Shown here: positions 1-64,000 of the stretch, in pieces
How positions within the stretch are numbered: the first letter of the stretch is position 1
Layout: every line of letters begins with the position of its first letter
Source: Bradyrhizobium guangzhouense
GTDB taxonomy: Bacteria; Pseudomonadota; Alphaproteobacteria; Rhizobiales; Xanthobacteraceae
Assembly (NCBI RefSeq): GCF_004114955.1
Contig: NZ_CP030053.1
Location: forward strand, 6,922,001-6,986,000
DNA length: 64,000 nt
Direction: 5' to 3'
The notes under the pieces: generated by a model
Database searches by the model: none
What the model was told of the DNA's origin: nothing
What the model saw: the letters and a program-made list of their open reading frames with translations, nothing else
Position numbers and translations under genes: made by a program

Positions 1-1
1 C

Positions 2-1144
2 GGCGCCGACCTCGCCTTCGGGCGGCTCGAACATGGCGGCCTGCGCTGCGCCTTCCATGGCTGGCTGTTCGACGCATCGGGGCAGTGCATCGAGACGCCG
101 GCGGAGCCGAAGGATTCAAAGCTCTGCCAGAACATCCGCCAGCGCTCTTATCCCGTGGTGGAGAAGAGTGGCATCCTCTGGGCTTACCTTGGCGAAGGCG
201 AGCCGCCGGCATTCCCTGAGATCGACTGCTTCGTCGCGCCCGGCACCCACACCTTTGCTTTCAAGGGTCACATGGCCTGCAACTGGCTGCAGGCGCTGGA
301 GGTCGGCATCGATCCCGCGCACGCCTCCTATCTGCATCGCTTCTTCGAGGACGAGGACACATCGACCGCCTACGGCAAGCAGTTCCGCGGCGCGTCGGCC
401 GGCTCGGACATGCCGATGACGAGAATCCTGCGCGAATACGATCGCCCGATCATCAATGTCGAGCATACCGAATATGGCCTTCGGCTGATCGCGCTGCGCG
501 AGATCGACGAGGAGCGCACCCATGTGCGCGTCACCAACCAGCTGTTCCCGCACGGCTTCGTCATTCCCATGAGCACGGAGATGACGATCACGCAGTGGCA
601 CGTGCCTCTCGATGACGAGAACTGCTACTGGTACGCGATCTTCACCAGCTATTCGAACCCGGTCGACAAGAAAAAGATGCGTGACCAACGGCTCGAGCTC
701 TATGAGCTGCCCGACTACATCTCGCGGAAGAACCGCAGCAACGATTACGGCTTCGATCCGCACGAGCAGCAGACCGCGACCTATACCGGCATGGGCACCG
801 ACATCAACGTACACGACCAGTGGGCGGTGGAGTCGATGGGCGCGATCCAGGACCGCACCAAGGAGCATCTCGGCTCGAGCGACAAGGCGATCGTGCAGTA
901 TCGCCGCCTGCTGCGGCAGGAGATCGAGAAGGTCGGCGGCGGCGAGAAGCCGATGCTGTTTTTGGACGAGGCCAGTGCGCGCAGCATCCAGGGCCCGGCG
1001 ACGATGGACGGCATCGGGCCGACCCGCGGCTGGGAGACCTACTGGATGGAAGTCGACGTCAAGCGGCGCCGCGGCGCGCCGTGGACCGCGCCGGTGCCGA
1101 AGGAGATCGCGGATAACGTGCATCGGCTGACGGCGGCGGAATAA
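2..1144 (+). CDS. Rieske-type aromatic ring-hydroxylating oxygenase, alpha subunit (5' end outside window)
   Basis: The gene is already open at the window edge. Early residues contain the second half of a Rieske [2Fe-2S] site (CAFHGW); the first Cys-x-His lies off-window. The mononuclear iron site is visible as D-x2-H-x4-H in GIDPAHASYLH, with a later Asp in the VHDQW segment. The pattern fits the single-component phthalate/vanillate oxygenase type rather than the alpha-beta type. It should insert oxygen into, or demethylate, an aromatic or heteroaromatic substrate using an electron-transfer partner not seen here. A glutamine-synthetase-like gene follows on the same strand 175 bp downstream, with a repeat in between. 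The substrate cannot be read from sequence. Confidence 0.88.
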   Translation, partial: GADLAFGRLEHGGLRCAFHGWLFDASGQCIETPAEPKDSKLCQNIRQRSYPVVEKSGILWAYLGEGEPPAFPEIDCFVAPGTHTFAFKGHMACNWLQALEVGIDPAHASYLHRFFEDEDTSTAYGKQFRGASAGSDMPMTRILREYDRPIINVEHTEYGLRLIALREIDEERTHVRVTNQLFPHGFVIPMSTEMTITQWHVPLDDENCYWYAIFTSYSNPVDKKKMRDQRLELYELPDYISRKNRSNDYGFDPHEQQTATYTGMGTDINVHDQWAVESMGAIQDRTKEHLGSSDKAIVQYRRLLRQEIEKVGGGEKPMLFLDEASARSIQGPATMDGIGPTRGWETYWMEVDVKRRRGAPWTAPVPKEIADNVHRLTAAE

Positions 1145-1200
1145 CAATGCCATTCGCCGCCAACCGGAGCGAGTTGAGACGGCGTCTCCACAAATTCTAC

Positions 1201-1297
1201 CGTCATGCCCCGCGAACGCGGGGCTACGCCGCGCCCCCTCGTGGACACGTCACCGCCTCTGGAATACTGGATCGCCCGGTCCAGCGGGCGATGACAG
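1201..1297. repeat. Repeat D, first copy
   Basis: CATGCCCCGCG-AA-CGCGGGGC hairpin at the left and ATCGCCCGG-TCCA-GCGGGCGAT hairpin at the right. It separates the Rieske oxygenase and glutamine-synthetase-like genes. It matches the copy at 49467-49575 in opposite orientation. Confidence 0.6.
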
Positions 1298-1319
1298 CGT
1301 GGATTGAAGGAGTAACCGA

Positions 1320-2756
1320 GTGACTTTCGTCGCGCGTCATGCGCTATGGTCGGATGAGCAGAAGGACGCCGCGGCGCGCATGCGGCGCATCGTCGAGGAG
1401 AGGAACCTCGAAGTCATCCGCCTTGCCTTCCCGGACCAGCACGGCATCTTGCGCGGCAAGACGATCATCGCATCCGAGGCGATCGCATCGCTGGAGAGCG
1501 GCTGCTCCATCACCACGACCATGCTTGCCAAGGACACCTCGCACCGCACGGTGTTTCCGGTGTTCACGTCAGGTGGCGGTTTCGGCATGAAGGAGATGGA
1601 GGGCGCGGCCGACGTGCTGATGGTCGCCGATCCCATCACGTTCCGTGTGCTGCCCTGGGCGCCGACGACGGGCTGGGTGCTGTGCGACCTTTATTTCCAG
1701 GACGGGCGCCCGGTGCCGTTCGCGACGCGCGGCCTCTATCGCAAGGTGCTCGACGAGCTCGGCCGCCGCGGCCATGATTTCGTGGCGGGGCTCGAGGTCG
1801 AATTTCACATCTTCAAACTCGATGATCCGCATATGCTTGCCGAAGACGCGGGCCAGCCGGGCACGCCGCCATCGGTGAGCCTGCTCTCTCACGGCTATCA
1901 ATACCTCACCGAGCAGCGTTTCGATCAGATGGAGCCGGTGCTGGAGATCTTGCGGCGTGACATCGTCGCGCTCGGGCTGCCCTTGCGTTCCGTCGAGGTC
2001 GAGTTCGGGCCGAGCCAGTGCGAGTTCACCTTCGCTCCCAGAAAGGGCCTGGAGCCCGCCGACAACATGGTGCTGTTTCGCTCTGCCGTGAAGCAGATCG
2101 CGCGCCGCCATGGTTATCACGCCACCTTCATGTGCCGGCCGAAATTGCCGAACCTGTTCGCCAGCGGCTGGCACCTGCATCAATCGATCGTCTCGCGCGC
2201 AAGCGGCGAGAACCTGTTGATGCCCAACGAAGCCGGTCAGCCGCTCAGCGAGTTCGGCCGCTTCTATCTCGCCGGCCTGCTCGATCACGCCCGCGCCGCC
2301 ACCGTGTTCACGACCCCGACCATCAACGGCTACAAGCGCTACCGTTCCTATTCGCTGGCGCCCGACCGTGCGATCTGGGGTCGCGACAACAGAGGCGTGA
2401 TGATCCGCGTGCTCGGCGGCCCTGGCGATGCCGCAACGCGGCTGGAAAACCGCGTCGGCGAGCCCGCCGCCAATCCCTATCTCTACATGGCCGCGCAAAT
2501 TCTCTCGGGCCTGGACGGCGTCGACCGCAAGCTCGATCCCGGTCCCTCGGCCGACACGCCTTACGAGACCAAGGCGCCGCTGCTGCCGAAGTCCCTGCGC
2601 GATGCGGTCTCGGCGCTGAAGGACGATCCGTTCTTCCGCGAAAAGTTCGGCGCGGAGTTCGTCGACTATTACTCCCACATCAAGAACGCCGAGATCGACC
2701 GCTTTCTGGCCGAGGTGACCGACTGGGAGCATCGCGAATATTTCGAGGTGTTCTGA
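1320..2756 (+). CDS. Glutamine-synthetase-family ligase (GlnA-like, probably gamma-glutamyl-amine type)
   Basis: A 478-residue protein with the GS N-terminal beta-grasp region (about 20-110) and catalytic domain (about 130-470). Visible GS elements are EVEFHIF, GWHLHQS in the place of the usual GNGxHxH, the ATP-site segment around NGYKRYRSYSLAP, and RLENRVGEPAANPYL. Divergence from housekeeping GlnA, no tyrosine adenylylation context, and linkage to a Rieske oxygenase suggest it ligates glutamate to an amine, as PuuA and the aniline-pathway GS-like enzymes do. That function is inference. Start is GTG at 1320, 8 nt after an AGGAG ribosome binding site. It is convergent with livF across a palindromic repeat. 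Confidence 0.85.
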   Translation: MTFVARHALWSDEQKDAAARMRRIVEERNLEVIRLAFPDQHGILRGKTIIASEAIASLESGCSITTTMLAKDTSHRTVFPVFTSGGGFGMKEMEGAADVLMVADPITFRVLPWAPTTGWVLCDLYFQDGRPVPFATRGLYRKVLDELGRRGHDFVAGLEVEFHIFKLDDPHMLAEDAGQPGTPPSVSLLSHGYQYLTEQRFDQMEPVLEILRRDIVALGLPLRSVEVEFGPSQCEFTFAPRKGLEPADNMVLFRSAVKQIARRHGYHATFMCRPKLPNLFASGWHLHQSIVSRASGENLLMPNEAGQPLSEFGRFYLAGLLDHARAATVFTTPTINGYKRYRSYSLAPDRAIWGRDNRGVMIRVLGGPGDAATRLENRVGEPAANPYLYMAAQILSGLDGVDRKLDPGPSADTPYETKAPLLPKSLRDAVSALKDDPFFREKFGAEFVDYYSHIKNAEIDRFLAEVTDWEHREYFEVF

Positions 2757-2800
2757 GCTACGTCGTCGCCGGATTTGGTAGCGAGCTGTGCGTCTCTCCT

Positions 2801-2889
2801 CCGTCATTGCGAGGAGCTCTTGCGACGAAGCAATTCAGACTGCTTCCGCGGAAAGACTCTGGGTTGCTTCGCTGCGCTCGCAATGACGG
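2801..2889. repeat. Palindromic repeat A, copy 1
   Basis: An 89-bp element beginning CCGTCATTGCGAGGAG and ending CTCGCAATGACGG, with inner GAAGCAATTC/GGTTGCTTCG arms. It lies between the convergent glutamine-synthetase-like and livF genes and could form one long hairpin in either transcript. Confidence 0.85.
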
Positions 2890-2901
2890 GAGGGAGCGTG
2901 G

Positions 2902-3615
2902 CTAGATTCCCAAATATTTGTGCTGCAGATCCGGCTCGGCCATCAGTTCGTCCGACGTGCCGGACCAGACCGTCTTGCCGCGTTCGATGATGTAGTGGCG
3001 ATCGCAGATGCGGGCGAGGTGGTCGACGTTCTTGTCGACGACCAGGATCGACTGGCCCCGGCTCTTCAGCATCGACAGGCAATGCCAGATCTCGTCACGG
3101 ATCAGCGGTGCGAGGCCTTCGGTTGCTTCGTCCAGGATCAGGAGCTTTGGGTTGGTCATCAGCGCGCGGCCGATGGCCAGCATCTGCTGCTCACCGCCGG
3201 AGAGCTGGTTGCCCATGTTGGTGGCGCGCTCGGCAAGGCGCGGGAACAGCACGTAGATCGCGGCGAGCGTCCAGGGATTGGCACTGCCAAAGCGATCCGC
3301 GGCGGCCGCGACCAGATTTTCGCGGACGGTGAGGTTCGGAAAGATCTGGCGTCCCTCGGGGACCAGCCCGACGCCGAGCTTCGCGATCCGATAGGACGGC
3401 TGCGTCCGTACGTCGGTGCCTGCAAAGCGGATCGCGCCCGATCGCGCCGGCGTCAAGCCCATGATCGAGCGGATCGTGGTGGTCTTGCCCATGCCGTTGC
3501 GGCCCATCAGCGAGACCATTTCACCAGCCTTGATCGACAGCGACAGGCCGAACAGCACCTGAGAGAGGCCGTAGCAAGTCTCGATGCCGTCGACGTCGAG
3601 CAGCGTGTCAGCCAT
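2902..3615 (-). CDS. livF: Branched-chain-amino-acid-type ABC importer ATPase
   Basis: A 237-residue ABC ATPase with Walker A GRNGMGKTT, signature LSGGEQQ and Walker B LLILDEA. Length and a Pro-Glu-Gly-Arg-Gln-Ile-Phe segment (the LivF landmark PEGRxIF) place it in the LivF group. It overlaps the preceding livG by 8 nt, so the two are probably translationally coupled. It is the last gene of a minus-strand livH-M-G-F run. The transported substrate is unknown; Liv-type systems carry amino acids, aromatic acids, amides or urea. There is no binding protein gene in this operon. Confidence 0.9.
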   Translation of the reverse strand: MADTLLDVDGIETCYGLSQVLFGLSLSIKAGEMVSLMGRNGMGKTTTIRSIMGLTPARSGAIRFAGTDVRTQPSYRIAKLGVGLVPEGRQIFPNLTVRENLVAAAADRFGSANPWTLAAIYVLFPRLAERATNMGNQLSGGEQQMLAIGRALMTNPKLLILDEATEGLAPLIRDEIWHCLSMLKSRGQSILVVDKNVDHLARICDRHYIIERGKTVWSGTSDELMAEPDLQHKYLGI

Positions 3616-4375
3616 GATGCGTCACCACATGCGCCTCGCCGAGATAGGCGCGCTTGACATCCTCATTGGCACGGATCGCGTCGGGATCACCGGAGGCGAT
3701 GACGCGGCCATAGACCAGCACCGAGATGCGGTCCGCAAGCGCGAACACTGCCGGCATGTCGTGCTCGACCAGCACGATCGAGACCTCTTTGCGCAGCTCC
3801 TGGAGCAACTTGACCATGCCCTGGGATTCGGTGACGCCAAGACCGGCCATGGGCTCGTCGAGCAACAACAATTTCGGCTTGCTGGCGAGTGCGACGGCCA
3901 GCTCGACCTGGCGCCGCTCGCCATGGCTCAGCTTCGACACCAGGACATCGGCGCGGTGGCCAAGTCCGACGCGGTCGAGCGCAGCATGCGCGGCATCGCG
4001 CAGGCCCTTCTCCTTGCGCGCATTGGCGAAGAAGCGGAACGAGGTGCCGGCGTGCGCCTGGGCCGCCAGCGCGACATTGTCGACCGCGGTGAAGTCGAGC
4101 AGCAGCGAGGTGATCTGGAACGAGCGTGCGAGGCCCAGCGCGCAGCGGCGATAGGCCGGCAAGTAAGTGATGTCGCGACCCGCCAGCGAGACGCTGCCGG
4201 CATGCGGCGCGAGATGCCCGGTGAGCTGGCTGATCAGCGTGGTCTTGCCGGCGCCATTCGGGCCGATGATGGCGTGCAGCTCTCCGCGCGCGACGTCGAG
4301 CGAGACGTGATCGGTGGCGACGATGCCGCCGAAGCGGCGCACCAGCCTTTCGACACGGAGCAGCGGTTCAGCCAC
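3608..4375 (-). CDS. livG: Branched-chain-amino-acid-type ABC importer ATPase
   Basis: A 255-residue ABC ATPase with Walker A GPNGAGKTT, signature LSHGERRQ and Walker B LLLLDEP. The LivG landmarks, an ARSFQ Q-loop and the MAGLGVTE segment after Walker B, are present. It overlaps livM upstream by 8 nt and livF downstream by 8 nt, so the whole transporter is probably one translationally coupled message. It pairs with LivF to power the LivH/LivM channel. Confidence 0.9.
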   Translation of the reverse strand: MAEPLLRVERLVRRFGGIVATDHVSLDVARGELHAIIGPNGAGKTTLISQLTGHLAPHAGSVSLAGRDITYLPAYRRCALGLARSFQITSLLLDFTAVDNVALAAQAHAGTSFRFFANARKEKGLRDAAHAALDRVGLGHRADVLVSKLSHGERRQVELAVALASKPKLLLLDEPMAGLGVTESQGMVKLLQELRKEVSIVLVEHDMPAVFALADRISVLVYGRVIASGDPDAIRANEDVKRAYLGEAHVVTHHG

Positions 4376-5312
4376 GGCCGATCCTCCCGAGCAGGCCCAT
4401 GATGCCGCCGCGGCCGAACAGCACGATCAACAGCAGCAGCGGGCCCATGATCAGCGCCCAATATTCGGTGATCTGCGACAGGAACTCTTCCAGCAGCAGA
4501 TAGACCACCGCGCCGATGACGGGGCCGAACAGCGTGCCCATGCCCCCCAGGATCACCATTACCATGAGATCGCCGGAGCGGGTCCAGTACATCACGGCCG
4601 GGCTGACGAAATCGGTGTTGTTGGCGAGCAGCGCGCCGGCAAGGCCGCACATCGTCCCCGAGATCACGAAGCAGACCAGTTGATAACGCTTTGCCGGAAA
4701 GCCGATCGCCTGCATGCGCTGCTCGTTGGAGCGCAGGCCCTGCACGACGAGGCCGAAGCGCGAATTGACGATGCGCCAGATCAGGAAGATGACGCCGAAC
4801 AGGCAGGCGAGACAAAGATAATAGAACTGCGCGCGGTCCGACAGGTTGATCAGGCCGGCGAAATCGCTGCGCTTGTAGACGGTGAGCCCATCGTCGCCGC
4901 CATAGCGCGCGAGGCCCGAGGCGACGTAGTAGGCCATCTGAGCGAAGGCCAGCGTGATCATGATGAAATAGACGCCGCGGGTGCGAAGCGAGAGCGCGCC
5001 GATCACCAGGGCGTAGATCGCGGACGCCGCAAGCGCGACCGGAAACTGGATGAAGCCGGAACCTACGCCTTCCTGCGCGAGCATACCGACGGCATAGCCA
5101 CCGATGCCGAGATAGGCGGCGTGGCCAAAGCTCATCATGCCGCCAAACCCCATGATCAGGTTGAGGCTCGCGGCCGCCAGCGCCAGGATGACGATGCGCG
5201 TGAACAGCGTCAGGATGAAGATGTTGCCGGATACGGAGGAATAGAGCGGCAGCAGCACGAGGCCTGCCAGCATCAGGGCCGTTACGGCCTTGCTCACGCT
5301 CAACCCCTTCAT
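4368..5312 (-). CDS. livM: Branched-chain-amino-acid-type ABC importer permease
   Basis: A 314-residue integral membrane protein with about nine hydrophobic segments and the LivM hallmark around LNLIMGFGGMMSFGHAAY near residue 50. It forms the translocation channel with LivH. It lies between livH (13-bp gap) and livG (8-bp overlap). A catalytic or substrate-specific residue cannot be assigned from sequence. Confidence 0.9.
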   Translation of the reverse strand: MKGLSVSKAVTALMLAGLVLLPLYSSVSGNIFILTLFTRIVILALAAASLNLIMGFGGMMSFGHAAYLGIGGYAVGMLAQEGVGSGFIQFPVALAASAIYALVIGALSLRTRGVYFIMITLAFAQMAYYVASGLARYGGDDGLTVYKRSDFAGLINLSDRAQFYYLCLACLFGVIFLIWRIVNSRFGLVVQGLRSNEQRMQAIGFPAKRYQLVCFVISGTMCGLAGALLANNTDFVSPAVMYWTRSGDLMVMVILGGMGTLFGPVIGAVVYLLLEEFLSQITEYWALIMGPLLLLIVLFGRGGIMGLLGRIGRG

Positions 5313-5325
5313 CGACGCAAGCTCT

Positions 5326-6243
5326 TCATCTGCGATTGGCCGGAAACAGCCCCTCCGGCCGCACCACCAGCACGATCGCCATCAGGAGGTAGATCAGCAT
5401 GGAGGACAGTGCAGGCGCGGCGGTGGAGGCTGCGGCGCCGCTCAGCACCTGCCGCAGCAGATTGGGCAGGAACGCACGGCCGAGCGTGTCGATCATGCCG
5501 ACGAAGATCGCGGCGAGGAAGGCGCCGCGGATCGAGCCGATGCCGCCGATCACGATGATGACGAAGGCGAGGATCAGGATGTTCTCACCCATGCCGATCT
5601 GCACGGTGAGGATCGGCGCCTGCATCAGGCCGGCAAGGCCTGCGAGCGCCGCGCCCAGGCCGAACACCAGCGTGTAGAGCAGCTTGATGTTGATGCCGAG
5701 CGCGCCGATCATCTCGCGGTTGGAGGCGCCGGCCCGGATCAGCATGCCGATGCGGGTGCGCATCACGCCGAGATAGAGCAGCAGCGCCACCAGCAGCGCC
5801 ACGATGATGATGGCGAGGCGGTAGGCAGGATAGTGAATGCCGGGCAGGATCGGCACCGGCACCGTGAGCCAGGCCGGCAGCGGCAGCGCAAGTCCCGCCG
5901 GTCCCCAGATCAGGCGCACGGCTTCGTTGAAAAACAGGATGAGGCCGAAGGTCGCGAGCACATGGTCGAGATGGTCACGCCCGTAAAGATGTCGCAGCGC
6001 GCTCATTTCCAGCACGATGCCGAGCACCAGCGTGGCGCCGAGCGCCAGCAGCGCGCCGAGCAGGAAACTGCCGGTCCATGCCGCGAAGGTCGCGGCGAAG
6101 TAGGCGCCCATCATGTAGAGCGAGCCGTGCGCGAGGTTGACGAGATCCATGATCCCGAACACCAGCGTCAGGCCGGCCGCGAGCAGGAACAGCAGCAGGC
6201 CGAACTGCAATCCGTTCAAGAACTGTTCGACGACGAGCAGCAT
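5326..6243 (-). CDS. livH: Branched-chain-amino-acid-type ABC importer permease
   Basis: A 305-residue permease with the LivH pattern GLTLVFGIMDLVNLAHG near its N terminus and about eight membrane segments. The chosen ATG at 6243 follows a GAAAGAG ribosome binding site at good spacing. An in-frame upstream extension of eight residues is possible but has no such site. It is the first gene of the operon; promoter and operator should lie in the 296 bp to its right. No binding-protein gene adjoins it, unlike the second Liv system at 10.9-15.5 kb. Confidence 0.9.
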   Translation of the reverse strand: MLLVVEQFLNGLQFGLLLFLLAAGLTLVFGIMDLVNLAHGSLYMMGAYFAATFAAWTGSFLLGALLALGATLVLGIVLEMSALRHLYGRDHLDHVLATFGLILFFNEAVRLIWGPAGLALPLPAWLTVPVPILPGIHYPAYRLAIIIVALLVALLLYLGVMRTRIGMLIRAGASNREMIGALGINIKLLYTLVFGLGAALAGLAGLMQAPILTVQIGMGENILILAFVIIVIGGIGSIRGAFLAAIFVGMIDTLGRAFLPNLLRQVLSGAAASTAAPALSSMLIYLLMAIVLVVRPEGLFPANRR

Positions 6244-6539
6244 CAAAACTCTTTCAGGCGCATCCAAACGCGCGCCGATGTTCGAACACGGTCGCCATCA
6301 GTGAAAGAGCTCCCCCTGCCTCTACAAGGCCGAAAAATGGGTAATGGCAGTATCGTTCCGAGGCAAGAGCGATTCCGCGCCAGACATGCACTTTGTTGCA
6401 TGCCGGTGCATGTGACCTGAATCGGCCCGGCAATGAGAGTTGCCACGCAGGATGGGACAGCCTGCCGCACCTAAGCGACGCCCTCCCCCCGTTTCCAGGG
6501 AGAGGGCATGAAGCGAGGTCGGAATGGAGGAGGTGACGT
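6244..6539. other. Intergenic region upstream of livH
   Basis: This 296-bp gap holds the probable livH promoter region and the 3' flank of the small gene at 6540. Two things stand out. One is a cluster of CATGCA/TGCATG motifs at 6385-6412. The other is a degenerate member of the CTCTCCC-type repeat near 6480-6510. No convincing -35/-10 pair or open frame was seen. Confidence 0.5.
6385..6412. promoter_or_regulatory. CATGCA/TGCATG motif cluster upstream of livH
   Basis: CATGCA at 6385-6390 and TGCATG at 6397-6402 form an inverted repeat with a 6-nt spacer. A further TGCATG follows at 6407-6412. Three copies in 28 bp, about 150 bp before the livH start, could be a regulator site. Function is inference only. 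Confidence 0.25.
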
Positions 6540-6758
6540 CTAGTGCGACGTGACCTGGCGGGGAAGATCGTCCGGCACATTGAGTTCGCTATTGGCCGTC
6601 GAGGCCTCCAGCGCGGCCATCCGGAAAAGGTAGGCAAGCGTCGCCAACCCCGAATCTTCAGCCATCTGCGCGAGCTCGAGCGCCATGTCGGACATGTAGC
6701 CGAGATTCTCGTCCTTGGTTTGCGCCATGATCTGGCTATCTCGCATCATGTTCGACAT
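6540..6758 (-). CDS. Small uncharacterised protein coupled to the AHL synthase gene
   Basis: A 72-residue protein starting MSNMMRDSQI, acidic and mostly predicted helical in the middle (MALELAQMAEDSG, LATLAYLFRMAALEAS), with no signal peptide and no cysteine. I do not recognise a family. Its ATG begins one base after the TGA stop of the luxI-type gene (TGA-A-ATG), and a GAAAGAG ribosome binding site lies in the end of that gene. It is therefore almost certainly co-transcribed and translationally coupled with the autoinducer synthase. A role in quorum sensing, for example as modulator or antiactivator, is inference from position only. Confidence 0.72.
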   Translation of the reverse strand: MSNMMRDSQIMAQTKDENLGYMSDMALELAQMAEDSGLATLAYLFRMAALEASTANSELNVPDDLPRQVTSH

Positions 6759-6759
6759 T

Positions 6760-7419
6760 TCAGGCGCTCTTTCGTTGCGCGGCGGTGCGGCCGCAAAGGT
6801 TGGCATGGGCGATGCAATCGAGACGCGGTCCGTCCTGACGGACGACCGACGCAATGCCGATACGGTCATGCAGGGCATCGACCGTCTCCTGGCGAATGTC
6901 GATGGTCGCCGCCATGGTCCAGGCATCCTCCACCAGCGCGGGCAGGCCGAGCGGTGTCACGACGAAGCCGGCCTCATGGAAACGCGGCAGCCACCAGGTC
7001 TCCATGATCGCGCTGACCCGCGCGATTCCCTGGTCGAGACAGAACTCCTGCACCGCGGCCATCAGTTGCAGATTGAGTGCGCCATCGCGGCGATCACGAA
7101 CGACGAAATAGCGCGACCACTCCCAGACCAGCGGATCCTCGGGCCAGCCGCGCACGGCCGCCAGATGCGGAAACACCTCGCCCATCATCGAGGGCTTGGT
7201 GGTCGGATAAAGCCGGTGGCCGCCGACGACGCGGCGCCCCTCCAGCGCGAGCAGATAGACGGTGTCCTCGTTGTCATAGGAATCGATCTCGCGACCATCC
7301 GGCCTGCGAAGCGTTTCCCAGTGCCGCTCCTCGACGAATATGTCGTGGCGCAGCCGGAAATGCTGCTCGAGTACGTCTTCGTATAGGTGGCGATTAACTG
7401 CGGAAATTGCGTGTATCAT
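6760..7419 (-). CDS. bjaI: Acyl-homoserine-lactone synthase, LuxI family (BjaI/BraI/RpaI-like)
   Basis: A 219-residue LuxI-family enzyme joining an acyl donor to S-adenosylmethionine to make a homoserine lactone signal. Family-invariant residues are visible: Arg and Phe in RLRHDIF, Trp in RHW, Asp residues in EIDSYDNED, Arg in HRLYPT, and the E-x-S-R motif in WEWSRYF. It resembles the Bradyrhizobium/Rhodopseudomonas group, whose known members use acyl-CoA or aryl-CoA rather than acyl-ACP; the actual acyl group cannot be told from sequence. I prefer the ATG at 7419, preceded by GGGGG at 5 nt, over the in-frame ATG at 7431. A lux-box-like palindrome at 7479-7492 would put the transcript start near 7440. 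Confidence 0.9.
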   Translation of the reverse strand: MIHAISAVNRHLYEDVLEQHFRLRHDIFVEERHWETLRRPDGREIDSYDNEDTVYLLALEGRRVVGGHRLYPTTKPSMMGEVFPHLAAVRGWPEDPLVWEWSRYFVVRDRRDGALNLQLMAAVQEFCLDQGIARVSAIMETWWLPRFHEAGFVVTPLGLPALVEDAWTMAATIDIRQETVDALHDRIGIASVVRQDGPRLDCIAHANLCGRTAAQRKSA

Positions 7420-7452
7420 GAAAACCCCCATCCAGCCTCAATGGAGGTAGCC

Positions 7453-7470
7453 TCCGCGAAAAGGCGCGGA
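7453..7470. promoter_or_regulatory. Short hairpin between candidate lux box and luxI start
   Basis: Perfect 6-bp arms TCCGCG and CGCGGA flank a 6-nt loop. A second inverted repeat, GGAGG-TAG-CCTCC, lies next to it at 7443-7455. They fall between the candidate lux box and the synthase start, so they could be promoter elements or the 5' leader. Either role is inference. Confidence 0.3.
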
Positions 7471-7478
7471 GTCGATAT

Positions 7479-7492
7479 TGGGAAATTTCCCA
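7479..7492. promoter_or_regulatory. Candidate lux box (LuxR-type binding site) for luxI
   Basis: A perfect 14-bp palindrome TGGGAAATTTCCCA sits 9 bp beyond the luxR stop codon and about 60 bp before the luxI start. This is the usual position for an activator site centred near -42 to -48. It is AT-rich in its centre and stands out from the GC-rich surroundings. Binding by the adjacent LuxR protein is inferred. Confidence 0.55.
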
Positions 7493-7500
7493 GTACGCGC

Positions 7501-8229
7501 TTAAGGATTGATGATCTTGTGGCGAATCGCGAGTGCAACCGCATGCGTACGGTTGACGGCTCCAAGCTTGCGCGCGGCGGTTGCAAGATGCTCCTCCGCG
7601 GTGCGCTGCGTGATGTTGAGGATCTCGCCGATCTCCCACGCCGACTTGCCCTGCGAAGCCCAGGCGATCACCTCGCGCTCGCGCGGGGTCAGGCGCGCGC
7701 ATCGGCTCGGCGCAGGATCGAGCAGACGTCGAATGTGGTCGAAGCCGTACATCGCCATCAGATGCAGAGCCGGCTTGCTGCGCGGATTGAGATCGAGATG
7801 GACTCCGCCGAGCGACACCGCGGCCTCGTAGCCGGTGAGGCCGTGGATGGGCACGATGAAGCCGCGCGACATTCGGAAATCGTTGGCGCGGTTCATCACC
7901 TCCGCCGCGTCAGGCTCGAGTTCGGCATCATACGGCGCTTCCGACCACTCGAAAGGGTTGAGCGATTGCCGGCACAGGCGCACCACAGGATCGACGCGAT
8001 CGTAGTTGTTTTGCGTGTAGAGACTGAACCAGCCCGCGGGCCAGCGCTTGGCGAGCACCATCTGCGCGAATCGCTGATCGGGATTCGGCAATCCGGTCAC
8101 GATAATGGTCTCGAAGCCGAAGCGACCGAACGCCGTTTCGAGTGCGTCCATGGCATCCGGGACCCTGTCATAGGCTCCCAGCCCCTCGATGAAGTCCAGC
8201 GCCTCGCGGCCATAATCAACGGCGGACAT
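7501..8229 (-). CDS. bjaR: LuxR-family quorum-sensing transcription factor (BjaR-like)
   Basis: A 242-residue regulator with an N-terminal autoinducer-binding domain (about 20-165) and a C-terminal LuxR helix-turn-helix (about 178-240, starting LTPREREVIAWASQGKS). Ligand-pocket residues typical of the family are present: Trp and Tyr in GWFSLYTQNNYD, Asp-Pro in RVDPV, Trp in PFEWSE, Gly in RGFIVP. It lies directly upstream of the synthase gene on the same strand, separated by 81 bp containing a palindrome, so it most likely activates that gene when its lactone is bound. An AGGGA ribosome binding site precedes the ATG. Confidence 0.9.
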   Translation of the reverse strand: MSAVDYGREALDFIEGLGAYDRVPDAMDALETAFGRFGFETIIVTGLPNPDQRFAQMVLAKRWPAGWFSLYTQNNYDRVDPVVRLCRQSLNPFEWSEAPYDAELEPDAAEVMNRANDFRMSRGFIVPIHGLTGYEAAVSLGGVHLDLNPRSKPALHLMAMYGFDHIRRLLDPAPSRCARLTPREREVIAWASQGKSAWEIGEILNITQRTAEEHLATAARKLGAVNRTHAVALAIRHKIINP

Positions 8230-8345
8230 CGATGCGTTCCCTGACCCTCGCGCCCCCCGTATAACACGGCTTGGGGGACCGTCTCAATTCGCCCGCGCCC
8301 GTAATTCTCCGGTGTGGCATTGCTACCGGAGATCCAATCTACTTG

Positions 8346-8363
8346 TGGAGGAAGTGACCTCCA
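8346..8363. promoter_or_regulatory. 18-bp inverted repeat between luxR and a divergent small gene
   Basis: Arms TGGAGG and CCTCCA flank a 6-nt spacer. The site lies 117 bp upstream of luxR and 35 bp upstream of the small divergent gene at 8398. Its GGAGG/CCTCC arms recall the inverted repeat at 7443-7455 in front of the synthase gene. It may be an operator for one of the two divergent units; there is no direct proof. Confidence 0.3.
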
Positions 8364-8397
8364 GTTACACCTAGGCGTCTAGAGCGGGAAAGCCACT

Positions 8398-8574
8398 ATG
8401 GAAGACGAGAACATCGCGCTCAACAGCGTGCTCGGCCTGGAATTGAACCGCGTGTTTTTTGCCGTCCGCGATACGGCGAACAAGCAGAAGATCATCGAGT
8501 TCGCGCGTGACGTGCTGCAAAGCGAACGCGCGGAACGCCCCGGCAGCGTGTCGCCTGAGGGGCCGGCGAGCTAG
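8398..8574 (+). CDS. Small uncharacterised protein divergent from luxR
   Basis: A 58-residue frame starting MEDENIALNSVLGLEL and ending in a proline/serine-rich tail. It has codon use like the neighbours, no cysteine and no membrane segment. A GGGAAAG element lies 7 nt before the ATG. It is charged and probably helical in the middle (KIIEFARDVLQSER). I do not recognise it. It is divergent from luxR across 168 bp holding an inverted repeat, so it may belong to the same quorum-sensing locus. A real gene is more likely than not but unproven. Confidence 0.5.
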   Translation: MEDENIALNSVLGLELNRVFFAVRDTANKQKIIEFARDVLQSERAERPGSVSPEGPAS

Positions 8575-8821
8575 AACGCAGCTGCAGCAAACGACGCCGG
8601 CGCAACGCAATGCGCGACGATGCCCTTCGGTTTGAGCGGGCCGATTTCAGGACATTCCGATAGCGAAATTCATCCGCTCGCATCGTCATGAACGAGCTCC
8701 GCGCGCCCTGGAGCAGAAAGCGGCCGCTTCGCCATTCACATTACCCGATATTTGACGCTGGATGATCTTGCATCGCTCGTGAGATGATCGCCGCCACGAT
8801 CGTCTTTCGGATACCAAGACC

Positions 8822-9760
8822 ATGATGACGTTGCGCCAGGTTGAAGTGATCCGTGCCGTGATGGTGACGGGCACCATTGGCGGCGCGGCCAAGCTGCTGA
8901 ACGTATCGGCGCCGGGGATCAGCCGGCTGGTCAAATACACCGAGCGCTCGCTCGGCATCCGCTTCTTCCAGCGGCAGAACGGCCGCTATTTCCCGACCCC
9001 GGAAGCCGAGAACATCTTCGAGCAGATCAACGGCGTCTACAAGAAGGTCGACGACCTTTCCGAGATCATCTCCAAGATCGGCCGCGGCGGCTTGTCGGAA
9101 CTGCGCATCGGCTCGGTGCCGAGCATCTCGCAAGTGATGGTGCCGCGCGCCATCGAGCGCGTCCGGCGCCGCTATCCGGATCTCGGCATCGACATCAACA
9201 TCCTCAAGATCGAGGAAGCCATCGACTATCTGCTGCTCGGCCGCGGCGAGTGCGTGGCGATGAGCTACCGATTAGAGCATTCCGGGCTCGACTTCCTGCC
9301 GCTCGCCTCCGGCGAACTCTATTGCATCGTGCCATCAGGCCACGAACTCGCCGGCCGCAAGCAGGTGTCGGCGGCCGAGATCACCCGCTATCCGCTGATC
9401 GGCATCGATCCCAACGATCCCTACGGACGGATCATGGCCGAGATCTTTGCGCGCCATAAGCTCGACTACAACATCACCATCCGCGCGCGCTTCGGCACCA
9501 CGGTCTGTGCGCTGGTCAAGGCGGGGCTCGGCATCGCCATCATCGACCAGTTCACGGTGGCTCATGGCGGCTATCCCGGCATCGAGCTCATCAAGATCAC
9601 AGAGCCGACGCGGTTCGACACCTATATCGCGGTCAAGCGCGGCGCGCCGCTGTCGCTCCATGTCGAGTATTTCATCGAATCCCTGCGCGCCGAGATGCGC
9701 GCGGTCGAGTCGTCACGCGGCAACGGCAAGCCGGCGCCCGCGCGGCCGCGAAAAAAATAA
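8822..9760 (+). CDS. LysR-family transcriptional regulator
   Basis: A 312-residue regulator with an N-terminal winged helix-turn-helix (residues 1-65; TLRQVEVIRAV, IGGAAKLLNVSAPGISRLVKY) and a LysR effector-binding domain (about 95-300). It precedes the shikimate/quinate dehydrogenase gene by 188 bp on the same strand and heads a seven-gene catabolic set. It therefore most likely activates that set in response to quinate, shikimate or dehydroshikimate. Two adjacent ATG codons could start it (8822, 8825), and the ribosome binding site is weak. Confidence 0.85.
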   Translation: MMTLRQVEVIRAVMVTGTIGGAAKLLNVSAPGISRLVKYTERSLGIRFFQRQNGRYFPTPEAENIFEQINGVYKKVDDLSEIISKIGRGGLSELRIGSVPSISQVMVPRAIERVRRRYPDLGIDINILKIEEAIDYLLLGRGECVAMSYRLEHSGLDFLPLASGELYCIVPSGHELAGRKQVSAAEITRYPLIGIDPNDPYGRIMAEIFARHKLDYNITIRARFGTTVCALVKAGLGIAIIDQFTVAHGGYPGIELIKITEPTRFDTYIAVKRGAPLSLHVEYFIESLRAEMRAVESSRGNGKPAPARPRKK

Positions 9761-9825
9761 CATTATGTTAGGTTTAGGGGACGAAAGGGTAATTGTGTTA
9801 GGCAAGGGAATGACTATCGTCCCTC

Positions 9826-9855
9826 TTGGAATTGCGCGGATTTCCCCGCTAATGA
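9826..9855 (+). promoter_or_regulatory. Candidate promoter of the quinate/shikimate operon
   Basis: TTGGAA at 9826-9831 and TAATGA at 9850-9855, with an 18-bp spacer, fit a moderate sigma-70-type promoter about 95 bp before the dehydrogenase start. The upstream half of the gap carries two near-identical GTTAGG-containing segments about 30 bp apart. Those could be LysR half-sites. Confidence 0.3.
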
Positions 9856-9948
9856 CCTGATATCAACGCGCCCCAAGAGACGACCGATAGACGATCGAGA
9901 GATCGATCGACAGACCATCAAGGGACGATCAAGAGACGATTGTGGATC

Positions 9949-10827
9949 ATGTCTAGCCGCGGCCCTGCTGCCTCCAAAAAACTCCTGACCGGCCTGATCG
10001 GCGCGCCGATCGCTCATTCCGCCTCACCCGCCATGCATGAGCGCGCCGCCGAAGCGTTGGGCCTGCGCGGCCACTACCAGCTCATCGAGGTCGCCGGCGC
10101 GGATGCGACCGGGCTGAGAATGATGCTTGAGGGCGTGCGGCGGCTCGGCTTTGCCGGCGTCAACGTCACCTTCCCCTACAAGGAGGCGGTGGTGCCGCTG
10201 CTCGACGAGCTGGCATCGACGGCGGCCATTATGGCGGCGGTCAACACCGTCGTCGTCAGGAATAACAGGCTGATCGGCCACAACACCGACACCACAGGCT
10301 TTGCCCGCGCCGTCAAGCCGCTGCTGGCTCCTTCGGGAAATGCAGTGGCCGTGATCGGCACCGGCGGCGTCGGCAAGGCCATCGCGTTTGCGCTGGCGAG
10401 CCTGAAGGTGGCTGACCTGCGCATCTTCGACAGCGATCCCGCTCGGGCCGAAAAGCTCGCCGCGCTGCTGGCCAAGCATGGCGGCGCGCGGGTGGCCCGA
10501 AGCGTCGAGGACGCGCTTGATGGCGCAACCGGCCTCGTCAACGGCACACCGGTCGGCATGCTGCCGAACCGGGACACACCGGTTCCAGCCTCGCTGCTGC
10601 GCGAAAACCTGTGGGTCGCCGATGCCGTCTATTCGCCGCTGATCACGCCGCTTCTCGCCGCAGCGCGAGAGAAGGGTGCGCGGATCATGACGGGACGGGA
10701 GCTTGCGATTTACCAGGCCGCCGATGCCTTCGAATTGTTCACGGGCCTTGCCCCATCGACTGAAGTCATGGGAGAGGCTTTTGACGCCGTGATGGCCGCG
10801 CGCAGCGCCGCCTATCAGGCAGCTTGA
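9949..10827 (+). CDS. Shikimate/quinate dehydrogenase (AroE family, catabolic NAD type)
   Basis: A 292-residue AroE-fold enzyme. The substrate site is visible as Ser residues in AHSASPAMH, the catalytic Lys in NVTFPYKEAV and the Asp in HNTDTTGF. The nucleotide site is GTGGVGKA. At the end of the second Rossmann strand the sequence reads FDSDPAR, with acidic residues where NADP-dependent AroE proteins have an Asn-Arg-Thr patch. This points to NAD use, as in catabolic quinate/shikimate dehydrogenases. Linked genes for an importer and a dehydroshikimate dehydratase support oxidation of quinate or shikimate for growth rather than biosynthesis. ATG at 9949 is chosen over an in-frame TTG at 9940. 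Confidence 0.88.
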   Translation: MSSRGPAASKKLLTGLIGAPIAHSASPAMHERAAEALGLRGHYQLIEVAGADATGLRMMLEGVRRLGFAGVNVTFPYKEAVVPLLDELASTAAIMAAVNTVVVRNNRLIGHNTDTTGFARAVKPLLAPSGNAVAVIGTGGVGKAIAFALASLKVADLRIFDSDPARAEKLAALLAKHGGARVARSVEDALDGATGLVNGTPVGMLPNRDTPVPASLLRENLWVADAVYSPLITPLLAAAREKGARIMTGRELAIYQAADAFELFTGLAPSTEVMGEAFDAVMAARSAAYQAA

Positions 10828-10882
10828 GGCGAAGCGGCCGGATACAAGGCCGCTTGCAAAGATGAAACGGGAGGAGAGGACG

Positions 10883-12013
10883 ATGAAATCGACGCTATTG
10901 GTGAGCGCGCTGCTCACTGCCATCACGACCACGGGCGCCTTCGCGCAGACGATCAAGCTTGCCGACGTCGCTGAACTTTCCGGGGGCGGCGCCACCGTCG
11001 GCACCAACTGGAAGAACGGCATCGACCTCGCGATCGAAGAGATCAATGCCAAGGGCGGCGTTCTCGGCCGCAAGCTCGAGGTCACCCACGCCGACTCGCA
11101 ATCGAATCCGGGCGTAGCACGCGCACAGGTGCAGAAGGCGCTCGATGCCGAGCCCTATGTGCTGCTCGGCCCCGGCTATTCCGGCTCGGTGAAGGTCACA
11201 GCTCCGCTCGCCGCCGAAGCCGGCATCACCCAGATCATGGGCGGCGAAGCTGCCGAGCTGACGCAAGCGGGCAACAAGTTCCTGTTCCGCACCTCGTTCG
11301 GCCAGCAATCCTCGATGCCGAAGGTCGCAAAATACATTCACGACGACATGAAGGCGAAGACGGTCGCAGTGGTCTGGGTCAACAATGACTTCGGCAAGGG
11401 CGGGCGTGACGTCATCATCAAGGACCTCGAAGCGCGCGGCACCAAGGTTGTCGCCGATCTCTCCACCGAAGCGGGCCAGGCCGATTTCGCCGCCGACGTC
11501 GGCAAGATCAAGGCCGCCAATCCCGACGCCGTGTTCATCTACCTGAATGAAGAAGAAAGCGCGCGCATCCTGAAGGAGCTGAAGCGCCAGGGCGTCACCG
11601 CACCGCTGATGGGCGAGACCACGCTGATCGGCCAGAAGGTGATCGAACTCGCCGGCGATGCCGCCAACGGCGCGCGCGGCCATGTCGGCCTCACCACGGA
11701 TGCGCCGGTCGACCTGATCAAGGGTTTTCGTGACCGCTTCTCGAAGAAGTACAATTACGTGCCTGACCATAACGGCCTGAAGGGCTACCTCGCCGTCTAC
11801 ATGGTGAAGGCCACCACCGAGAAGATGGGCAAGGTTGATCCCAAGGCGTTCGCCGACACGCTGCATGGCCTGACGATCAAAGCCTCCGAAGAGCCGGGCA
11901 TTCTGATGGACGTCACCTTCGACCAGAACGGCGACATCGATCGGCAGAGCTTCCTGGTCGAGGTGGTCGACGGCAAGCAGGTGGTGAAGCAGGTCTTGCC
12001 GAAGCTGAAGTGA
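10883..12013 (+). CDS. ABC importer substrate-binding protein, Leu/Ile/Val-binding fold
   Basis: A 376-residue periplasmic binding protein with a signal peptide (MKSTLLVSALLTAITTTGAFAQ, within the first 22 residues) and a type I periplasmic-binding fold (about 25-370). The ATG at 10883 follows an excellent GGAGAGG ribosome binding site; an earlier in-frame ATG at 10862 would overlap that site and spoil the signal peptide. It belongs to the complete Liv-type importer that follows. The gene context suggests quinate, shikimate or dehydroshikimate as ligand. That assignment is inferred. Confidence 0.88.
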   Translation: MKSTLLVSALLTAITTTGAFAQTIKLADVAELSGGGATVGTNWKNGIDLAIEEINAKGGVLGRKLEVTHADSQSNPGVARAQVQKALDAEPYVLLGPGYSGSVKVTAPLAAEAGITQIMGGEAAELTQAGNKFLFRTSFGQQSSMPKVAKYIHDDMKAKTVAVVWVNNDFGKGGRDVIIKDLEARGTKVVADLSTEAGQADFAADVGKIKAANPDAVFIYLNEEESARILKELKRQGVTAPLMGETTLIGQKVIELAGDAANGARGHVGLTTDAPVDLIKGFRDRFSKKYNYVPDHNGLKGYLAVYMVKATTEKMGKVDPKAFADTLHGLTIKASEEPGILMDVTFDQNGDIDRQSFLVEVVDGKQVVKQVLPKLK

Positions 12014-12019
12014 GGCTTT

Positions 12020-12152
12020 GCTCTCTCCCTCGCCCCCGCTCTTCGCGGGGAGAGGGTCGGGGTGAGGGGTGCTTCGGCAAAGACGGTGGGAGACGTGCTC
12101 GCGGAGACGGCCCCCTCACCCCGCCCTCTCCCCGTAAGAACGGGGGGAGGGA
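12020..12152. repeat. Palindromic repeat, CTCTCCC family
   Basis: Intergenic DNA between the binding-protein and permease genes, containing inverted CTCTCCC/GGGGAGAGGG segments like those at 33.3, 36.4, 44.8 and 47.4 kb. It sits inside an operon, so it may act as a stabilising or attenuating hairpin. It does not code. Confidence 0.6.
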
Positions 12153-12188
12153 AACGACGGAGCGGAGCGAGGCGCACGAGAGGGGAAA

Positions 12189-13064
12189 ATGTCCAATCTG
12201 TTCGATCTTCTGGTCGCAGGCCTCGCCACCGGCGCGATCTACGCGCTGGTCGCAGTCGGCTTCACGCTGCTGTGGCAGACCTCGCAGACCATCAATTTCG
12301 CGCAAGGCGAGTTCGTGATGCTGCCGGCATTCCTGATGCTGGCGGCAATGCATGTCGGCGCGCCGTTCTGGCTCGCGATCATCCTCGGCATTCTGCTGTC
12401 GATGATCCTGCTGGGCCTTGCCTTCAAGATGCTGCTGGTCGACCCGATGATGCGCCACGGCGTGCTGCCGCTGGCGATCGCGACCATGGCACTCGCCATC
12501 GGCATCAAGGAAGCCGTGAAGCAATTCTTCAGCGCCGAGGCCTCGCCCTTCCCCTCGATCGTGCCGACCGGCGACATCACCGTGCTTGGGCACGTCGTCT
12601 CGCTGCAAAGCATCGGCGTGCTGGTCGTCGCGATCCTGGCTGTCTTCGGCCTGACCACGCTGCTCAACCGCACCTCGCTGGGTCACCAGATGCAGGCGGC
12701 GGCGCAGAACCCGATGGTGGCGCGCATCATCGGCGTGCCGGTCGAGCGCATGATCCTGCTGACCTTTCTGATCAACGCTTTCCTGGTCGCGCTGGCCTCG
12801 CTGCTGATCACGCCGATCTACCTGGCGAAATTCTCGTCCGGCGAGGTGCTGGGACAGGCGGCCTTCATCGCTGCCATTGTCGGCGGCTTCAACCAGGTGC
12901 GCGGCGCGATCGCCGGCGGCCTCTTGATAGGTGTGCTCGACAACCTCGCTGCCGCCTACGTCTCGACACAATACCGCGCCGCCGTTCCAATGATCTTCCT
13001 GATCGCCGTGATCCTGTTCCGACCGCAAGGACTGCTCGGCCGCGCCGAGGAGCGCACGGTATGA
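12189..13064 (+). CDS. livH: ABC importer permease, LivH family
   Basis: A 291-residue membrane protein with about eight hydrophobic segments and the LivH pattern ALVAVGFTLLWQTSQTINFAQ near the N terminus. GAGGGGAAA upstream of the ATG provides the ribosome binding site. Its stop overlaps the start of the next permease gene (ATGA), indicating coupling. It forms the channel of the quinate/shikimate-cluster importer together with LivM. Confidence 0.9.
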   Translation: MSNLFDLLVAGLATGAIYALVAVGFTLLWQTSQTINFAQGEFVMLPAFLMLAAMHVGAPFWLAIILGILLSMILLGLAFKMLLVDPMMRHGVLPLAIATMALAIGIKEAVKQFFSAEASPFPSIVPTGDITVLGHVVSLQSIGVLVVAILAVFGLTTLLNRTSLGHQMQAAAQNPMVARIIGVPVERMILLTFLINAFLVALASLLITPIYLAKFSSGEVLGQAAFIAAIVGGFNQVRGAIAGGLLIGVLDNLAAAYVSTQYRAAVPMIFLIAVILFRPQGLLGRAEERTV

Positions 13065-14059
13065 GCGGATTCGCCAAACCCCTGAAGATCGCGCTCGGTC
13101 TCATCGTCATCGCCGGCCTGATCGTCGTGCCGATGAACTTCAATCGCTACGGCCTGTTCATCCTAAGCCAGTGGGCGGTGATGACCATCGCCGCGATGGG
13201 GCTCAACCTCACGCTCGGCTATGCAGGCCAGGTGTCGCTGGCGCAGGGCGCCTTCGTCGGCATCGGCGCCTATGCATCGGCGATCATGACGGCCCATGGC
13301 TGGCCGCTGCCGGTCGCGATCCTTGTCGCGATCGTGCTGAGCTTCGCGGTCGGCTGGCTGCTCGGCTATCCCGCGCTCCGCGTCCAGCATCATTACCTCG
13401 CCTTCGTCACGCTCGCTTTCTCCACTCTCGCCTTCCTGGTGTTCCGCAACGAGAGCTGGCTCACCGGCGGCATCTACGGCATCTCCAACATCCCGCGGCC
13501 GCATATCTTCGGTATTGCGACCAACAAGCCGCTGCCGTTCTACTATGTCTGCCTCGGTTCGCTCGCGATCGTGTCGCTGGCGGTGTGGTGGCTGATCCGC
13601 TCGCCCTGGGGCCGCGCCTTCATGGCACTGCGCGAGAATCCCCTGCGCGCACAATCGCTGGGCATCGACACCCGCCGCTATACGCTGATGGCGTTTGCGA
13701 TCGGCTCCGCGCTCGGCGGCGTCGCCGGAGCACTTTATGCGCCGCTGACGCAATATATCGACCCCGTTCCCTTCAACCTGTCGCTCTCGCTCGATCTCTT
13801 GATGATGGTGATCGTCGGCGGCGCCGGCTTTTATTTCGGCCCCTTCCTCGGCGCGATGATCGCGGTGCTGCTGCCGGAATGGCTGCGCTTCACCGAAGGC
13901 TATTACCTGATGCTCTACGCGATCGCGGTGATGGGCCTGCTGGTCTGGTCGCCGACCGGCATTTTGGGGATTCTTGATCGCTACATGGCCGCACGGCGCA
14001 CCAAGGCAGCCTCCGCGCTGCGTGCCGTCGCAAAATCCCGGCTGGAGACGGCGCAATGA
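13061..14059 (+). CDS. livM: ABC importer permease, LivM family
   Basis: A 332-residue permease with the LivM hallmark GLNLTLGYAGQVSLAQGAF near residue 45 and about nine membrane segments. The start is the ATG of the ATGA overlap with livH. The same frame stays open about 1 kb upstream through livH, but that stretch is antisense-like junk and not part of the protein. It overlaps livG downstream by 4 nt. Confidence 0.9.
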   Translation: MSGFAKPLKIALGLIVIAGLIVVPMNFNRYGLFILSQWAVMTIAAMGLNLTLGYAGQVSLAQGAFVGIGAYASAIMTAHGWPLPVAILVAIVLSFAVGWLLGYPALRVQHHYLAFVTLAFSTLAFLVFRNESWLTGGIYGISNIPRPHIFGIATNKPLPFYYVCLGSLAIVSLAVWWLIRSPWGRAFMALRENPLRAQSLGIDTRRYTLMAFAIGSALGGVAGALYAPLTQYIDPVPFNLSLSLDLLMMVIVGGAGFYFGPFLGAMIAVLLPEWLRFTEGYYLMLYAIAVMGLLVWSPTGILGILDRYMAARRTKAASALRAVAKSRLETAQ

Positions 14060-14799
14060 GTGCGGTGCTCGAGGTCACTGACATCAAGAAGAGCTTCGGC
14101 GGCATCACCGCGGTCGACGGCGTCTCCTTCGACGTCCGCGAGGGCGAGATCCTCGGCCTGATCGGCCCGAACGGCTGCGGCAAGTCGACCCTGTTCAATT
14201 GCATCCTCGGCCAGCTCACGCCATCAGCCGGCGAGGTCAGGCTCGACGGCAAGCTCGTCACGGGCTTGCGCCCTTCCGAGCTCAACAAGCTCGGCGTCAG
14301 CCGCACCTTCCAGCTTCTGCAGGTCTTTCCAAAACTCTCGGTGCGCGAGAACCTGATCCTCGCGGGCCAGGAGCATCAGGGCAACATGGCCTCGCGCCTG
14401 GTCGGCCGCTCCGATGCCGGGCTGACGGAGGCCGCCAACCAGATGATCGGCTTCTTCAAGCTCGATCATCTCGCCGCTGAACCTGCCGGCGGCCTCTCCT
14501 ACGGCCAGCAGAAGCTGCTCGATGCCGCCATGGCCTTCATGGGGGGCCCGCGCCTGGTGCTGCTCGACGAGCCCGCCGGTGGCGTCAACCCGTCGATGCT
14601 GGCCGATCTGAAAGAGCGGCTGGTCGCGATCAACCGCGAGAAGAACGCCACCTTCGTCGTGATCGAACACAACATGGAGTTCGTGATGTCGCTGTGCTCG
14701 CGCGTGATGGTGATGGCCGAAGGCAAGGTGCTGGCGATGGGACGGCCGGACGAGGTCCGGAAGAACCCGGCCGTGATCGAAGCCTACCTCGGACATTAG
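14056..14799 (+). CDS. livG: ABC importer ATPase, LivG family
   Basis: A 247-residue ATPase with Walker A GPNGCGKST, a SRTFQ Q-loop, signature LSYGQQKL and Walker B LVLLDEP followed by AGGVNPS. The ATGA overlap with livM shows tight coupling. It energises the importer of the quinate/shikimate cluster. Confidence 0.9.
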   Translation: MSAVLEVTDIKKSFGGITAVDGVSFDVREGEILGLIGPNGCGKSTLFNCILGQLTPSAGEVRLDGKLVTGLRPSELNKLGVSRTFQLLQVFPKLSVRENLILAGQEHQGNMASRLVGRSDAGLTEAANQMIGFFKLDHLAAEPAGGLSYGQQKLLDAAMAFMGGPRLVLLDEPAGGVNPSMLADLKERLVAINREKNATFVVIEHNMEFVMSLCSRVMVMAEGKVLAMGRPDEVRKNPAVIEAYLGH

Positions 14800-14809
14800 G
14801 GAGCCGATC

Positions 14810-15547
14810 ATGAGCGACCCGATCCTCTCGGTTCACAACCTCGTCGGCGGCTACGGCAAGATGACGATCCTGAACGGCACGACGTTTTCGGTGCCGCAGG
14901 CGACCATCACCACGATCATCGGCCCCAACGGCGCCGGCAAGTCTACCGTGTTCAAGGCGATCTTCGGTCTCCTGAAGCTGCGCGAGGGCAAAATCAGCTT
15001 TGCCGGTCGTGACGTCACGAATTTGAGCCAGCGCGCGCTGCTCAATGCCGGCATCTGCTACGTGCCGCAGGGCCGCAACATCTTTCCGGAACTCTCGGTC
15101 CGCAGCAATATCGAGCTCGGCGGGGTCTCCGCCGGCAAGGGCATCGACCTGCCGACGCGCATCGAGGCTGCACTCGACCTGTTCCCCGCACTGCGGCGCA
15201 AATCCACACAGCAGGCCTCGACACTGTCGGGCGGCGAGCAGAAGCAGCTCGAGATCGCCCGCTCGCTGCTGCTCGAACCGAAGCTCGTGCTGATCGACGA
15301 GCCCTCGATCGGGCTGTCGCCGCTGATGGTGCAGCAGACCTTCGATATCCTGAAGAGCTTGCGCGATCGGGGCGTCACCATCCTGATGATCGAGCAGAAC
15401 GCGCGCTCGGCGCTGGAGATTTCCGACATCGGCATCGTGCTCGAGCTCGGCCAGACCCGCATGGTCGACAAGGCCGAGCGCATCCTGAACGATCCCAGGA
15501 TCGGGCAACTGTTCCTTGGGGGCGCAATGGAGGACAACGCAGCATGA
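14810..15547 (+). CDS. livF: ABC importer ATPase, LivF family
   Basis: A 245-residue ATPase with Walker A GPNGAGKST, the LivF landmark VPQGRNIFPELSV, signature LSGGEQKQ and Walker B LVLIDEP. It starts 10 bp after livG, and its stop overlaps the next gene by 4 nt (ATGA). This places dehydroshikimate dehydratase in the same transcript and supports a transporter dedicated to this pathway. Confidence 0.9.
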   Translation: MSDPILSVHNLVGGYGKMTILNGTTFSVPQATITTIIGPNGAGKSTVFKAIFGLLKLREGKISFAGRDVTNLSQRALLNAGICYVPQGRNIFPELSVRSNIELGGVSAGKGIDLPTRIEAALDLFPALRRKSTQQASTLSGGEQKQLEIARSLLLEPKLVLIDEPSIGLSPLMVQQTFDILKSLRDRGVTILMIEQNARSALEISDIGIVLELGQTRMVDKAERILNDPRIGQLFLGGAMEDNAA

Positions 15548-17415
15548 ACAAGCGCTCGATCGCAACCGTCTCCCTCTCAGGCGCCCTCGACGAAAAGCTG
15601 CGTGCGATCGCATCCGCAGGCTTCGAGGCGGTCGAGATTTTCGAGAACGACCTGTTGTCGTTCGGTTCAAAGCCACGCGACATTGCAAAGCTCTGTAAGG
15701 ATCTCAATCTCGAGATCTGCGCGTTCCAGCCGTTCCGCGATTTCGAGGGCATGCCGGAGCCGCAGCGCACGCGCAACTTTGCCCGCGCCGAGTGCAAGTT
15801 CGATCTGATGCATGAGCTCGGCACTGATCTGTTGCTGATCTGCTCCAACGTCTCCCCCAGCTCACTCGGCGGCATCGACCGCGCCGCCGACGATTTTCGC
15901 GAGCTGGGCGACCGCGCCGCCAAGCGCTCCTTGCGCGTCGGCTACGAGGCGCTGGCCTGGGGCCGCCACGTCAACGATTACCGCGATGCCTGGGAGATCG
16001 TGCGGCGCGCCGATCATCCCGCGATCGGCGTCATCCTCGACTCTTTTCACGCGCTCGCGCCGGGCTTCCCCGTCCGCGCCATGGCCTCGATCCCCGGCGA
16101 CAAGATCTTTCTGGTGCAGCTCGCCGACGCGCCCAAGCTCGAGCTCGACATCCTGTCGTGGAGCCGGCACTTCCGTTCCTTCCCCGGCCAGGGCGATCTG
16201 CCGGTCGGCGAGTTCATGCAGGCGGTCGCCGCGACCGGCTATACCGGTCCGTGGTCGCTGGAGATCTTCAACGACCAGTTTCGCGCCGGCTCGGCAGCAC
16301 AGACCGCTGTCGACGGCCTGCGTTCGCTGATCTTGTTGCAGGACCACCTCGCCCCGGACTGGCCAAAGCTCGTCGGCGAGCCCCTGGCTCCGAAGCCCAA
16401 GAGCAGCGGCACCGGCTTCATCGAATTCGCCGTCAATGAGACCAAGGCCGGCGAGCTTGCGCAATTGTTTTCACAGCTCGGCTTCCGCAAGACCGGCAAG
16501 CATCGCAGCAAGATGGTGGAGCGGTGGTCGCAAGGCAAGGTCGAGCTGGTGATCAACTCCGAGACCGACGGCTTTGCGCATTCGCACTACGTCACGCACG
16601 GTCCCGGCGTCTGCGCCATCGCGCTCGACGTCGACAATGCCGGCCTTGCCATGCAGCGGGCCGAAACGCTGAAGGCGCGCACCTTCTACCAGCCGGTTGG
16701 ACCGGGCGAGCTGGAGATCCCCGCCATCCACGGCGTCGGCGGCAGCCTTCTCTACTTCCTCGACCAGGCCGGGAAGAACTGGGACACGGATTTCGCGCCT
16801 GTCGCGAGCGACGCAAGCACCGATGCGCTGCTCGCGGTCGACCACATCGCGCAATCGATGCCGTATGACGAGATGCTGTCCTGGCTGCTGTTCTACACCG
16901 GCATCCTCGATCTCAAGCGGTTGCCGCAGATGGAGATCGCCGACCCCAGGGGCCTCGTGCAGAGCCAGGCCCTCATCAATGGCGACCGGAGCCTGCGCTT
17001 CGTCGTCAACGGCTCCTCCGCCAACCGCACGCTGCCCGCGCGCTTCATCTCCGAGTTTTTCGGCTCGGGCGTGCAGCACGTCGCGTTTGCGTGCGAGGAC
17101 ATCTTCGCCGCCGTCGCCGCGATGCGTGCCCGCGGCGCCGGCTTCCTGGACATTCCTGACAATTACTACGACGACATCGAGGCCAAATACGACCTCGCCC
17201 CCGATGTCATGGCAAAACTCCGCGCCAATCACATCCTCTACGACCGCGAGGGCGACGGCGAATTCTTCCAGGTCTACACCCACATTTTCGACGAGCGCTT
17301 CTTCTTCGAGATCGTCGAGCGGCGGAGCTATCAGGGATTCGGCGCTGCCAATGCCGGCATCAGGCTCGCCGCGCAGGCCCGCGAGGTGCGCCCATCGAGC
17401 GTGCCGCGGGCGTAG
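15544..17415 (+). CDS. quiC: 3-dehydroshikimate dehydratase, fused TIM-barrel and 4-HPPD-like domains (QuiC type)
   Basis: A 623-residue two-domain protein. Residues 1-285 form a sugar-phosphate-isomerase/AP-endonuclease-like TIM barrel with acidic and histidine metal ligands (ILDSFH, LVQLAD, SLEIFND). Residues about 295-605 form a 4-hydroxyphenylpyruvate-dioxygenase-like VOC domain ending in FFEIVERR. This fusion is characteristic of QuiC1-type 3-dehydroshikimate dehydratases, which make protocatechuate. Together with the dehydrogenase at 9949 it completes the route quinate/shikimate to protocatechuate. Ring-cleavage genes are not in the window. The start overlaps livF by 4 nt. Confidence 0.88.
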   Translation: MNKRSIATVSLSGALDEKLRAIASAGFEAVEIFENDLLSFGSKPRDIAKLCKDLNLEICAFQPFRDFEGMPEPQRTRNFARAECKFDLMHELGTDLLLICSNVSPSSLGGIDRAADDFRELGDRAAKRSLRVGYEALAWGRHVNDYRDAWEIVRRADHPAIGVILDSFHALAPGFPVRAMASIPGDKIFLVQLADAPKLELDILSWSRHFRSFPGQGDLPVGEFMQAVAATGYTGPWSLEIFNDQFRAGSAAQTAVDGLRSLILLQDHLAPDWPKLVGEPLAPKPKSSGTGFIEFAVNETKAGELAQLFSQLGFRKTGKHRSKMVERWSQGKVELVINSETDGFAHSHYVTHGPGVCAIALDVDNAGLAMQRAETLKARTFYQPVGPGELEIPAIHGVGGSLLYFLDQAGKNWDTDFAPVASDASTDALLAVDHIAQSMPYDEMLSWLLFYTGILDLKRLPQMEIADPRGLVQSQALINGDRSLRFVVNGSSANRTLPARFISEFFGSGVQHVAFACEDIFAAVAAMRARGAGFLDIPDNYYDDIEAKYDLAPDVMAKLRANHILYDREGDGEFFQVYTHIFDERFFFEIVERRSYQGFGAANAGIRLAAQAREVRPSSVPRA

Positions 17416-17427
17416 GCTCTATCCGCG

Positions 17428-17510
17428 CCGTCATTGCGAGCGTAGCGAAGCAATCAAGACTCTTTCCGCGGAGGGATTCTGGATTGCGTCGCTGCGCTCG
17501 CAATGACGGA
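17428..17510. repeat. Palindromic repeat A, copy 2 (TCATTGCGAG...CTCGCAATGA)
   Basis: An 83-bp element whose outer arms TCATTGCGAG and CTCGCAATGA pair, with inner GCGAAGCAATC against a matching GATTGCGTCGC-type arm. It could fold into one long hairpin. It lies between the convergent quiC and binding-protein genes. A CTCTCCCCGCA/TGCGGGGAGAG inverted repeat follows at about 17528-17582. Confidence 0.85.
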
Positions 17511-17593
17511 GGAGAGAGCTGAGAACTCCTCTCCCCGCATCCGCTTCGCTAAAGCTTCGGCGAGACAGTTGCGGGGAGAGATAGAGTAGAGCC

Positions 17594-18766
17594 TCACTTC
17601 ATCGGGCACTTGTCGTGGAAGCGGTCCTGATCGTTGGTGACGATGGTGGCAACGGTCTTCAGCGAGAGCTCGCCGCCGGCGCCCTTCACCACGTCCTGCA
17701 GATAGAAGTTCTGGATCGGGATGTGGTTGTTGCCGTATTTGAACGCGCCACGCAGCGACTTGAAGTTGGCCTTCTCCATCTCGGCCTTCATCGCGTCCTT
17801 CTTGGACGTGTCGCCGCCAACGGCGACCACCGCGCTGTTGATGAGCTGCGCCGCGTCATAGGCCTGCGCGCCGTAATAGGTTGGGCGAAGACCCGTGTAT
17901 TTCTTGCGATAGTCGGCGACAAAGCGCTTGTTCTGCTCATTGGGGAGATCGTTGACCCATTCCTGCGCGCCGGGAACGCCAAGCGCGTTCTCCTTTTGAA
18001 GCGGCAGGGACAACTCATCGACGGTGAAGGCGGTGTAGAGCGGCATCGTGCTCTTCAGTCCAGCCTGCGCATATTGATTGAGGAACTGCACGCCGGCCGC
18101 ACCCGGATAAAACACGAAGATCGACTCGGCCCCGGAGGCGCGCGCCTTGGAGAGCTCGGCGGAGAAATCAAGCTGGCTCGGCCAGACCGTGTACTCCTCG
18201 CCCTTGACCTCGCCCTTGAACGTGCTCTTCAGGCCCGCGAGCATGTCCTTTCCGGCGGCATAGTTCGGGCCGATCAGGAACACGCTCTTGACGCCGTTCG
18301 CGTTCATGTAGAGGCCCACGGCGGCCGGGGTCTGATCGTTCTGCCAGGAGGTCGAGAACACATAAGGGCTGCACAGCTCGCCGGCGAGCTGCGACGGGCC
18401 GGCATTGGCTGATATCAGGAAGGTCTGCGAGTCCACCGCGGTCTTGAGAGAGGCGAGCAGCACGTTCGACCAGATGTAGCCGGCCAGGAAATCGACCTTG
18501 TCGGACTGCACCAGCTTCTCGGTCTTCTGCTTGCCGACATCGGGCTTCTGACCATCATCCTCATAGATCACCTCGACCGGCTTGCCGCCCATCTTGCGCC
18601 CGAGATGGTCGAGCGCGAGCTCGAACGAGTTGCGCATGTCGTTGCCGATCACGGCCGTCGGGCCGCTGAAGGTCGAGACGAAACCGATCTTGATGGTGTC
18701 GCCGGCGGATGCCGGATTTGCCAGCACCAGCGCCGCTGCGCCCGCCAGCCAGAATGCCGTCCTCAT
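17594..18766 (-). CDS. Orphan ABC substrate-binding protein, Leu/Ile/Val-binding fold
   Basis: A 390-residue periplasmic binding protein with a signal peptide (MRTAFWLAGAAALVLANPASA, first 21 residues) and a type I periplasmic fold from GDTIKIGFVSTFSGP onward. GGAGGGGAG before the ATG gives a strong ribosome binding site. There are no permease or ATPase genes beside it on this strand, so it is an orphan. It could serve the livFGMH set at 2.9-6.2 kb, which lacks a binding protein, or feed an importer elsewhere. Similar proteins bind amino acids or aromatic acids; the ligand is unknown. Confidence 0.87.
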   Translation of the reverse strand: MRTAFWLAGAAALVLANPASAGDTIKIGFVSTFSGPTAVIGNDMRNSFELALDHLGRKMGGKPVEVIYEDDGQKPDVGKQKTEKLVQSDKVDFLAGYIWSNVLLASLKTAVDSQTFLISANAGPSQLAGELCSPYVFSTSWQNDQTPAAVGLYMNANGVKSVFLIGPNYAAGKDMLAGLKSTFKGEVKGEEYTVWPSQLDFSAELSKARASGAESIFVFYPGAAGVQFLNQYAQAGLKSTMPLYTAFTVDELSLPLQKENALGVPGAQEWVNDLPNEQNKRFVADYRKKYTGLRPTYYGAQAYDAAQLINSAVVAVGGDTSKKDAMKAEMEKANFKSLRGAFKYGNNHIPIQNFYLQDVVKGAGGELSLKTVATIVTNDQDRFHDKCPMK

Positions 18767-19089
18767 AGCAACTCCCCTCCCTATTATTGATCCCGGAAAC
18801 GGGTGATCGCCGCCCCGAGCCTGTCTCTATTGAACGCAAAATCTGTCGCCCCGCCAATGGCTCAGCGGCTGCCCCTGCACCATATTTCGCCCCAATCGGA
18901 GATGGCAAGAAATATAATTCTACCTGCTTTGCCCGAGGCCGGCCCAGGGCCGGTCCGGGATCTGCGGTACTTCCGCGGGGACTATCGATACGCCACGCCA
19001 ATTCCATCATTGATGACGGCTATTGGACCACGGCGCCCAATCCGCTCTTAAATGAGGGAATGAAACAGCGAGAGATTCGAGGGTGCACC
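18767..19089. other. Intergenic region, divergent promoters of binding protein and NDH-2
   Basis: A 323-bp gap between divergent genes. It contains a 15-bp perfect inverted repeat, CCGGCCC-A-GGGCCGG, at 18939-18953 and an AT-rich tract near 18910-18920. No open frame with convincing features and no clear promoter hexamers were seen. Confidence 0.45.
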
Positions 19090-20352
19090 ATGGCCGCAAA
19101 TCCCCATCGCGTCGTCATCGTCGGCGCCGGCTTCGGCGGGCTGGAGACGACCTACCGGCTTGCCGGTGCACCGGTCGAGATCACGCTGATCGACCGCCGC
19201 AACCATCACCTGTTTCAACCGCTGCTTTACCAGGTCGCGACCGCCTCGCTCGCGACCAGCGAGATCGCCTGGCCGATCCGTCATCTCATGCGCGACCGGC
19301 GCGAGGTGACGACGCTGTTTGCAACGGTGAGCGGCGTCGATGCGGCACGCCGATGCGTGCTGATCGATGACGGCAGCGAGGTGCCCTACGACACGCTGGT
19401 GCTCGCCACCGGCGCGCGTCACGCCTATTTCGGCCATGACGAGTGGGAGAATTGGGCGCCGGGACTGAAGACGCTGGAAGACGCGACCACGTTGCGTCGT
19501 CACATCCTGGTGGCGTTCGAACGTGCCGAGCGCGAGACTGATCCCGCGAAGCGCGCTGCCCGTCTGACCTTCGTGATCGTCGGCGCCGGCCCGACCGGCG
19601 TCGAACTCGCCGGCACCATCGCCGAGATGGCGCACCACACCCTGCCCGGCGACTTCCGCAACATCGACACCACCAAGGCGCGCGTCGTGCTGATCGAGGC
19701 CGGCCCCCGCGTGCTGGCAGGCTTTCCGGACGACCTGTCGGCTTACGCGCAAGCCTCGCTGGAGAAGATCGGCGTCGAGGTCGTGCTGGGGCAGGCCGTC
19801 ACCGAGATCAACCGCGAGGGCGTGGTATTCGGCGGTCAGTTGTTGAATGCCAAGACCCGGATCTGGGCCGCTGGCGTCCGTGCCTCGCCCGCCGCCGAAT
19901 GGCTGGGCGCACCAAGCGATCGTGCCGGGCGCGTGCAGGTCGAGGGCGATCTCACCATTCCCGGCCATCCCGAAATCTTTGCGATCGGCGACACCATCAA
20001 CATCAACGCGTGGGACGGCAAGCCCGTGCCGGGCATCGCCCCGGCGGCGAAGCAGCAGGGCAAGCATGTCGCGGCGACCATCAAGGCGCGGCTGCAGGGC
20101 GCGCCGACCGGCCCGTTCCGCTACAAGCACGCCGGCAGCCTCGCACAGATCGGCAAGCGGCTCGCGGTGATCGATTTCGGCAAGGTCAAGCTGCGCGGCA
20201 CCATCGCGTGGTGGATCTGGGGCGTCGCCCACATCTACTTCCTGATCGGCCTCCGCCATCGCCTCAGCGTCGCGCTGAGCTGGCTGTGGATCTACGCGCG
20301 AGACCAGCGCGCGGCCCGGCTGATCACGCAGGGGAGCAGCAAGGTGGTGTAA
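19090..20352 (+). CDS. ndh: Type II NADH dehydrogenase (NDH-2)
   Basis: A 420-residue pyridine-nucleotide-disulfide oxidoreductase family flavoprotein. The FAD motif GAGFGG is near residue 15 and the NADH motif GAGPTG near residue 165; ATGARHAYFG and the FAD-contact segment EIFAIGD are also present. The C-terminal part has a hydrophobic stretch (AWWIWGVAHIYFLIG) expected to anchor it at the membrane. It should pass electrons from NADH to quinone without pumping protons. ATG at 19090 is chosen because GAGGG lies 6 nt upstream; the ATG at 19060 is poorly spaced. Confidence 0.88.
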   Translation: MAANPHRVVIVGAGFGGLETTYRLAGAPVEITLIDRRNHHLFQPLLYQVATASLATSEIAWPIRHLMRDRREVTTLFATVSGVDAARRCVLIDDGSEVPYDTLVLATGARHAYFGHDEWENWAPGLKTLEDATTLRRHILVAFERAERETDPAKRAARLTFVIVGAGPTGVELAGTIAEMAHHTLPGDFRNIDTTKARVVLIEAGPRVLAGFPDDLSAYAQASLEKIGVEVVLGQAVTEINREGVVFGGQLLNAKTRIWAAGVRASPAAEWLGAPSDRAGRVQVEGDLTIPGHPEIFAIGDTININAWDGKPVPGIAPAAKQQGKHVAATIKARLQGAPTGPFRYKHAGSLAQIGKRLAVIDFGKVKLRGTIAWWIWGVAHIYFLIGLRHRLSVALSWLWIYARDQRAARLITQGSSKVV

Positions 20353-20398
20353 GAAGGTTCTCGTGTCCTGGACGCGGCGCGGCATGAAATGACGTGAC

Positions 20399-20435
20399 GC
20401 AGAGCCGGGACCCAGAACCGTGGCCCCGGCTCTGC
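20399..20435. repeat. Hairpin repeat between convergent NDH-2 and tannase genes
   Basis: Perfect 11-bp arms GCAGAGCCGGG and CCCGGCTCTGC flank a 15-nt loop. Flanking GCGGCGC/GCGCCGC segments extend the symmetry across about 20370-20460. This is a known style of Bradyrhizobium intergenic repeat and may terminate transcription from both sides. Confidence 0.6.
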
Positions 20436-20493
20436 AGCGCGGCGCTATGCGCCGCACTGGGTTGGGGCAAGCGCCTGCCGACGGCACGACGAG

Positions 20494-22176
20494 CTACGGC
20501 GTCTTGCAGACGAAATTCGCCGCATCCTCGCTGTCGCCCTGCCCGGAATACGCGGCGTAGCTCGGATACGGACATAGCGGCCGCGTGCGGCCCGGACTCC
20601 AGGACGCAGGGACTTCCTTGTTGGCGGGATTGGCCGACGCGATGATGCGCTCGGGTGCCTTGCCTTTCTCCACCCAGTCAATCAGCGCGGTCAGTGCATC
20701 GAACTTGTCGAGGGTGACGCCGCCACCGCAGTGCGTTTCGCCCGGAATCGTAAACAAGCGCGCGACGCCGTCGGCGTGCCCCTGCAGGTTCTTGTCCAGC
20801 CGGTCGTACCAGCGGATGGTGTCGTTCACCGAGAACACCGGATCGGCCTGGCCGTGATAGATCAGCATCTTCCCGCCAGACTTCTGGAGCGATGCGAGCT
20901 TTGGATCATCGACGTCGGGCGGCGTCATGAAGTCCATGGCCGATTCCGTGAAGGTCGCGTCCTTGGTGAAAATCTTTGGTGCGTCCTTGTCGAAATCATA
21001 GGCCTTCAGTGCCTCGACCAGCTTCTCGTTGCTGCCCTCGACCGCGACCGGGGGCGTCGAGAAGATATAGTTCAGCGAAGCTGCACCCATGGTGGCGATG
21101 ATCGGGTAATTGTTCCAGGGCGCGACGGGGCTCTCGACCTTCCAGGTGCGCCAATTGCCGGTGCCGATGCCACCATCGAGCGGCCAGTCGGAATAGAGCG
21201 CCTCACCTTTCGAATTCTTCGGTCCAGCGAGGCTCATCTTCAGGGCGTCGACCTTGGCTTCGGACAAACAGGCGCTGTTCTGCCCCGGCGCGCAGACCAG
21301 GCTCTTGAGATCGAACGCCTTCTGACAGGCGGCGAGATTGGCCGTCAGCCCATCCTTGACGCCGTCGAGCGCATCGCAGGCCTCCGTAATGCGCGAGGAA
21401 ACGAGCTGGGCGTCCTCCTTGGTGATGGATTTGCGCAGATCAGGATCAGCTTTCAGAAAGGCCTGCACGTCCCAGGCATGCTGGATCGCAGCGCGCGGCA
21501 GGTCGAAGCCAGGATTGCCGACGAGGAAGCCGTCGTAATTTTCCGGCATGCGCGAAGCCGCGACCATGGCGTGACGCCCGCCGTTCGAGCATCCCGCCAT
21601 ATAGGAGCGATCCGGCTTGCGTCCGTAATGCAGGGCGATGATCTGCTTTGCGACCGGCGATAGCGTCATGTCGGCGGCATAGCCATAGTCGCGCCGCGCC
21701 TGTGGATCGAGGCCGAACGCCGCTCCCGCGGTCAGGCCCAGCGATTTGTTCGCGGGGTCCGATCCGGAATGGCCACTGTCCGACGACAGCACGGCAAAGC
21801 CGCGCGTCAATGGCACTGAGCCACCGGAGGCCGAGCCCTCGGGCAGGCTGCCAAGAGCGGGCACGACGACGCCGTCGTTGCCGCCATTGACCTGATGCAG
21901 GAAGCGGCCGTTCCACTCGGCCGGCAATCGCAATTCGAACCCGATGGCATACTGCTTCCCGTCGGCTCCGGTGCGCCGGTTGGCGAGCCCCGTCAAAATG
22001 CAATGCTTGGGAAGACCGTTAGCGGCGTCCTGCGTTTTGGATCCGGTGATCTCGATGCCGGAGATGCCGAGCGAAGCCGTTGTGACCGGCGAGCAGGCTT
22101 CGCCGTCGGCGCGAGCCAAGGCGGTCGATCCCAGAAGCGCGGCCAGCGCGGCGGTCGATATCAAGCCAGTCCTCAT
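20494..22176 (-). CDS. Secreted tannase/feruloyl esterase family hydrolase
   Basis: A 560-residue protein with a signal peptide (MRTGLISTAALAALLGSTALARA) and an alpha/beta hydrolase of the tannase/feruloyl-esterase family. The family's CS-D-HC arrangement is visible: Cys-Ser in AGCSNGGRHA, Asp in GQADPVFS, His-Cys in GETHCGG. It should release ferulate or related acids from plant esters outside the cytoplasm. The next gene on the same strand upstream encodes feruloyl-CoA synthetase, which would activate the released acid. GGAGG precedes the ATG. Confidence 0.87.
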   Translation of the reverse strand: MRTGLISTAALAALLGSTALARADGEACSPVTTASLGISGIEITGSKTQDAANGLPKHCILTGLANRRTGADGKQYAIGFELRLPAEWNGRFLHQVNGGNDGVVVPALGSLPEGSASGGSVPLTRGFAVLSSDSGHSGSDPANKSLGLTAGAAFGLDPQARRDYGYAADMTLSPVAKQIIALHYGRKPDRSYMAGCSNGGRHAMVAASRMPENYDGFLVGNPGFDLPRAAIQHAWDVQAFLKADPDLRKSITKEDAQLVSSRITEACDALDGVKDGLTANLAACQKAFDLKSLVCAPGQNSACLSEAKVDALKMSLAGPKNSKGEALYSDWPLDGGIGTGNWRTWKVESPVAPWNNYPIIATMGAASLNYIFSTPPVAVEGSNEKLVEALKAYDFDKDAPKIFTKDATFTESAMDFMTPPDVDDPKLASLQKSGGKMLIYHGQADPVFSVNDTIRWYDRLDKNLQGHADGVARLFTIPGETHCGGGVTLDKFDALTALIDWVEKGKAPERIIASANPANKEVPASWSPGRTRPLCPYPSYAAYSGQGDSEDAANFVCKTP

Positions 22177-22194
22177 GCAGACCTCCCTATTTAG

Positions 22195-22207
22195 TTATAT
22201 GTTATAA
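22195..22207. promoter_or_regulatory. AT-rich palindrome upstream of tannase gene
   Basis: TTATA-TGT-TATAA, perfect 5-bp arms around a 3-nt centre, lies 19 bp before the tannase ATG in an unusually AT-rich stretch. It could be a regulator site or contain the -10 region. Assignment is tentative. Confidence 0.3.
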
Positions 22208-22331
22208 TCATTACCTCCATTTCCTATTTTGGCAAGTGCCGCCGCACCGCGGCATGTACCGGCGACGCGAAGCATCATCCGCATAGAGAGACGCCAAGCC
22301 GCAGCACGCAGCCAATCGGTATTCGGCTCCG

Positions 22332-24182
22332 CTAGCCGCAGGCGATCCACTCCGCCGACGCATGGTCGTTCAACCGCGCCACGGCGTCGGCGCGCCGCGT
22401 CAGCACGGCACGCTGGTTGATGTAACCTTTATCGGTGATCTCGCCGCCATCGACCGACGGCGGCTCGGTGAGCAGCAGCGCGCGCGTCGCGTGTCCGGAG
22501 GAATTGGCGCTCTGCTGCTTCAGTTTGGCCAAGCCTTGCGCGATCGTAGACCGGACCCTGTCATGCGCCAGCAGGTCGCTCACATCAGCAGTGTCCGGCA
22601 GGCCAGCATGAGCCCGGCACGCGGCGATATTCGGGAACACCAGGAAGCGCACCTCGTCGCCGCCATGGCCGCTGACGACGATATCCTGAGCCAGCGGCGC
22701 CAGCGCGGCGATGCCGGCGACGCGCAACGTGCCGACGCTGACCCAGGTGCCGGAGTTGAGCTTGAAATCCTCGGCGACACGGCCGTCAAAGAACAAGCCA
22801 CGTTCGGGCCGCTTCGGATCCGCAAGCTTCACGGCGTCGCCTATGAGATAGAAGCCCTCCTCGTCAAACGCCTGCTTTGTCAGCTCCGGCGCTTTCCAAT
22901 AGCCAGGCGTGACGTTGGGGCCACGCACCCGCACCTCCAGCTTGTCGCCGGAGGTCACGAGCTTCAACTCCGTACCAGGAATCGGCACGCCGATATTGCC
23001 GGAACGCTCCGCGAGGAAATGACAATCGGTCGCCAGCGGCGAGGTTTCCGTCGAGCCCCAGGCCGAGACCATCGGTAGCGCACGGCCAATGGTTTCGATG
23101 GAGAGCTGCTCCAGCGCGTCCCAGAGATTCTGCGGCAAGGCGGCACCGGCGTAGAAGGCGAACTTCACCTCGCGAAAGAAACGCCGGCGCAGCTCCTCGT
23201 CGCCACGCAGCGCCGCGATCAGCATGTCAAAGCCACGCGGCACGTTGAAATAGACCGTCGGCATCACGCTTTTCAGATTGGCGAGCGACGTTGAGAAGAG
23301 GCCGGGCGCGGGCTTGCCGCCGTCGATATAGAGCGAGCCGCCGTTGCGCAGCACGAGATTGAAATTGTGGTTGGCGCCGAACGTGTGGCTCCAGGGCAGC
23401 CAGTCGAGGATGACAAGATCATCGCCGTGTTCAAGAAAGGTCCAGGTCTGCGCCTTGGCCTGCTGGCTCGATGTCAGCATGCGCTGGGTGTTGATGACGG
23501 CCTTCGGCGTGCCGGTCGAACCCGAAGTGAACAGGAATTTTGCGATCGTATCCGGGGTCACGGCAGCGAAGGCCCTTGCAACGTCAGGCGTCTCGGCCGT
23601 CGCAGCGATGGCACGGAAAGCGAGCGCATCAGCGTCGCCAGCGACGCCACTAATGATCTGCGCCGTATGCAACGGCTTGATCGCAGCGAGGGCTGCCGCG
23701 AACGGCTTTGTGGCGGAAACATAGATCGCGCCGGGCTCGAGCAGCGCGATCATGCTTTTCAGCTTGTCGAAATCCCTCGACATCAGCGAATAGGCCGGCG
23801 AGATTGCGGCCGAGGGCACGCCGACATGCTGAGCCGCGAGCGCGAGCAGCGCATGGTCAATGCCATTGTCGGAGAGAATGACAAGGGGACGCTCCGCGCT
23901 CAGCTCTTGCGCCAAAATCCACGAGGCCGCCGCGCGAACCCGCCGCAAGGCACCCGCGTAAGTCACGGTGGCCCACGGCGTGTCGGCACTGTCGCGCTCC
24001 GCGAGGAATGTCCTGTCCGGTGTTTGCCGCGCCCATCGTTCCAGCCAGTCGCCGATACAACGCGCGCTATCGCGCAGGGGCTCGGGCGAGCGCAGCACGA
24101 CGCTGCCGTCGGCGCGATGCTCCGCGACTGTCTTGGGCGTTGCGAACAGGCTCGAAGCGTCACCGCGTGGGGCCGACGTCAT
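22332..24182 (-). CDS. fcs: Feruloyl-CoA synthetase (hydroxycinnamate-CoA ligase)
   Basis: A 616-residue acyl-adenylate-forming enzyme. The P-loop motif FTSGSTGTPKA, an A5-type segment SAWGSTETSP and the later GLFFDGRVAEDFK region are visible. Overall similarity by recognition is to feruloyl-CoA synthases (start MTSAPRGDASSLF). It activates ferulate, coumarate or caffeate with ATP and CoA. ATG at 24182 follows GAGGAGG. It lies just upstream of the tannase/feruloyl esterase gene and is divergent from a MarR regulator, the usual arrangement for hydroxycinnamate catabolism. The hydratase/aldolase step is not in the window. Confidence 0.85.
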   Translation of the reverse strand: MTSAPRGDASSLFATPKTVAEHRADGSVVLRSPEPLRDSARCIGDWLERWARQTPDRTFLAERDSADTPWATVTYAGALRRVRAAASWILAQELSAERPLVILSDNGIDHALLALAAQHVGVPSAAISPAYSLMSRDFDKLKSMIALLEPGAIYVSATKPFAAALAAIKPLHTAQIISGVAGDADALAFRAIAATAETPDVARAFAAVTPDTIAKFLFTSGSTGTPKAVINTQRMLTSSQQAKAQTWTFLEHGDDLVILDWLPWSHTFGANHNFNLVLRNGGSLYIDGGKPAPGLFSTSLANLKSVMPTVYFNVPRGFDMLIAALRGDEELRRRFFREVKFAFYAGAALPQNLWDALEQLSIETIGRALPMVSAWGSTETSPLATDCHFLAERSGNIGVPIPGTELKLVTSGDKLEVRVRGPNVTPGYWKAPELTKQAFDEEGFYLIGDAVKLADPKRPERGLFFDGRVAEDFKLNSGTWVSVGTLRVAGIAALAPLAQDIVVSGHGGDEVRFLVFPNIAACRAHAGLPDTADVSDLLAHDRVRSTIAQGLAKLKQQSANSSGHATRALLLTEPPSVDGGEITDKGYINQRAVLTRRADAVARLNDHASAEWIACG

Positions 24183-24259
24183 GTTTTCCTCCTCGCCCGT
24201 AACAGGGATCGGCCGCAACCTCGTTCCGGGCTGCTTTGCCGATAATGTCGGGCATGACA

Positions 24260-24280
24260 ATTGTTGTCGTCAACAACAAT
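24260..24280. promoter_or_regulatory. Candidate MarR operator between fcs and marR
   Basis: Perfect 8-bp arms ATTGTTGT and ACAACAAT around a 5-nt spacer, with an overlapping GACAA-TTG-TTGTC repeat at 24256-24268. The site lies in the 148-bp gap between divergent fcs and marR genes. Size and symmetry fit a MarR dimer site. Relief by a hydroxycinnamoyl-CoA is inferred from known MarR regulators of this pathway. Confidence 0.6.
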
Positions 24281-24330
24281 CTTCCGTTGGAGCCGCCGAG
24301 GCGTTAAGGTCGCGCGGCAGGAGATCCCAC

Positions 24331-24825
24331 GTGACAACCGGCGCAGGCCAGACCCCTCACCGCAGACGCGCCGGCAACGGCGCGGCGCGACGGATCGACG
24401 CGGATGAGATCGGCCTCGATACGCTGGTTGGCCACGCCGGCTACGCGGTGCGGCGCTTCCAGATCTGGATCTTTCAGGACTTCATCAAGACGCTTGAAGA
24501 GGTCGATATCAGGCCGACGCAATATTCGGTGCTGACTTTGATCGGCGCCAATCCGGGGCTCTCGCAGATGGCGGTGGCAAAGCGCCTCGGCATCGAGCGC
24601 GCCCGGCTGGTGCATCTGCTCGATAGCCTTGAAGAACGGAAGCTGGTGAAGCGGATCAAATCGAAATCGGACCGGCGCTCGCACGCGCTCCACCTCACCA
24701 CGCAGGGCGAGACAGCGCTGGCAAAATTCAAGCGCCTCGCCGCCGAGCACGAACGGCATGTCGAGCAGAAGCTCGGCAAGGCCAACCGGGAGCGCCTGCT
24801 TCAGATCCTCGCTGGCTTTACCTGA
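24331..24825 (+). CDS. MarR-family transcriptional regulator of hydroxycinnamate genes
   Basis: A 164-residue winged-helix protein. The HTH region is about 65-120 (LSQMAVAKRLGIERARLVHL) with the wing at VKRIKSKSDRRSHAL. The start is GTG at 24331, preceded by GGCAGGAG. It is divergent from fcs, with a strong palindrome in between, and so probably represses fcs and itself. FerC/HcaR-type MarR regulators respond to hydroxycinnamoyl-CoA, which fits this position. Confidence 0.85.
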   Translation: MTTGAGQTPHRRRAGNGAARRIDADEIGLDTLVGHAGYAVRRFQIWIFQDFIKTLEEVDIRPTQYSVLTLIGANPGLSQMAVAKRLGIERARLVHLLDSLEERKLVKRIKSKSDRRSHALHLTTQGETALAKFKRLAAEHERHVEQKLGKANRERLLQILAGFT

Positions 24826-24913
24826 CACTGGCTGCACATGATTTGGGCAAATGCCCTGAGCCGGGCGTCGCTGCAACAGCCTGCTCGCTCATCAGCATTG
24901 CTCCCAAGCGGCT

Positions 24914-24930
24914 GATCTTGCTGTAAGATC
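24914..24930. promoter_or_regulatory. Inverted repeat upstream of the atzF sigma-54 promoter
   Basis: Perfect 6-bp arms GATCTT and AAGATC around 5 nt, ending 34 bp before the -24 element. It could be an activator or repressor site, or a terminator stem for the MarR gene, although no T-run follows. A GGGCA-AA-TGCCC repeat lies further upstream at 24845-24856. Confidence 0.35.
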
Positions 24931-24964
24931 CGGAGCGGCCGTGCTGCCCGGATAATGTACACAA

Positions 24965-24980
24965 TGGCACATCGCTTGCT
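24965..24980 (+). promoter_or_regulatory. Sigma-54 (-24/-12) promoter of atzF
   Basis: TGGCAC at 24965-24970, five bases, then TTGCT at 24976-24980. The invariant GG and GC are exactly 10 bp apart, a full match to the RpoN consensus core. Transcription should begin about 12 bp downstream, near 24991, and atzF starts at 25020. An ATAATGTACACAAT sequence at 24952-24965 touches the -24 element and resembles a GntR-type operator. Confidence 0.8.
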
Positions 24981-25019
24981 TCATTCCGGGTGAAGACATG
25001 TTGCCGGAGTTTTGACGCC

Positions 25020-26840
25020 ATGGGGGCTGAACTAGGGGCTGAGCAGCCTGAAACGATCGCCGCGATTGTGGCCGCGCATCGCGCCGGCACGCTCACGCCG
25101 GCGCAGACGATCGCGCGCACGTATCAGCGCATCCGCGAGCGCAACGATCCCGCCGTCTTCATCAGCCTGCGCGACGAGAAGGACGCGATCGCCGAGGCCG
25201 AAAAGCTTGCGGCGCGCGCGGATGCCGCCAGCTTGCCGCTCTATGGCATTCCCGTCGCGGTGAAGGACAATATCGACGCACTCGGATTTCCGACCACGGC
25301 GGCCTGTCCGGCTTTCTCCTACACGCCGACCCATGACTCGACCGCGGTGGAGCGGCTGCGCGCGGCGGGCGCGATCATCATCGGCAAGACCAATCTCGAC
25401 CAGTTCGCCACGGGCCTCGTCGGCGTGCGCTCGCCCTATGGCATCCCGAAGAATTCGATCCGCGAGGATCTCATTCCCGGCGGCTCGAGCTCGGGCTCGG
25501 CTGTCGCGGTCGGCGCGGGACTGGTGCCGTTGTCGCTCGGCACCGACACCGCCGGCAGCGGCCGTGTGCCGGCAATGCTCAACAACATCGTCGGGCTGAA
25601 GCCGAGCCTCGGCATGATCTCGACCGCCGGCCTGGTGCCGGCCTGCCGCACGCTCGACTGCATCTCGGTGTTCGCGCTGACGGTCGACGATGCCGCGCTC
25701 GCGCTCTCGGTGATATCAGGCCCCGATCAGGCAGATCCGTTCTCGCGCGACCGGCCACTTGAGCCGACCATCCCCTTCCCTGCGAAGCTGCGCCTCGGCG
25801 TGCCTCGCAACGGGCAGCTGATCTTCTTCGGCGACAAGAAATCGGAAGCCGCCTACGCAGATGCGCTGAAGCGCTGGTCCGCACTTGGGGCAACGCTGGT
25901 CGAGTTCGATCTCGAGCCGTTCTACGAGACGGCGCGGCTGCTCTATGAGGGCCCGTGGGTCGCCGAGCGCTATCTCGTGATCAAGAATCTGCTGGCCTCC
26001 GCACCCGACTCGATCCATCCGGTGACGCGCGAGATCACCGCGGCCGGCGCGCGGCTGACGGCAGCCGAGACCTTCTCCGCGCTTTATCGCCTGCAAGGCC
26101 TGCGCAAGATCGCCGAGCGCGCGTTCGCCAACATCGATGCGCTGGTGCTGCCGACGGCGCCGACGGCCTATACGACCGCGCAGGTGCTGGCCAATCCGAT
26201 CGAGCTCAACAGCCGGCTCGGCACCTACACCAATTTCGTCAACCTGCTCGATCTCTGCGGCCTCGCTGTGCCGGCGTCGATGCGCACGGACGGCATCCCG
26301 TTCGGCATCACGCTGCTGGCGCCTGCAGGACGCGATGGGATGCTTGCGAGCATCGGCCGCGTCTTCCATGCGGATACCAAGCTGACCGTTGGCGCCAAGG
26401 GCGTGGCGCAGGCACCGCTTGCTGCCCTTCCCGGAAACAGCAGCGACGAAATTCCGATCGCCGTCGTCGGCGCACATCTCTCCGGCATGGCGCTGAACGG
26501 GGAATTGAAGGCGCTGAATGCGAGGCTGATCGAGGCGACCAGGACTGCGCCCGACTACAAGCTCTATGCGCTTCCGACCACGCCGCCGAAGCCCGGCATG
26601 TTGCGCGTCGAAGCCGGCAAGGGCGCATCGATCGAGCTCGAGATCTGGTCGCTCTCGTCGTCCGCGTTCGGCCAGTTCGTGAATGCGATTCCGGCGCCGA
26701 TGGCGATCGGAACGATTCGGCTGGCGGATGGTCGTAGCGTGAAAGGGTTTCTCGTCGAGCCGGAGGCGCTGGGCGAGGCGCGCGACATCACGGTGTATGG
26801 GGGATGGCGCGCGTATATGAAGGAAGCCGCCACGACATAG
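25020..26840 (+). CDS. atzF: Allophanate hydrolase (AtzF type)
   Basis: A 606-residue protein. Residues 1-450 are an amidase-signature domain with the Lys-Ser-Ser triad: Lys82 in GIPVAVKDN, Ser in PGGSSSGSAV, Ser in GTDTAGSGR. Residues about 460-600 match the small C-terminal domain of AtzF-type allophanate hydrolases (VVGAHLSGMALNGEL through EPEALGEARDITVYGGW). It converts allophanate to ammonia and carbon dioxide. Length fits AtzF rather than a plain amidase. A sigma-54 promoter lies just upstream; the convergent neighbour cluster carries atzG, atzE and atzH. ATG 25020 is chosen over an in-frame GTG at 24990. Confidence 0.92.
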   Translation: MGAELGAEQPETIAAIVAAHRAGTLTPAQTIARTYQRIRERNDPAVFISLRDEKDAIAEAEKLAARADAASLPLYGIPVAVKDNIDALGFPTTAACPAFSYTPTHDSTAVERLRAAGAIIIGKTNLDQFATGLVGVRSPYGIPKNSIREDLIPGGSSSGSAVAVGAGLVPLSLGTDTAGSGRVPAMLNNIVGLKPSLGMISTAGLVPACRTLDCISVFALTVDDAALALSVISGPDQADPFSRDRPLEPTIPFPAKLRLGVPRNGQLIFFGDKKSEAAYADALKRWSALGATLVEFDLEPFYETARLLYEGPWVAERYLVIKNLLASAPDSIHPVTREITAAGARLTAAETFSALYRLQGLRKIAERAFANIDALVLPTAPTAYTTAQVLANPIELNSRLGTYTNFVNLLDLCGLAVPASMRTDGIPFGITLLAPAGRDGMLASIGRVFHADTKLTVGAKGVAQAPLAALPGNSSDEIPIAVVGAHLSGMALNGELKALNARLIEATRTAPDYKLYALPTTPPKPGMLRVEAGKGASIELEIWSLSSSAFGQFVNAIPAPMAIGTIRLADGRSVKGFLVEPEALGEARDITVYGGWRAYMKEAATT

Positions 26841-26847
26841 GCGTGCC

Positions 26848-27570
26848 CTACACCGACACCGCGTAAATCTCATACTCCCCGCGCACCAGCTCGATATGAG
26901 CGCGCATCGCGGCCGCGGCGCCCTGCTTGTCACCGCGCATGATGGCGACGACGACGCGGTCGTGCTCGGCTTGTGACTTGGCGAGACGGCCAAGATTGCG
27001 AAACTGGGCGCGGCGGAACGGCTGCACGCGGACGCGGGTCGCCAGCGTGATCTCGGCGATGTAGCCGTTCTGCGAGCCCGCATAGATCGCGTTGTGGAAG
27101 CGTTCATTGACCTCGTGGAAGCGATCGGGATTGCCGGCGTAGCTGAGCACGCGCAACTCCTCATGGATTGCCTCCAAACCGTGACGCTCGGAGGCCGACA
27201 TACGTTCGGCCGCAAGGCCGGCACACAATGCCTCCAGCTCCGCCATCGCCTCGAACATGCTCTTGAGACGCTCGATCGAGGGCTGGGCGACGACCGCACC
27301 GCGGTGGGGGCGCGCCTCGACCAGGCCGCTCGTGACCAACTGACGCAGCGCTTCGCGCACCGGAGTGCGCGACACGCTGAAGCGCCGTGCGATGTCGGTC
27401 TCGTCCAGCGGCGCGCCAGGGGCCAGAGTTCCCCGCACGATCTCGTCGGCGAGCTGGAGACGCAGCTCCTCCGCGCGCGTGACCTTCTGCACCGACGGCG
27501 AGGCACGGTCGACGCGCGGCACCACCGGTTCGGCCGGCAGTGTCCCGGGCGGAAAATCGTCAAGCGTCAT
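26848..27570 (-). CDS. GntR/FCD-family transcriptional regulator
   Basis: A 240-residue regulator with an N-terminal winged helix (about 30-95; ETDIARRFSVSRTPVREALRQL) and a C-terminal FCD ligand domain (about 105-230, histidine-rich, FHEVNERFHNAIY). It is the last gene of the minus-strand importer-atzGEH run, 4 bp after atzH, and ends 7 bp from the convergent atzF stop. It probably senses a pathway intermediate and modulates both units. A GntR-like TGTACA-centred site overlaps the atzF promoter. Confidence 0.87.
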   Translation of the reverse strand: MTLDDFPPGTLPAEPVVPRVDRASPSVQKVTRAEELRLQLADEIVRGTLAPGAPLDETDIARRFSVSRTPVREALRQLVTSGLVEARPHRGAVVAQPSIERLKSMFEAMAELEALCAGLAAERMSASERHGLEAIHEELRVLSYAGNPDRFHEVNERFHNAIYAGSQNGYIAEITLATRVRVQPFRRAQFRNLGRLAKSQAEHDRVVVAIMRGDKQGAAAAMRAHIELVRGEYEIYAVSV

Positions 27571-27574
27571 ACGG

Positions 27575-27967
27575 TCAGGTCTCTTTCGACTCGTCGATGA
27601 TGCTGACATGGGCCGCGACGACGCGCCAGCCCTCCGGGAAGCGAATCCAGGTCTGCATCTGGCGGCCGACCTTGCCGGGGGCCGTGTCGCGATAGAACAG
27701 GGTGGAGGCCACCGCCGTGTCGCGGCCATAGCTCGATATCACCGTCTTCGCCCTGCGACGGTTAAGGCCGACCGGCGACCGGCCGGCGCGGAAGCCGGAG
27801 ATTGCCTCATAGCCATAGAGGTTCTCACCGATGCCATAGCGCAGCGTGCGGGGATCGTTGCGGAAGAGTTCACCGAGCACGGCGACGTCGTTGCTGACGA
27901 GGGCCTGCTCATAACGCTCGAACGCGGCTCTGACTTCCGCGATCACGTCGGCGAGATCGATCTCCAT
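27575..27967 (-). CDS. atzH: AtzH-like protein (1,3-dicarboxyurea hydrolase family, DUF3225)
   Basis: A 130-residue NTF2-fold protein of the AtzH-like/DUF3225 family (start [20 protein letters not shown], later [15 protein letters not shown]). In Pseudomonas strain ADP, AtzH hydrolyses 1,3-dicarboxyurea, the product of AtzE, to allophanate. Here it follows atzE by 12 bp and would supply allophanate to AtzF. AGAGG precedes the ATG. SnoaL-like proteins share the fold, but the context makes AtzH much the likeliest. Confidence 0.85.
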
Positions 27968-27979
27968 CTCAAAATCCTC

Positions 27980-29374
27980 TTAAAGTCCCCTTGGGGCTGG
28001 CGCGGCAACCACGCCCATCTTTTCCAATGCGTACGCGACGCGGAGCGCGATGTCTTCGCGCCAGGGCGCGCAGATGATCTGCACGCCGATCGGCATCGGC
28101 TCGAGCGGCACGGGCACCGCGACCACCGGCAGACCGATGAAGGAGATCGGCTGGGTGTGGATGCCGATATTGGCACGCACCGGCAGCTCGACGCCGTCGA
28201 GATTGAAATTGACCTGGCCGAGCTTCGGCGCCGTGCAGGGCGTTGCCGGCGCGAGCAGCACGTCGACGGACCTGAATATCTCGGCAAGCTGCGCGCGATA
28301 CCAGCGGCGGAATTTTTGCGCACGATCGACCAGCGCCGCCGGCACCATCGCGCCGGCGATCAGCCGGTCGCGTACGGCCGGATCGAAATCGTTCGGGCGC
28401 TTGCGCAGGCGATCGAGATGCAGCGAGGCACCTTCGGTGGTGGTGATGACGTAGGCCGCCGCGCGAGCGCGCGAGGCTTCGGGCACGTCGACCACCTTGG
28501 TCGCGTTGAGTGCCTTGGCGACACGGCTGACCGCCTCGACGGCTTCCGGGAACACGTTCGTCTGGAAGTGCCCGCCGGCGATTGCGATGCGCAGATCCGA
28601 GACCGGATTGGCGAGCAGCGGCAGCGTCGGCTCCAACCCACGCGTCGTGCAAGCGCCATCGTCGGCATCCGGGCCCTGCATGGCGTCATAGGCAAGCGCG
28701 AGGTCGGTGACGGAACGTGCGAACGGGCCGAGATGGTCGAGGCTCGCGACGAACGGGAACGAGCGCGCGCGCGACAGCCGGCCATAGGTCGGCTTGAGGC
28801 CAAAGATGCCGCAGAAGGAAGCCGGCACGCGGATCGAGCCGTTGGTGTCGGAACCGAGCGCGATCGGCACCAATGCACTGCCGACGGCGCTGCCCGAGCC
28901 GCCGGAGGAGCCGCCGCTCATCCGCGTGGTGTCATGCGGATTGCGTGAGGGACCGTCATGGATGTTCTCGCCGGTGAAGTCGTAGGCGTATTCGCCCATG
29001 TTGAGTGCGCCGACCAGCACAGCCCCGGCGGCCTCCATCCGCTCGATCAGCGTCGCGTCGCGCCCGGCGGGTGCGAGATCGCGGTTGATCTTCGAGCCGG
29101 CCCGCGTCGCCAGGCCTGCGACGTCGAACAGATTCTTCACCGCGAAGGGCACGCCGGCGAGCGGGCCGACGGTCTTGCCGACCGCGATGTCGGCATCGAT
29201 GGCTTTCGCTCTCTCGCGCGCGCGATCGGCGGTGACGTCGGTGAAGGCGTTGAGGGTGGTGTCGCGCTGCTTGATGCGGGTAAGAGCCGATTCAGTCGCA
29301 TCGATTGCGGACATCTTGCGGGCTGCGACCGCGCTCGCAATCTCGGCGGCCGTCATCTCTGGCTTGGAGGTCAT
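27980..29374 (-). CDS. atzE: 1-carboxybiuret hydrolase catalytic subunit (AtzE family amidase)
   Basis: A 464-residue amidase-signature enzyme with Lys80 (GVPFAVKNLFD), cis-Ser near 156 (MSGGSSGGSGSA) and nucleophile Ser180 (GSDTNGSIR). It follows the AtzG-like small subunit gene by 7 bp, the arrangement of the AtzE-AtzG complex that deaminates 1-carboxybiuret to 1,3-dicarboxyurea. As a lone gene it would only be called an amidase; the atzG and atzH neighbours decide the call. Its natural substrate here may differ, because no cyanuric acid hydrolase is present. Confidence 0.87.
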   Translation of the reverse strand: MTSKPEMTAAEIASAVAARKMSAIDATESALTRIKQRDTTLNAFTDVTADRARERAKAIDADIAVGKTVGPLAGVPFAVKNLFDVAGLATRAGSKINRDLAPAGRDATLIERMEAAGAVLVGALNMGEYAYDFTGENIHDGPSRNPHDTTRMSGGSSGGSGSAVGSALVPIALGSDTNGSIRVPASFCGIFGLKPTYGRLSRARSFPFVASLDHLGPFARSVTDLALAYDAMQGPDADDGACTTRGLEPTLPLLANPVSDLRIAIAGGHFQTNVFPEAVEAVSRVAKALNATKVVDVPEASRARAAAYVITTTEGASLHLDRLRKRPNDFDPAVRDRLIAGAMVPAALVDRAQKFRRWYRAQLAEIFRSVDVLLAPATPCTAPKLGQVNFNLDGVELPVRANIGIHTQPISFIGLPVVAVPVPLEPMPIGVQIICAPWREDIALRVAYALEKMGVVAAPAPRGL

Positions 29375-29381
29375 GGCAGCA

Positions 29382-29561
29382 TCAGGCCGTGAAGATCGGC
29401 GCCGGCTCGGTCTCGTCCGGCAGCGCGAATTCGTCGACCATGCGGCCAAGCCGCAGCGACACCTCGAGATTGGCGCGCACCGCAGGCCTCCAGGCTTCCT
29501 CGACCGGCAGCGCCAGCGCTTTCGATACGGCGTCGATATAATCGTCCAGCGGCTCGGCCAT
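29382..29561 (-). CDS. atzG: AtzG-like small subunit (DUF4089) of carboxybiuret hydrolase
   Basis: A 59-residue protein (start MAEPLDDYIDAVSKALALPV, ending ETEPAPIF-T-A) of the AtzG/DUF4089 family. It is a helical subunit that stabilises AtzE, analogous to GatC for GatA. ATG at 29561 is preferred over the GTG immediately before it because GGGAG is better spaced. It lies between the importer ATPase gene (19-bp gap) and atzE (7-bp gap), showing that transport and hydrolysis share one transcript. Confidence 0.85.
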   Translation of the reverse strand: MAEPLDDYIDAVSKALALPVEEAWRPAVRANLEVSLRLGRMVDEFALPDETEPAPIFTA

Positions 29562-29580
29562 CACGCTCCCAAATAGTCTC

Positions 29581-31302
29581 TCAGTGTATCTGCAGCGGCG
29601 GATGCGGGATCGCCGTCAGCAGCTCCTTGGTGTAGTCGTCCTGCGGATCGCTCAAGACCTGCTCGGAAGCGCCCTCTTCGACGATCCGCCCCGCCCGCAT
29701 CACAATGACACGATCGCACAACAAGCGCACTACATTCAAATCATGCGAAACGAACAGATAGCTCATACCTAGCCGCGCCTTCAGGTCCTGGAGCAGGTTC
29801 AGGACAACCGCCTGCACCGAGACGTCCAGCGCCGCGGTCGGCTCGTCCAGGATGACCAGCTTCGGATGCAGCGCGATGGCGCGGGCGATGCCGACGCGGG
29901 CCTTCTGGCCGCCGGACAGCTGGTGCGGAAAACGATCGAGCAGATTGTGCGGCAGGCCGACCATGGTGGCCAGTTCCTCGCAGCGGGCGCGAAGCGCGTC
30001 GCGGCCCCTGATATCGCCGAGCTGAATGATGGGATCGGCGATGGCGCGCGCGGCGGTGAAGCGCGGGTTGAGACTGTCGGTCGGATCCTGGAACACCATC
30101 TGGATACGGCTGCGCTGCGGCAGCCGGGCGAAGCTGGCAGGCTGAATACCGCCGATGTCCTCGCCGTCGAACTGGATCAGGCCGGAAGTCTGGTCCAGGA
30201 GGCGCATCACCATCATCGACGTGGTCGATTTGCCGCAGCCGGATTCGCCGACCAGGCCGACGCTCTCGCCATGGCCGATCGCGAAGCTGATGCCGTCGAC
30301 GGCGCGGAACATGTCCGGCTCAACGGGCGGCTTGCGGCCGAACAGTTTTCCGAGCGTGGCGGTGGCGCCCTGGCGGGGATATTCTTTCACCAGCTTTTCG
30401 ATGAGCAGGAGAGGCTTTTGGCTCTCCGCGGCGGCGGATGGTGCTGGCTCCGCGGGGGCGGCGAGTATCGCACCCTCCTCCTCCGGCAGCAGGTCTCTCA
30501 GCGACACCCCGAGCCGCGGCGTCGCGCGCATCAGTTTCTTGGTGTAGGGGTGCTGCGGGCTCGCGAAGATGTCGGCGGCCTTGGCGGTCTCGACGACGCG
30601 ACCCTTCTCCATCACCACGACGCGGTCGCAATAGGCGGCCGCCAAGCCCAGATCGTGGGTGATCAGGATGGTCGACATCGCCTTGCGCTTCGTCAGCTCG
30701 ACGATCAGGTCCATCACCGCCTTTTGCGTGGTGACGTCCAACCCGGTGGTCGGCTCGTCGGCGATCAGCAGCTGCGGATTGCAGGCGAGCGCCAGCGCGA
30801 TGACGACGCGCTGGCACATGCCGCCCGACAGCTCGAACGGATAAGCGTGGTAGCGCTCGCGCGGGCGGGCGATCTTGACCTGCTCCAGCGCCTCGATCGC
30901 CCTCTCGCCGTGATCGGCAACCTGGGCCTGCTGCACATGGGTGCGCAAGACGTCCTCGATCTGGTCGCCCACCTTGCGGATCGGGTTGAGCGCGGCGCGC
31001 GGGTTCTGGAAGATCATCGAGACTTCGCGGCCGCGCAGATCGCGCATCTGGGCTTCGCTCGCGGCCTTCACGTCGATGCCGGAGAACATCACCGATCCTT
31101 CGGCGATCTTGCCGGCGCGGTCGAGGATGCGCATCACCGCGTAGGAGGTCACCGACTTGCCGGAGCCGGACTCGCCGACGATGGCGAGCGTCTCGCCCTT
31201 GGCGACGGAGATGTTGACGTGCTGCACGGCCTTGACGATGCCGCGGCGGGTGGTGAATTCGACGGTGAGATCCTGGACGTCGAGCAGCGGCTGGGCGGTC
31301 AC
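29581..31302 (-). CDS. Dipeptide/oligopeptide-type ABC importer, fused double ATPase (DppD-DppF)
   Basis: A 573-residue protein with two complete ABC ATPase domains. The first (about 1-270) has Walker A GESGSGKS and signature LSGGMCQR; the second (about 300-565) has GESGCGKS and LSGGQKAR, and each has its own Asp-Glu Walker B. In many systems these are two proteins, DppD and DppF; here they are fused. The start is GTG at 31302 after GGAGG. It powers the importer encoded by the next two permease genes and the binding protein, presumably bringing in the substrate for AtzGE. Confidence 0.9.
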   Translation of the reverse strand: MTAQPLLDVQDLTVEFTTRRGIVKAVQHVNISVAKGETLAIVGESGSGKSVTSYAVMRILDRAGKIAEGSVMFSGIDVKAASEAQMRDLRGREVSMIFQNPRAALNPIRKVGDQIEDVLRTHVQQAQVADHGERAIEALEQVKIARPRERYHAYPFELSGGMCQRVVIALALACNPQLLIADEPTTGLDVTTQKAVMDLIVELTKRKAMSTILITHDLGLAAAYCDRVVVMEKGRVVETAKAADIFASPQHPYTKKLMRATPRLGVSLRDLLPEEEGAILAAPAEPAPSAAAESQKPLLLIEKLVKEYPRQGATATLGKLFGRKPPVEPDMFRAVDGISFAIGHGESVGLVGESGCGKSTTSMMVMRLLDQTSGLIQFDGEDIGGIQPASFARLPQRSRIQMVFQDPTDSLNPRFTAARAIADPIIQLGDIRGRDALRARCEELATMVGLPHNLLDRFPHQLSGGQKARVGIARAIALHPKLVILDEPTAALDVSVQAVVLNLLQDLKARLGMSYLFVSHDLNVVRLLCDRVIVMRAGRIVEEGASEQVLSDPQDDYTKELLTAIPHPPLQIH

Positions 31303-31390
31303 GAATGCCTCCGGTCGCTCACAGGCGCGAAAACAACCCCATGCACAGTAGAGGCGGCACTGAAATCATTGGCGAATTTCTGCCGATCCA

Positions 31391-32290
31391 TCACGTCCTC
31401 CGCTGCGGATCGACGATGTCGCGGAGGCCGTCGCCGAGCAGGTTGAAGCAGAACACGGCGATCATCAGCGCAAGGCCGGGGAACAGCGCGATCCACCATT
31501 CGCCCGAGACCATGAAGCCCGCGCCCTCGGCGACCATGATGCCCCATTCGGCGGTCGGCGGGCGAACGCCGAGGCCGATGAAGGAGAGGCCGGCGGCATT
31601 GAGGATGGCGTAGCCCATGGTCAGCGACATCTGCACGATCATGATCGGCATGATGTTCGGCAGGATATGCACCAGGAGGATGCGGAATTCGCCGTTGCCT
31701 GACAGCCGCGCGGCCTGCACGAAGCCGGCGTTGCGGCGGACATTGGCCTCCGCGCGCGCGACGCGGGCGTAGAGCGGGAAGTTCACGATGGCGGTGGCGA
31801 GAATGATGTTCTGCACGGTGTTGCCGAGCGCGGCGACGATGCCCATCGCCAGCACGAACAGCGGGAAGGCCATGATGGTGTCGGCGATGCGGCCGACGAT
31901 GCGATCGGTCCAGCCGCCGAAATAGCCGGCGGCGATGCCGGCAAGGCCGCCCATCAGGAACACCAGCACGACGGAGGCGACCGCGATGAAGGTATCGAGC
32001 CGCGTCGCCACCACGACGCGGCTGAAGATGTCGCGCCCGAGCTGATCGGTGCCGAACCAGTGCGCGGCCGACGGTGGCTTCAGCGCCGCCGCCGTGTCGG
32101 AGGCGAGCGGATCGTAGGGCACCACATAGGGGCCGAAGATCGCCGCGATCAGGATCAGGATCAGCAGCGCGAAAGCAAAACCCGTGACCTTGTTCTCGCT
32201 CAGCACATAGCGGGTCTGTTCGAGGATCGCGGATAGTCCCGAGGTACGCGCGGGACCGACGGGTTCAACGGCTGGCGCAACGGAGCTCAT
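31391..32290 (-). CDS. Dipeptide/oligopeptide-type ABC importer permease (DppC family)
   Basis: A 299-residue permease with an N-terminal membrane segment, the DppC-type GTDQLGRDIFSRV motif near residue 95 and about six membrane spans. The transporter-permease EAA-like loop lies around ARVARAEANVRRNAGFV. The gene begins 3 bp after dppB. An 88-bp gap to the ATPase gene contains nothing notable. Confidence 0.9.
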   Translation of the reverse strand: MSSVAPAVEPVGPARTSGLSAILEQTRYVLSENKVTGFAFALLILILIAAIFGPYVVPYDPLASDTAAALKPPSAAHWFGTDQLGRDIFSRVVVATRLDTFIAVASVVLVFLMGGLAGIAAGYFGGWTDRIVGRIADTIMAFPLFVLAMGIVAALGNTVQNIILATAIVNFPLYARVARAEANVRRNAGFVQAARLSGNGEFRILLVHILPNIMPIMIVQMSLTMGYAILNAAGLSFIGLGVRPPTAEWGIMVAEGAGFMVSGEWWIALFPGLALMIAVFCFNLLGDGLRDIVDPQRRT

Positions 32291-32293
32291 GGT

Positions 32294-33307
32294 TTAGCCC
32301 TCCAGCCTGACACGCGGATCGATCACGCCGTACAAGATATCGATCACGAGATTGAGCAGCACGTACATCACCGCCATGGTGAGGACAAAGCCCTGCACCG
32401 GCGCGAAGTCCGATGAGATCAGCGCTTCCACCGCGTAAGAGCCGATGCCGGGCCAGGCGAAGACTTTTTCCACCAGCACGTTGGCCCCTAACAGGAACGA
32501 GAACACCATGCTGAGCGTGGTGATCACGGGCAGCATCGCGTTGCGGAAGGCGTAGGTGACGATGACGGTCGTCGGCGACAGGCCGCTGGCGCGCGCGGTG
32601 CGGACGAATTCGGACGCCAGCACCGCCAGCATCGAGGCGCGGGTCATGCGGGCGATCGGCGCCAGCGAGAAGATCGCAAGCGTCGTCGCCGGCAGGATGA
32701 GCTGGCTCAGCGCCGAGCGGAACGCCTCGAAGTCGCGTGCGAGCAGCGTGTCGATCAGGTAGAATCCGGTGACCGTCGGCGGCGCGCTGTAGAAGACGTC
32801 GAGCCGGCCGAGCGGCGCGGGCGACCAGCCGAGCTGGAAGTAAAAGAAGTAGACCAACACCAGGCCGGTGAAGAACACCGGCAGTGAGACGCCGGCTGTC
32901 GTCGTGATGCGACATAAGTGATCGACCCATGATCCCGGCCGCGTCGCCGCCAGCACGCCGAGCGGAATGGCGATGACGATGGAGACGATGAGGCCGAGCA
33001 ATGTCAGCTCGGCCGAGGCCGGCAGGCGATTGCGGATCTCGGTCGCGACCGGCTGTCCCGTGGTGAGCGAATTGCCGAAATCGCCATGCGCAAGATCGTT
33101 GGTGTAGCGGAAGAACTGCTCGATCAGCGGCTTATCGAGGCCGAGCTTCTTCCTGACCTGCTCGACCGCTTCCTTGGTCGCGGCGGGACCCGCGAAATAC
33201 GCGGCCGGATCACCCGGCAGCGCGCGCGTCAGCAGGAAGGTCACGATGACGACGCCGATGAGCGAGGGAATCGCAAACATCAGGCGCTTGCCGATCATGG
33301 TCAGCAT
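32294..33307 (-). CDS. Dipeptide/oligopeptide-type ABC importer permease (DppB family)
   Basis: A 337-residue permease with the N-terminal DppB pattern (IGKRLMFAIPSLIGVVIVTF, FLLTRALPGDPA) and about six membrane spans. ATG at 33307 follows AGGAG at 7 nt; an upstream in-frame extension runs through a repeat and is rejected. It lies 239 bp after the binding-protein gene, with a palindromic repeat in the gap, which may set different message levels for the two parts. Confidence 0.9.
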   Translation of the reverse strand: MLTMIGKRLMFAIPSLIGVVIVTFLLTRALPGDPAAYFAGPAATKEAVEQVRKKLGLDKPLIEQFFRYTNDLAHGDFGNSLTTGQPVATEIRNRLPASAELTLLGLIVSIVIAIPLGVLAATRPGSWVDHLCRITTTAGVSLPVFFTGLVLVYFFYFQLGWSPAPLGRLDVFYSAPPTVTGFYLIDTLLARDFEAFRSALSQLILPATTLAIFSLAPIARMTRASMLAVLASEFVRTARASGLSPTTVIVTYAFRNAMLPVITTLSMVFSFLLGANVLVEKVFAWPGIGSYAVEALISSDFAPVQGFVLTMAVMYVLLNLVIDILYGVIDPRVRLEG

Positions 33308-33334
33308 GGGGCGCTCCTGCGCGGGCTTGCTTCG

Positions 33335-33501
33335 CCTCTCCCGCTTGCGGGAGAGGCCGACGCGCCCCGGGCGATGCGAAAGCATCGTCCCGAGCGTGGC
33401 GGGTGAGGGCTCTCACTACCTAGGGACATCCCCCGTAATCCCTGGCGATCCCAACGCGGAGACACCCTCTCCCCAACCCTCTCCCGCAAGCGGGAGAGGG
33501 A
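33335..33501. repeat. Palindromic repeat, CTCTCCC family (long copy)
   Basis: A 167-bp element bounded by CTCTCCCGC/GCGGGAGAG hairpins at both ends (33335-33356 and 33480-33501), with an internal GATGC-GAAA-GCATC hairpin. It fills the gap between the binding-protein and permease genes within the importer operon. The same ends occur at 44761-44890. Confidence 0.75.
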
Positions 33502-33546
33502 GCCCACTGCCGATGCCGATGCGTCGCTGACGATCAGCATGATCCT

Positions 33547-35169
33547 TCACCCCTTCGCCATCGCGCGATAGTCGAGCCTGCGGTGGAACCAATACTGGTA
33601 ACCGCTGATGTTCTTCTGCATCGCGACGTTGACGAAGGGTTGATACAGCGGGATGCGCGGGATGTCGGTGAAGGCGAGATCGACAAAGCCCTTCACGTCG
33701 GCATCGTAAGCTGCCTTGTCGCCTGATGCGGCCGCGGTGCGCGCGCCGTCGATCAGCTTGTCCATCTCCGCCGACTTGTAGCTCATGGTGTTGAAGACGG
33801 AATTGTTGCCGTGATAGCACCAGTAGAAGAAGTATTCGGGGTAATCGAGCCAGCCCGAGAACACGTTGGTGAAGAGCGGCATCTCCTTCTTGTTCAATTC
33901 GGTGCGCCAGTTGGCGCCGGGCACCTTGTTGATGGTGGTCTTGATGCCGATCTGCGCCAGACTCTCCTGCACCAGCACGCAGAGCGGCTCGTTGACGCCG
34001 GCGAAATTGAGATCAAACGAGATCGTGGTCTCGAAGCCGCCCGCGAGCCCCGCTTCCGCCATCAGCGCCTTCGCCTTGTCCATGTCGGTGTTGTATTTGT
34101 GCGGCTGCGGCCAGGCGACTTCGGTCGGCTTGTCCGCAGGCGCGCCGAACATCGGGTTCGCCAGCCCGAACATCACCGCGTCCATGATCTTCTGATAGGG
34201 CAGCGCATAGGCGACCGCCTGGCGCACCTTCGGATTGTCGAAGGGCGGCCTGGTGACGTTCATGCCGATATATTGGATGCCGTTGGAGAACGGCAGCGAG
34301 ACGACGTTGAGCTTGCCGTTCGCCTTCATCTCCTGAAAGTCCTTGTTCGGCAGCTCGTAGGAGACGTCGGCGTCCCCGCGCTCCAGCAGCGCGCGGCGGT
34401 TGCCGGCCTGCGGCACCATGCGCCAGATCACGCGCTTGATCTTCGGCAAGGGACCGCAGACCCAATCGTCGTTGCGCTCCATCACCACTTCCGTGCCGGC
34501 AGTCCATTTCGTCACCTTGTAGGCGCCGGAGCCCGCGGTCTGCTGCTTCGTATATTCGAGACCCCAGGGGTCCTTCTCGCTGGAATGCTTCTTCACCAGC
34601 TCGGAGTTGACGATGCAGGGCACGATGACGGCGAGGTCGGGGATCGTCAGCCTGTCCTTCTTCAGGAAATCGATGCGCACGGTGTAGTCGTCGATCACGA
34701 CGAACTGCTCCGGCTTGGTGAGCGAGCCCGCGCTCATCTGGAAGGTCGGGAAGCCGCCGACGCTGACGGCGCGGTCGAGCGACCACTTCACGTCCTTCGC
34801 GGTCACAGGCGCGCCGTCGTGAAATTTGGCGTTCTTGCGCAGCTTGAAGGTGACCGACATATCGTCGATCTTGAACTCTTCGGCGAGCTCGCCCTTGAAC
34901 TTGTCGCGGTCGTAATAGGGCACGCCGCCGGGACCGCTCTTCATCTCGTGGCTGATCAGGCGGTCGTAGCAATTCCACGACACCTCATAGCCGGGCACGT
35001 TGGTGCCGACGCCGTGGATGTCGAGATTGTTGGGGCCGCCCTCGGAGACGATCAGCAGCGTCTCGGAGCGGGCATCGGCATAGGCCGAGGTGATGACATC
35101 AGGCGCGGCCGGAAGCGCCGCGCCAGCGGCCAATCCGGAAACGGATTTAAGGAAATCGCGGCGCTTCAT
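33547..35169 (-). CDS. Dipeptide/oligopeptide-type ABC importer binding protein
   Basis: A 540-residue family-5 extracellular solute-binding protein. The N terminus is a Tat signal (MKRRDFLKSVSGLAAGAALP) with the twin arginine, so it is exported folded. The mature part shows the family pattern AKFHDGAPVTAKDVKWSLDR. It is the first gene of an eight-gene minus-strand run ending with the GntR gene. A sigma-54 promoter lies 42 bp upstream. The ligand is probably a biuret-, urea- or peptide-like nitrogen compound, by inference from atzGEH in the same operon. Confidence 0.9.
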   Translation of the reverse strand: MKRRDFLKSVSGLAAGAALPAAPDVITSAYADARSETLLIVSEGGPNNLDIHGVGTNVPGYEVSWNCYDRLISHEMKSGPGGVPYYDRDKFKGELAEEFKIDDMSVTFKLRKNAKFHDGAPVTAKDVKWSLDRAVSVGGFPTFQMSAGSLTKPEQFVVIDDYTVRIDFLKKDRLTIPDLAVIVPCIVNSELVKKHSSEKDPWGLEYTKQQTAGSGAYKVTKWTAGTEVVMERNDDWVCGPLPKIKRVIWRMVPQAGNRRALLERGDADVSYELPNKDFQEMKANGKLNVVSLPFSNGIQYIGMNVTRPPFDNPKVRQAVAYALPYQKIMDAVMFGLANPMFGAPADKPTEVAWPQPHKYNTDMDKAKALMAEAGLAGGFETTISFDLNFAGVNEPLCVLVQESLAQIGIKTTINKVPGANWRTELNKKEMPLFTNVFSGWLDYPEYFFYWCYHGNNSVFNTMSYKSAEMDKLIDGARTAAASGDKAAYDADVKGFVDLAFTDIPRIPLYQPFVNVAMQKNISGYQYWFHRRLDYRAMAKG

Positions 35170-35210
35170 GAGACTGCTCCAACACGGAAGTTTCTGGTTG
35201 GAACAGGATT

Positions 35211-35226
35211 CGCAAGGTTCGTGCCA
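35211..35226 (-). promoter_or_regulatory. Sigma-54 (-24/-12) promoter of the importer-atzGEH operon
   Basis: On the minus strand TGGCAC (35226-35221), five bases beginning with G, then TTGCG (35215-35211). The GG and GC invariants are 10 bp apart, and the T before TGGCACG also matches the consensus. The start codon of the binding-protein gene is at 35169. A perfect palindrome TTGCATGCAA at 35322-35331, about 100 bp upstream, is at a usual distance for an enhancer-binding activator. Confidence 0.8.
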
Positions 35227-35396
35227 AGGGTTAGCGGGAGGTTAAATCAAGTGTAAACAGTTGATATTCCTGATGTACTGTCGAATACGCGGTCGAGAAG
35301 CCGTGGCTTGAGTTCCAGGCATTGCATGCAAAGAAAGACATTTTGCTTATTTAATAGGCCGCGATTGAAGTCAGCACAACCAATAGGCAAGGGCCG

Positions 35397-36356
35397 TCAT
35401 TCCCCCCAGATCAGCTCCTGCAATTCGACCAGATCATTCGCCTTGTCCTGCCAGCCCTCGATGCAGATGTGGCTGTTGAGGTCGCTGGCGTGGTGCAGCA
35501 GCATCAGGGCCATCAGGCGGCGCTTCAGCGCGAAGTCGGGATTTGTATAGCCAAAACCTTCGAGCAGGCTGCGCACCCTGCCCGGCCGGCCCGCCGACAT
35601 GAAGGCGCTGGGACCGAGCAGATCGTAATCGCGCCAGCCCGCCCGGACATCGCCGAAATCGAACAGGCCGGCGAGCGACCATTGATCGTCGCGGCTGGCG
35701 AGCAGGAAATTCTCGGGAATGTATTCGCCGATCAGGATCACCGGCGGCGCGTCCATCGGGATCAACCTCGCCGCGTCGCGCAGGAGGTCGTCGAGGCCAG
35801 CAAGGAATTTCGGCGCAAGGCCGAGACGCGTGTGCCTGTCGCGACAGCCCCGCATCTGCGCGCGCATGAACGCGTCCCAGGGCGGCTCGAGCCCGGCGAG
35901 CGGGCCGAGCGGCGCGCGCTGCACGGACGCGATGGTCTCGCCGATCTGGCGCAGTACGCGCTGTTTCTGCGTTTCCGGCAGGTGCGGCCAGACCTCCGAG
36001 CCAAGCGTGCCCGATAGAAGCGTGATGACGAGATAAGGCCAGCCGTCGCGCTCGCCCTCGGCGACGATCTCTGGGATCGGCAGATCAAGCCGGCCATTGA
36101 GCTGCATCAGCGAGCCACGTTCGGAGACGAATTGCGCGCGCAGCAGCGGCGGGAAGATTTTCAGGATCAGGCGGTCGCCAAGCCCCACGACGAGATTGGT
36201 GCCGGTTGCAAAGACATGCGGCGAGGCAATGTCGAGGCCGTGGCCGCGCGCGATATCGAGCGCGATCGGCAGCCATTGCGACGGATCGAAGCGAAAGGCG
36301 CGAAAGCTTTTCGCGTCGGCGAAGTGAGGCAACGTTTGCGATGGAGCCATTGTCAT
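35397..36356 (-). CDS. Aminoglycoside-phosphotransferase-fold kinase of unknown substrate
   Basis: A 319-residue kinase-like protein of the APH superfamily. The nucleotide-binding lobe is about 1-120 and the catalytic lobe about 120-300, with IGEYIPENFLL in the place of the usual HGDxxxxN catalytic loop and FDFGDVRAG as the metal-binding DFG equivalent. The catalytic Asp is therefore replaced by Glu, and the preceding His by Ile. It may phosphorylate a small molecule or be poorly active. Start is taken as ATG 36356; there is no good ribosome binding site, and ATG 36350 is equally possible. Confidence 0.72.
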   Translation of the reverse strand: MTMAPSQTLPHFADAKSFRAFRFDPSQWLPIALDIARGHGLDIASPHVFATGTNLVVGLGDRLILKIFPPLLRAQFVSERGSLMQLNGRLDLPIPEIVAEGERDGWPYLVITLLSGTLGSEVWPHLPETQKQRVLRQIGETIASVQRAPLGPLAGLEPPWDAFMRAQMRGCRDRHTRLGLAPKFLAGLDDLLRDAARLIPMDAPPVILIGEYIPENFLLASRDDQWSLAGLFDFGDVRAGWRDYDLLGPSAFMSAGRPGRVRSLLEGFGYTNPDFALKRRLMALMLLHHASDLNSHICIEGWQDKANDLVELQELIWGE

Positions 36357-36398
36357 CAGTGTACTTTTTCTGGCTTCGGTGCCAGCCAAGAAGACGGT

Positions 36399-36459
36399 GC
36401 ACCTCTCCCGCTTGCGGGAGAGGTCGCGCCGAAGGCGCGGGGGAGGGGGCGCACCGTGC
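36399..36459. repeat. Palindromic repeat, CTCTCCC family
   Basis: CTCTCCCGC-TT-GCGGGAGAG hairpin at about 36402-36422, followed by GCGCC-GAA-GGCGC and enclosed by GGTGC/GCACC outer arms. It lies between the UgpB-like and kinase genes on the same strand and may act as terminator. Confidence 0.6.
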
Positions 36460-36489
36460 TCGCGGCCACAGCCAAGTTCATCCGCAACA

Positions 36490-37815
36490 TTACCGCTCCG
36501 GGCTGGCGCGTTCGAACTGGCGCAGCAGCTTGTTGCCGCGCTCGACCGCGGCATCGAGCGCGGCTTGCGCGCTCTTGTGGCCGGCAAAAGCCTGCTCGAG
36601 CTCTTCCTCGATGGTGCCACGGATCAGGTTGAAGGAGCCGAGCCTGATGCCCTTCGAATTCTCGGTCGGCGGATGCAGCGTGATCTCCTCGAACGAGATC
36701 GCCGAGCCCGGATTGCGCTCATAGAAGCCTTGCGCGCGCGTCAACTCGAAGGCGGCGCGGGTCACGGGCAAATAGCCCGTGTTCTGGTGCCAGGCCGCCT
36801 GCACGCCTGGCTGCGACAAATAGGCGAAGAACCGCGCCACGCCCTTGTATTCCGTGCGCGGCCGGTCGCGCAGTACCCACAGCGTGGCGCCGCCGATGAT
36901 GGAATTCTGCGGCGCGCCCTTCACGTCCGGCCAGTACGGCATCATGCCGTAGCCGATCTCGAACTTCGAATTCGCCTTGATGTCGGCGCGCGTCGCCGAC
37001 GAACCGATAAAGATGCCGCATTCGCCGTTCTGGAAACGCGGCTCGGCGGCTTGCCCGCGACCGCTATAGTCGAACAGTTTCGTCTTCTGCCATTCGGCGA
37101 GCTGGGCGACGTGCTTGACCACGACCGGATTGTTGATGGTCAATTCCGCATCAAGGCCAGCAAAGCCGTTCCCGCGCGTGGCCAGCGGCAGATTGTGAAA
37201 CGCCGAGAAATTCTCGATGTGGATCCAGGACGGCCACGACGTGGTGAAGCCGCACACGGCGCCGCGCTCGCGCAGGCGCTTTGCGGCCTGCCCAAGCTCT
37301 GGCCACGTCTTCGGCGGCGTCTCCGGGTCGAGGCCGGCGTCGCGAAACATGGTCTTGTTGTAATAGAGGATCGGCGTCGACGAGTTGAACGGGAAGGACA
37401 GCAGATTGCCCGTGGCATCGGTGTAATAGCCGGAGACCGCCGGGAGATAATCGTTGAGCGAGAACGGCTCGCCCATGTCGCGCATCATGCTGTAGACCGG
37501 ATAGATCGCGCCCTTGGCCGCGTTCATGGTCGCGGTGGCGACCTCGTTGACCTGGACGATCGCGGGCTGGCTGCGCGAGCGGAAAGCGAAGATCGCTGAT
37601 GTCACCGTCTCGGTGTAGTTGCCCTTGTAGGCAGGCACGATGCGGTAGTCCGACTGCGAGGCGTTGAAGTCGGAGGTGAGCTTCTCGAGCTGCTTGCCGA
37701 GCTCGCCCGACATGGCGTGCCACAGCGCGATGTCGGTGGTGGCGCGCGCTTGTAAGGTGAATGTAAGGGCCGCAGTGGCGGCGGCGACCTGCAAAAGGCG
37801 CAATGCTGAAGTCAC
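36490..37815 (-). CDS. ugpB: Orphan UgpB-like ABC sugar/glycerol-phosphate-binding protein
   Basis: A 441-residue family-1 extracellular solute-binding protein resembling UgpB, the glycerol-3-phosphate-binding protein. It has a signal peptide (start VTSALRLLQVAAATAALTF, read Met) and the UgpB-type segments PFNSSTPILYYNK and WPSWIHIENF. The GTG at 37815 follows GGAAGAG; a longer GTG start at 37854 is less likely. No ugpA, ugpE or ugpC lies near, so either the permease is elsewhere or the protein has another task. Confidence 0.85.
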   Translation of the reverse strand: MTSALRLLQVAAATAALTFTLQARATTDIALWHAMSGELGKQLEKLTSDFNASQSDYRIVPAYKGNYTETVTSAIFAFRSRSQPAIVQVNEVATATMNAAKGAIYPVYSMMRDMGEPFSLNDYLPAVSGYYTDATGNLLSFPFNSSTPILYYNKTMFRDAGLDPETPPKTWPELGQAAKRLRERGAVCGFTTSWPSWIHIENFSAFHNLPLATRGNGFAGLDAELTINNPVVVKHVAQLAEWQKTKLFDYSGRGQAAEPRFQNGECGIFIGSSATRADIKANSKFEIGYGMMPYWPDVKGAPQNSIIGGATLWVLRDRPRTEYKGVARFFAYLSQPGVQAAWHQNTGYLPVTRAAFELTRAQGFYERNPGSAISFEEITLHPPTENSKGIRLGSFNLIRGTIEEELEQAFAGHKSAQAALDAAVERGNKLLRQFERASPER

Positions 37816-37970
37816 GATGGCTCTTCCGTATGACGACGCAAAAGGCGACCACACCCTGCTTAAGGCGCGCTCCTCACGGTTTCAACCGGGAATGAAGCCG
37901 GACGGCGGCGCACAATCATCCGACCGGGCGGGATGGCCTTCCCTTTACCATCTGGAATCTTCATCTTGAC

Positions 37971-38014
37971 GCGTTTTCTTTACGCGAACCGGTATCCACT
38001 TCGCTCGAAAACGC
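37971..38014. repeat. Dispersed inverted repeat GCGTTTTC...GAAAACGC
   Basis: Perfect 8-bp arms GCGTTTTC (37971-37978) and GAAAACGC (38007-38014) around a 28-nt centre. It is a recognised style of rhizobial intergenic repeat. It lies in the divergent gap between the UgpB-like and TRAP binding-protein genes, about 60 bp before the latter. Confidence 0.6.
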
Positions 38015-38072
38015 TTTAGATTGCATTGAACCTTTTGGTCCCGTCATAGACTCCATCTCCGAGGGGTTGAGT

Positions 38073-39068
38073 GTGCCAGTGTTAAACCGTGCCGAACTCT
38101 CACGGACCGGGGTGATTTTCGTCGCGCTTCTGCTCGCCATCTGCGCGACGAGCGCCGCTGCGCGTGAATTCCGCGCCGCCGACACCCAGACCGAGGATTA
38201 CCCGACCGTCCAGGCGCTGCGCTACATGGGCGCGCTGATCTCTGAGCGCACCGGCGGCCGGCACGAGATCAAGGTGTTTCACTCCCGCCAGCTCGGCGAG
38301 GAGAAAGAGACGATCGAGCAGACCCGCGCCGGCGCGATCGACCTCAACCGGACCAATGTGGCCCTGATCGGCAATTTCGTCCCGGCGATGAACGTGCTCG
38401 CCATGCCGTTCCTGTTCCGGTCCATCGAGCACATGCAGAAGGTGCTGGACGGGCCGATCGGCAAGGAAATCCTCGGCAGCTTCGAGCCCTATGGCTTCGT
38501 GGGGCTCGCCTTCTACGATTCCGGGGCACGCTCGATCTACAACAACGTCCGTCCGGTCAAGAGCCTCGCCGACCTCAAGGGATTGCGGATCCGGGTGCAG
38601 CAATCGGAGTTGATGAGCGAGATGATCCGCGCGCTCGGCGCCGAGCCGGTCGAGCTGCCCTATGGGCAGGTGCTGACGGGGCTCTCGACCCATCTGATCG
38701 ACGGCGCCGAAAACAACTGGCCATCCTTCGTGACGACAGACCATTACAAATACGCCGGCTACTACACCCTCACCGAGCACACGATGAGCCCGGAGGTGCT
38801 GGTGATGTCGCTCAAGGCCTGGAGGAGCCTGTCGGCCGAGGACCAGACCATCTTCAGGGAAGCCGCGGCCCGCTCCAGCCTGTACATGCGCGAGAAATGG
38901 CGCGACCTCGAGGAGCAGTCGCAGCGCAAGGCGGAGGCCTCCGGCATCATCGTCACGAGGGATATCGACCGCAAGCCGTTCGAGGACGCGATGGCGCCGA
39001 TCTACGCCAAGGCCGCGCAGGATCCCACTGCTGCCGCGCTGATCGAACGCATTCGCAAGGTGGAGTGA
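38073..39068 (+). CDS. TRAP-type (DctP family) solute-binding protein linked to a sensor kinase
   Basis: A 331-residue DctP-family protein with a signal peptide (hydrophobic TGVIFVALLLAICATSAAA) and a mature part showing the family pattern (GALISERTGGRHEIKVFHS, GLRIRVQQSELM with the ligand-binding Arg, DGAENNWPSF). GTG at 38073 is 6 nt after GAGGGG; TTG at 38067 abuts that site. No TRAP membrane subunits (DctQ/DctM) lie near. The next gene, 6 bp downstream, is a membrane sensor kinase. The likeliest role is a periplasmic receptor that presents a carboxylate-type ligand to that kinase. Confidence 0.87.
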   Translation: MPVLNRAELSRTGVIFVALLLAICATSAAAREFRAADTQTEDYPTVQALRYMGALISERTGGRHEIKVFHSRQLGEEKETIEQTRAGAIDLNRTNVALIGNFVPAMNVLAMPFLFRSIEHMQKVLDGPIGKEILGSFEPYGFVGLAFYDSGARSIYNNVRPVKSLADLKGLRIRVQQSELMSEMIRALGAEPVELPYGQVLTGLSTHLIDGAENNWPSFVTTDHYKYAGYYTLTEHTMSPEVLVMSLKAWRSLSAEDQTIFREAAARSSLYMREKWRDLEEQSQRKAEASGIIVTRDIDRKPFEDAMAPIYAKAAQDPTAAALIERIRKVE

Positions 39069-39074
39069 CGCCGC

Positions 39075-41153
39075 GTGATCGCGCCCGGCACCAGCGAGAG
39101 CGCAGAGCGGCCGGCCGGCCCGATCGGGCGGCTGCGCGCGCGTCTCGTCGGCGTGCTGCGGGCGGTGCCGATCCGCTGGCGTATCCTCTCGATCGCGGCG
39201 CTGAACTCCGCCGTGGTGATCGTGCTGGTGGCGATGATCTGGAACGGCGCGCAGGTGCTGAGCTCCGCATGGGACGACGTACGGCAGGTGCGCGAATCCG
39301 ACCGGATCCTGGCACTGCTCGAGAGCGAGACCGGGCGGCTGCAGAACCTGATCCACCGCTACATCAACCAGCCGAGCCCGGACCTGTTTGCCGAGATCCT
39401 GCTGCTGCGCGAGGCCGTGCTGGGCACGCTGGCCGACCGCGCCGCCAAGGACCCAATGCTGTCGGGGTCGGTCGAGGAGCTGGAGCGCACCACCGACCGC
39501 TTCCTCAACGGCTTCGGCGAGCTGCGCAGCGTGCAGGCGACCATTGCCAAGACCTATGAGGAGCAGGTGCAGGGCCCGGCCAAGGACATGGCCGGCCTCT
39601 ATTCCATCATCGAGGGCGCCACCGGCCACCGCGACGCGCTGATCTGGCCCTCGCTCGGCAAGTCGCGCGAGGCCTTCACCGCGATGCTGGTCGCGGCCAA
39701 TTCCTATTACCTGTCGCTGTCGCCGGGTGCGGCCGACGATGCGCGCCGCAACACCGAGACGATCGAGAAGACCATTCCCGTCATGATCGATCTCGCCGAC
39801 AACGATTTGCAGAAGATGGCGCTGCAAAAGCTCGCCACGCGCACCACGGCGCTGCGCGAAGGTTTTGCAAAACTGTCGGAGCAGTTGACGAACCGCACCG
39901 AGCTGCTGCGCAACACCATCGACGCCAGCCAGGCCGAAGCGATCGGCGCCATCGACGATCTCTCGACCAAGATGCGCCAGCGCGAGCAGAAGGCGCAGGA
40001 GACGTTCGACCGCACGCTGGCGGATATTTCGCGGCGGGTGCTGTCGATCGCGGTGATCTTCCTCGGCATCATCCTCACCGCCGGCGTGCTGATCGCGCTG
40101 TCGATCCGGCTGCCGCTGCAACAGATCATGACCGCGATGCGCGCGATCACGCTCGGCGATCTCGGCCGCGAGGTGCAGGGCACACGCGCGCGCGACGAGG
40201 TCGGCGCCATGGCGCGCGCGGTGGAGGTGTTCCGCGAGAACGCGATTGCCAAGCGCCAGACCGAGGACGAGCTGCGCGCGTCCAAGGAAAAGGCCGAGAG
40301 CGCGCTGCTCGAGCTCAACACCGCGCAGCAGAATCTGATCGACGCCGAACGGCTCGCGGCCCTCGGCGGCCTCGTCGCCGGCGTCGCGCACGAGGTCAAC
40401 AACCCGATCGGTATCAGCCTGACGGTGGCCTCGAGCTTTGCGAGGCGCAGCGAGATCTTCGAGGCTCAGCTCAGGGGCGACGGGGGCCTGCGCCGCTCGC
40501 AGCTGGAGGAATTCGTGCAGTCCTCGCGCGATGCCTCGCAGCAGCTGGTCGCCAACCTCACCCGCGCCGGCGAGCTGATCCAGTCGTTCAAGCAGGTCGC
40601 GGTCGACCGCTCCCACGCCGAGCGGCGGCAGTTCTCACTCAGCGAAGCCACCGACCAGATCATCGCGAGCCTGCGGCCCGTGCTGAAGCGCTCGCCGATC
40701 ACGCTCCAGGTCGACGTGCCCGAGGGGCTGCTGCTCGACGGCTATCCCGGCTCCTATGGCCAGATCCTGACCAACCTGTTCCTCAATGCCGCCAACCACG
40801 CCTTCGCCGACAGCCGCGCGGGCACCATCACGATCTCGGCCCGGCCGCGCGGCACCGAGGATATCGAGATCATCTTCGCCGACGACGGGGCCGGCATGAC
40901 CCCGGACGTGCAGCGCCAGGCCTTTGACCCATTCTTTACCACCCGCCGCAATGAAGGTGGCACGGGACTGGGCTTGCATATCGTCTATAACCTTGTCACC
41001 CAGCAGCTCGGCGGCCGGATGATGCTGGAATCCAAGCTGGGACAAGGCACTACTTTTCGGATTATCATGCCGCGGATCGCCAAGGGCGGCGCGCAAAGCA
41101 CAGAAAGTGACGGGACTTCTCAATGGCCGAACAGGACGATGTCCTCCACCTGA
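39075..41153 (+). CDS. Membrane sensor histidine kinase
   Basis: A 692-residue kinase. Membrane segment 1 is about 36-58, a large mostly helical periplasmic domain about 60-325, membrane segment 2 about 327-348, HAMP about 350-400, a coiled coil, HisKA with His439 (AGVAHEVNNPIG), and an HATPase domain about 555-680 (N box NLFLNAANHAF, G boxes DDGAGM and GGTGLGL). Start is GTG at 39075, 6 bp after the TRAP binding protein. Its end overlaps the next gene by 31 nt. The large helical sensor domain resembles TorS-type domains that contact a periplasmic binding protein; this is inferred. Confidence 0.88.
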   Translation: MIAPGTSESAERPAGPIGRLRARLVGVLRAVPIRWRILSIAALNSAVVIVLVAMIWNGAQVLSSAWDDVRQVRESDRILALLESETGRLQNLIHRYINQPSPDLFAEILLLREAVLGTLADRAAKDPMLSGSVEELERTTDRFLNGFGELRSVQATIAKTYEEQVQGPAKDMAGLYSIIEGATGHRDALIWPSLGKSREAFTAMLVAANSYYLSLSPGAADDARRNTETIEKTIPVMIDLADNDLQKMALQKLATRTTALREGFAKLSEQLTNRTELLRNTIDASQAEAIGAIDDLSTKMRQREQKAQETFDRTLADISRRVLSIAVIFLGIILTAGVLIALSIRLPLQQIMTAMRAITLGDLGREVQGTRARDEVGAMARAVEVFRENAIAKRQTEDELRASKEKAESALLELNTAQQNLIDAERLAALGGLVAGVAHEVNNPIGISLTVASSFARRSEIFEAQLRGDGGLRRSQLEEFVQSSRDASQQLVANLTRAGELIQSFKQVAVDRSHAERRQFSLSEATDQIIASLRPVLKRSPITLQVDVPEGLLLDGYPGSYGQILTNLFLNAANHAFADSRAGTITISARPRGTEDIEIIFADDGAGMTPDVQRQAFDPFFTTRRNEGGTGLGLHIVYNLVTQQLGGRMMLESKLGQGTTFRIIMPRIAKGGAQSTESDGTSQWPNRTMSST

Positions 41154-42868
41154 TCGACGACACCGGTACCGCGTCGGAGGACACGGACGCCCGGAAATGG
41201 AAAATCGCCGTCATCGACGACGATCCGGCCGTGCATGACGGCACCCGTTTTGCGCTCTCGGACTACAGCCTGAACGGCCTGGGGCTCGAAATCCTCTCCG
41301 CGCATTCCGCGGCGGAAGGCCGCAAGCTGATGGCGGAGCACAGCGACATCGCCGCGGTGCTGCTCGACGTCATCATGGAGACCGACGTCGCGGGCCTGGA
41401 GCTCGTCGAATACATCCGCAACGTGCTCAAGAACGAGACCGTGCGCATCATCCTGCGCACCGGCCAGCCCGGCCAGGCGCCGGAGCGGCGCGTGATCGTG
41501 CAGTACGACATCAACGACTACAAGGCCAAGACCGAGCTCACCGCCGACAAGCTGTTCACCTCGCTGACCGCGGCGCTGCGCTCCTACCAGCAGCTCGAGC
41601 GCATGGTGCAGACGCGGCGCGGGCTCGAGATCATCATCGATGCGGCCTCGACGCTGTACGACTTCAAGTCGATGCAGCGGCTCGCCGAGGGCGTGCTGAC
41701 CCAGCTCGCCTCGCTGCTCAATGTCGACTGCGCAGGCATCCTCGTGCTGCGCGACAATGGCGGCGTCGACGCCGAGCTCTCGGTGCTCGCCGGCAGCGGC
41801 TGCTACAGCCGCTTCATCGGCACGACCTCGTCGAAGGCGCTCGACCCCGATCTGCGCCAGCTGGTCGAGGACGCGTTCCAGCGCCGCAAGAACGAATTCG
41901 CCGACCACCGCAGCGTGATCTATTTGCGCACCGGCTCGGGCCGCGAGGTCGTGGTGCTGCTGCAGTCCGAGCGCGACCTGTCCGAGACCGACCGCTCGCT
42001 GGTCGAGATCTTCTCGAGCCGGCTCTCGATCGCGTTCGACAACGTCATCCTCTATCAGCAACTCCAGGACGCCAACACCCAGCTGGAAGACCGCGTCGCC
42101 CAGCGCACCCGCGCGCTGATGCAGGCCAACCGCCGGCTCTCGGCGCAATGGCTGCGGCTGCAGCGCGCCAACGGCTTCAAGAACGAGATTCTCGGCACCG
42201 TCGCGCATGATCTGAAGAATCCGCTCGGCGTCATCCTCGGCCGCACCGAGATGCTGAAGGAGCTGATCTCGACCGGCGCCTCGTCGTCAGGCGTGGTCGC
42301 CCAGGTCGATCATATCAGAGACGCCACGAAGCGGCTGACCACGATGGTCGACCATCTGATCTCGGACGCGATGGCCGATGCCTTCGACATCACCATCCGC
42401 CGCGAGCCGGTCGACGTCGCGGCGCTGGTCAAGGAGGTCGCCGAGGCCAACCAGCCGCTCGCGGTCAACAAGCAGCAGACGATCAGCGTCAGCGCGCCCG
42501 CCAACATCGTCACCATGTGCGACACCGACCGCATCCGCGAGGCGATCGACAACCTGATCAGCAACGCCATCAAATATTCGCCGATCGCGGGCAAGATCAC
42601 CGTCGCGGTCACCCATGAGGGCAACGACACCATCGTCCGCGTCAGCGACGAGGGCGCCGGCCTGTCGCCGGAGGATCTCGGCCGCCTGTTCGGCCGGTTC
42701 CAGCGGCTCTCCGCAAAACCGACGGCAGGCGAGAGCTCGACGGGGCTTGGGTTGTCCATCGTCAAGCGTATTATCGACATGCATGGCGGCGAGGTCACCG
42801 CCGATAGCAACGGCCCGGGCAAGGGCTCGACCTTCACCATCACCCTGCCCGCGACCGAAATGCCGTGA
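41123..42868 (+). CDS. Hybrid regulator: receiver, DUF3369, histidine kinase
   Basis: A 581-residue soluble protein. The receiver domain is about 28-150 with Asp82 (VLLDVIMET), a GAF-like DUF3369 region about 170-330, a coiled coil about 335-355, HisKA with His362 (LGTVAHDLKNPLG), and HATPase about 465-578 (NLISNAIKYSP, DEGAGLSP, STGLGLSI). The receiver comes first, so it likely receives phosphate from the membrane kinase just upstream and controls its own kinase domain. It begins inside the end of the previous gene and is followed 12 bp later by a response regulator gene. Confidence 0.88.
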   Translation: MAEQDDVLHLIDDTGTASEDTDARKWKIAVIDDDPAVHDGTRFALSDYSLNGLGLEILSAHSAAEGRKLMAEHSDIAAVLLDVIMETDVAGLELVEYIRNVLKNETVRIILRTGQPGQAPERRVIVQYDINDYKAKTELTADKLFTSLTAALRSYQQLERMVQTRRGLEIIIDAASTLYDFKSMQRLAEGVLTQLASLLNVDCAGILVLRDNGGVDAELSVLAGSGCYSRFIGTTSSKALDPDLRQLVEDAFQRRKNEFADHRSVIYLRTGSGREVVVLLQSERDLSETDRSLVEIFSSRLSIAFDNVILYQQLQDANTQLEDRVAQRTRALMQANRRLSAQWLRLQRANGFKNEILGTVAHDLKNPLGVILGRTEMLKELISTGASSSGVVAQVDHIRDATKRLTTMVDHLISDAMADAFDITIRREPVDVAALVKEVAEANQPLAVNKQQTISVSAPANIVTMCDTDRIREAIDNLISNAIKYSPIAGKITVAVTHEGNDTIVRVSDEGAGLSPEDLGRLFGRFQRLSAKPTAGESSTGLGLSIVKRIIDMHGGEVTADSNGPGKGSTFTITLPATEMP

Positions 42869-42880
42869 TTTGAGTGTGAC

Positions 42881-43618
42881 ATGACACAAAGCCAGCACAT
42901 CATGATCGTCGACGACGAGGCCCCGGCCCGGGAGATGGTCGGCGATTACCTCAAGATGCACGGCTTCACCGTGACGCTGTGCGACGGCGGCAAGTCCTTG
43001 CGCACCGCGATCGACGGCAGCATGCCCGATCTCGTCGTGCTCGACCTCAACATGCCCGAGGAAGACGGCCTGTCGATCATCCGCGACCTCAAGAGCCGCA
43101 TCAACGTGCCCGTGATCATGCTCACGGCGACCGCGAGCCCGATCGACCGCGTCGTCGGCCTCGAGCTCGGCGCCGACGATTACGTCGCAAAGCCCTGCGA
43201 GCTCAGGGAATTGATGGCGCGCATCCGCTCGGTGCTGCGGCGGAGCACGCCGGCGAAATCGGCAGGCAGCGACGCGGCGCCGGCGAAATCGGACAAGGAT
43301 CAATTGGTGCGCTTTGGGACAAAGTGGCTCGACCTCGAAGCCCAGGCCCTGCGCGACGACGAGGGCAATGAGCATCCGCTGACCGCGTCCGAGTTCGGGC
43401 TCTTGAAGGTGTTCGCGGCCAATCCGAAGCGCGTGCTGTCGCGCGAGCGCCTGCTGGAGCTCGCCAATGCGCGCGACGCCGAAGCCTTCGACCGCGCCGT
43501 CGACCTGCGCATCATGCGCATCCGCCGCAAGATCGAGCCCGACCCGACCAAGCCTGCCGTGATCCGCACCATCCGCGGCGGCGGCTATTTGTTCTCGCCG
43601 CAGGGCGAGAAGGCGTAG
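42881..43618 (+). CDS. OmpR-family response regulator
   Basis: A 245-residue regulator with receiver domain 1-120 (acidic pair IVDDE, phospho-acceptor Asp55 in VVLDLNMPE, Lys in DDYVAKP), an Ala/Lys-rich linker, and an OmpR winged helix about 145-240 ending IRGGGYLF. It is the output of the signalling chain formed with the two kinases and the TRAP receptor upstream. Targets are unknown; no obvious transporter operon is adjacent. Confidence 0.9.
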   Translation: MTQSQHIMIVDDEAPAREMVGDYLKMHGFTVTLCDGGKSLRTAIDGSMPDLVVLDLNMPEEDGLSIIRDLKSRINVPVIMLTATASPIDRVVGLELGADDYVAKPCELRELMARIRSVLRRSTPAKSAGSDAAPAKSDKDQLVRFGTKWLDLEAQALRDDEGNEHPLTASEFGLLKVFAANPKRVLSRERLLELANARDAEAFDRAVDLRIMRIRRKIEPDPTKPAVIRTIRGGGYLFSPQGEKA

Positions 43619-43919
43619 GCCGGGCACGCGGACACGCACTGCGCGCGCCCCGGGACGACGGCAATGGGCGTAACGCCCCCAAACGCAAGCCCCGGAAATT
43701 CGTTCCTCCCAGTCCGATTCTGCGGTATCGTATTTTCCAAGCCTTGAAATTCCACGCTTTTTTACACCGAATGTTTCGTCGCAAGTCGAGCGACGAAACA
43801 ATTTGGCGGCGCACGAAACCATTTTCCCCTTTTCGTGCAGACGTCCCGAAACGTTGGCTGATTAACACTTTGGTCCAAGGAAACGCCGCTCGGTTGCGGC
43901 GCACCGGGGAGCCAGGTCA
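43619..43919. other. Intergenic region between response regulator and sigma factor genes
   Basis: A 301-bp gap holding a strong inverted repeat at 43772-43800 and several CGAAAC motifs (around 43795, 43816 and 43848). The first third is GC-rich with CCCGG-type symmetry and may terminate the kinase operon. A promoter for the sigma factor gene should lie in the last 120 bp, but hexamers are not clear. Confidence 0.45.
43772..43800. promoter_or_regulatory. 11-bp-arm inverted repeat upstream of ECF sigma gene
   Basis: Arms TGTTTCGTCGC and GCGACGAAACA pair perfectly around a 7-nt centre, 120 bp before the sigma factor start. There is no long T-run, so an operator is as likely as a terminator. The half-site GACGAAACAA recurs downstream of the sigma gene near 44600. 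Confidence 0.5.
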
Positions 43920-44531
43920 ATGCCGAACGTCATCGCCATCAACGCCCAAGCCAGCCAGAGCATCATTGCTGCCCAGGCGACCTCGGACGACATGCTTCTC
44001 GAAAGCATTGCCGACGGCAACCGGACGTCCATGCACATTCTTTATTGCCGTCACAATGTGCGGGTCTACCGCTTCATCCTGCGCATCGTCCGTGACGCCA
44101 CCACGGCCGAAGACCTCGTCAGCCAGGTGTTCCTGGACGTGTGGCGGACCGCCGGCCAATTCCAGGGCCGCTCGCAGGTCTCGACCTGGCTGCTCTCGAT
44201 CGCCCGCTTCAAGGCGCTGACCGCGATGCGCCAGCGCCGCTTCGAGGACATCGACCAGGAAGACGTGCGGCAGATCCCCGACGATTGCGACACGCCGGAG
44301 ACCTCGCTCGACCGCAGCGATACCAGCGCCATCCTGCGCGCCTGCGTCCAGAAGCTGTCACCCGCACATCGCGAGATCATCAACCTCGTCTACTACCATG
44401 AGAAGTCGGTGGAGGAGGTCGGACAGATCATCGGCATCCCCCAGAGCACGGTGAAGACGCGGATGTTCTACGCCCGCAAGCAACTCGCCGATTTGCTTAA
44501 GACTTGCGGCGTCGACCGCTTCGCCGCCTAA
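43920..44531 (+). CDS. ECF-type RNA polymerase sigma factor
   Basis: A 203-residue sigma factor with region 2 about 35-105 (DLVSQVFLDVWRTAGQF) and region 4 about 135-195 (LSPAHREIINLVYYHEKSVEEVG, with helix-turn-helix IIGIPQSTVKTRMFYAR). No anti-sigma gene is adjacent on either side, so control may be transcriptional or through the two-component genes just upstream; the last is inference. Downstream there is a clear terminator. The ECF subgroup cannot be told by eye. Confidence 0.88.
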   Translation: MPNVIAINAQASQSIIAAQATSDDMLLESIADGNRTSMHILYCRHNVRVYRFILRIVRDATTAEDLVSQVFLDVWRTAGQFQGRSQVSTWLLSIARFKALTAMRQRRFEDIDQEDVRQIPDDCDTPETSLDRSDTSAILRACVQKLSPAHREIINLVYYHEKSVEEVGQIIGIPQSTVKTRMFYARKQLADLLKTCGVDRFAA

Positions 44532-44696
44532 GCCTAAGGATTTCAATGGGATAGGACCGGATTTCCGGCCCCATCCCGGGACACGAAAGCGTTACCGCCG
44601 ACGAAACAAATGAAACAAAGCACAACATCAGGCGGAAAAACTTCGTCCCTATAAAGATCGCATACGGTTTCGTTAAACCCTCCCAAGACCTCCAGC

Positions 44697-44730
44697 GACC
44701 CGGACGGGATGCCCCCCTCCGGGTCGTTTT
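44697..44730 (+). terminator. Factor-independent terminator after the ECF sigma gene
   Basis: Perfect 8-bp stem GACCCGGA/TCCGGGTC with a 13-nt loop, followed by GTTTTGT. This is the clearest intrinsic terminator in the window. Confidence 0.8.
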
Positions 44731-44760
44731 GTATTTGGCCCGCCTCGCGCGGCTGGCTCC

Positions 44761-44890
44761 CGCCTCTCCCGCTTGCGGGAGAGGCCGACGCACTCGCAGA
44801 GTGCGGCGGGTGAGGGCTTTTTCCTCTGGGGGATTGTCCCGCTGTAGAGATACCCTCTCCCCGACCCTCCCCCCGCAAGCGGGGGAGGGA
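44761..44890. repeat. Palindromic repeat, CTCTCCC family
   Basis: A 130-bp element starting CCTCTCCCGC-TT-GCGGGAGAGG and ending in a CCTCCCCC-CGCAAGC-GGGGGAGG arm. It has the same architecture as the copy at 33335-33501, with an internal CACTC-GCA-GAGTG hairpin in the corresponding position. Confidence 0.75.
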
Positions 44891-44999
44891 GCGCACTGCC
44901 GCCTGGGCCAGCGCCTTGCCTGTCACGAACGTGTGACGCCCCGTAACGACAGCCCCACTGCATCCGAACTGCCCTCGTGACCTCCATCACGAGTGCCCC

Positions 45000-45698
45000 A
45001 TGCTCGAGCTTCTCTTCGCTATCCTCGCCGGCATCCTCACCATCGCCGCACCCTGCACGCTGCCGATGCTGCCGATTTTGCTCGGCGCCTCGATCGGGCA
45101 TTCGTCGCGGGCGCGGCCGGCACTGATCGCGCTCGGCTTCATCATTTCGTTCTCGGCGGCGGCGCTGCTGCTCGGCGCGCTGACGAAACTGTTCGATTTC
45201 GATCCGAATGTGCTGCGCGAGGCGGCGGCGATCCTGCTGCTCGGCTTTGGCCTTTTGATGCTGTGGCCGGCGCCGTTCGAATGGCTGTCGATCCGGCTCA
45301 ATGGCTGGCTCAATCTCGGCGCGGTGGGCGGCGCACAGCGCGAGGGCGCGCTTGGCGGCCTCGTGCTCGGCACCACGCTCGGCCTGGTCTGGACGCCCTG
45401 CGCCGGCCCCGTGCTCGGCTCGATCCTGACGCTGGTCGCGACGTCGAAGAATCTCGGCTGGGCCGGCACGCTGCTGGTTGCCTATGCGATCGGCGCAGCG
45501 ATCCCAATGCTGGCGATCGCCTATGGCGGACAGGCCGCGACCACACGCGTGCGCAGCCTGTCCCGCATCTCGCCGCGCCTGCAGCAGGGCTTTGGCGTGG
45601 TCGTGATCGCCTTCGCGCTTGCCGCCTACTTCCAATACGACACGCTGATCGTGGCGTGGCTCACCGGCTTTTACCCCACCGGCCAGATCGGCCTGTGA
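45000..45698 (+). CDS. ccdA: CcdA-like transmembrane disulfide reductase
   Basis: A 232-residue membrane protein of the CcdA/DsbD-core family with six hydrophobic segments. The two redox cysteines are in APCTLPMLP (segment 1) and TPCAGPVLG (segment 4), the family pattern. It carries reducing power from cytoplasmic thioredoxin across the membrane. A periplasmic thioredoxin-like protein gene follows 29 bp later and is its probable partner. The role may be in cytochrome c maturation or periplasmic reduction. Confidence 0.88.
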   Translation: MLELLFAILAGILTIAAPCTLPMLPILLGASIGHSSRARPALIALGFIISFSAAALLLGALTKLFDFDPNVLREAAAILLLGFGLLMLWPAPFEWLSIRLNGWLNLGAVGGAQREGALGGLVLGTTLGLVWTPCAGPVLGSILTLVATSKNLGWAGTLLVAYAIGAAIPMLAIAYGGQAATTRVRSLSRISPRLQQGFGVVVIAFALAAYFQYDTLIVAWLTGFYPTGQIGL

Positions 45699-45727
45699 TC
45701 CCTCACCTCTCAACGGAGAACACGTCC

Positions 45728-46291
45728 ATGACTTTCAAGCTGCTCGCCGTCTCCGCCGCCCTGATCGGCTTCACTGTGACCGGCGCCGTGATCCCCGGCA
45801 TCTGCGACGAAGCCACGCCCCCAGCCGTCAAGGTCGCGGCCGCGAGCCAGGCGGTGACCGCGCCCGATTTCGCCGGCATCAGCAACTGGTTCAACTCGAA
45901 GCCGCTGAACATCTCTGATCTCCGCGGCAAGGTCGTGCTGGTCGACTTCTGGACCTATGGCTGCGTCAACTGCGTCAACACGCTGCCGCACGTCACCGAC
46001 CTCTATGCCAAGTATAAGGACAAGGGCCTCGTCGTGGTCGGCGTGCACACGCCGGAATTCCCGTTCGAGCGCTCCGCCTCCAACGTGCAGGCGGCGCTGA
46101 AGCGCCACGGCATCACCTATCCGGTGGCACAGGACAATGACTCCAAGACCTGGGATGCCTACCGCAACCAGTATTGGCCGGCGCAATATGTGATCGACCA
46201 GACCGGCAAGATCGTGTTCCAGCACGAGGGCGAAGGCCGCTACGACGAGATCGACCGCACGGTGGCCAAGCTGCTCAACGCCAGCAGCTAA
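45728..46291 (+). CDS. Secreted thioredoxin-like redoxin
   Basis: A 187-residue thioredoxin-fold protein with an N-terminal signal or anchor segment (LLAVSAALIGFTVTGAVIPG) and an active site CVNC in FWTYGCVNC. It resembles the redoxin domain of DipZ/TlpA-type proteins (VVVGVHTPEFPFER, WPAQYVIDQTGKIVF). It should act in the periplasm, kept reduced by the CcdA protein encoded just upstream. Confidence 0.88.
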   Translation: MTFKLLAVSAALIGFTVTGAVIPGICDEATPPAVKVAAASQAVTAPDFAGISNWFNSKPLNISDLRGKVVLVDFWTYGCVNCVNTLPHVTDLYAKYKDKGLVVVGVHTPEFPFERSASNVQAALKRHGITYPVAQDNDSKTWDAYRNQYWPAQYVIDQTGKIVFQHEGEGRYDEIDRTVAKLLNASS

Positions 46292-46376
46292 GGCCGATTG
46301 CGGCGGCTCAGCGTTGTTGCTTGACTCCACGGACCCGTCCGTGGAGGTTCGCGGCGACGCAAAACCAGCCGCCGCA

Positions 46377-47351
46377 ATGAACGACGCGACCACCAGCAAC
46401 GACATCCGCCTTCGCGAAGGCTCCTCGATCGCGCAGCGGCTCGTCGTGGCCGGCTCTGCGGCGGCCGTTGCGCTGTGCTTCACGCCGGGGCTGTTCACCC
46501 ACGATGCCCTCGAGATCGTCATCTCGGTGGTCGCGCTGCTGGCGGGGGCCGCTTTCGTTGGCGTGGTGATGCTGACGCCGGCGGTGGTGTGGATCATCAC
46601 GCCGGACGAGATCCTGATCGGACGGCAGCGTCCGTTCGGAAAGCTCCAGACGCGAATCGTCGCGAAGGACGACATCTCGGGATTGCAGGTTCCCGGCAGC
46701 AAGACGGCAAAGGCCCGCTTCCAGCTCGCCTTCACGCTGGCCTCCGGCGAGCGCCTGACCTCCCCGCCCCTGTCCGACGTGACCCATGTTCATGACACCG
46801 TGGCGCGGATCGCGGCGCAGTTCGACGTCCCTGACGTCGAGGCGCCCGTCAATCCGCTCGATGCCAGCAATTCCGAGATGCGTCTTGGCGATCCGGTCGA
46901 GCCATTTTCGCAGCGCGACCTCAGGATCGCGGCCTTGATCGCCGTCGCGCTGAGTGTCGCACCCTATGCCTACAGGCTCTGGCGTGGCCTGCCGCCCCAA
47001 TGGATCGATTACCTGCTGCTGCCGCTGGGTCTGATCGCGGCATTCGGCGTCTACCGATTTGCCAACCTGGTCACCGGCGCGTTCTGGATCATCCGCGAGG
47101 GCGATATTCGTGTCGAACGCCTCTGGGGCAACGGCCAACCGCGCGTGGATCAAATCGAAGGGCACGACATCAAGGCGATCACGGTCGATCGCCGCGGCCG
47201 CTCCGAGGACGAGCACTGCATCGTCGTGATTCGCCTCCACTCGGGACGGCGGTTTCGCAGCCCCAGGATCGGCTCGCGCAACGAGGCTCGCGCCGTGGGC
47301 GCCGAGATCGTGCGGCGGCTGGGGATCGGGCCGGAGGCCAGTCAGATCTGA
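46377..47351 (+). CDS. Membrane protein with duplicated hairpin plus beta domain, function unknown
   Basis: A 324-residue protein that looks internally duplicated. Each half has a two-segment membrane hairpin (about 20-70 and 185-240) followed by a soluble, probably beta-rich domain (about 70-165 and 240-320) with similar landmarks, WIITPDEILIGRQ against WIIREGDIRVERL. It recalls bacterial PH-like membrane proteins but I do not recognise a family. ATG 46377 is chosen; there is no good ribosome binding site, and TTG at 46314 is an alternative. It may be co-transcribed with ccdA and the redoxin gene. Confidence 0.65.
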   Translation: MNDATTSNDIRLREGSSIAQRLVVAGSAAAVALCFTPGLFTHDALEIVISVVALLAGAAFVGVVMLTPAVVWIITPDEILIGRQRPFGKLQTRIVAKDDISGLQVPGSKTAKARFQLAFTLASGERLTSPPLSDVTHVHDTVARIAAQFDVPDVEAPVNPLDASNSEMRLGDPVEPFSQRDLRIAALIAVALSVAPYAYRLWRGLPPQWIDYLLLPLGLIAAFGVYRFANLVTGAFWIIREGDIRVERLWGNGQPRVDQIEGHDIKAITVDRRGRSEDEHCIVVIRLHSGRRFRSPRIGSRNEARAVGAEIVRRLGIGPEASQI

Positions 47352-47390
47352 CCGATTGGCGAACTTGACCTAACCGCGAGCTCGGTCTGA

Positions 47391-47437
47391 GCCTCTCCCC
47401 GCCCCTCCCCCGCACGCGGGGGAGGGAGTGCACCGAC
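47391..47437. repeat. Palindromic repeat, CTCTCCC family (short copy)
   Basis: CCCTCCCCCGC and GCGGGGGAGGG arms around a 2-nt centre, preceded by CCTCTCCCCG. It lies 40 bp after the duplicated membrane protein gene and before the L,D-transpeptidase gene. Confidence 0.55.
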
Positions 47438-47617
47438 ATCGAGGCACAATCTGTGCTTTTCGCGCCAACCCACCCTGTTCATGGTGTTGATCCCCGTCAA
47501 AAAACCAAAGCATTCTCGTGACATACCAATCGGGCACGCCTTGAACTTGCCACGAAGCTGCCCCTGAGTTCAGATGGTTCGGAACGATTTGCGCTGTGGC
47601 AGCGGGGAGAGCTTGAA

Positions 47618-48211
47618 ATGACGGATTTTCGTCGCCTGACGGCGACATTATTGGCTGCAATGGGCCTGATCCTGTCCGCGCCGCAAGCTTTCGCGCAACA
47701 GCCTGATCGCGGCGACGAGCCGGGCTTGATCGCCGACGACAGCTATGAGCTCGATCCGGAATGGCAGAAGCAGGTCGTGTACTACCGCACGACCGAGCCG
47801 CCGGGCACCATCATCATCTCGACCGCCGAGCGCCACCTTTACCTGATCCAGCCTGGCGGGCGTGCGATCCGCTACGGCATCGGCGTTGGCCGTGACGGCT
47901 TCCAGTGGCAGGGCCTGGTGCAGATCACCAACAAGAAGGAGTGGCCGGACTGGACGCCGCCGCCGGAGATGATCCAGCGCCAGCCCTATCTGCCGCGCTT
48001 CATGGCCGGCGGCCCCGGCAATCCGTTGGGGGCCCGCGCCATGTATCTCGGCAACACGGTCTACCGCATCCACGGCACCAACCGGCCCGATACGATCGGC
48101 ACCAAGGTGTCCTCGGGCTGTTTCCGCCTGGTCAACAATGACGTCGCCGATCTCTACGATCGCGTTCCTCTCGGCACCAAGGTGGTGATCCGTCAGAAGC
48201 CCGAGCTCTAG
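47618..48211 (+). CDS. L,D-transpeptidase (YkuD family)
   Basis: A 197-residue secreted protein with a signal peptide (LTATLLAAMGLILSAPQAFA) and a YkuD catalytic domain (about 60-195). The catalytic region shows His in RIHGTNRP and Cys in SSGCFRLVN. It cross-links peptidoglycan, or in alphaproteobacteria can attach outer-membrane proteins to it. GGGGAGAG before the ATG is a good ribosome binding site. Confidence 0.9.
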   Translation: MTDFRRLTATLLAAMGLILSAPQAFAQQPDRGDEPGLIADDSYELDPEWQKQVVYYRTTEPPGTIIISTAERHLYLIQPGGRAIRYGIGVGRDGFQWQGLVQITNKKEWPDWTPPPEMIQRQPYLPRFMAGGPGNPLGARAMYLGNTVYRIHGTNRPDTIGTKVSSGCFRLVNNDVADLYDRVPLGTKVVIRQKPEL

Positions 48212-48306
48212 GCCTATCGTTCGCGCACGATCGCTTGGAATTTCCTAGGGATCGTGCGTCCCGCCTTTTCCAGAATTCCTTGTCCCGATTTTTTCGAGAG
48301 AGCAAC

Positions 48307-49347
48307 ATGATGCGCACATTTCGAGGCGGCCTGCTGATCGGGCTCGCGGTCGCCGTGCTGGTCGCCGCCCTGGCCATTACCTACGAATTCTACGACACCC
48401 GCACCTTGAAGCGCACCGTGCGCCGCGGCGAGGTGCTGTGCGGCGTCAACAAGGGCCTGCCGGGCTTCTCGATCCCCGACGACAAGGGCAACTGGACCGG
48501 CTTTGACGTCGATTTCTGCCGTGCTGTCGCGTCGGCGATCTTCGACGATCCGAGCAAGGCGAAGTTCATTCCGCTCGATGCCAGCGAGCGCTTCAAGGAA
48601 TTGCAGAGCCGCAAAGTCGACATCCTCTCGCGCAACTCCACCTGGAGCCTATCGCGCGAGCTCGAATACGATCTCTATTTCCCTGCCGTCGCCTATTACG
48701 ACGGCGAAGGTTTCATGGTGCCGCGCTCCCGCGACAAGGAGACCTCGCTCGACCTCGCCGACAGCAAGGTCTGCGTGCAATCGGGCACCACCACGCTGCT
48801 CAACCTCGCCGACTACTTCAAAGCCAACAACATGAAGTATGAGCTGGTGAAGTTCGACAAGCTGGAAGACGTGGTGAAGGCCTACGACACCGGCAAGTGC
48901 GATACGCTCACCGCCGACGTCTCCCAGCTCTATGCGCTCAGGCTGAACCTGTCCAAGCCCGCCGACCACATGATCCTGCCCGACGTGATCTCCAAGGAGC
49001 CGCTCGCGCCCGTCGTGCGCCAGCGCGACGACGACTGGATGATGATCGTGAAATGGACGCTCTACGCGATGATCAATGCCGAAGAGCTCGGCGTCACCTC
49101 GCAGAACATCGACGAGGCCCTGAAGTCGAAGAAGCCGGAAGTGATGCGGCTGGTCGGCACCGAGGGCAATTACGGCGAGCAGCTCGGCCTGACCAAGGAC
49201 TGGGCCGTGCGCATCATCCGTCATGTCGGCAATTACGGCGAGATGTACGAGCGCAATATCGGCGCGAAGTCGCAGCTGAAGATTCCGCGCGGCATGAACC
49301 AGCTGTGGAATGCCGGCGGCGTTCAGTACGCGCCGCCGATGCGGTGA
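48307..49347 (+). CDS. aapJ: Orphan amino-acid ABC binding protein (AapJ-like)
   Basis: A 346-residue family-3 solute-binding protein resembling AapJ/BztA general amino-acid-binding proteins (GEVLCGVNKGLPGFSIPD, WTGFDVDFCRAVASAIFDD). The N terminus is a membrane segment that may be a signal or anchor. ATG 48307 follows GAGAGAG. No permease or ATPase genes adjoin it, unlike the usual aapJQMP operon, so it is an additional or orphan receptor. Confidence 0.87.
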   Translation: MMRTFRGGLLIGLAVAVLVAALAITYEFYDTRTLKRTVRRGEVLCGVNKGLPGFSIPDDKGNWTGFDVDFCRAVASAIFDDPSKAKFIPLDASERFKELQSRKVDILSRNSTWSLSRELEYDLYFPAVAYYDGEGFMVPRSRDKETSLDLADSKVCVQSGTTTLLNLADYFKANNMKYELVKFDKLEDVVKAYDTGKCDTLTADVSQLYALRLNLSKPADHMILPDVISKEPLAPVVRQRDDDWMMIVKWTLYAMINAEELGVTSQNIDEALKSKKPEVMRLVGTEGNYGEQLGLTKDWAVRIIRHVGNYGEMYERNIGAKSQLKIPRGMNQLWNAGGVQYAPPMR

Positions 49348-49360
49348 GTTGGTCTAACCG

Positions 49361-49438
49361 CCGTCATTGCGAGCGAAGCGAAGCAATCCAGAATTCCTCG
49401 GCGGTGACGACCTGGATTGCTTCGCTTCGCAATGACGA
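49361..49438. repeat. Palindromic repeat A, copy 3
   Basis: A 78-bp element with CGTCATTGCGAGCGAAGCG at one end and CGCTTCGCAATGACG at the other, pairing almost along its full length. It lies between the convergent aapJ and acyl-CoA dehydrogenase genes. Confidence 0.85.
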
Positions 49439-49466
49439 GCTTGGGGCGAATTCTCTCCACCCACTC

Positions 49467-49575
49467 AACTGTCATCGCCCGGCTTGTCCGGGCGATCCAG
49501 TACGCCGCGGCCTCTCCGTAGATCACTACTGTCTCTGGAACACTGCGTCGCCCGGTCGAGCCGGGCGACGACACC
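49467..49575. repeat. Repeat D (ATCGCCCGG...CCGGGCGAT), second copy
   Basis: Two CGCCCGG/CCGGGCG hairpins about 65 bp apart with GCCTCT and CTCTGG segments between them. The reverse complement of 1201-1297 has the same order of parts. It follows repeat A copy 3 in the same convergent gap. Confidence 0.65.
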
Positions 49576-49605
49576 GCGTATGTGGCGCGCCCTTCGCGCC
49601 TCGCC

Positions 49606-50745
49606 TCAATACCCCCGCGCGCGCGCCAGCTGCTCGGTGTGGTAGTTGGAATCCCCGAACAGCTCCTCGCAGACCCGCGCGCGCTTCATGAAGAAGCCGA
49701 TGTCGAACTGGTCGGTCATGCCCATGCCGCCGTGCATCTGCACGCCCTCCTGCACCGCGCGGGTGGCGGTCGTGCCGGCCTTGGCCTTGGCGACGGCGAC
49801 GGCTGAAGCGGCCTTGGCGACGTCGACATCCAGCGCCTGCAGCGCTTTCATGGTGGCGGCGCGGGTGATCTCGATGTCGACATAGAGCTCGGCGGCGCGA
49901 TGCTGCAGCGCCTGAAATTCGCCGATCAGCTTGCCGAACTGCTTTCGGTTCTTGAGGTACTCGACGGTGCGGTTGAAGACTTCATCGCTGAGACCGACCA
50001 TTTCGGCAGCGACCGCGCCACGACCGACGTCGAGCACACCGTCGAGCAGCGCCGCGCCCTGGTCGACCTCGCCGAGCACGCTGTCGGCATTGACCTCGAC
50101 ATTCGCAAGCTCGATCCGCGCCGCATTGTGCGCGTCCACCATGATGGTGCGCTCGATCGACACGCCCTTGGCCTTGGGATTGACCAGGAACAGCGTCAAG
50201 CCATCGCGCTCGCCGGCGCTACCTGCCGTGCGCGCGGCGACGATGAAGAGATCGGCGACGTGGCCGTCGACGACAAGAGCCTTGGCGCCGGACAGTTTGA
50301 AACCATTGCCGGCACGGACGGCCTGCAAGGCGGTCTGGAGCGGCCGGTGCTTGGCGCCCTCGTCGATTGCGAGCGTCGCGAGCAGCGAGCCGTTGGAAAT
50401 TTTCGGCAGATATTCCGCCTTCTGCGCGGCGTTGCCGCCGCGGCTCAGCGCCGAGGCTGCGACCACGGAGGTGGCGAGGAACGGTGACGGCATCAGGGTG
50501 CGGCCGATTTCCTCCATCACGACTCCGGCCTCCATATAGCCGAGCCCGCTGCCGCCGAATTCTTCCGGCACGAGCAGGCCGGCAAAGCCCATCTCGGCGA
50601 AGGAATGCCAGAGCTCCCTGGAGAAGCCGGCGGGATCCTTGCTGTCGCGCAAGGCGCGCAGGTGCGACACCGGCGCCTTGTCGCTGATCAGCCCGCGCGC
50701 GGAATCGCGGAGCATTGATTGTTCTTCGGTGAGGACGAGGGCCAT
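49606..50745 (-). CDS. Acyl-CoA dehydrogenase (second of a pair)
   Basis: A 379-residue acyl-CoA dehydrogenase fold. The N-terminal helical part is about 5-120, a middle beta part about 120-230 (FKLSGAKALVVDGHVADLF) and a C-terminal helical part with QMHGGMGMTDQFDIG. ATG 50745 (MALVLTEEQSMLRDSARGL) is chosen. It is paired with another dehydrogenase gene upstream on the same strand; such pairs often form a mixed FAD enzyme acting on bulky or dicarboxylic CoA esters. The substrate is unknown. Confidence 0.88.
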   Translation of the reverse strand: MALVLTEEQSMLRDSARGLISDKAPVSHLRALRDSKDPAGFSRELWHSFAEMGFAGLLVPEEFGGSGLGYMEAGVVMEEIGRTLMPSPFLATSVVAASALSRGGNAAQKAEYLPKISNGSLLATLAIDEGAKHRPLQTALQAVRAGNGFKLSGAKALVVDGHVADLFIVAARTAGSAGERDGLTLFLVNPKAKGVSIERTIMVDAHNAARIELANVEVNADSVLGEVDQGAALLDGVLDVGRGAVAAEMVGLSDEVFNRTVEYLKNRKQFGKLIGEFQALQHRAAELYVDIEITRAATMKALQALDVDVAKAASAVAVAKAKAGTTATRAVQEGVQMHGGMGMTDQFDIGFFMKRARVCEELFGDSNYHTEQLARARGY

Positions 50746-50785
50746 GTGTCTAGGTCTCTGGTATCGCGTGGAATGCATGTTGTTG

Positions 50786-50872
50786 CTGTCATTCCGGGGC
50801 ACGCGAAGCGTGAACCCGGAAGCCCGAGGTTCCGGGTTCGATGCTACGCATCGCCCCGGAACGACGGCGGAG
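50786..50872. repeat. Repeat E (TTCCGGGG...CCCCGGAA)
   Basis: Outer arms ATTCCGGGGC and GCCCCGGAACG and inner arms GAACCCGGAA and TTCCGGGTTC, giving a long imperfect hairpin of 87 bp. It lies between the two acyl-CoA dehydrogenase genes within their operon. Confidence 0.7.
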
Positions 50873-52072
50873 TTACGCCCCCGGCAAATCCAGGATGCGC
50901 TTGGCGACGATGCCGAGCATGACCTCGGTGGTGCCGCCCTCGATCGAGTTGGCCTTGGTGCGCAGCCAGGCGCGCGGGCGGGCGCCCTGCTTCGAGCGTT
51001 CGCTCTCCCATTCCAGCGCGTCGACGCCGCCGGCCGACATCAGGATCTCGTAGCGGCGCTTGTTGAGCTCGGTGCCGTAATATTTCATCGCCGAGGAGAA
51101 CGCCGGATGCGCCTGGCCGGCCTTGGCGAGATCGACCGCGCGCTCGGCGCAGGCCGCCAGCGCAGCCTCATCGACGTCGAAGGTCGCGATCCGGCCACGC
51201 AGCATCGCATCATCGAGCTTGCCTTGCGCGTCCGCGCCGACGCTGTCGGCTGCGATCTGGCCGAGCGGACGGCCGACGCCGCGCTCGCCCATTCCCGAGA
51301 TCATCGCGCGCTCATGCTGCAGCAGATATTTTGCGACGTCCCAGCCGCGATTGACGGTGCCGACCACATGCGACTTCGGCACGCGGACGCCGTCGAAGAA
51401 GGTCTCGCAGAACGGCGAATAGCCGGAGATCAATAGGATCGGCTTGGTCGTCACGCCTTTCGATGTCATGTCGAACAGGATGAAGCTGATGCCGTCGTGC
51501 TTCTTGGCGGTGGGATCGGTGCGCACGAGGCAGAAGATCCAGTCGGCGTAGTTGGCGTAGGAGGTCCAGATCTTCGACCCGGTGATGACGAAATCGTCGC
51601 CGTCGCTCTCGGCGCGGGTCTGCAGCGAGGCGAGATCGGAGCCGGCGTTCGGCTCGGAATAGCCCTGGCACCAGCGGATCAGGCCCGCAGCGATTTTTGG
51701 AAGATGCTCCTTCTTCTGCGTCTCGTTGCCATATTTCAGCAGCGCCGGCCCAAGCATCCAGATGCCGAAGCTCGACAGCGGCGGGCGCGCGCCCATTTTG
51801 GCCATCTCGGAGCGCAGCACCTTGTGCTCGGCGGCGCTCAAGCCCCCGCCGCCATATTCCCGAGGCCAGTCAGGCACGGTCCAGCCCTTGTCGCGCATGC
51901 GCTCGAACCAGACGCGCTGCGGCTCGGAGGAGAATTTTGCGTTACGCCCGCCCCAGAACACGTCGGCATCACCAGTCGCGGGCTTGCGCATCTCCGGCGG
52001 GCAATTCGCTTCCAGCCATGCGCGCGTCTCGGCGCGGAATTGTTCGAGTTCGGCGGTGTCACTCTCGCTCAT
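50873..52072 (-). CDS. Acyl-CoA dehydrogenase (first of a pair)
   Basis: A 399-residue acyl-CoA dehydrogenase. It has the N-terminal PPEMRKP and PREYGGGGLS region, the flavin segment RWCQGYSEPNAGSDLASL, FVITGSKIWTSYANYADW, and a C-terminal NSIEGGTTEVMLG signature. Start ATG 52072 (MSESDTAEL) is preferred over nearby in-frame ATGs at 52084 and 52087. It forms an operon with the next dehydrogenase gene. Substrate prediction is not possible from sequence alone. Confidence 0.88.
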   Translation of the reverse strand: MSESDTAELEQFRAETRAWLEANCPPEMRKPATGDADVFWGGRNAKFSSEPQRVWFERMRDKGWTVPDWPREYGGGGLSAAEHKVLRSEMAKMGARPPLSSFGIWMLGPALLKYGNETQKKEHLPKIAAGLIRWCQGYSEPNAGSDLASLQTRAESDGDDFVITGSKIWTSYANYADWIFCLVRTDPTAKKHDGISFILFDMTSKGVTTKPILLISGYSPFCETFFDGVRVPKSHVVGTVNRGWDVAKYLLQHERAMISGMGERGVGRPLGQIAADSVGADAQGKLDDAMLRGRIATFDVDEAALAACAERAVDLAKAGQAHPAFSSAMKYYGTELNKRRYEILMSAGGVDALEWESERSKQGARPRAWLRTKANSIEGGTTEVMLGIVAKRILDLPGA

Positions 52073-52202
52073 GGTCGTTTCCATCATCAAAACTTGTTGG
52101 GCGCGACTCTGGGCCAAGCCCTCGCGGAATTCAACCACTTCCATGGCTGATGTCGGCTATAGTCGCGGCGCGATGGTGCTTGAAAACAAAGAGGAAACGC
52201 GA

Positions 52203-52748
52203 ATGCGCTTAAAGCTTCTTTCGCCTGGCGAAATGAACGAGAGCCAACGGCAGACCTATGACGAGTCGATCGCCGGCAAACGCGGCAAGCCGCCGGCGCC
52301 GATGATGGCCTGGCTCAACAGCCCCGACATGGCCCGTCACGCCACGCGGCTCGGCGAAGTGTTGCGCTACGACACGATGTTTCCGGCAAAACTTTCGGAG
52401 ATCGCGATCCTGGTGACGGCGCGGCATTGGACCGCGCATTACGAATGGTACGCGCACAAGCGGCTCGCGCTCGCGGGCGGCATGAAGCCCGAGATCATCG
52501 ACGCTATCCGCGATCGCCGCACGCCCGATTTCGACGAACCCATGGGAAAGATGATCTACGACCTCGCGAAGTCGCTGCATGAGGGCCACGGCGTCGAGAA
52601 AGGTCTCTACGACGAAGCGGTGAGGCTGCTCAGCGAACGCGGCGTCGTCGAGGTGATCGGGCTGTGCGGCTATTACACGATGGTATCGATGACGCTGAAC
52701 ACGTTCGAGTTCGAGCTGCCGGAGGGCGAGGTGCCGGAGCTGACCTGA
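52203..52748 (+). CDS. Carboxymuconolactone-decarboxylase-family protein
   Basis: A 181-residue all-helical protein of the CMD/AhpD family (FPAKLSEIAILVTARHW, EWYAHKRLALAGGM). The redox CxxC of AhpD-type peroxidases is absent, the segment reading ARHWTAHYEWYAH, so a decarboxylase- or lactonase-like role fits better than peroxidase. ATG 52203 follows GAGGAAA. It is divergent from the acyl-CoA dehydrogenase pair, with which it may share a catabolic pathway. Confidence 0.82.
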   Translation: MRLKLLSPGEMNESQRQTYDESIAGKRGKPPAPMMAWLNSPDMARHATRLGEVLRYDTMFPAKLSEIAILVTARHWTAHYEWYAHKRLALAGGMKPEIIDAIRDRRTPDFDEPMGKMIYDLAKSLHEGHGVEKGLYDEAVRLLSERGVVEVIGLCGYYTMVSMTLNTFEFELPEGEVPELT

Positions 52749-52839
52749 GTCTCGCATCTGGAAACGCTGGGTTTCGGGATCAGCGAGTGGCGCAGTCCCG
52801 GTGCCCGGCTTAAGTGGGGTTGAGACACGGAGCAGCCAC

Positions 52840-53334
52840 ATGTCGCAAACATCACCCGTCGCCGCCGGCACCCGCATCGGCCACGTCCACCTCAAGGTCG
52901 CCGATCTCGATCGCGCGCTCGGCTTCTATTGCGGGGTGCTCGGCTTCGAGCTGATGCAACGCATGGGCTCGGGCGCCGCCTTCATCTCCGCCGGCGGCTA
53001 TCATCACCACATCGGGCTCAACACCTGGGAAAGCAAGGGCGGCTCGCCGCCGCCGCCAGGCACCACCGGCCTGTTTCACACGGCGATCCTCTATCCGACC
53101 CGACCGGCGCTGGCGGATGCGCTGCACCGGGTGCTGACATCAGGCATCGCGCTTGACGGCGCGAGCGATCATGGCGTGTCCGAGGCGCTGTATTTGCGCG
53201 ATCCGGACCAGAACGGCGTCGAGCTGTATTGGGACAAGCCGCGGGAGCAATGGCCGACAGGCCCGGATGGGAAGCTCGCGATGTTTACCAAGCGGCTGGA
53301 TGTGGAAGCGTTGTTGAAGCAGCGGGAGAGTTGA
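52840..53334 (+). CDS. Glyoxalase/extradiol-dioxygenase-fold (VOC) protein
   Basis: A 164-residue single-module VOC protein. Metal-ligand candidates are His in IGHVHLKV, His in YHHHIGLN and Glu in NGVELYWDK. It resembles catechol-2,3-dioxygenase-like proteins of unknown substrate. It follows the CMD-family gene by 91 bp on the same strand and is probably in the same unit. ATG 52840 is chosen. Confidence 0.82.
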   Translation: MSQTSPVAAGTRIGHVHLKVADLDRALGFYCGVLGFELMQRMGSGAAFISAGGYHHHIGLNTWESKGGSPPPPGTTGLFHTAILYPTRPALADALHRVLTSGIALDGASDHGVSEALYLRDPDQNGVELYWDKPREQWPTGPDGKLAMFTKRLDVEALLKQRES

Positions 53335-53351
53335 GAGCCTCCACTCTCTCC

Positions 53352-53440
53352 TCGTCATTGCGAGCGCAGCGAAGCAATCCAGGCTGCCGCCGCGGAGGCA
53401 GTCTGGATTGCTTCGTCGCAAGGGCTCCTCGCAATGACGG
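53352..53440. repeat. Palindromic repeat A, copy 4
   Basis: An 89-bp element from CGTCATTGCGAGCGCAGCG to CTCGCAATGACGG, with inner GAAGCAATCCAG/CTGGATTGCTTCG arms. It lies between the convergent VOC and MFS genes. Confidence 0.85.
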
Positions 53441-53465
53441 AGTGCGTTGAGGCGGCGTTGCGTCT

Positions 53466-54704
53466 CTACGCAACTTTCGCCCGCGGCTTCTCTCGCACCA
53501 TGATCAACGCCGCGGCCATTACTTCCAGCGCAATGCAGAGATAGAACGGCAGCGCGTAGCCGCCGGACCAATCGCGCAAGAAGCCGACGACGCCGGGGCC
53601 GAACGCGTAGGTCACCTGGTTGATCGCGGTGTTGAGGCTGATCAGCACGCCGAATGAAGCGCTGTCGAATTCCTGCTGCACGATCAGCGACGGCAGCGTG
53701 ATGAGATTGCCGACGGAGAAGCCGAACACGGCGCAGGCGGCGATCAGCACATAGTCACCGTGCAGGTTGATGACCACGCACAGTGCGGCCGCCTGGCTGA
53801 GGAACGACAGTGCCGAGGCCAGCCGCTGGTCGAGCCGGTCGATCACCATCGAGAACAGGACACGGCCGATCACCGCCATCGCGGTGAGCACCGCGACCGC
53901 CATTGCGGCGCGTTCGCGCCCGATCGCGGGATCGAGGAACGAGATCAAGTGCACGATGAAGCCGACTTGCGCGAACAGCACCAGCGCGAACGCAATCGTC
54001 ACCGTGAGGAAGCCGACATCGCGCAGCGCTTGCTTGCGAATCTGCGTCGATGATTGCGGCCTCGCTTTTGCCGCCCCGTGCCAGCCATGAAGATCGGGCG
54101 GCTTGCCGACAACCAGCAGCATCACGGGCACGAGGAGCACCAGCATGGCGCCCGCCGCGGCATACATCGCATTGGCAAAGCCGGTATGGCTGATCAACGT
54201 CACCAGCAGCGGCACGCCGACGATGCCACCGAAACTGGCGCCGTTCAGCGCCAGGCTGATCGCCATGCCGCGCTTGTGGTCGAACCACAGGCTGATCGTG
54301 TTGGTGATCATGGCGAGACTGGTGCCGGCCCAGCCGAAGGCGAGCACCGCATCCGCAAGATAAAGCTGCCAGGGCTCGCGCACCGCGCCGACCGCGACGC
54401 CAGCTGCCGCCATCGCCAGCGTGCCTGATATCAGGCAGAGGCGCGGGCCATACTTCCGGACGGCCTCGCCGACAAAGACGACCAGCAGCGCGCCGAACAG
54501 GTAGAAGAACGTCGTGCCCGACGAGACCAGCGAGGTCGGCCAGCCCCTTGCGCGCTGCAGCTCGGCGACATAGACGCTCTGGCCGTAGAAGCCGAGTCCC
54601 CAACCGAAGGTCGCGAGCAGGAAGCAGACCGCGACGATGCGCCAGCCTTCGTAGCGGAGCGATGTTTCGTCGACTGGCACGGTGGTGTGGGGATTGTCGA
54701 GCAT
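53466..54704 (-). CDS. MFS transporter
   Basis: A 412-residue major facilitator protein with about twelve hydrophobic segments. The cytoplasmic loop motifs SLWFDHKRGMAIS and the N-terminal half around YGQSVYVAELQRARGWP resemble the oxalate/formate and monocarboxylate antiporter groups. ATG 54704 is preceded by GAAGGAG. The substrate is unknown, probably an organic acid. A second MFS gene lies 142 bp upstream on the same strand. Confidence 0.87.
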   Translation of the reverse strand: MLDNPHTTVPVDETSLRYEGWRIVAVCFLLATFGWGLGFYGQSVYVAELQRARGWPTSLVSSGTTFFYLFGALLVVFVGEAVRKYGPRLCLISGTLAMAAAGVAVGAVREPWQLYLADAVLAFGWAGTSLAMITNTISLWFDHKRGMAISLALNGASFGGIVGVPLLVTLISHTGFANAMYAAAGAMLVLLVPVMLLVVGKPPDLHGWHGAAKARPQSSTQIRKQALRDVGFLTVTIAFALVLFAQVGFIVHLISFLDPAIGRERAAMAVAVLTAMAVIGRVLFSMVIDRLDQRLASALSFLSQAAALCVVINLHGDYVLIAACAVFGFSVGNLITLPSLIVQQEFDSASFGVLISLNTAINQVTYAFGPGVVGFLRDWSGGYALPFYLCIALEVMAAALIMVREKPRAKVA

Positions 54705-54846
54705 TTGCGCTTCTCCTTCGCGTCCCCCGCGTTGTGATCGTCTGTCCATGACGACCATCATGTATCGATGTGGAAGCAGAAAATCACTTCGACCTGGATC
54801 GAAGTATCGACGTTGCTGACAGCCTCCTGCCAATCGGATGTCACAG

Positions 54847-56094
54847 TCAGATCGCGTCCGGGAACTCGCCCATAGCGGCCTCGAGCCGGGCCTTGCGGCG
54901 GCGGGCCCAGGACGCCGCCGAGAGCGCGATCAGGCCGATCGCAACCGGCGGGAACACCACCATGTTCACCGCGGACCAGCCGTAATTCGCGAGCAGCTGG
55001 CCCGAGGAGAACGAGCCGATCGCCATCATCCCGAACACCAGGAAATCGTTGAAGGCCTGCACCTTGTTGCGCTCCTGCGGCCGGTGCGTCTCCAGCACCA
55101 GGGCGGAGGCGCCGATGAAGGAGAAATTCCAGCCGACGCCGAGCACGATCAGCGTCGCCCAGAAATGCATCGCGGTGATGCCTGATAGCCCGATGCTGGC
55201 GGCGCCCGCTTCGAGCAGCAGACCGATGGCAACGATCCTGGGTGCGCCTAGGCGGGAGATCAGCGCGCCGGTGAAGAAGCTCGGCCCGTACATGGCGACG
55301 ATGTGCCATTGAATGCCGAAATTGGAGTCGGACAGGCTGAGGCCGCACATCTTCATCGCGAGCGGCGCCGAGGTCATCACCAGATTCATCATGGGATAGG
55401 CGATGACGCCGCACAGCGCCGCCGCGATGAAGCGCGGCTGGCTCACGATGGTGAGCAGCGGCCGTCCGCCGTGCAGATCGGCCGGCGCGGGCTTGGGCAT
55501 ATCGACACCGGCGACGATGCCCATCGCGACAAGCGCGACCGCCGCCTGCACCAGGAAGCTGAAGGCGAACAGATAGGGCGACCAGACGTCCATGGTCCAT
55601 TGCACCAGCTGCGGACCGAGCACGCCGGCGAACACGCCCCCCGCCATCACCCACGACACGGCCTTGGGCCGATAGCCCGAGCTGGCGCCGTCGGCCGCGG
55701 CGAAACGATAGGATTGCGCCACGGAGCCGTAGAGGCCACCGAGGAAGGTCGCGAGACAAAACAGCGCGAACGAGCCATGCAGGATCGCAAACGAGCCGGT
55801 GAGACCGGTGAGCGCGCCGAGGCCTGTACCGATGACGAAGGCCCAGCGGCGGCCGAAGCGGCGCGAGATCGCGCCTGTCGGCAGCGTGCCGGCGGCAAGC
55901 CCCACGACGTACATCGAGAGCGGCACGGTTGCGAGCGACATGTCGGGCGCGAGCGTGGCGCCGACGATCGAGCCGGTGGCGAAGATCACGGCCGAATTGG
56001 CGCCGGTCAGGGCCTGCGCCGCGGCAAGGCGCACCACGTTGCCACGCACGCGGGCGTCGTCGGCGATCTCATTGGCAGTAGTCACGTCTAGCAT
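54847..56094 (-). CDS. MFS transporter
   Basis: A 415-residue major facilitator protein with about twelve membrane segments and the loop pattern GAISRRFGRRWAF between segments 2 and 3. It differs clearly in sequence from its downstream neighbour, so the two are not a recent duplication. The type resembles YfkF/YcaD-like efflux or uptake proteins; the substrate is unknown. It is divergent from the peptidase gene. Confidence 0.87.
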   Translation of the reverse strand: MLDVTTANEIADDARVRGNVVRLAAAQALTGANSAVIFATGSIVGATLAPDMSLATVPLSMYVVGLAAGTLPTGAISRRFGRRWAFVIGTGLGALTGLTGSFAILHGSFALFCLATFLGGLYGSVAQSYRFAAADGASSGYRPKAVSWVMAGGVFAGVLGPQLVQWTMDVWSPYLFAFSFLVQAAVALVAMGIVAGVDMPKPAPADLHGGRPLLTIVSQPRFIAAALCGVIAYPMMNLVMTSAPLAMKMCGLSLSDSNFGIQWHIVAMYGPSFFTGALISRLGAPRIVAIGLLLEAGAASIGLSGITAMHFWATLIVLGVGWNFSFIGASALVLETHRPQERNKVQAFNDFLVFGMMAIGSFSSGQLLANYGWSAVNMVVFPPVAIGLIALSAASWARRRKARLEAAMGEFPDAI

Positions 56095-56292
56095 CGGCGT
56101 TTTCGCCCAAGGCCGTATTTATATGGGGTGCTGATTCCCGGCACTATGGAGGGGCCGAAAGAGCCGGGCAACCGCCGCAAACGGGCGCAGGCCATGCCTC
56201 CGGCGCAATTGGGCCGATGATACCGGCCCGCGCTCTTGACGGCTTGCGCTCGATCAAATCCTATCCGCCGCGATTTTTGGGGAGTTTCGTTC

Positions 56293-58362
56293 ATGTCCGC
56301 CAGTGACAGGCCTACGCCCAGCGCGCCCGACGACGATCCCTGGCTCTGGCTGGAAGAAATCGACGGCGCCCGCGCGCTCGATTTCGTCGAGCGGCAGAAT
56401 CGGGCGACGCTGCAGCAATTCGGCGGCGCGGCGTTCGAACGCGATCGCGACCTGCTTGCGGCGATCTACGACCGATCGGACAACATTCCCTATGTCAGCC
56501 GTCGCGACGGCTTTCTCTACAATCTCTGGAAAGACGCCGCGAACCCGCGCGGCCTGTGGCGGCGGACCACGCTCGCGGAGTTTCGCAAGGCCGAACCGGC
56601 CTGGGAGATCTTGCTCGACATCGACCAGCTCGCCGCATCGGAAGGCGCGGACTGGCTGTTCGGCGGAGCATCCACCCGGATCGGAAGCACGCGGGTCATC
56701 CTGAGCCTGTCGCGCGGCGGCAGCGATGCCGTCACCTTGCGCGAATTCGACATCGCGACGAAGCAATTCGTCGCTGATGGCTTCGTCCTGCCGGAAGCCA
56801 AGAGCGGCGTCGATTGGGTCGATACCGATACGCTGCTGCTGTCGAGCGCGCTCGGCGAGGGCATGGCGACAAATTCCGGCTACGCGAGAACCGTGCGGCT
56901 GTGGCGACGCGGGACCGGTGTCGAGCAAGCGCCCGTGATCTTCGAGACGACCGCCGACCATATGCGGGCCTACACCTATGTCGACGACACGGCGGCAACA
57001 CCGCGCGTCTGGTTCATCGATCAATCGGACTTCTTCAATTTCAGCTCCTCGCTCGGCACCGCATCCGGTGCAACCACGAAGCTCGACCTGCCCAGCAACA
57101 TCTGGATGCAGGTCCATGGCGACTGGCTTTCGGTCAAGCCACGCCAGACCTGGTCGATCGCGGGACATAGCTATGCCGCCGATGCGATGCTCGGCATGTC
57201 GCTCTCCGCATTCCTGGCGGGAGGCCGCGATTTCACGGTGTTGTTCGAGCCCGGGCCGCGGCGGGCGTTGCAGGGCTTCTTCTGGAGCGGCGGCAAGCTC
57301 GTGCTGTCGATCCTCGACGAATTGCGGCCCGTCTTCGAAATCTGCACGCCATCGGCGTCAAGCTGGAGCAAACGGCGGCTGCAGGGGTTACCCAATATCG
57401 GCGTCGTCGATGTCTGGAGCCTCGACCGCCACGAATCCCAAAGCAATGGCGACCTGCTCGCCAATGTGCAGGACCCGCTGACGTCGCCGGCATTGATGCT
57501 GATCGAGCGCGGCGTCGGAAGCCCTGACGTGCTCAAGCAGGCGCCGAAGATTTTCAACGCCGAGGGCCTCGTGGTGACACAGCACGAGGCCATCTCTGTC
57601 GACGGCGAGCGCATTCCCTATGTGCAGACCGGCCCCGCTGGGGAGACCGGCGACGCGCCTGTCTATATGAGCGCCTATGGCGGCTTCGGTCTCGCCGTGA
57701 AGCCGGAATACAATTCGTCGCTCGGCAAGCTCTGGCTGGAGCGCGGCGGCACGATTGTGCAGGCGAATTTGCGCGGCGGCGGCGAGTTCGGCACCCGCTG
57801 GCACGATGCCGGCCGCTACGCCGGCAAGAAGCTGTCGCATGACGATTTCGCCGCCGTTGCCGCCGATCTCGTCCGCCGCGGTGTGACCACGCCGAAGCGT
57901 ATCGCCGCGCAGGGCGGATCGAATGGCGGCATCCTCATCACCAACATGCTGGTGCGCTACCCCGAGCGGTTCGGCGCGCTGTTCTGCACCATCCCGCTGA
58001 TCGACATGCGCCGCTACACCAAGCTGCTCGCGGGCGCGAGCTGGATTGCCGAATATGGCGACCCCGACAAAGCCGAGGAGTGGGAGTGGCTGAAGACCTA
58101 CTCCGCCTATCACAACGCAGAGCCAGGTCGGTCCTATCCGCCGATCCTGATTGCGACGACCCGCCGCGACGACCGCGTCCACCCCGGCCACGCGCGCAAG
58201 ATGGCCGCAAAGCTCCAGGCGATGGGCTACGAGGCCTGGTTCTACGAGCCCGCCGCCGGCGGCCATGGCTACGGCAAGGACAACAAGGAGCGCGCCGGCT
58301 TCCAGGTGCTCGGCTTCCAGTTCTTGAAGGAGAAGATCGGGTGGAGGGATGGCGAGGCCTGA
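56293..58362 (+). CDS. Prolyl-oligopeptidase-family serine peptidase (S9)
   Basis: A 689-residue protein with an N-terminal beta-propeller region (about 60-410) and a C-terminal alpha/beta hydrolase domain. The catalytic triad is visible as Ser543 in QGGSNGG, Asp in RRDDRVHPGH (626 or 627) and His658 in AGGHGYG. There is no signal peptide, so it is probably cytoplasmic and cleaves short proline-containing peptides. ATG 56293 follows GGGGAG at 8 nt. Confidence 0.9.
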   Translation: MSASDRPTPSAPDDDPWLWLEEIDGARALDFVERQNRATLQQFGGAAFERDRDLLAAIYDRSDNIPYVSRRDGFLYNLWKDAANPRGLWRRTTLAEFRKAEPAWEILLDIDQLAASEGADWLFGGASTRIGSTRVILSLSRGGSDAVTLREFDIATKQFVADGFVLPEAKSGVDWVDTDTLLLSSALGEGMATNSGYARTVRLWRRGTGVEQAPVIFETTADHMRAYTYVDDTAATPRVWFIDQSDFFNFSSSLGTASGATTKLDLPSNIWMQVHGDWLSVKPRQTWSIAGHSYAADAMLGMSLSAFLAGGRDFTVLFEPGPRRALQGFFWSGGKLVLSILDELRPVFEICTPSASSWSKRRLQGLPNIGVVDVWSLDRHESQSNGDLLANVQDPLTSPALMLIERGVGSPDVLKQAPKIFNAEGLVVTQHEAISVDGERIPYVQTGPAGETGDAPVYMSAYGGFGLAVKPEYNSSLGKLWLERGGTIVQANLRGGGEFGTRWHDAGRYAGKKLSHDDFAAVAADLVRRGVTTPKRIAAQGGSNGGILITNMLVRYPERFGALFCTIPLIDMRRYTKLLAGASWIAEYGDPDKAEEWEWLKTYSAYHNAEPGRSYPPILIATTRRDDRVHPGHARKMAAKLQAMGYEAWFYEPAAGGHGYGKDNKERAGFQVLGFQFLKEKIGWRDGEA

Positions 58363-58373
58363 CGGCCTCGCGC

Positions 58374-59048
58374 TTACCCGCGCGCAAACACCAGCGTCAG
58401 ATTGTTCGCCGGCATCTCGATCGTATCGATCAGATCAAGGCCCGCACCACGCGCCAGCGTCTCGACATCACCGATGTCGCGGACGCCCCATTCGGGATTA
58501 CCTTCGCGGAGCGACGTATCGAACACCGCGTTGCTGAGCGCAGTGTGCTTGCCGCCGCGCTTGAACGGGCCATAGAGGAACAGCTGGCCATCGGGCCGCA
58601 GATAGCGCCCGGCGCCCGCGAACAGGCCCTCGGCCACGGTCCAGGGCGCTATGTGAATGACATTGGCGCAGAACACGGCCGCGAGATCGTTCGGCCCCTG
58701 CCCGCTCTTCATTTCCGGACACCAGCCGGGATCGGACAGATCGATCCGCAGGGGGCTGCGGATGTTGGTCAGGCCCGAATGCACGCGCCAGGCCTCGATG
58801 CTCTTCACATGGCGCTGATTGAGGTCGCTCGGCCACCAGACGAGGTCAGGCGTGTGGCGGGCGAAATGGACCACGTGCTGGCCGGTTCCACTGCCGACCT
58901 CGACGACGTCGCCCGACCGCCCAGCGAGGTGCTTTTCGAGCGCCGCCCAGAGCGGCTCGTGATTGCGATGGAAGGCTGGGGCATCGAGACGGCCGTCCGA
59001 CTCGACCCGCCCGCCATCCCTGCCAAATTCAACGACATATTCAGCCAA
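58374..59048 (-). CDS. DUF938-family SAM-dependent methyltransferase-like protein
   Basis: A 224-residue protein with a methyltransferase fold. The SAM motif VVEVGSGTGQH lies near residue 50, with SDLNQRH at the second acidic position and ANVIHIAPW typical of DUF938 proteins. The start is taken as TTG 59048 (read Met-Ala-Glu-Tyr), preceded by CCGGGGA; a TTG at 59099 is an alternative and no ATG fits. It is divergent from the sox operon. Substrate unknown. Confidence 0.72.
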   Translation of the reverse strand: MAEYVVEFGRDGGRVESDGRLDAPAFHRNHEPLWAALEKHLAGRSGDVVEVGSGTGQHVVHFARHTPDLVWWPSDLNQRHVKSIEAWRVHSGLTNIRSPLRIDLSDPGWCPEMKSGQGPNDLAAVFCANVIHIAPWTVAEGLFAGAGRYLRPDGQLFLYGPFKRGGKHTALSNAVFDTSLREGNPEWGVRDIGDVETLARGAGLDLIDTIEMPANNLTLVFARG

Positions 59049-59266
59049 TTCATGTCCCCGGAAAATGAGAAAGCAGTCGAAAACCCCAGCAAGGACCAAA
59101 CGCCCCGAACAAATCGCCGGTTAAATCCGGCCTGATGAACGATCTATCTCTTCAGTTGCAATGCGGAAGATATTAACGCCATTTTGCGGCCTGCATAGTC
59201 TTGATTGTCAGGGCATGTCCTTTGTGCTTTGAGCACTATATTTCTCCGGACGAGACCCTTGAAATA

Positions 59267-59641
59267 ATGCTTCGGAACGACGCCGTGACCGCCCTTCCTC
59301 GCAAGCCCGCCCTGCTTCTCGCGCTGGTCGTCCTCACCGGCCTCGCCGCACGCCCGGCGTGGGCGCAATCGACCGTCAGCGAGGGCCAAAAGCTCGCTTT
59401 CGACCGCGGCAAGGGCAATTGCCTGACCTGCCACGTCATCAAGGGCGGCGATTTGCCCGGCACGATCGGCCCCGAGCTGAAGGATCTCAGGGCAAAATAC
59501 CCCGACCGCAACGAGCTGGTTGCGATCCTGTTCGACGAGACCAAACGAAACCCGCAGACCATGATGCCGCCGTTCGGCCGCAACCGCATCCTGACGGAGC
59601 AGGAGATCAACGCGATCGTTGATTTCCTGCAGACGCTGTAA
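59267..59641 (+). CDS. soxX: Sulfur-oxidation cytochrome SoxX
   Basis: A 124-residue class I cytochrome c with a signal peptide (ALLLALVVLTGLAARPAWA) and one heme site, CLTCH, near residue 64. The distal Met is in TMMPPFG. SoxX pairs with SoxA to attach thiosulfate to the SoxY carrier in the periplasm. It is the first gene of soxXYZAKB. ATG 59267 is chosen from among several in-frame starts; the ribosome binding site is weak. Confidence 0.9.
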   Translation: MLRNDAVTALPRKPALLLALVVLTGLAARPAWAQSTVSEGQKLAFDRGKGNCLTCHVIKGGDLPGTIGPELKDLRAKYPDRNELVAILFDETKRNPQTMMPPFGRNRILTEQEINAIVDFLQTL

Positions 59642-59663
59642 CGGCCGGCCAAGGAGACCCGAC

Positions 59664-60149
59664 ATGACGACGCATACCGGCGCTCATCCGACGCGACGCC
59701 TGATCCTGCAGGGCGCGGCTTCGGTCGCGCTGATCGGCCTCGGCAATCTCGCATTCGCCCCCGCGCACGCCGCGGCCAATGACAAATACCCGGAAGAGGC
59801 GTTCAAGCTGAAGAACGAGGCGGATGCGATCAAGGCGCTCTATGGCAGGGCCGCCGAGCCGTCCGACAAGGTCAAGCTCGACGCGCCCGAGATCGCCGAG
59901 AATGGCGGCGTGGTGCCGATGTCGGTGACGACGACGCTGGACAAGGTCACCTCGATCTCGTTCTTCGTCGCAGAGAACCCGTTCGCGCTGGCGGCGTCCT
60001 ACAAGTTTCCCGAGGGCACGATTCCCGCTGTCGCCAACCGGCTGAAGATGGCGAAGACCAGCAACGTGACCGCGATCGTGGAAGCCGATGGCAAGCTCTA
60101 CAGCGCGACCAAGGAAGTGAAGGTCACCGTCGGCGGCTGCGGCGGCTAA
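59664..60149 (+). CDS. soxY: Sulfur carrier protein SoxY
   Basis: A 161-residue protein with a Tat-type signal (TRRLILQGAASVALIG) and the C-terminal carrier motif GGCGG, whose Cys holds the sulfur intermediate. Together with SoxZ it is the substrate shuttle of the periplasmic thiosulfate-oxidising system. GGAGA precedes the ATG. Confidence 0.95.
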   Translation: MTTHTGAHPTRRLILQGAASVALIGLGNLAFAPAHAAANDKYPEEAFKLKNEADAIKALYGRAAEPSDKVKLDAPEIAENGGVVPMSVTTTLDKVTSISFFVAENPFALAASYKFPEGTIPAVANRLKMAKTSNVTAIVEADGKLYSATKEVKVTVGGCGG

Positions 60150-60161
60150 AGGAGATCAGAG

Positions 60162-60473
60162 ATGGCATCCAGCATTCGCGTCCGCGCAACGTCCAACGGC
60201 GATATCACCGAGGTGCAGACGTTGATCCAGCACCCCATGGACACCGGCCTGGTCAAGGACGCCAAGGGGGAGTTGATCCCTGCGCATTACATCCAGGAAC
60301 TGAAGTTCGCATGTAACGGCAAGGACGTCTTCGTCGCCAATTGGGGCACCGCGATCTCCAAGGATCCCTATGTGAAGTTCAGCTTCAAGGGCGCCAAGAA
60401 GGGCGACGACCTCACGATCTCCTGGACCGACAACAAGGGCGGCTCCGACCAGACCACCGCGAAGATCGCGTGA
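60162..60473 (+). CDS. soxZ: Sulfur carrier partner SoxZ
   Basis: A 103-residue Ig-fold protein without a signal peptide, as usual for SoxZ, which is exported bound to SoxY. It contains the characteristic IQHPMDTG and FVANWGTAISKDPY segments. AGGAGAT precedes the ATG, and the stop overlaps the soxA start (TGATG). Confidence 0.95.
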   Translation: MASSIRVRATSNGDITEVQTLIQHPMDTGLVKDAKGELIPAHYIQELKFACNGKDVFVANWGTAISKDPYVKFSFKGAKKGDDLTISWTDNKGGSDQTTAKIA

Positions 60474-61336
60474 TGAAGGCTGGCTCCGCCCTCCTGCTGT
60501 CTTCGCTGAGCGCCGCGATCGTCGCGCTCGCGCTTACTGCGACCTCAGTGGTCGCGGCCGACAAGGTCGATCCCGCCGCCGACGCCAAGGCGTTCCAGAC
60601 CTTCTTCTTCCAGAAGTTTCCAACCGTGAAGCACGAGGATTTCGTCAACGGTCCTTATTCCCTGAACGAGGACATGAAGCGGCAGTGGCTGGAGAAGGAA
60701 GAATTTCCCCCTTACGAGTTCGCGCTCGACGCCGGCAAGGAGATGTTTGCGACGCCGTTCAAGAACGGCAAGACCTATGCCGACTGCTTCCCGAACGGTG
60801 GCCTCGGCATTCGCCAGAACTATCCTTATTTCGACACCAAGGAAGGCAAGGTCGTCACGCTGGAGCTCGCGCTCAACCGCTGCCGCGAGGCCAATGGCGA
60901 GACGCCCTACTCCTACGTCAAGGACGAGATGGCCTCGCTGACGGCGTACATGGCCTTCACCTCGCGCGGCAAGCCGATGGACATCAAGATTCCCGATGAT
61001 CCGCGCGCCTTGGAGGCTTTCGAGAACGGCAAGCGCTATTTCTACACCCGCCGCGGTCAACTGAACTTCTCCTGTGCGAGCTGCCATGTGCAGAGCCCGG
61101 GCCAGCGCATCCGCGCCGAGGTGCTGGCGCCCGCGCTCGGCATCCTCAACGCGATGCCGATCTACCGCTCCGAGTGGAGCGGCATGGGCACGATCAGTCG
61201 CCGCTTCATCACCTGCAACAGCCAGACCCGCGCGGTTCCGCTGGAGCCGCAGTCGGACGAATACCGCGACGTCGAATATTTCCTGTCCTACGTCGCCAAC
61301 GGCCTGCCGATATCGGGTCCAGGGGCGCGACCATGA
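60473..61336 (+). CDS. soxA: Sulfur-oxidation cytochrome SoxA
   Basis: A 287-residue cytochrome with a signal peptide (ALLLSSLSAAIVALALTATS) and a single heme motif, CASCH, near residue 200. Two cysteines (ADCFPNG, NRCREANG) replace the N-terminal heme site, so this is the mono-heme SoxA type. The active-site Cys that carries a persulfide is in FITCNSQTR. It works with SoxX. Its start overlaps soxZ and its end overlaps soxK. Confidence 0.93.
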   Translation: MKAGSALLLSSLSAAIVALALTATSVVAADKVDPAADAKAFQTFFFQKFPTVKHEDFVNGPYSLNEDMKRQWLEKEEFPPYEFALDAGKEMFATPFKNGKTYADCFPNGGLGIRQNYPYFDTKEGKVVTLELALNRCREANGETPYSYVKDEMASLTAYMAFTSRGKPMDIKIPDDPRALEAFENGKRYFYTRRGQLNFSCASCHVQSPGQRIRAEVLAPALGILNAMPIYRSEWSGMGTISRRFITCNSQTRAVPLEPQSDEYRDVEYFLSYVANGLPISGPGARP

Positions 61337-61650
61337 GCGCGGCCATGAAGCGAACACTTACCTTGACCATGTTGCTGACCTTGAGCCTCGCGCCATCGGC
61401 GCGCGCGGCAAATGAAGCAGATTACAAGGCGGCCTACGCCGCCGCGGAGGCAGCATCCAAGGAGGCCGCCGGCATGCGCAACCAGTGGACCACGACCGTC
61501 TCGACGCTGGCAGCCGCCAAAAAAGCGGGCGACGGCGGCAATTTCGACGGCGCCGTGGCTGCAGCCAAGGAGGCCGAGGCGCTGGCGAAGGCTTCGGTCT
61601 TCCAGGCAACCTCCGAAAAAGACGCCTGGAAGGCGATGGAAATCCGCTAA
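61333..61650 (+). CDS. soxK: SoxXA-binding protein SoxK
   Basis: A 105-residue secreted protein (signal MKRTLTLTMLLTLSLAPSARA) that is rich in Ala, Lys and Glu and mostly helical. Size, composition and position between soxA and soxB match SoxK, which binds and stabilises SoxXA in some alphaproteobacteria. The start overlaps soxA (ATGA). Confidence 0.8.
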   Translation: MSAAMKRTLTLTMLLTLSLAPSARAANEADYKAAYAAAEAASKEAAGMRNQWTTTVSTLAAAKKAGDGGNFDGAVAAAKEAEALAKASVFQATSEKDAWKAMEIR

Positions 61651-61671
61651 ACTCAAATCCAGCTATTTTTT

Positions 61672-61720
61672 GAGCATGATCTTGCCGGAGAACCGCTACA
61701 CACTTTTCCGGGTCATGCTC
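61672..61720. repeat. Dispersed inverted repeat GAGCATGA...TCATGCTC inside the sox operon
   Basis: Arms GAGCATGA (61672-61679) and TCATGCTC (61713-61720), with CCGGA/TCCGG inner pairing. It is a recognised style of Bradyrhizobium intergenic repeat, inserted in the 105-bp gap between soxK and soxB. Confidence 0.65.
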
Positions 61721-61755
61721 GCGGAACTGCCGAGAACCGGCGCGGAGAATGTGTG

Positions 61756-63501
61756 ATGGCGATCCGCCGCCGCGAATTCCTGAAGAGCTCAGCAATTGCT
61801 GCCGCATCGCTTGCCTTGCCGCGGTTCGCCCGCGGTGCCGAGACCGCCAGCATCTACGACATCGAGCGCTTCGGTAACGCGCGGATCCTGCACACCACCG
61901 ACACGCATGCGCAGCTCAATCCGGTTTATTTCCGCGAGCCCAGCATCAACATCGGCATTGGCGAGATGGCGGGGCGACCGCCGCATCTGGTCGGCCGCGC
62001 GTTCCTGGAGCACTTCGGAATCCGGCCCGACAGCGCGGATGCCTATGCCTTCACCTCGGTCGAGTTCGAGAAATCCGCCGGCCGGTTCGGGAAGCTCGGC
62101 GGCTTCGCTCATCTGAAGACGCTGATCGACCGCTTGCGCAACGATGTCGGCGAAAAGCGCGCCATGCTGGTCGACGGCGGTGATCTCTGGCAGGGCACGG
62201 GCCTTGCCAACGTCATGCAGGGCCGCGACATGGTGGAGGTCGCCAACCTGCTCGGCATCGAGGCGATGACCGGGCATTGGGAGTTCACCTATGGCGAGCA
62301 GGCGCTGCGCGACAATCTCGAGCACTTCAAAGGCGAGTTTCTGGCGCAGAACGTCTTCCTGACCGAGGAGGCCGCGTTCAACGACGCCCCGGCCTTCGAC
62401 AAGGCGACGGGGCGCGTGTTCAAGCCGTCAATCATCAAGGAGCTCGGTGGCCATCGCGTCGCCGTCATCGGCCAGGCCTTTCCTTACGTGCCGATCGCGC
62501 ATCCCAAGCGGTTCACGCCGGACTGGACCTTTGGCATCCGCGAGGAGGAGCTGCAGAAGCATGTCGATGCCTTGCGCGGCGCCGACAAGGTCGACGCGGT
62601 GATCCTGCTGTCGCACAACGGCATGGACGTCGACCTCAAGCTCGCAAGCCGTGTGAGCGGCATCGACGTCATCCTCGGCGGCCACACCCATGATGCCGTG
62701 CCGCAGCCGATTGCGGTGAAGAATGCCGGCGGCACCACACTCGTCACCAATGCCGGCTCCAACGGGAAATTTCTTGCCGTGCTCGATCTCGCGCTCGACA
62801 AGGGCAAGATCGGCGACGTCAGATATCATCTGCTGCCGGTTTATTCCGAGCTGTTGAAGCCCGATCCAGCGATGGCCGAGCTGATCGGAAAGCTGCGCGC
62901 GCCACATGTCACCGACTGGTCGGAAAAGGTCGCAACGCCGGACCGGCTGCTTTATCGTCGTGACAATTTCGCCGGCCCCATCGACCAGCTGATCTGCACC
63001 GCGCTGCGCACCGAACTCGATGCCGAGATCGCACTGTCGCCGGGCTTCCGCTGGGGCATCACCGCGCTATCAGGCCAGCCGATCACGATGGAAGACGTGC
63101 TCGCCGAGACCGCGATCACCTATCCCGAAACCTATGTGCAGGAGATGACGGGCGCGGAGATCAAGGACGTGCTGGAAGACGTCTGCGACAATCTCTTCAA
63201 TGCCGATCCCTACCATCAGCAGGGCGGCGACATGGTGCGCGCCGGCGGGCTCAGCTATACCTGTAGCCCCAACAACGCGATTGGCAGCCGCATCTCCGAG
63301 CTGAAGCTCGACAATGGCAGGGCGATCAGCGCCGGCAGACACTACAAGGTCGCGGGCTGGGCCTCGGTCAACGGCCAGCAGGGCGCGCCGGTGTGGGACG
63401 TCGTTGGCAAATATCTGCGCTCGGGCCGGATGTTCCAGGAGAAGCTCGGAAGCGGCGTCACGCTCAAGGGCGTGGACGGCAATCCGGGCATCGCAGGATA
63501 G
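61756..63501 (+). CDS. soxB: Thiosulfohydrolase SoxB
   Basis: A 581-residue metallophosphoesterase/5'-nucleotidase-fold protein with a Tat signal (RRREFLKSSAIAAASLALP). Manganese ligands are visible in TTDTHAQL, DGGDLWQG, LSHNGMD and GGHTHD, with the SoxB-specific GHWEFTYG. It releases sulfate from the SoxY-bound intermediate. ATG 61756 follows GGAGA. A repeat separates it from soxK. Confidence 0.95.
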   Translation: MAIRRREFLKSSAIAAASLALPRFARGAETASIYDIERFGNARILHTTDTHAQLNPVYFREPSINIGIGEMAGRPPHLVGRAFLEHFGIRPDSADAYAFTSVEFEKSAGRFGKLGGFAHLKTLIDRLRNDVGEKRAMLVDGGDLWQGTGLANVMQGRDMVEVANLLGIEAMTGHWEFTYGEQALRDNLEHFKGEFLAQNVFLTEEAAFNDAPAFDKATGRVFKPSIIKELGGHRVAVIGQAFPYVPIAHPKRFTPDWTFGIREEELQKHVDALRGADKVDAVILLSHNGMDVDLKLASRVSGIDVILGGHTHDAVPQPIAVKNAGGTTLVTNAGSNGKFLAVLDLALDKGKIGDVRYHLLPVYSELLKPDPAMAELIGKLRAPHVTDWSEKVATPDRLLYRRDNFAGPIDQLICTALRTELDAEIALSPGFRWGITALSGQPITMEDVLAETAITYPETYVQEMTGAEIKDVLEDVCDNLFNADPYHQQGGDMVRAGGLSYTCSPNNAIGSRISELKLDNGRAISAGRHYKVAGWASVNGQQGAPVWDVVGKYLRSGRMFQEKLGSGVTLKGVDGNPGIAG

Positions 63502-63503
63502 CG

Positions 63504-63962
63504 ATGATGCGGTCGCAAATTGTTCGCGCGATCATGCTGGTGCTGCTCGCCTGGGCCGCGGCGCCAGCCGCGTTTGCACAAGAGGTGCCGCTACAGGACA
63601 AGCCGTTCGCCGAGCACAAGATCGTGCTGCAGCTCTCCGACGCCGATGCCAGGAAGCAAGCGCTGGTGCTGAGCGTCGCCAACAATCTGCTGAAGGCCTA
63701 TGATCCCGACAAGATTGCGGTCGAAGTCGTCACCTTCGGCCCCGGCATCGATCTGCTGCTGGCAGGCAGCGAGCGCCGCAAGCAGGTGGAAAGCCTGATC
63801 GCGCAGGGCGTGCGCTTCGACATCTGCCTCAACACCGTCGACACGATCGAGCGCGAAACGGGCAAACGGCCCGAGTTCATCCCGGCGGCGACGCCGGTGC
63901 AGGTGGGCGTGGGGCAGATCCTGTTTCTGGCGGAGAATGGGTACACGGTGGTGAGGCCTTAG
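63504..63962 (+). CDS. Secreted DsrE/DsrF-like protein
   Basis: A 152-residue protein with a signal peptide (IVRAIMLVLLAWAAAPAAFA) and a DsrE-like domain (ALVLSVANNLLKAYDPD, VEVVTFGPGIDLL, VRFDICLNTVD). One conserved-position Cys is present (ICLN). It begins 2 bp after the soxB stop. Such proteins handle sulfur or persulfides in sox and dsr loci; a role in sulfur transfer is inferred. Confidence 0.85.
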   Translation: MMRSQIVRAIMLVLLAWAAAPAAFAQEVPLQDKPFAEHKIVLQLSDADARKQALVLSVANNLLKAYDPDKIAVEVVTFGPGIDLLLAGSERRKQVESLIAQGVRFDICLNTVDTIERETGKRPEFIPAATPVQVGVGQILFLAENGYTVVRP

Positions 63963-64000
63963 GGGGCGCCCCAGACAGCGTTGTGGAACGTCATCGCCGC

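Follow-up and report, generated by a model that had tools for sequence, protein, structure and literature searches.

What clusters of atzG, atzE and atzH do outside triazine degraders is an open question (PMC6219798). We analysed a Bradyrhizobium locus that carries these genes together with atzF, within a 64-kb stretch of DNA (the window). Our analysis indicated that the locus probably belongs to an NtrC/RpoN-driven, GntR-gated regulon for the nitrogen of triuret, carboxybiuret and allophanate, in which both sigma-54 sites are working promoters. The genes are as follows.

25020 to 26840, forward strand: atzF, allophanate hydrolase of 606 aa (Pfam Amidase and AH_C; NCBIfam TIGR02713, 822 bits against a cut-off of 511)
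26848 to 27615, reverse strand: gntR, GntR/FCD regulator with a provisional start codon (Pfam GntR and FCD)
27575 to 27967, reverse strand: atzH, NTF2-fold AtzH/HpxZ-like protein (Pfam AtzH-like, 194.6 bits; ADP AtzH 6bjt, 146 bits)
27980 to 29374, reverse strand: atzE, carboxybiuret hydrolase-type amidase (NCBIfam AtzE, 749 bits; best PDB match 6c62, 497 bits)
29382 to 29561, reverse strand: atzG, 59 aa (Pfam AtzG-like, 58 bits)
29581 to 31302, reverse strand: fused Opp/Dpp-type ATPase, DF (Pfam ABC_tran in two stretches, oligo_HPY)
31391 to 32290, reverse strand: permease C (Pfam BPD_transp_1, OppC_N)
32294 to 33307, reverse strand: permease B (Pfam BPD_transp_1 and BPD_transp_1_N)
33547 to 35169, reverse strand: substrate-binding protein (sbp), leading the importer-atzGEH-gntR run (Pfam SBP_bac_5)

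The two gene arms converge tail to tail, with atzF on the forward strand, importer-atzGEH-gntR on the reverse strand, and ORF ends at 26840 and 26848. Both gene sets probably serve the import and breakdown of urea-chain compounds, and atzF is present in 255 of 265 genomes of the genus. The start codon of atzF is provisional, as the alignment with many relatives begins only at residue 5 or 11. PDB 6c62, the top structure match of AtzE, carries the deposited name Biuret hydrolase, and we take it to be the AtzE of Pseudomonas ADP. For the gntR product, no NCBIfam equivalog scored above its cut-off. The convergent arms, like the GntR-type candidate operators and the unlinked TrtA-like member described below, go beyond the preliminary description of this DNA.

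How are the two arms expressed? The preliminary description had placed a TGGCAC-N5-TTGC site before each arm, and both were found there, with exactly 10 bp from GG to GC.

24965 to 24979, forward strand: TGGCACATCGCTTGC, predicted sigma-54 −24/−12 promoter of atzF (exact pattern match, RpoN matrix, kept in relatives)
35212 to 35226, reverse strand: TGGCACGAACCTTGC, predicted sigma-54 −24/−12 promoter of the importer operon (exact pattern match, RpoN matrix, kept in relatives)

These are the only two exact matches to TGGCACN5TTGC in the window, in agreement with the earlier statement that no other such site exists; three more places (40948 reverse, 41239 forward, 62193 forward) need one mismatch. 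Only the exact sites stand out in the window, because matches with at most two mismatches (57) are fewer than in shuffles (69.9). Genome-wide there are 33 exact matches, whereas the reversed control pattern gives 12. An RpoN matrix, which the same description had proposed as a check, was built from 70 published DOA9 sites without the orthologue of the studied locus. It ranked the two sites first (15.1) and second (13.9) in the window. The third rank (13.5, at 23865 on the reverse strand, within ORF 22332–24260) is nearly equal to 13.9, so the matrix alone does not single out the second site. Two sites equally good were held by none of 60 random Markov windows.

Under the standard −24/−12 numbering, transcription is predicted to start at about 24991 for atzF and about 35200 for the importer. 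The resulting leaders of 29 nt (to ATG 25020) and 31 nt (to ATG 35169) bear out the distances that had been judged fitting. GTG 24990 of the ORF list falls on the predicted +1 and is an unlikely start codon.

Of 72 relatives, 70 retain the site before atzF (68 exactly, 2 with one mismatch), and that before the importer is retained in all 62 (60 exactly, 2 with one mismatch); at the atzF of L108, no such site was found within 300 bp upstream. Core columns are 99% conserved, against 49–50% for −60 to −12 (29 divergent sequences per arm). Six importer-less loci have upstream sequence: the site precedes atzG in three (L102, L107, L111), and no such promoter was found within 1.5 kb of atzG in the others (L089, L091, L103).

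In Bradyrhizobium sp. DOA9, RNA-seq of rpoN mutants showed lower atzF and atzE transcripts, and Table 1 of that paper lists the identical importer site, at −43 (PMC13207237). This site occurs once in the DOA9 genome, which encodes one true AtzF. The same table also holds an Isochorismatase with a TrtA-like site, and atzF's own site is absent from it (PMC13207237). Those RNA-seq data were obtained with microaerobic cells fixing N2 (PMC13207237), in which NifA may contribute as well. The RpoNc regulon of DOA9 thus shares the importer site and the fall of atzF and atzE without RpoN; however, in the part of the paper available these genes are not handled as one locus, and the word NtrC appears only in a reference title (PMC13207237). 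The atzE and dpp genes named in the paper may correspond to those of the studied locus. RpoN dependence of atzF and atzE is therefore largely published already, for DOA9 orthologues rather than the studied strain. Together with the conservation and the atzG sites of importer-less loci, this upholds the sigma-54 reading of the preliminary description. That both sites are chance matches is extremely improbable: near-matches are frequent in G+C-rich DNA, as the 57 in the window illustrate, but conservation, matched leaders, common upstream elements and published RpoN dependence all speak against it.

We then consider the activator. Each promoter has a dyad upstream.

24833 to 24849, forward strand: TGCACATGATTTGGGCA, TGC-N11-GCA dyad, candidate NtrC enhancer of atzF (11 of 12 consensus letters)
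35344 to 35360, reverse strand: GGCCTATTAAATAAGCA, TGC-N11-GCA-type dyad, candidate NtrC enhancer of the importer operon (11 of 12 letters)

The dyads begin 132 bp (atzF) and 134 bp (importer) before the T of TGGCAC. The outer end of the importer dyad is GGC instead of TGC; with the matrix this dyad scores 19.4, where the 99.9% quantile of the background is 9.3. Dyads matching 10 or more of the 12 letters were found in 70 of 71 atzF and 58 of 63 sbp promoters, both counts including the window (shuffles, about 4%), at distances to the promoter apparently stepped by roughly 11 bp. The dyad and operator consensus were derived from the same promoters as were counted here; the independent tests are glnB, urtA, trtA and other genera. 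Trained without the window, the dyad matrix scored 15.4 and 12.4 at glnB and 18.2 at urtA in the same genome, and only 6.0 at glnII, a classic NtrC target; glnK has no sigma-54-like site within two mismatches close upstream. At trtA, 45 of 50 promoters scored above the 99% level of the background with this matrix, 41 of them at −132. Genome-wide, the strict consensus occurs at two places only, fewer than for the reversed control (5).

The genome encodes an NtrC equivalog (TIGR01818, 747 bits against a cut-off of 559) among 13 sigma-54 activator matches, 8 of them strong. Among the other strong ones, NtrX, NifA and FlbD are assigned by equivalog, whereas four reach no equivalog cut-off. Instead of NtrC, either NtrX or an enhancer-binding protein not yet characterised could drive these promoters, and not in response to ammonia. 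The NifA motif is TGT-N10-ACA, and upstream it was found in 0 of 71 atzF and 3 of 63 importer promoters, not above shuffles. The dyad, by contrast, is the published rhizobial NtrC motif (PMC10746234) and recurs at glnB and urtA, which makes a different activator quite unlikely. Thus the dyads, the motif at glnB and urtA, and the NtrC equivalog would give NtrC and nitrogen control of both promoters, inferred in the preliminary description, a physical basis.

A second element, the palindrome TTGTAYRCAA, accompanies both promoters.

24954 to 24965, forward strand: AATGTACACAAT, palindrome, candidate GntR operator overlapping the −24 element of atzF (kept in atzF promoters, recurs at trtA)
35321 to 35332, reverse strand: TTTGCATGCAAT, candidate GntR operator of the importer arm (fixed to the enhancer dyad)

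A palindrome matching 9 or more of the 10 letters lies at exactly −10 in 67 of 71 atzF promoters (shuffles, about 1%), and 28–29 bp after the dyad start in all 63 sbp promoters, window included. It is also found in 46 of 50 trtA promoters. The pattern TTGTNNRCAATGG matches five other places in the genome and misses the window's palindrome because the latter is ATGTACACAA.

The palindrome abuts the −24 element at a fixed place in atzF and trtA and shifts with the enhancer in the importer arm. It might accordingly be the site of some other factor, or a part of the sigma-54 promoter. However, clusters of Methylobacterium, Microvirga and Terrarubrum also have it next to gntR, a match that 5, 0 and 10 of 500 shuffles reached, with no sigma-54 site of the locus type alongside, and we consider such an origin unlikely. 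Judged from sequence, the palindrome is probably the operator of the operon-encoded GntR.

Which substrate does the regulon serve? An unlinked gene encodes a protein with 13 of 13 checked TrtA residues, namely catalytic D24, K129 and C162 and those differing in BiuH. It scores 287 bits with TrtA, against 228 with BiuH and 95 with RutB. As a BiuH, the protein reached 265 bits, below the NCBIfam equivalog cut-off of 370. By this resemblance the gene is a candidate triuret hydrolase gene, trtA, and it is present in 242 of 257 genomes of the genus. It bears all three elements, the sigma-54 site, the TGC-N11-GCA dyad and the TTGTAYRCAA palindrome. One relative has trtA, the gene of a putative permease and atzF in tandem behind one such promoter; atzF and trtA form one run with the operon's genes in Terrarubrum (L233) and lie beside them in L107.

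These linkages bear on the possibility that AtzG-E-H are HpxX-Y-Z acting on oxalurate in purine breakdown, atzF being a neighbour for urea-carboxylase products. The AtzH-like protein exceeds the NCBIfam HpxZ equivalog cut-off (194 against 135 bits), and Enterobacteriaceae atzGEH clusters accompany ggt and allantoate genes (PMC6219798). However, AtzE passes the AtzE models, atzF passes the allophanate hydrolase model, and the operon's operator and enhancer are common to atzF and trtA, besides the linkage in L233 and L107. An oxalurate role is thus very unlikely.

Cyanuric acid is another candidate substrate: an AtzD-type hydrolase could open the ring and supply carboxybiuret to the locus, with atzGEH and atzF finishing as in Pseudomonas ADP. 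The genome has such a gene: it reaches 531 bits with the NCBIfam model for cyanuric acid amidohydrolase (cut-off 360), and the PDB entries that it matches best are of the same enzyme. However, it lies 0.85 Mb from the locus; its 500 bp upstream hold one sigma-54 candidate (2 mismatches, at −363) and neither TGTACACA nor TGTATGCA. The AtzD family occurs in 158 of 257 genomes, fewer than trtA or atzF. A regulon for cyanuric acid is rather doubtful, although triuret and cyanuric acid may both be used.

For the preferred triuret reading, we propose that under nitrogen shortage phosphorylated NtrC would bind the 17-bp TGC-N11-GCA dyad about 110–135 bp upstream and drive RpoN polymerase at each promoter. 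GntR, the last gene product of the importer operon, would bind the palindromes and add substrate control. At atzF and the unlinked trtA, an operator over −24 would block polymerase; in the importer arm, the operator 28–29 bp from the enhancer would affect the activator instead. Through the regulon, urea-chain compounds would be taken up and degraded to ammonia: the TrtA-like enzyme would turn triuret into 1-carboxybiuret, AtzEG would produce 1,3-dicarboxyurea from this, AtzH would yield allophanate, and AtzF would release ammonia and CO2. The basis is the elements themselves, their conservation and spacing, their presence at trtA, and the tandem of trtA, permease and atzF; from it we infer NtrC as activator, GntR as a repressor with two modes and triuret as substrate.

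More broadly, we tentatively suggest, as a possibility somewhat short of even, that a BiuH/TrtB-independent triuret route (TrtA, AtzEG, AtzH, AtzF) forms a near-core Bradyrhizobium nitrogen-scavenging regulon in which atzGEH have a native function apart from triazine herbicides. One GntR repressor would gate it in two ways, by covering −24 (trtA, atzF) and by lying a fixed distance from the NtrC enhancer (importer). The common promoter, enhancer and operator tie atzGEH to a TrtA-type gene, so that triuret, as one answer, can be tested directly in a genus common in soil and nodules. If true, the two operator placements offer a natural comparison of repressor gating at an enhancer-driven promoter.

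Compared with known systems, the dyad and palindrome at both promoters, the two operator placements and the unlinked TrtA-like member with the same elements are new. Related control is already known from the atz operons of Pseudomonas ADP. There, atzDGEHF and atzRSTUVW combine atzG-E-H and atzF homologues with a transporter, and both operons are sigma-54-driven and induced by nitrogen starvation (PMC6834077). They are, however, plasmid-borne and divergent, with one enzyme operon including atzD, and AtzR answers cyanuric acid (PMC6834077). The studied locus is chromosomal and convergent, with a separate atzF and an Opp-type importer; atzG, atzE and atzH are contiguous as in the ADP type, but it has neither atzD in the operon nor a LysR-type AtzR, the linked regulator being GntR/FCD. 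Beta-proteobacterial clusters of atzG-E-H and allophanate hydrolase share the gene set with ABC transporters, but their allophanate gene lies upstream on the same strand rather than convergent (PMC6219798). Sinorhizobium NtrC sites have the same dyad with an A/T-rich centre, whereas the nfeR1 site represses and is without a sigma-54 signature (PMC10746234). In the TrtA-TrtB-BiuH-AtzF triuret pathway of Herbaspirillum, a TrtA-like enzyme also comes first and AtzF last (PMC7948467); here AtzEG and AtzH would take the middle place of TrtB and BiuH.

The locus consists of two arms, and a sigma-54-type −24/−12 sequence stands before each of them:

24965-24979, plus strand: sigma-54 site before atzF
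atzF, plus strand: allophanate hydrolase gene, encoding an amidase domain and a C-terminal domain
35226-35212, minus strand: sigma-54 site before the importer arm
Importer arm, minus strand: genes for a family-5 substrate-binding protein (sbp), two permeases and a fused ATPase, then atzG, atzE, atzH and gntR, in this order

The two arms converge, with 7 bp separating their ORFs, so the promoters lie on the outside. Both sites were found where a preliminary description had placed them, with exactly 10 bp from GG to GC, and no other exact TGGCACN5TTGC occurs on either strand of the window; that observation is thus confirmed. The predicted transcription starts, about 24991 and 35200, follow the −24/−12 numbering convention and give leaders of 29 nt for atzF and 31 nt for the importer arm. 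GTG 24990 was rejected as the start of atzF because it coincides with the predicted +1. We also scored the window with an RpoN matrix, as had been proposed. The matrix was built from 70 published sites of Bradyrhizobium sp. DOA9, a close relative, and the two sites ranked first and second (15.1 and 13.9; the third scored 13.5). Two sites this good were found in none of 60 random Markov windows. When up to two mismatches were allowed, the window showed no enrichment (57 matches against 69.9 expected). The exact pattern occurs 33 times in the whole genome (8.14 Mb) against 12 times for the reversed control, and the genome has two rpoN matches. A gene for a glutamine synthetase-family catalytic domain lies at 1725-2741 of the window, away from the two sites.

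The AtzE of the window, whose best PDB match is 6c62 (the AtzE of Pseudomonas ADP), was used as query, and 80 loci were retrieved, 74 of them titled Bradyrhizobium. Among the matches listed, gene order and convergence are kept in most relatives. The upstream region of atzF could be scored in 72 of the 80 loci (one, L071, was ended by the contig and seven had no atzF match of at least 50% identity), and that of sbp in 62 (L047 and L073 were cut, and 16 had no sbp, several through contig ends). We found a sigma-54 site in 70/72 atzF promoters, where 68 matched exactly and 2 differed at one position, and in 62/62 sbp promoters, where the figures were 60 and 2. In 29 more divergent sequences per arm, the ten core positions were 99% conserved, compared with 49-50% for −60 to −12. 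One of the two atzF exceptions is L107 (Bradyrhizobium sp. S69), in which the promoter sits two genes further upstream. The other, a Tardiphaga MAG (L108), has no sigma-54 site within 300 bp of atzF; its atzF is 52% identical and, unlike in the convergent loci, adjoins the importer operon in divergent orientation. Six importer-less loci had enough upstream sequence, and three of these carry the site, together with the dyad described below, before atzG (L102 at −109, L107 at −93, and L111 at −368 with one mismatch); no sigma-54 site was found within 1.5 kb of atzG in L089, L091 and L103. Sigma-54 control of both arms is near certain.

Part of this is already in print. RNA-seq of microaerobic N2-fixing cells of DOA9 rpoN mutants showed that atzF was strongly down and that atzE, dppB, dppD and dppF, names which may or may not stand for the genes of this locus, were down (PMC13207237, accessible text). 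In its Table 1, a peptide/nickel binding protein is given with TGGCACGAACCTTGC at −43. We found that this 15-mer is single-copy in DOA9 and located at the orthologous promoter (L034), and that DOA9 has one true AtzF (92%; next best 35%). Therefore, the RpoN dependence of atzF is already published for a close relative, and so are the importer's predicted RpoN site and changed expression. The site of atzF itself is absent from Table 1; in the accessible text, no passage treating these genes as one locus was found, and NtrC is named solely in a reference title (PMC13207237). Nothing on this locus was found in the accessible parts of PMC4842269 or PMC3596328.

Alignment of the promoters revealed a 17-bp dyad, TGCYYA-N5-TRRGCA, a candidate NtrC enhancer. 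Motifs were counted in the window and in those promoters whose sigma-54 site was exact or one mismatch off, 71 for atzF and 63 for sbp in all. The dyad, with at least 10/12 letters, was present in 70/71 atzF and 58/63 sbp promoters (shuffles, about 4%); its consensus was taken from the promoters in which it was counted, so that glnB, urtA and trtA serve as the independent tests. It starts mostly at −131 to −133 or −121 to −123 before atzF, and mostly at −132 to −135, less often at −122 to −125 or −109 to −111, before sbp. Read by eye, these distances differ in steps close to one turn of the helix, which would suit an activator that binds an enhancer. With a matrix trained on the relatives, the window being left out (background quantiles: 99%, 5.3; 99.9%, 9.3), the window's two dyads scored 18.8 and 19.4, a level expected for orthologues. 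In the same genome, urtA scored 18.2, glnB 15.4 and 12.4, and glnII, scored separately, had a weak dyad (6.0). We scored 30 of the 33 exact genome sites; 9 lay above the 99% background and 21 below. The TGC-N11-GCA motif with an A/T-rich centre is that of Sinorhizobium NtrC, verified by gel shift and footprint (PMC10746234, accessible text). An NtrC equivalog is encoded in the genome. The glnB gene of B. japonicum is NtrC-dependent. NtrC is likely to be the activator of both arms.

The strict dyad consensus occurs at two places only across the genome, without enrichment. One is a near-perfect dyad, TGCCTATGATTTAGGCA, at C1:635262-635278 of the same genome (L143); this locus and L144 were scanned for sigma-54 sites. 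As a positive control, glnK had no sigma-54 site within two mismatches close upstream. Genes for a BMP-family binding protein (L009) and an ABC ATPase (L013) of the same genome have exact sigma-54 sites and high-scoring dyads (13.5 and 14.8), and are candidates for further NtrC targets. NifA as activator was rejected on its motif, the NifA UAS consensus, which showed no enrichment in the promoters.

A second palindrome, TTGTAYRCAA, is a candidate operator. In 67/71 atzF promoters a copy with at least 9/10 letters is placed at −10 precisely, where it overlaps −24. In the sbp arm it was found in 63/63, always 28-29 bp past the dyad start, and it shifts together with the dyad as the latter steps relative to the promoter (shuffles, 1-2% in both arms). 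Elsewhere in the genome, five further TTGTNNRCAATGG matches (L169-L172, L174) were found against 0 for the reversed control.

The same arrangement recurs at an unlinked gene:

C1:5307889-5308575 (= L021 / L230:5890-6576), minus strand: TrtA-like gene (here trtA), isochorismatase-fold hydrolase gene, about 1.6 Mb from the locus
C1:5308614-5308628: sigma-54 site of trtA, one of the 33 exact genome sites, with ATTGTACACAATGGCAC at −24

The best structural match of its product is the solved TrtA triuret hydrolase (287 bits; BiuH 228, RutB 95), and it falls below the curated cut-offs for BiuH and RutB. The accessible text of the TrtA paper names residues that are catalytic, that contact the substrate or that set TrtA apart from BiuH, and the product has 13/13 of them. 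In 50 trtA promoters, including that of this genome (30 best and 20 hand-picked among lower matches), we found a sigma-54 site, one mismatch being allowed, in 50/50, an overlapping operator in 46/50, and a dyad above the 99% background in 45/50, 41 of these at −132. The Isochorismatase with TGGCACGGCGCTTGC at −37 in the DOA9 Table 1 (PMC13207237, accessible text) fits a trtA counterpart. AtzF is present in 255/265 and trtA in 242/257 genus genomes; trtA is also missing in 8 of the 10 genomes without an atzF match, a count that ignores phylogeny and incomplete genomes and assumes that the 257 genomes belong to the 265.

The gene after trtA encodes a 554-aa protein that, from its hydrophobic sequence, we take for a putative permease; neither Pfam nor NCBIfam gave a match for it, and the sole annotation of its Terrarubrum relative is regulator. 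In L107, trtA, the putative permease gene and atzF stand in tandem behind one such promoter and converge with atzGEH-gntR. In Terrarubrum flagellatum, a single same-strand run holds binding proteins, permeases, ATPase, trtA, putative permease, atzF, atzG, atzE and atzH, and adjoins a divergent gntR. The TrtA-like protein also matches plasmid records, 78/285 of them Escherichia; on the conjugative E. coli plasmid pCh101 (L234), a cysteine hydrolase 62% identical to it neighbours DUF2877, fdrA, DUF1116, carbamate kinase and cytosine permease.

Palindromes resembling TTGTATACAA are common binding sites of GntR/FCD regulators. Beside the gntR of the trtA cluster, the palindrome scores 9/10 letters in Methylobacterium, 10/10 in Microvirga and 9/10 in Terrarubrum, levels reached by 5, 0 and 10 of 500 shuffles, respectively, and no sigma-54 site of this type adjoins it. 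Its presence there points to GntR as the reader, and GntR likely reads the candidate operator. Outside the genus, three records of a plasmid collection were compared, and no exact sigma-54 site with dyad was found in them. One-mismatch sites without dyad occur at 8522 in the Methylobacterium record (L231) and, immediately ahead of trtA, at 9904 in the Microvirga record (L232), and L231 has one exact sigma-54 site, facing away from the cluster.

TrtA converts triuret to carboxybiuret (PMC7948467), which is the substrate of AtzEG; AtzH probably acts on the AtzEG product, and AtzF uses allophanate (PMC6219798; accessible text of both). A TrtA-like protein with AtzEG, AtzH and AtzF would mineralise triuret with no need for TrtB and BiuH, two enzymes that the accessible text of a recent paper calls generally required (PMC12625717). 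Triuret is a plausible main substrate on these sequence assignments. A literature search, with most subscription papers outside its reach, returned no paper joining triuret and Bradyrhizobium. The genome also encodes a cyanuric acid hydrolase-type protein, which makes cyanuric acid either a rival or an additional source:

L229:6019-7146, C1 about 6.1 Mb: AtzD, cyanuric acid hydrolase-type

This gene lacks the control elements: within 500 bp upstream neither a good sigma-54 site nor the operator was found, the best match being a two-mismatch site at −363, and atzD was rejected as a co-regulated member. Oxalurate is a weaker rival to triuret, as the HpxZ model accepts the AtzH-like protein too.

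Related control is already known in Pseudomonas ADP (PMC6834077, accessible text, which cites Platero et al. 2012). Thus, the proposed sigma-54/nitrogen control of this locus is a variant and not a new kind.
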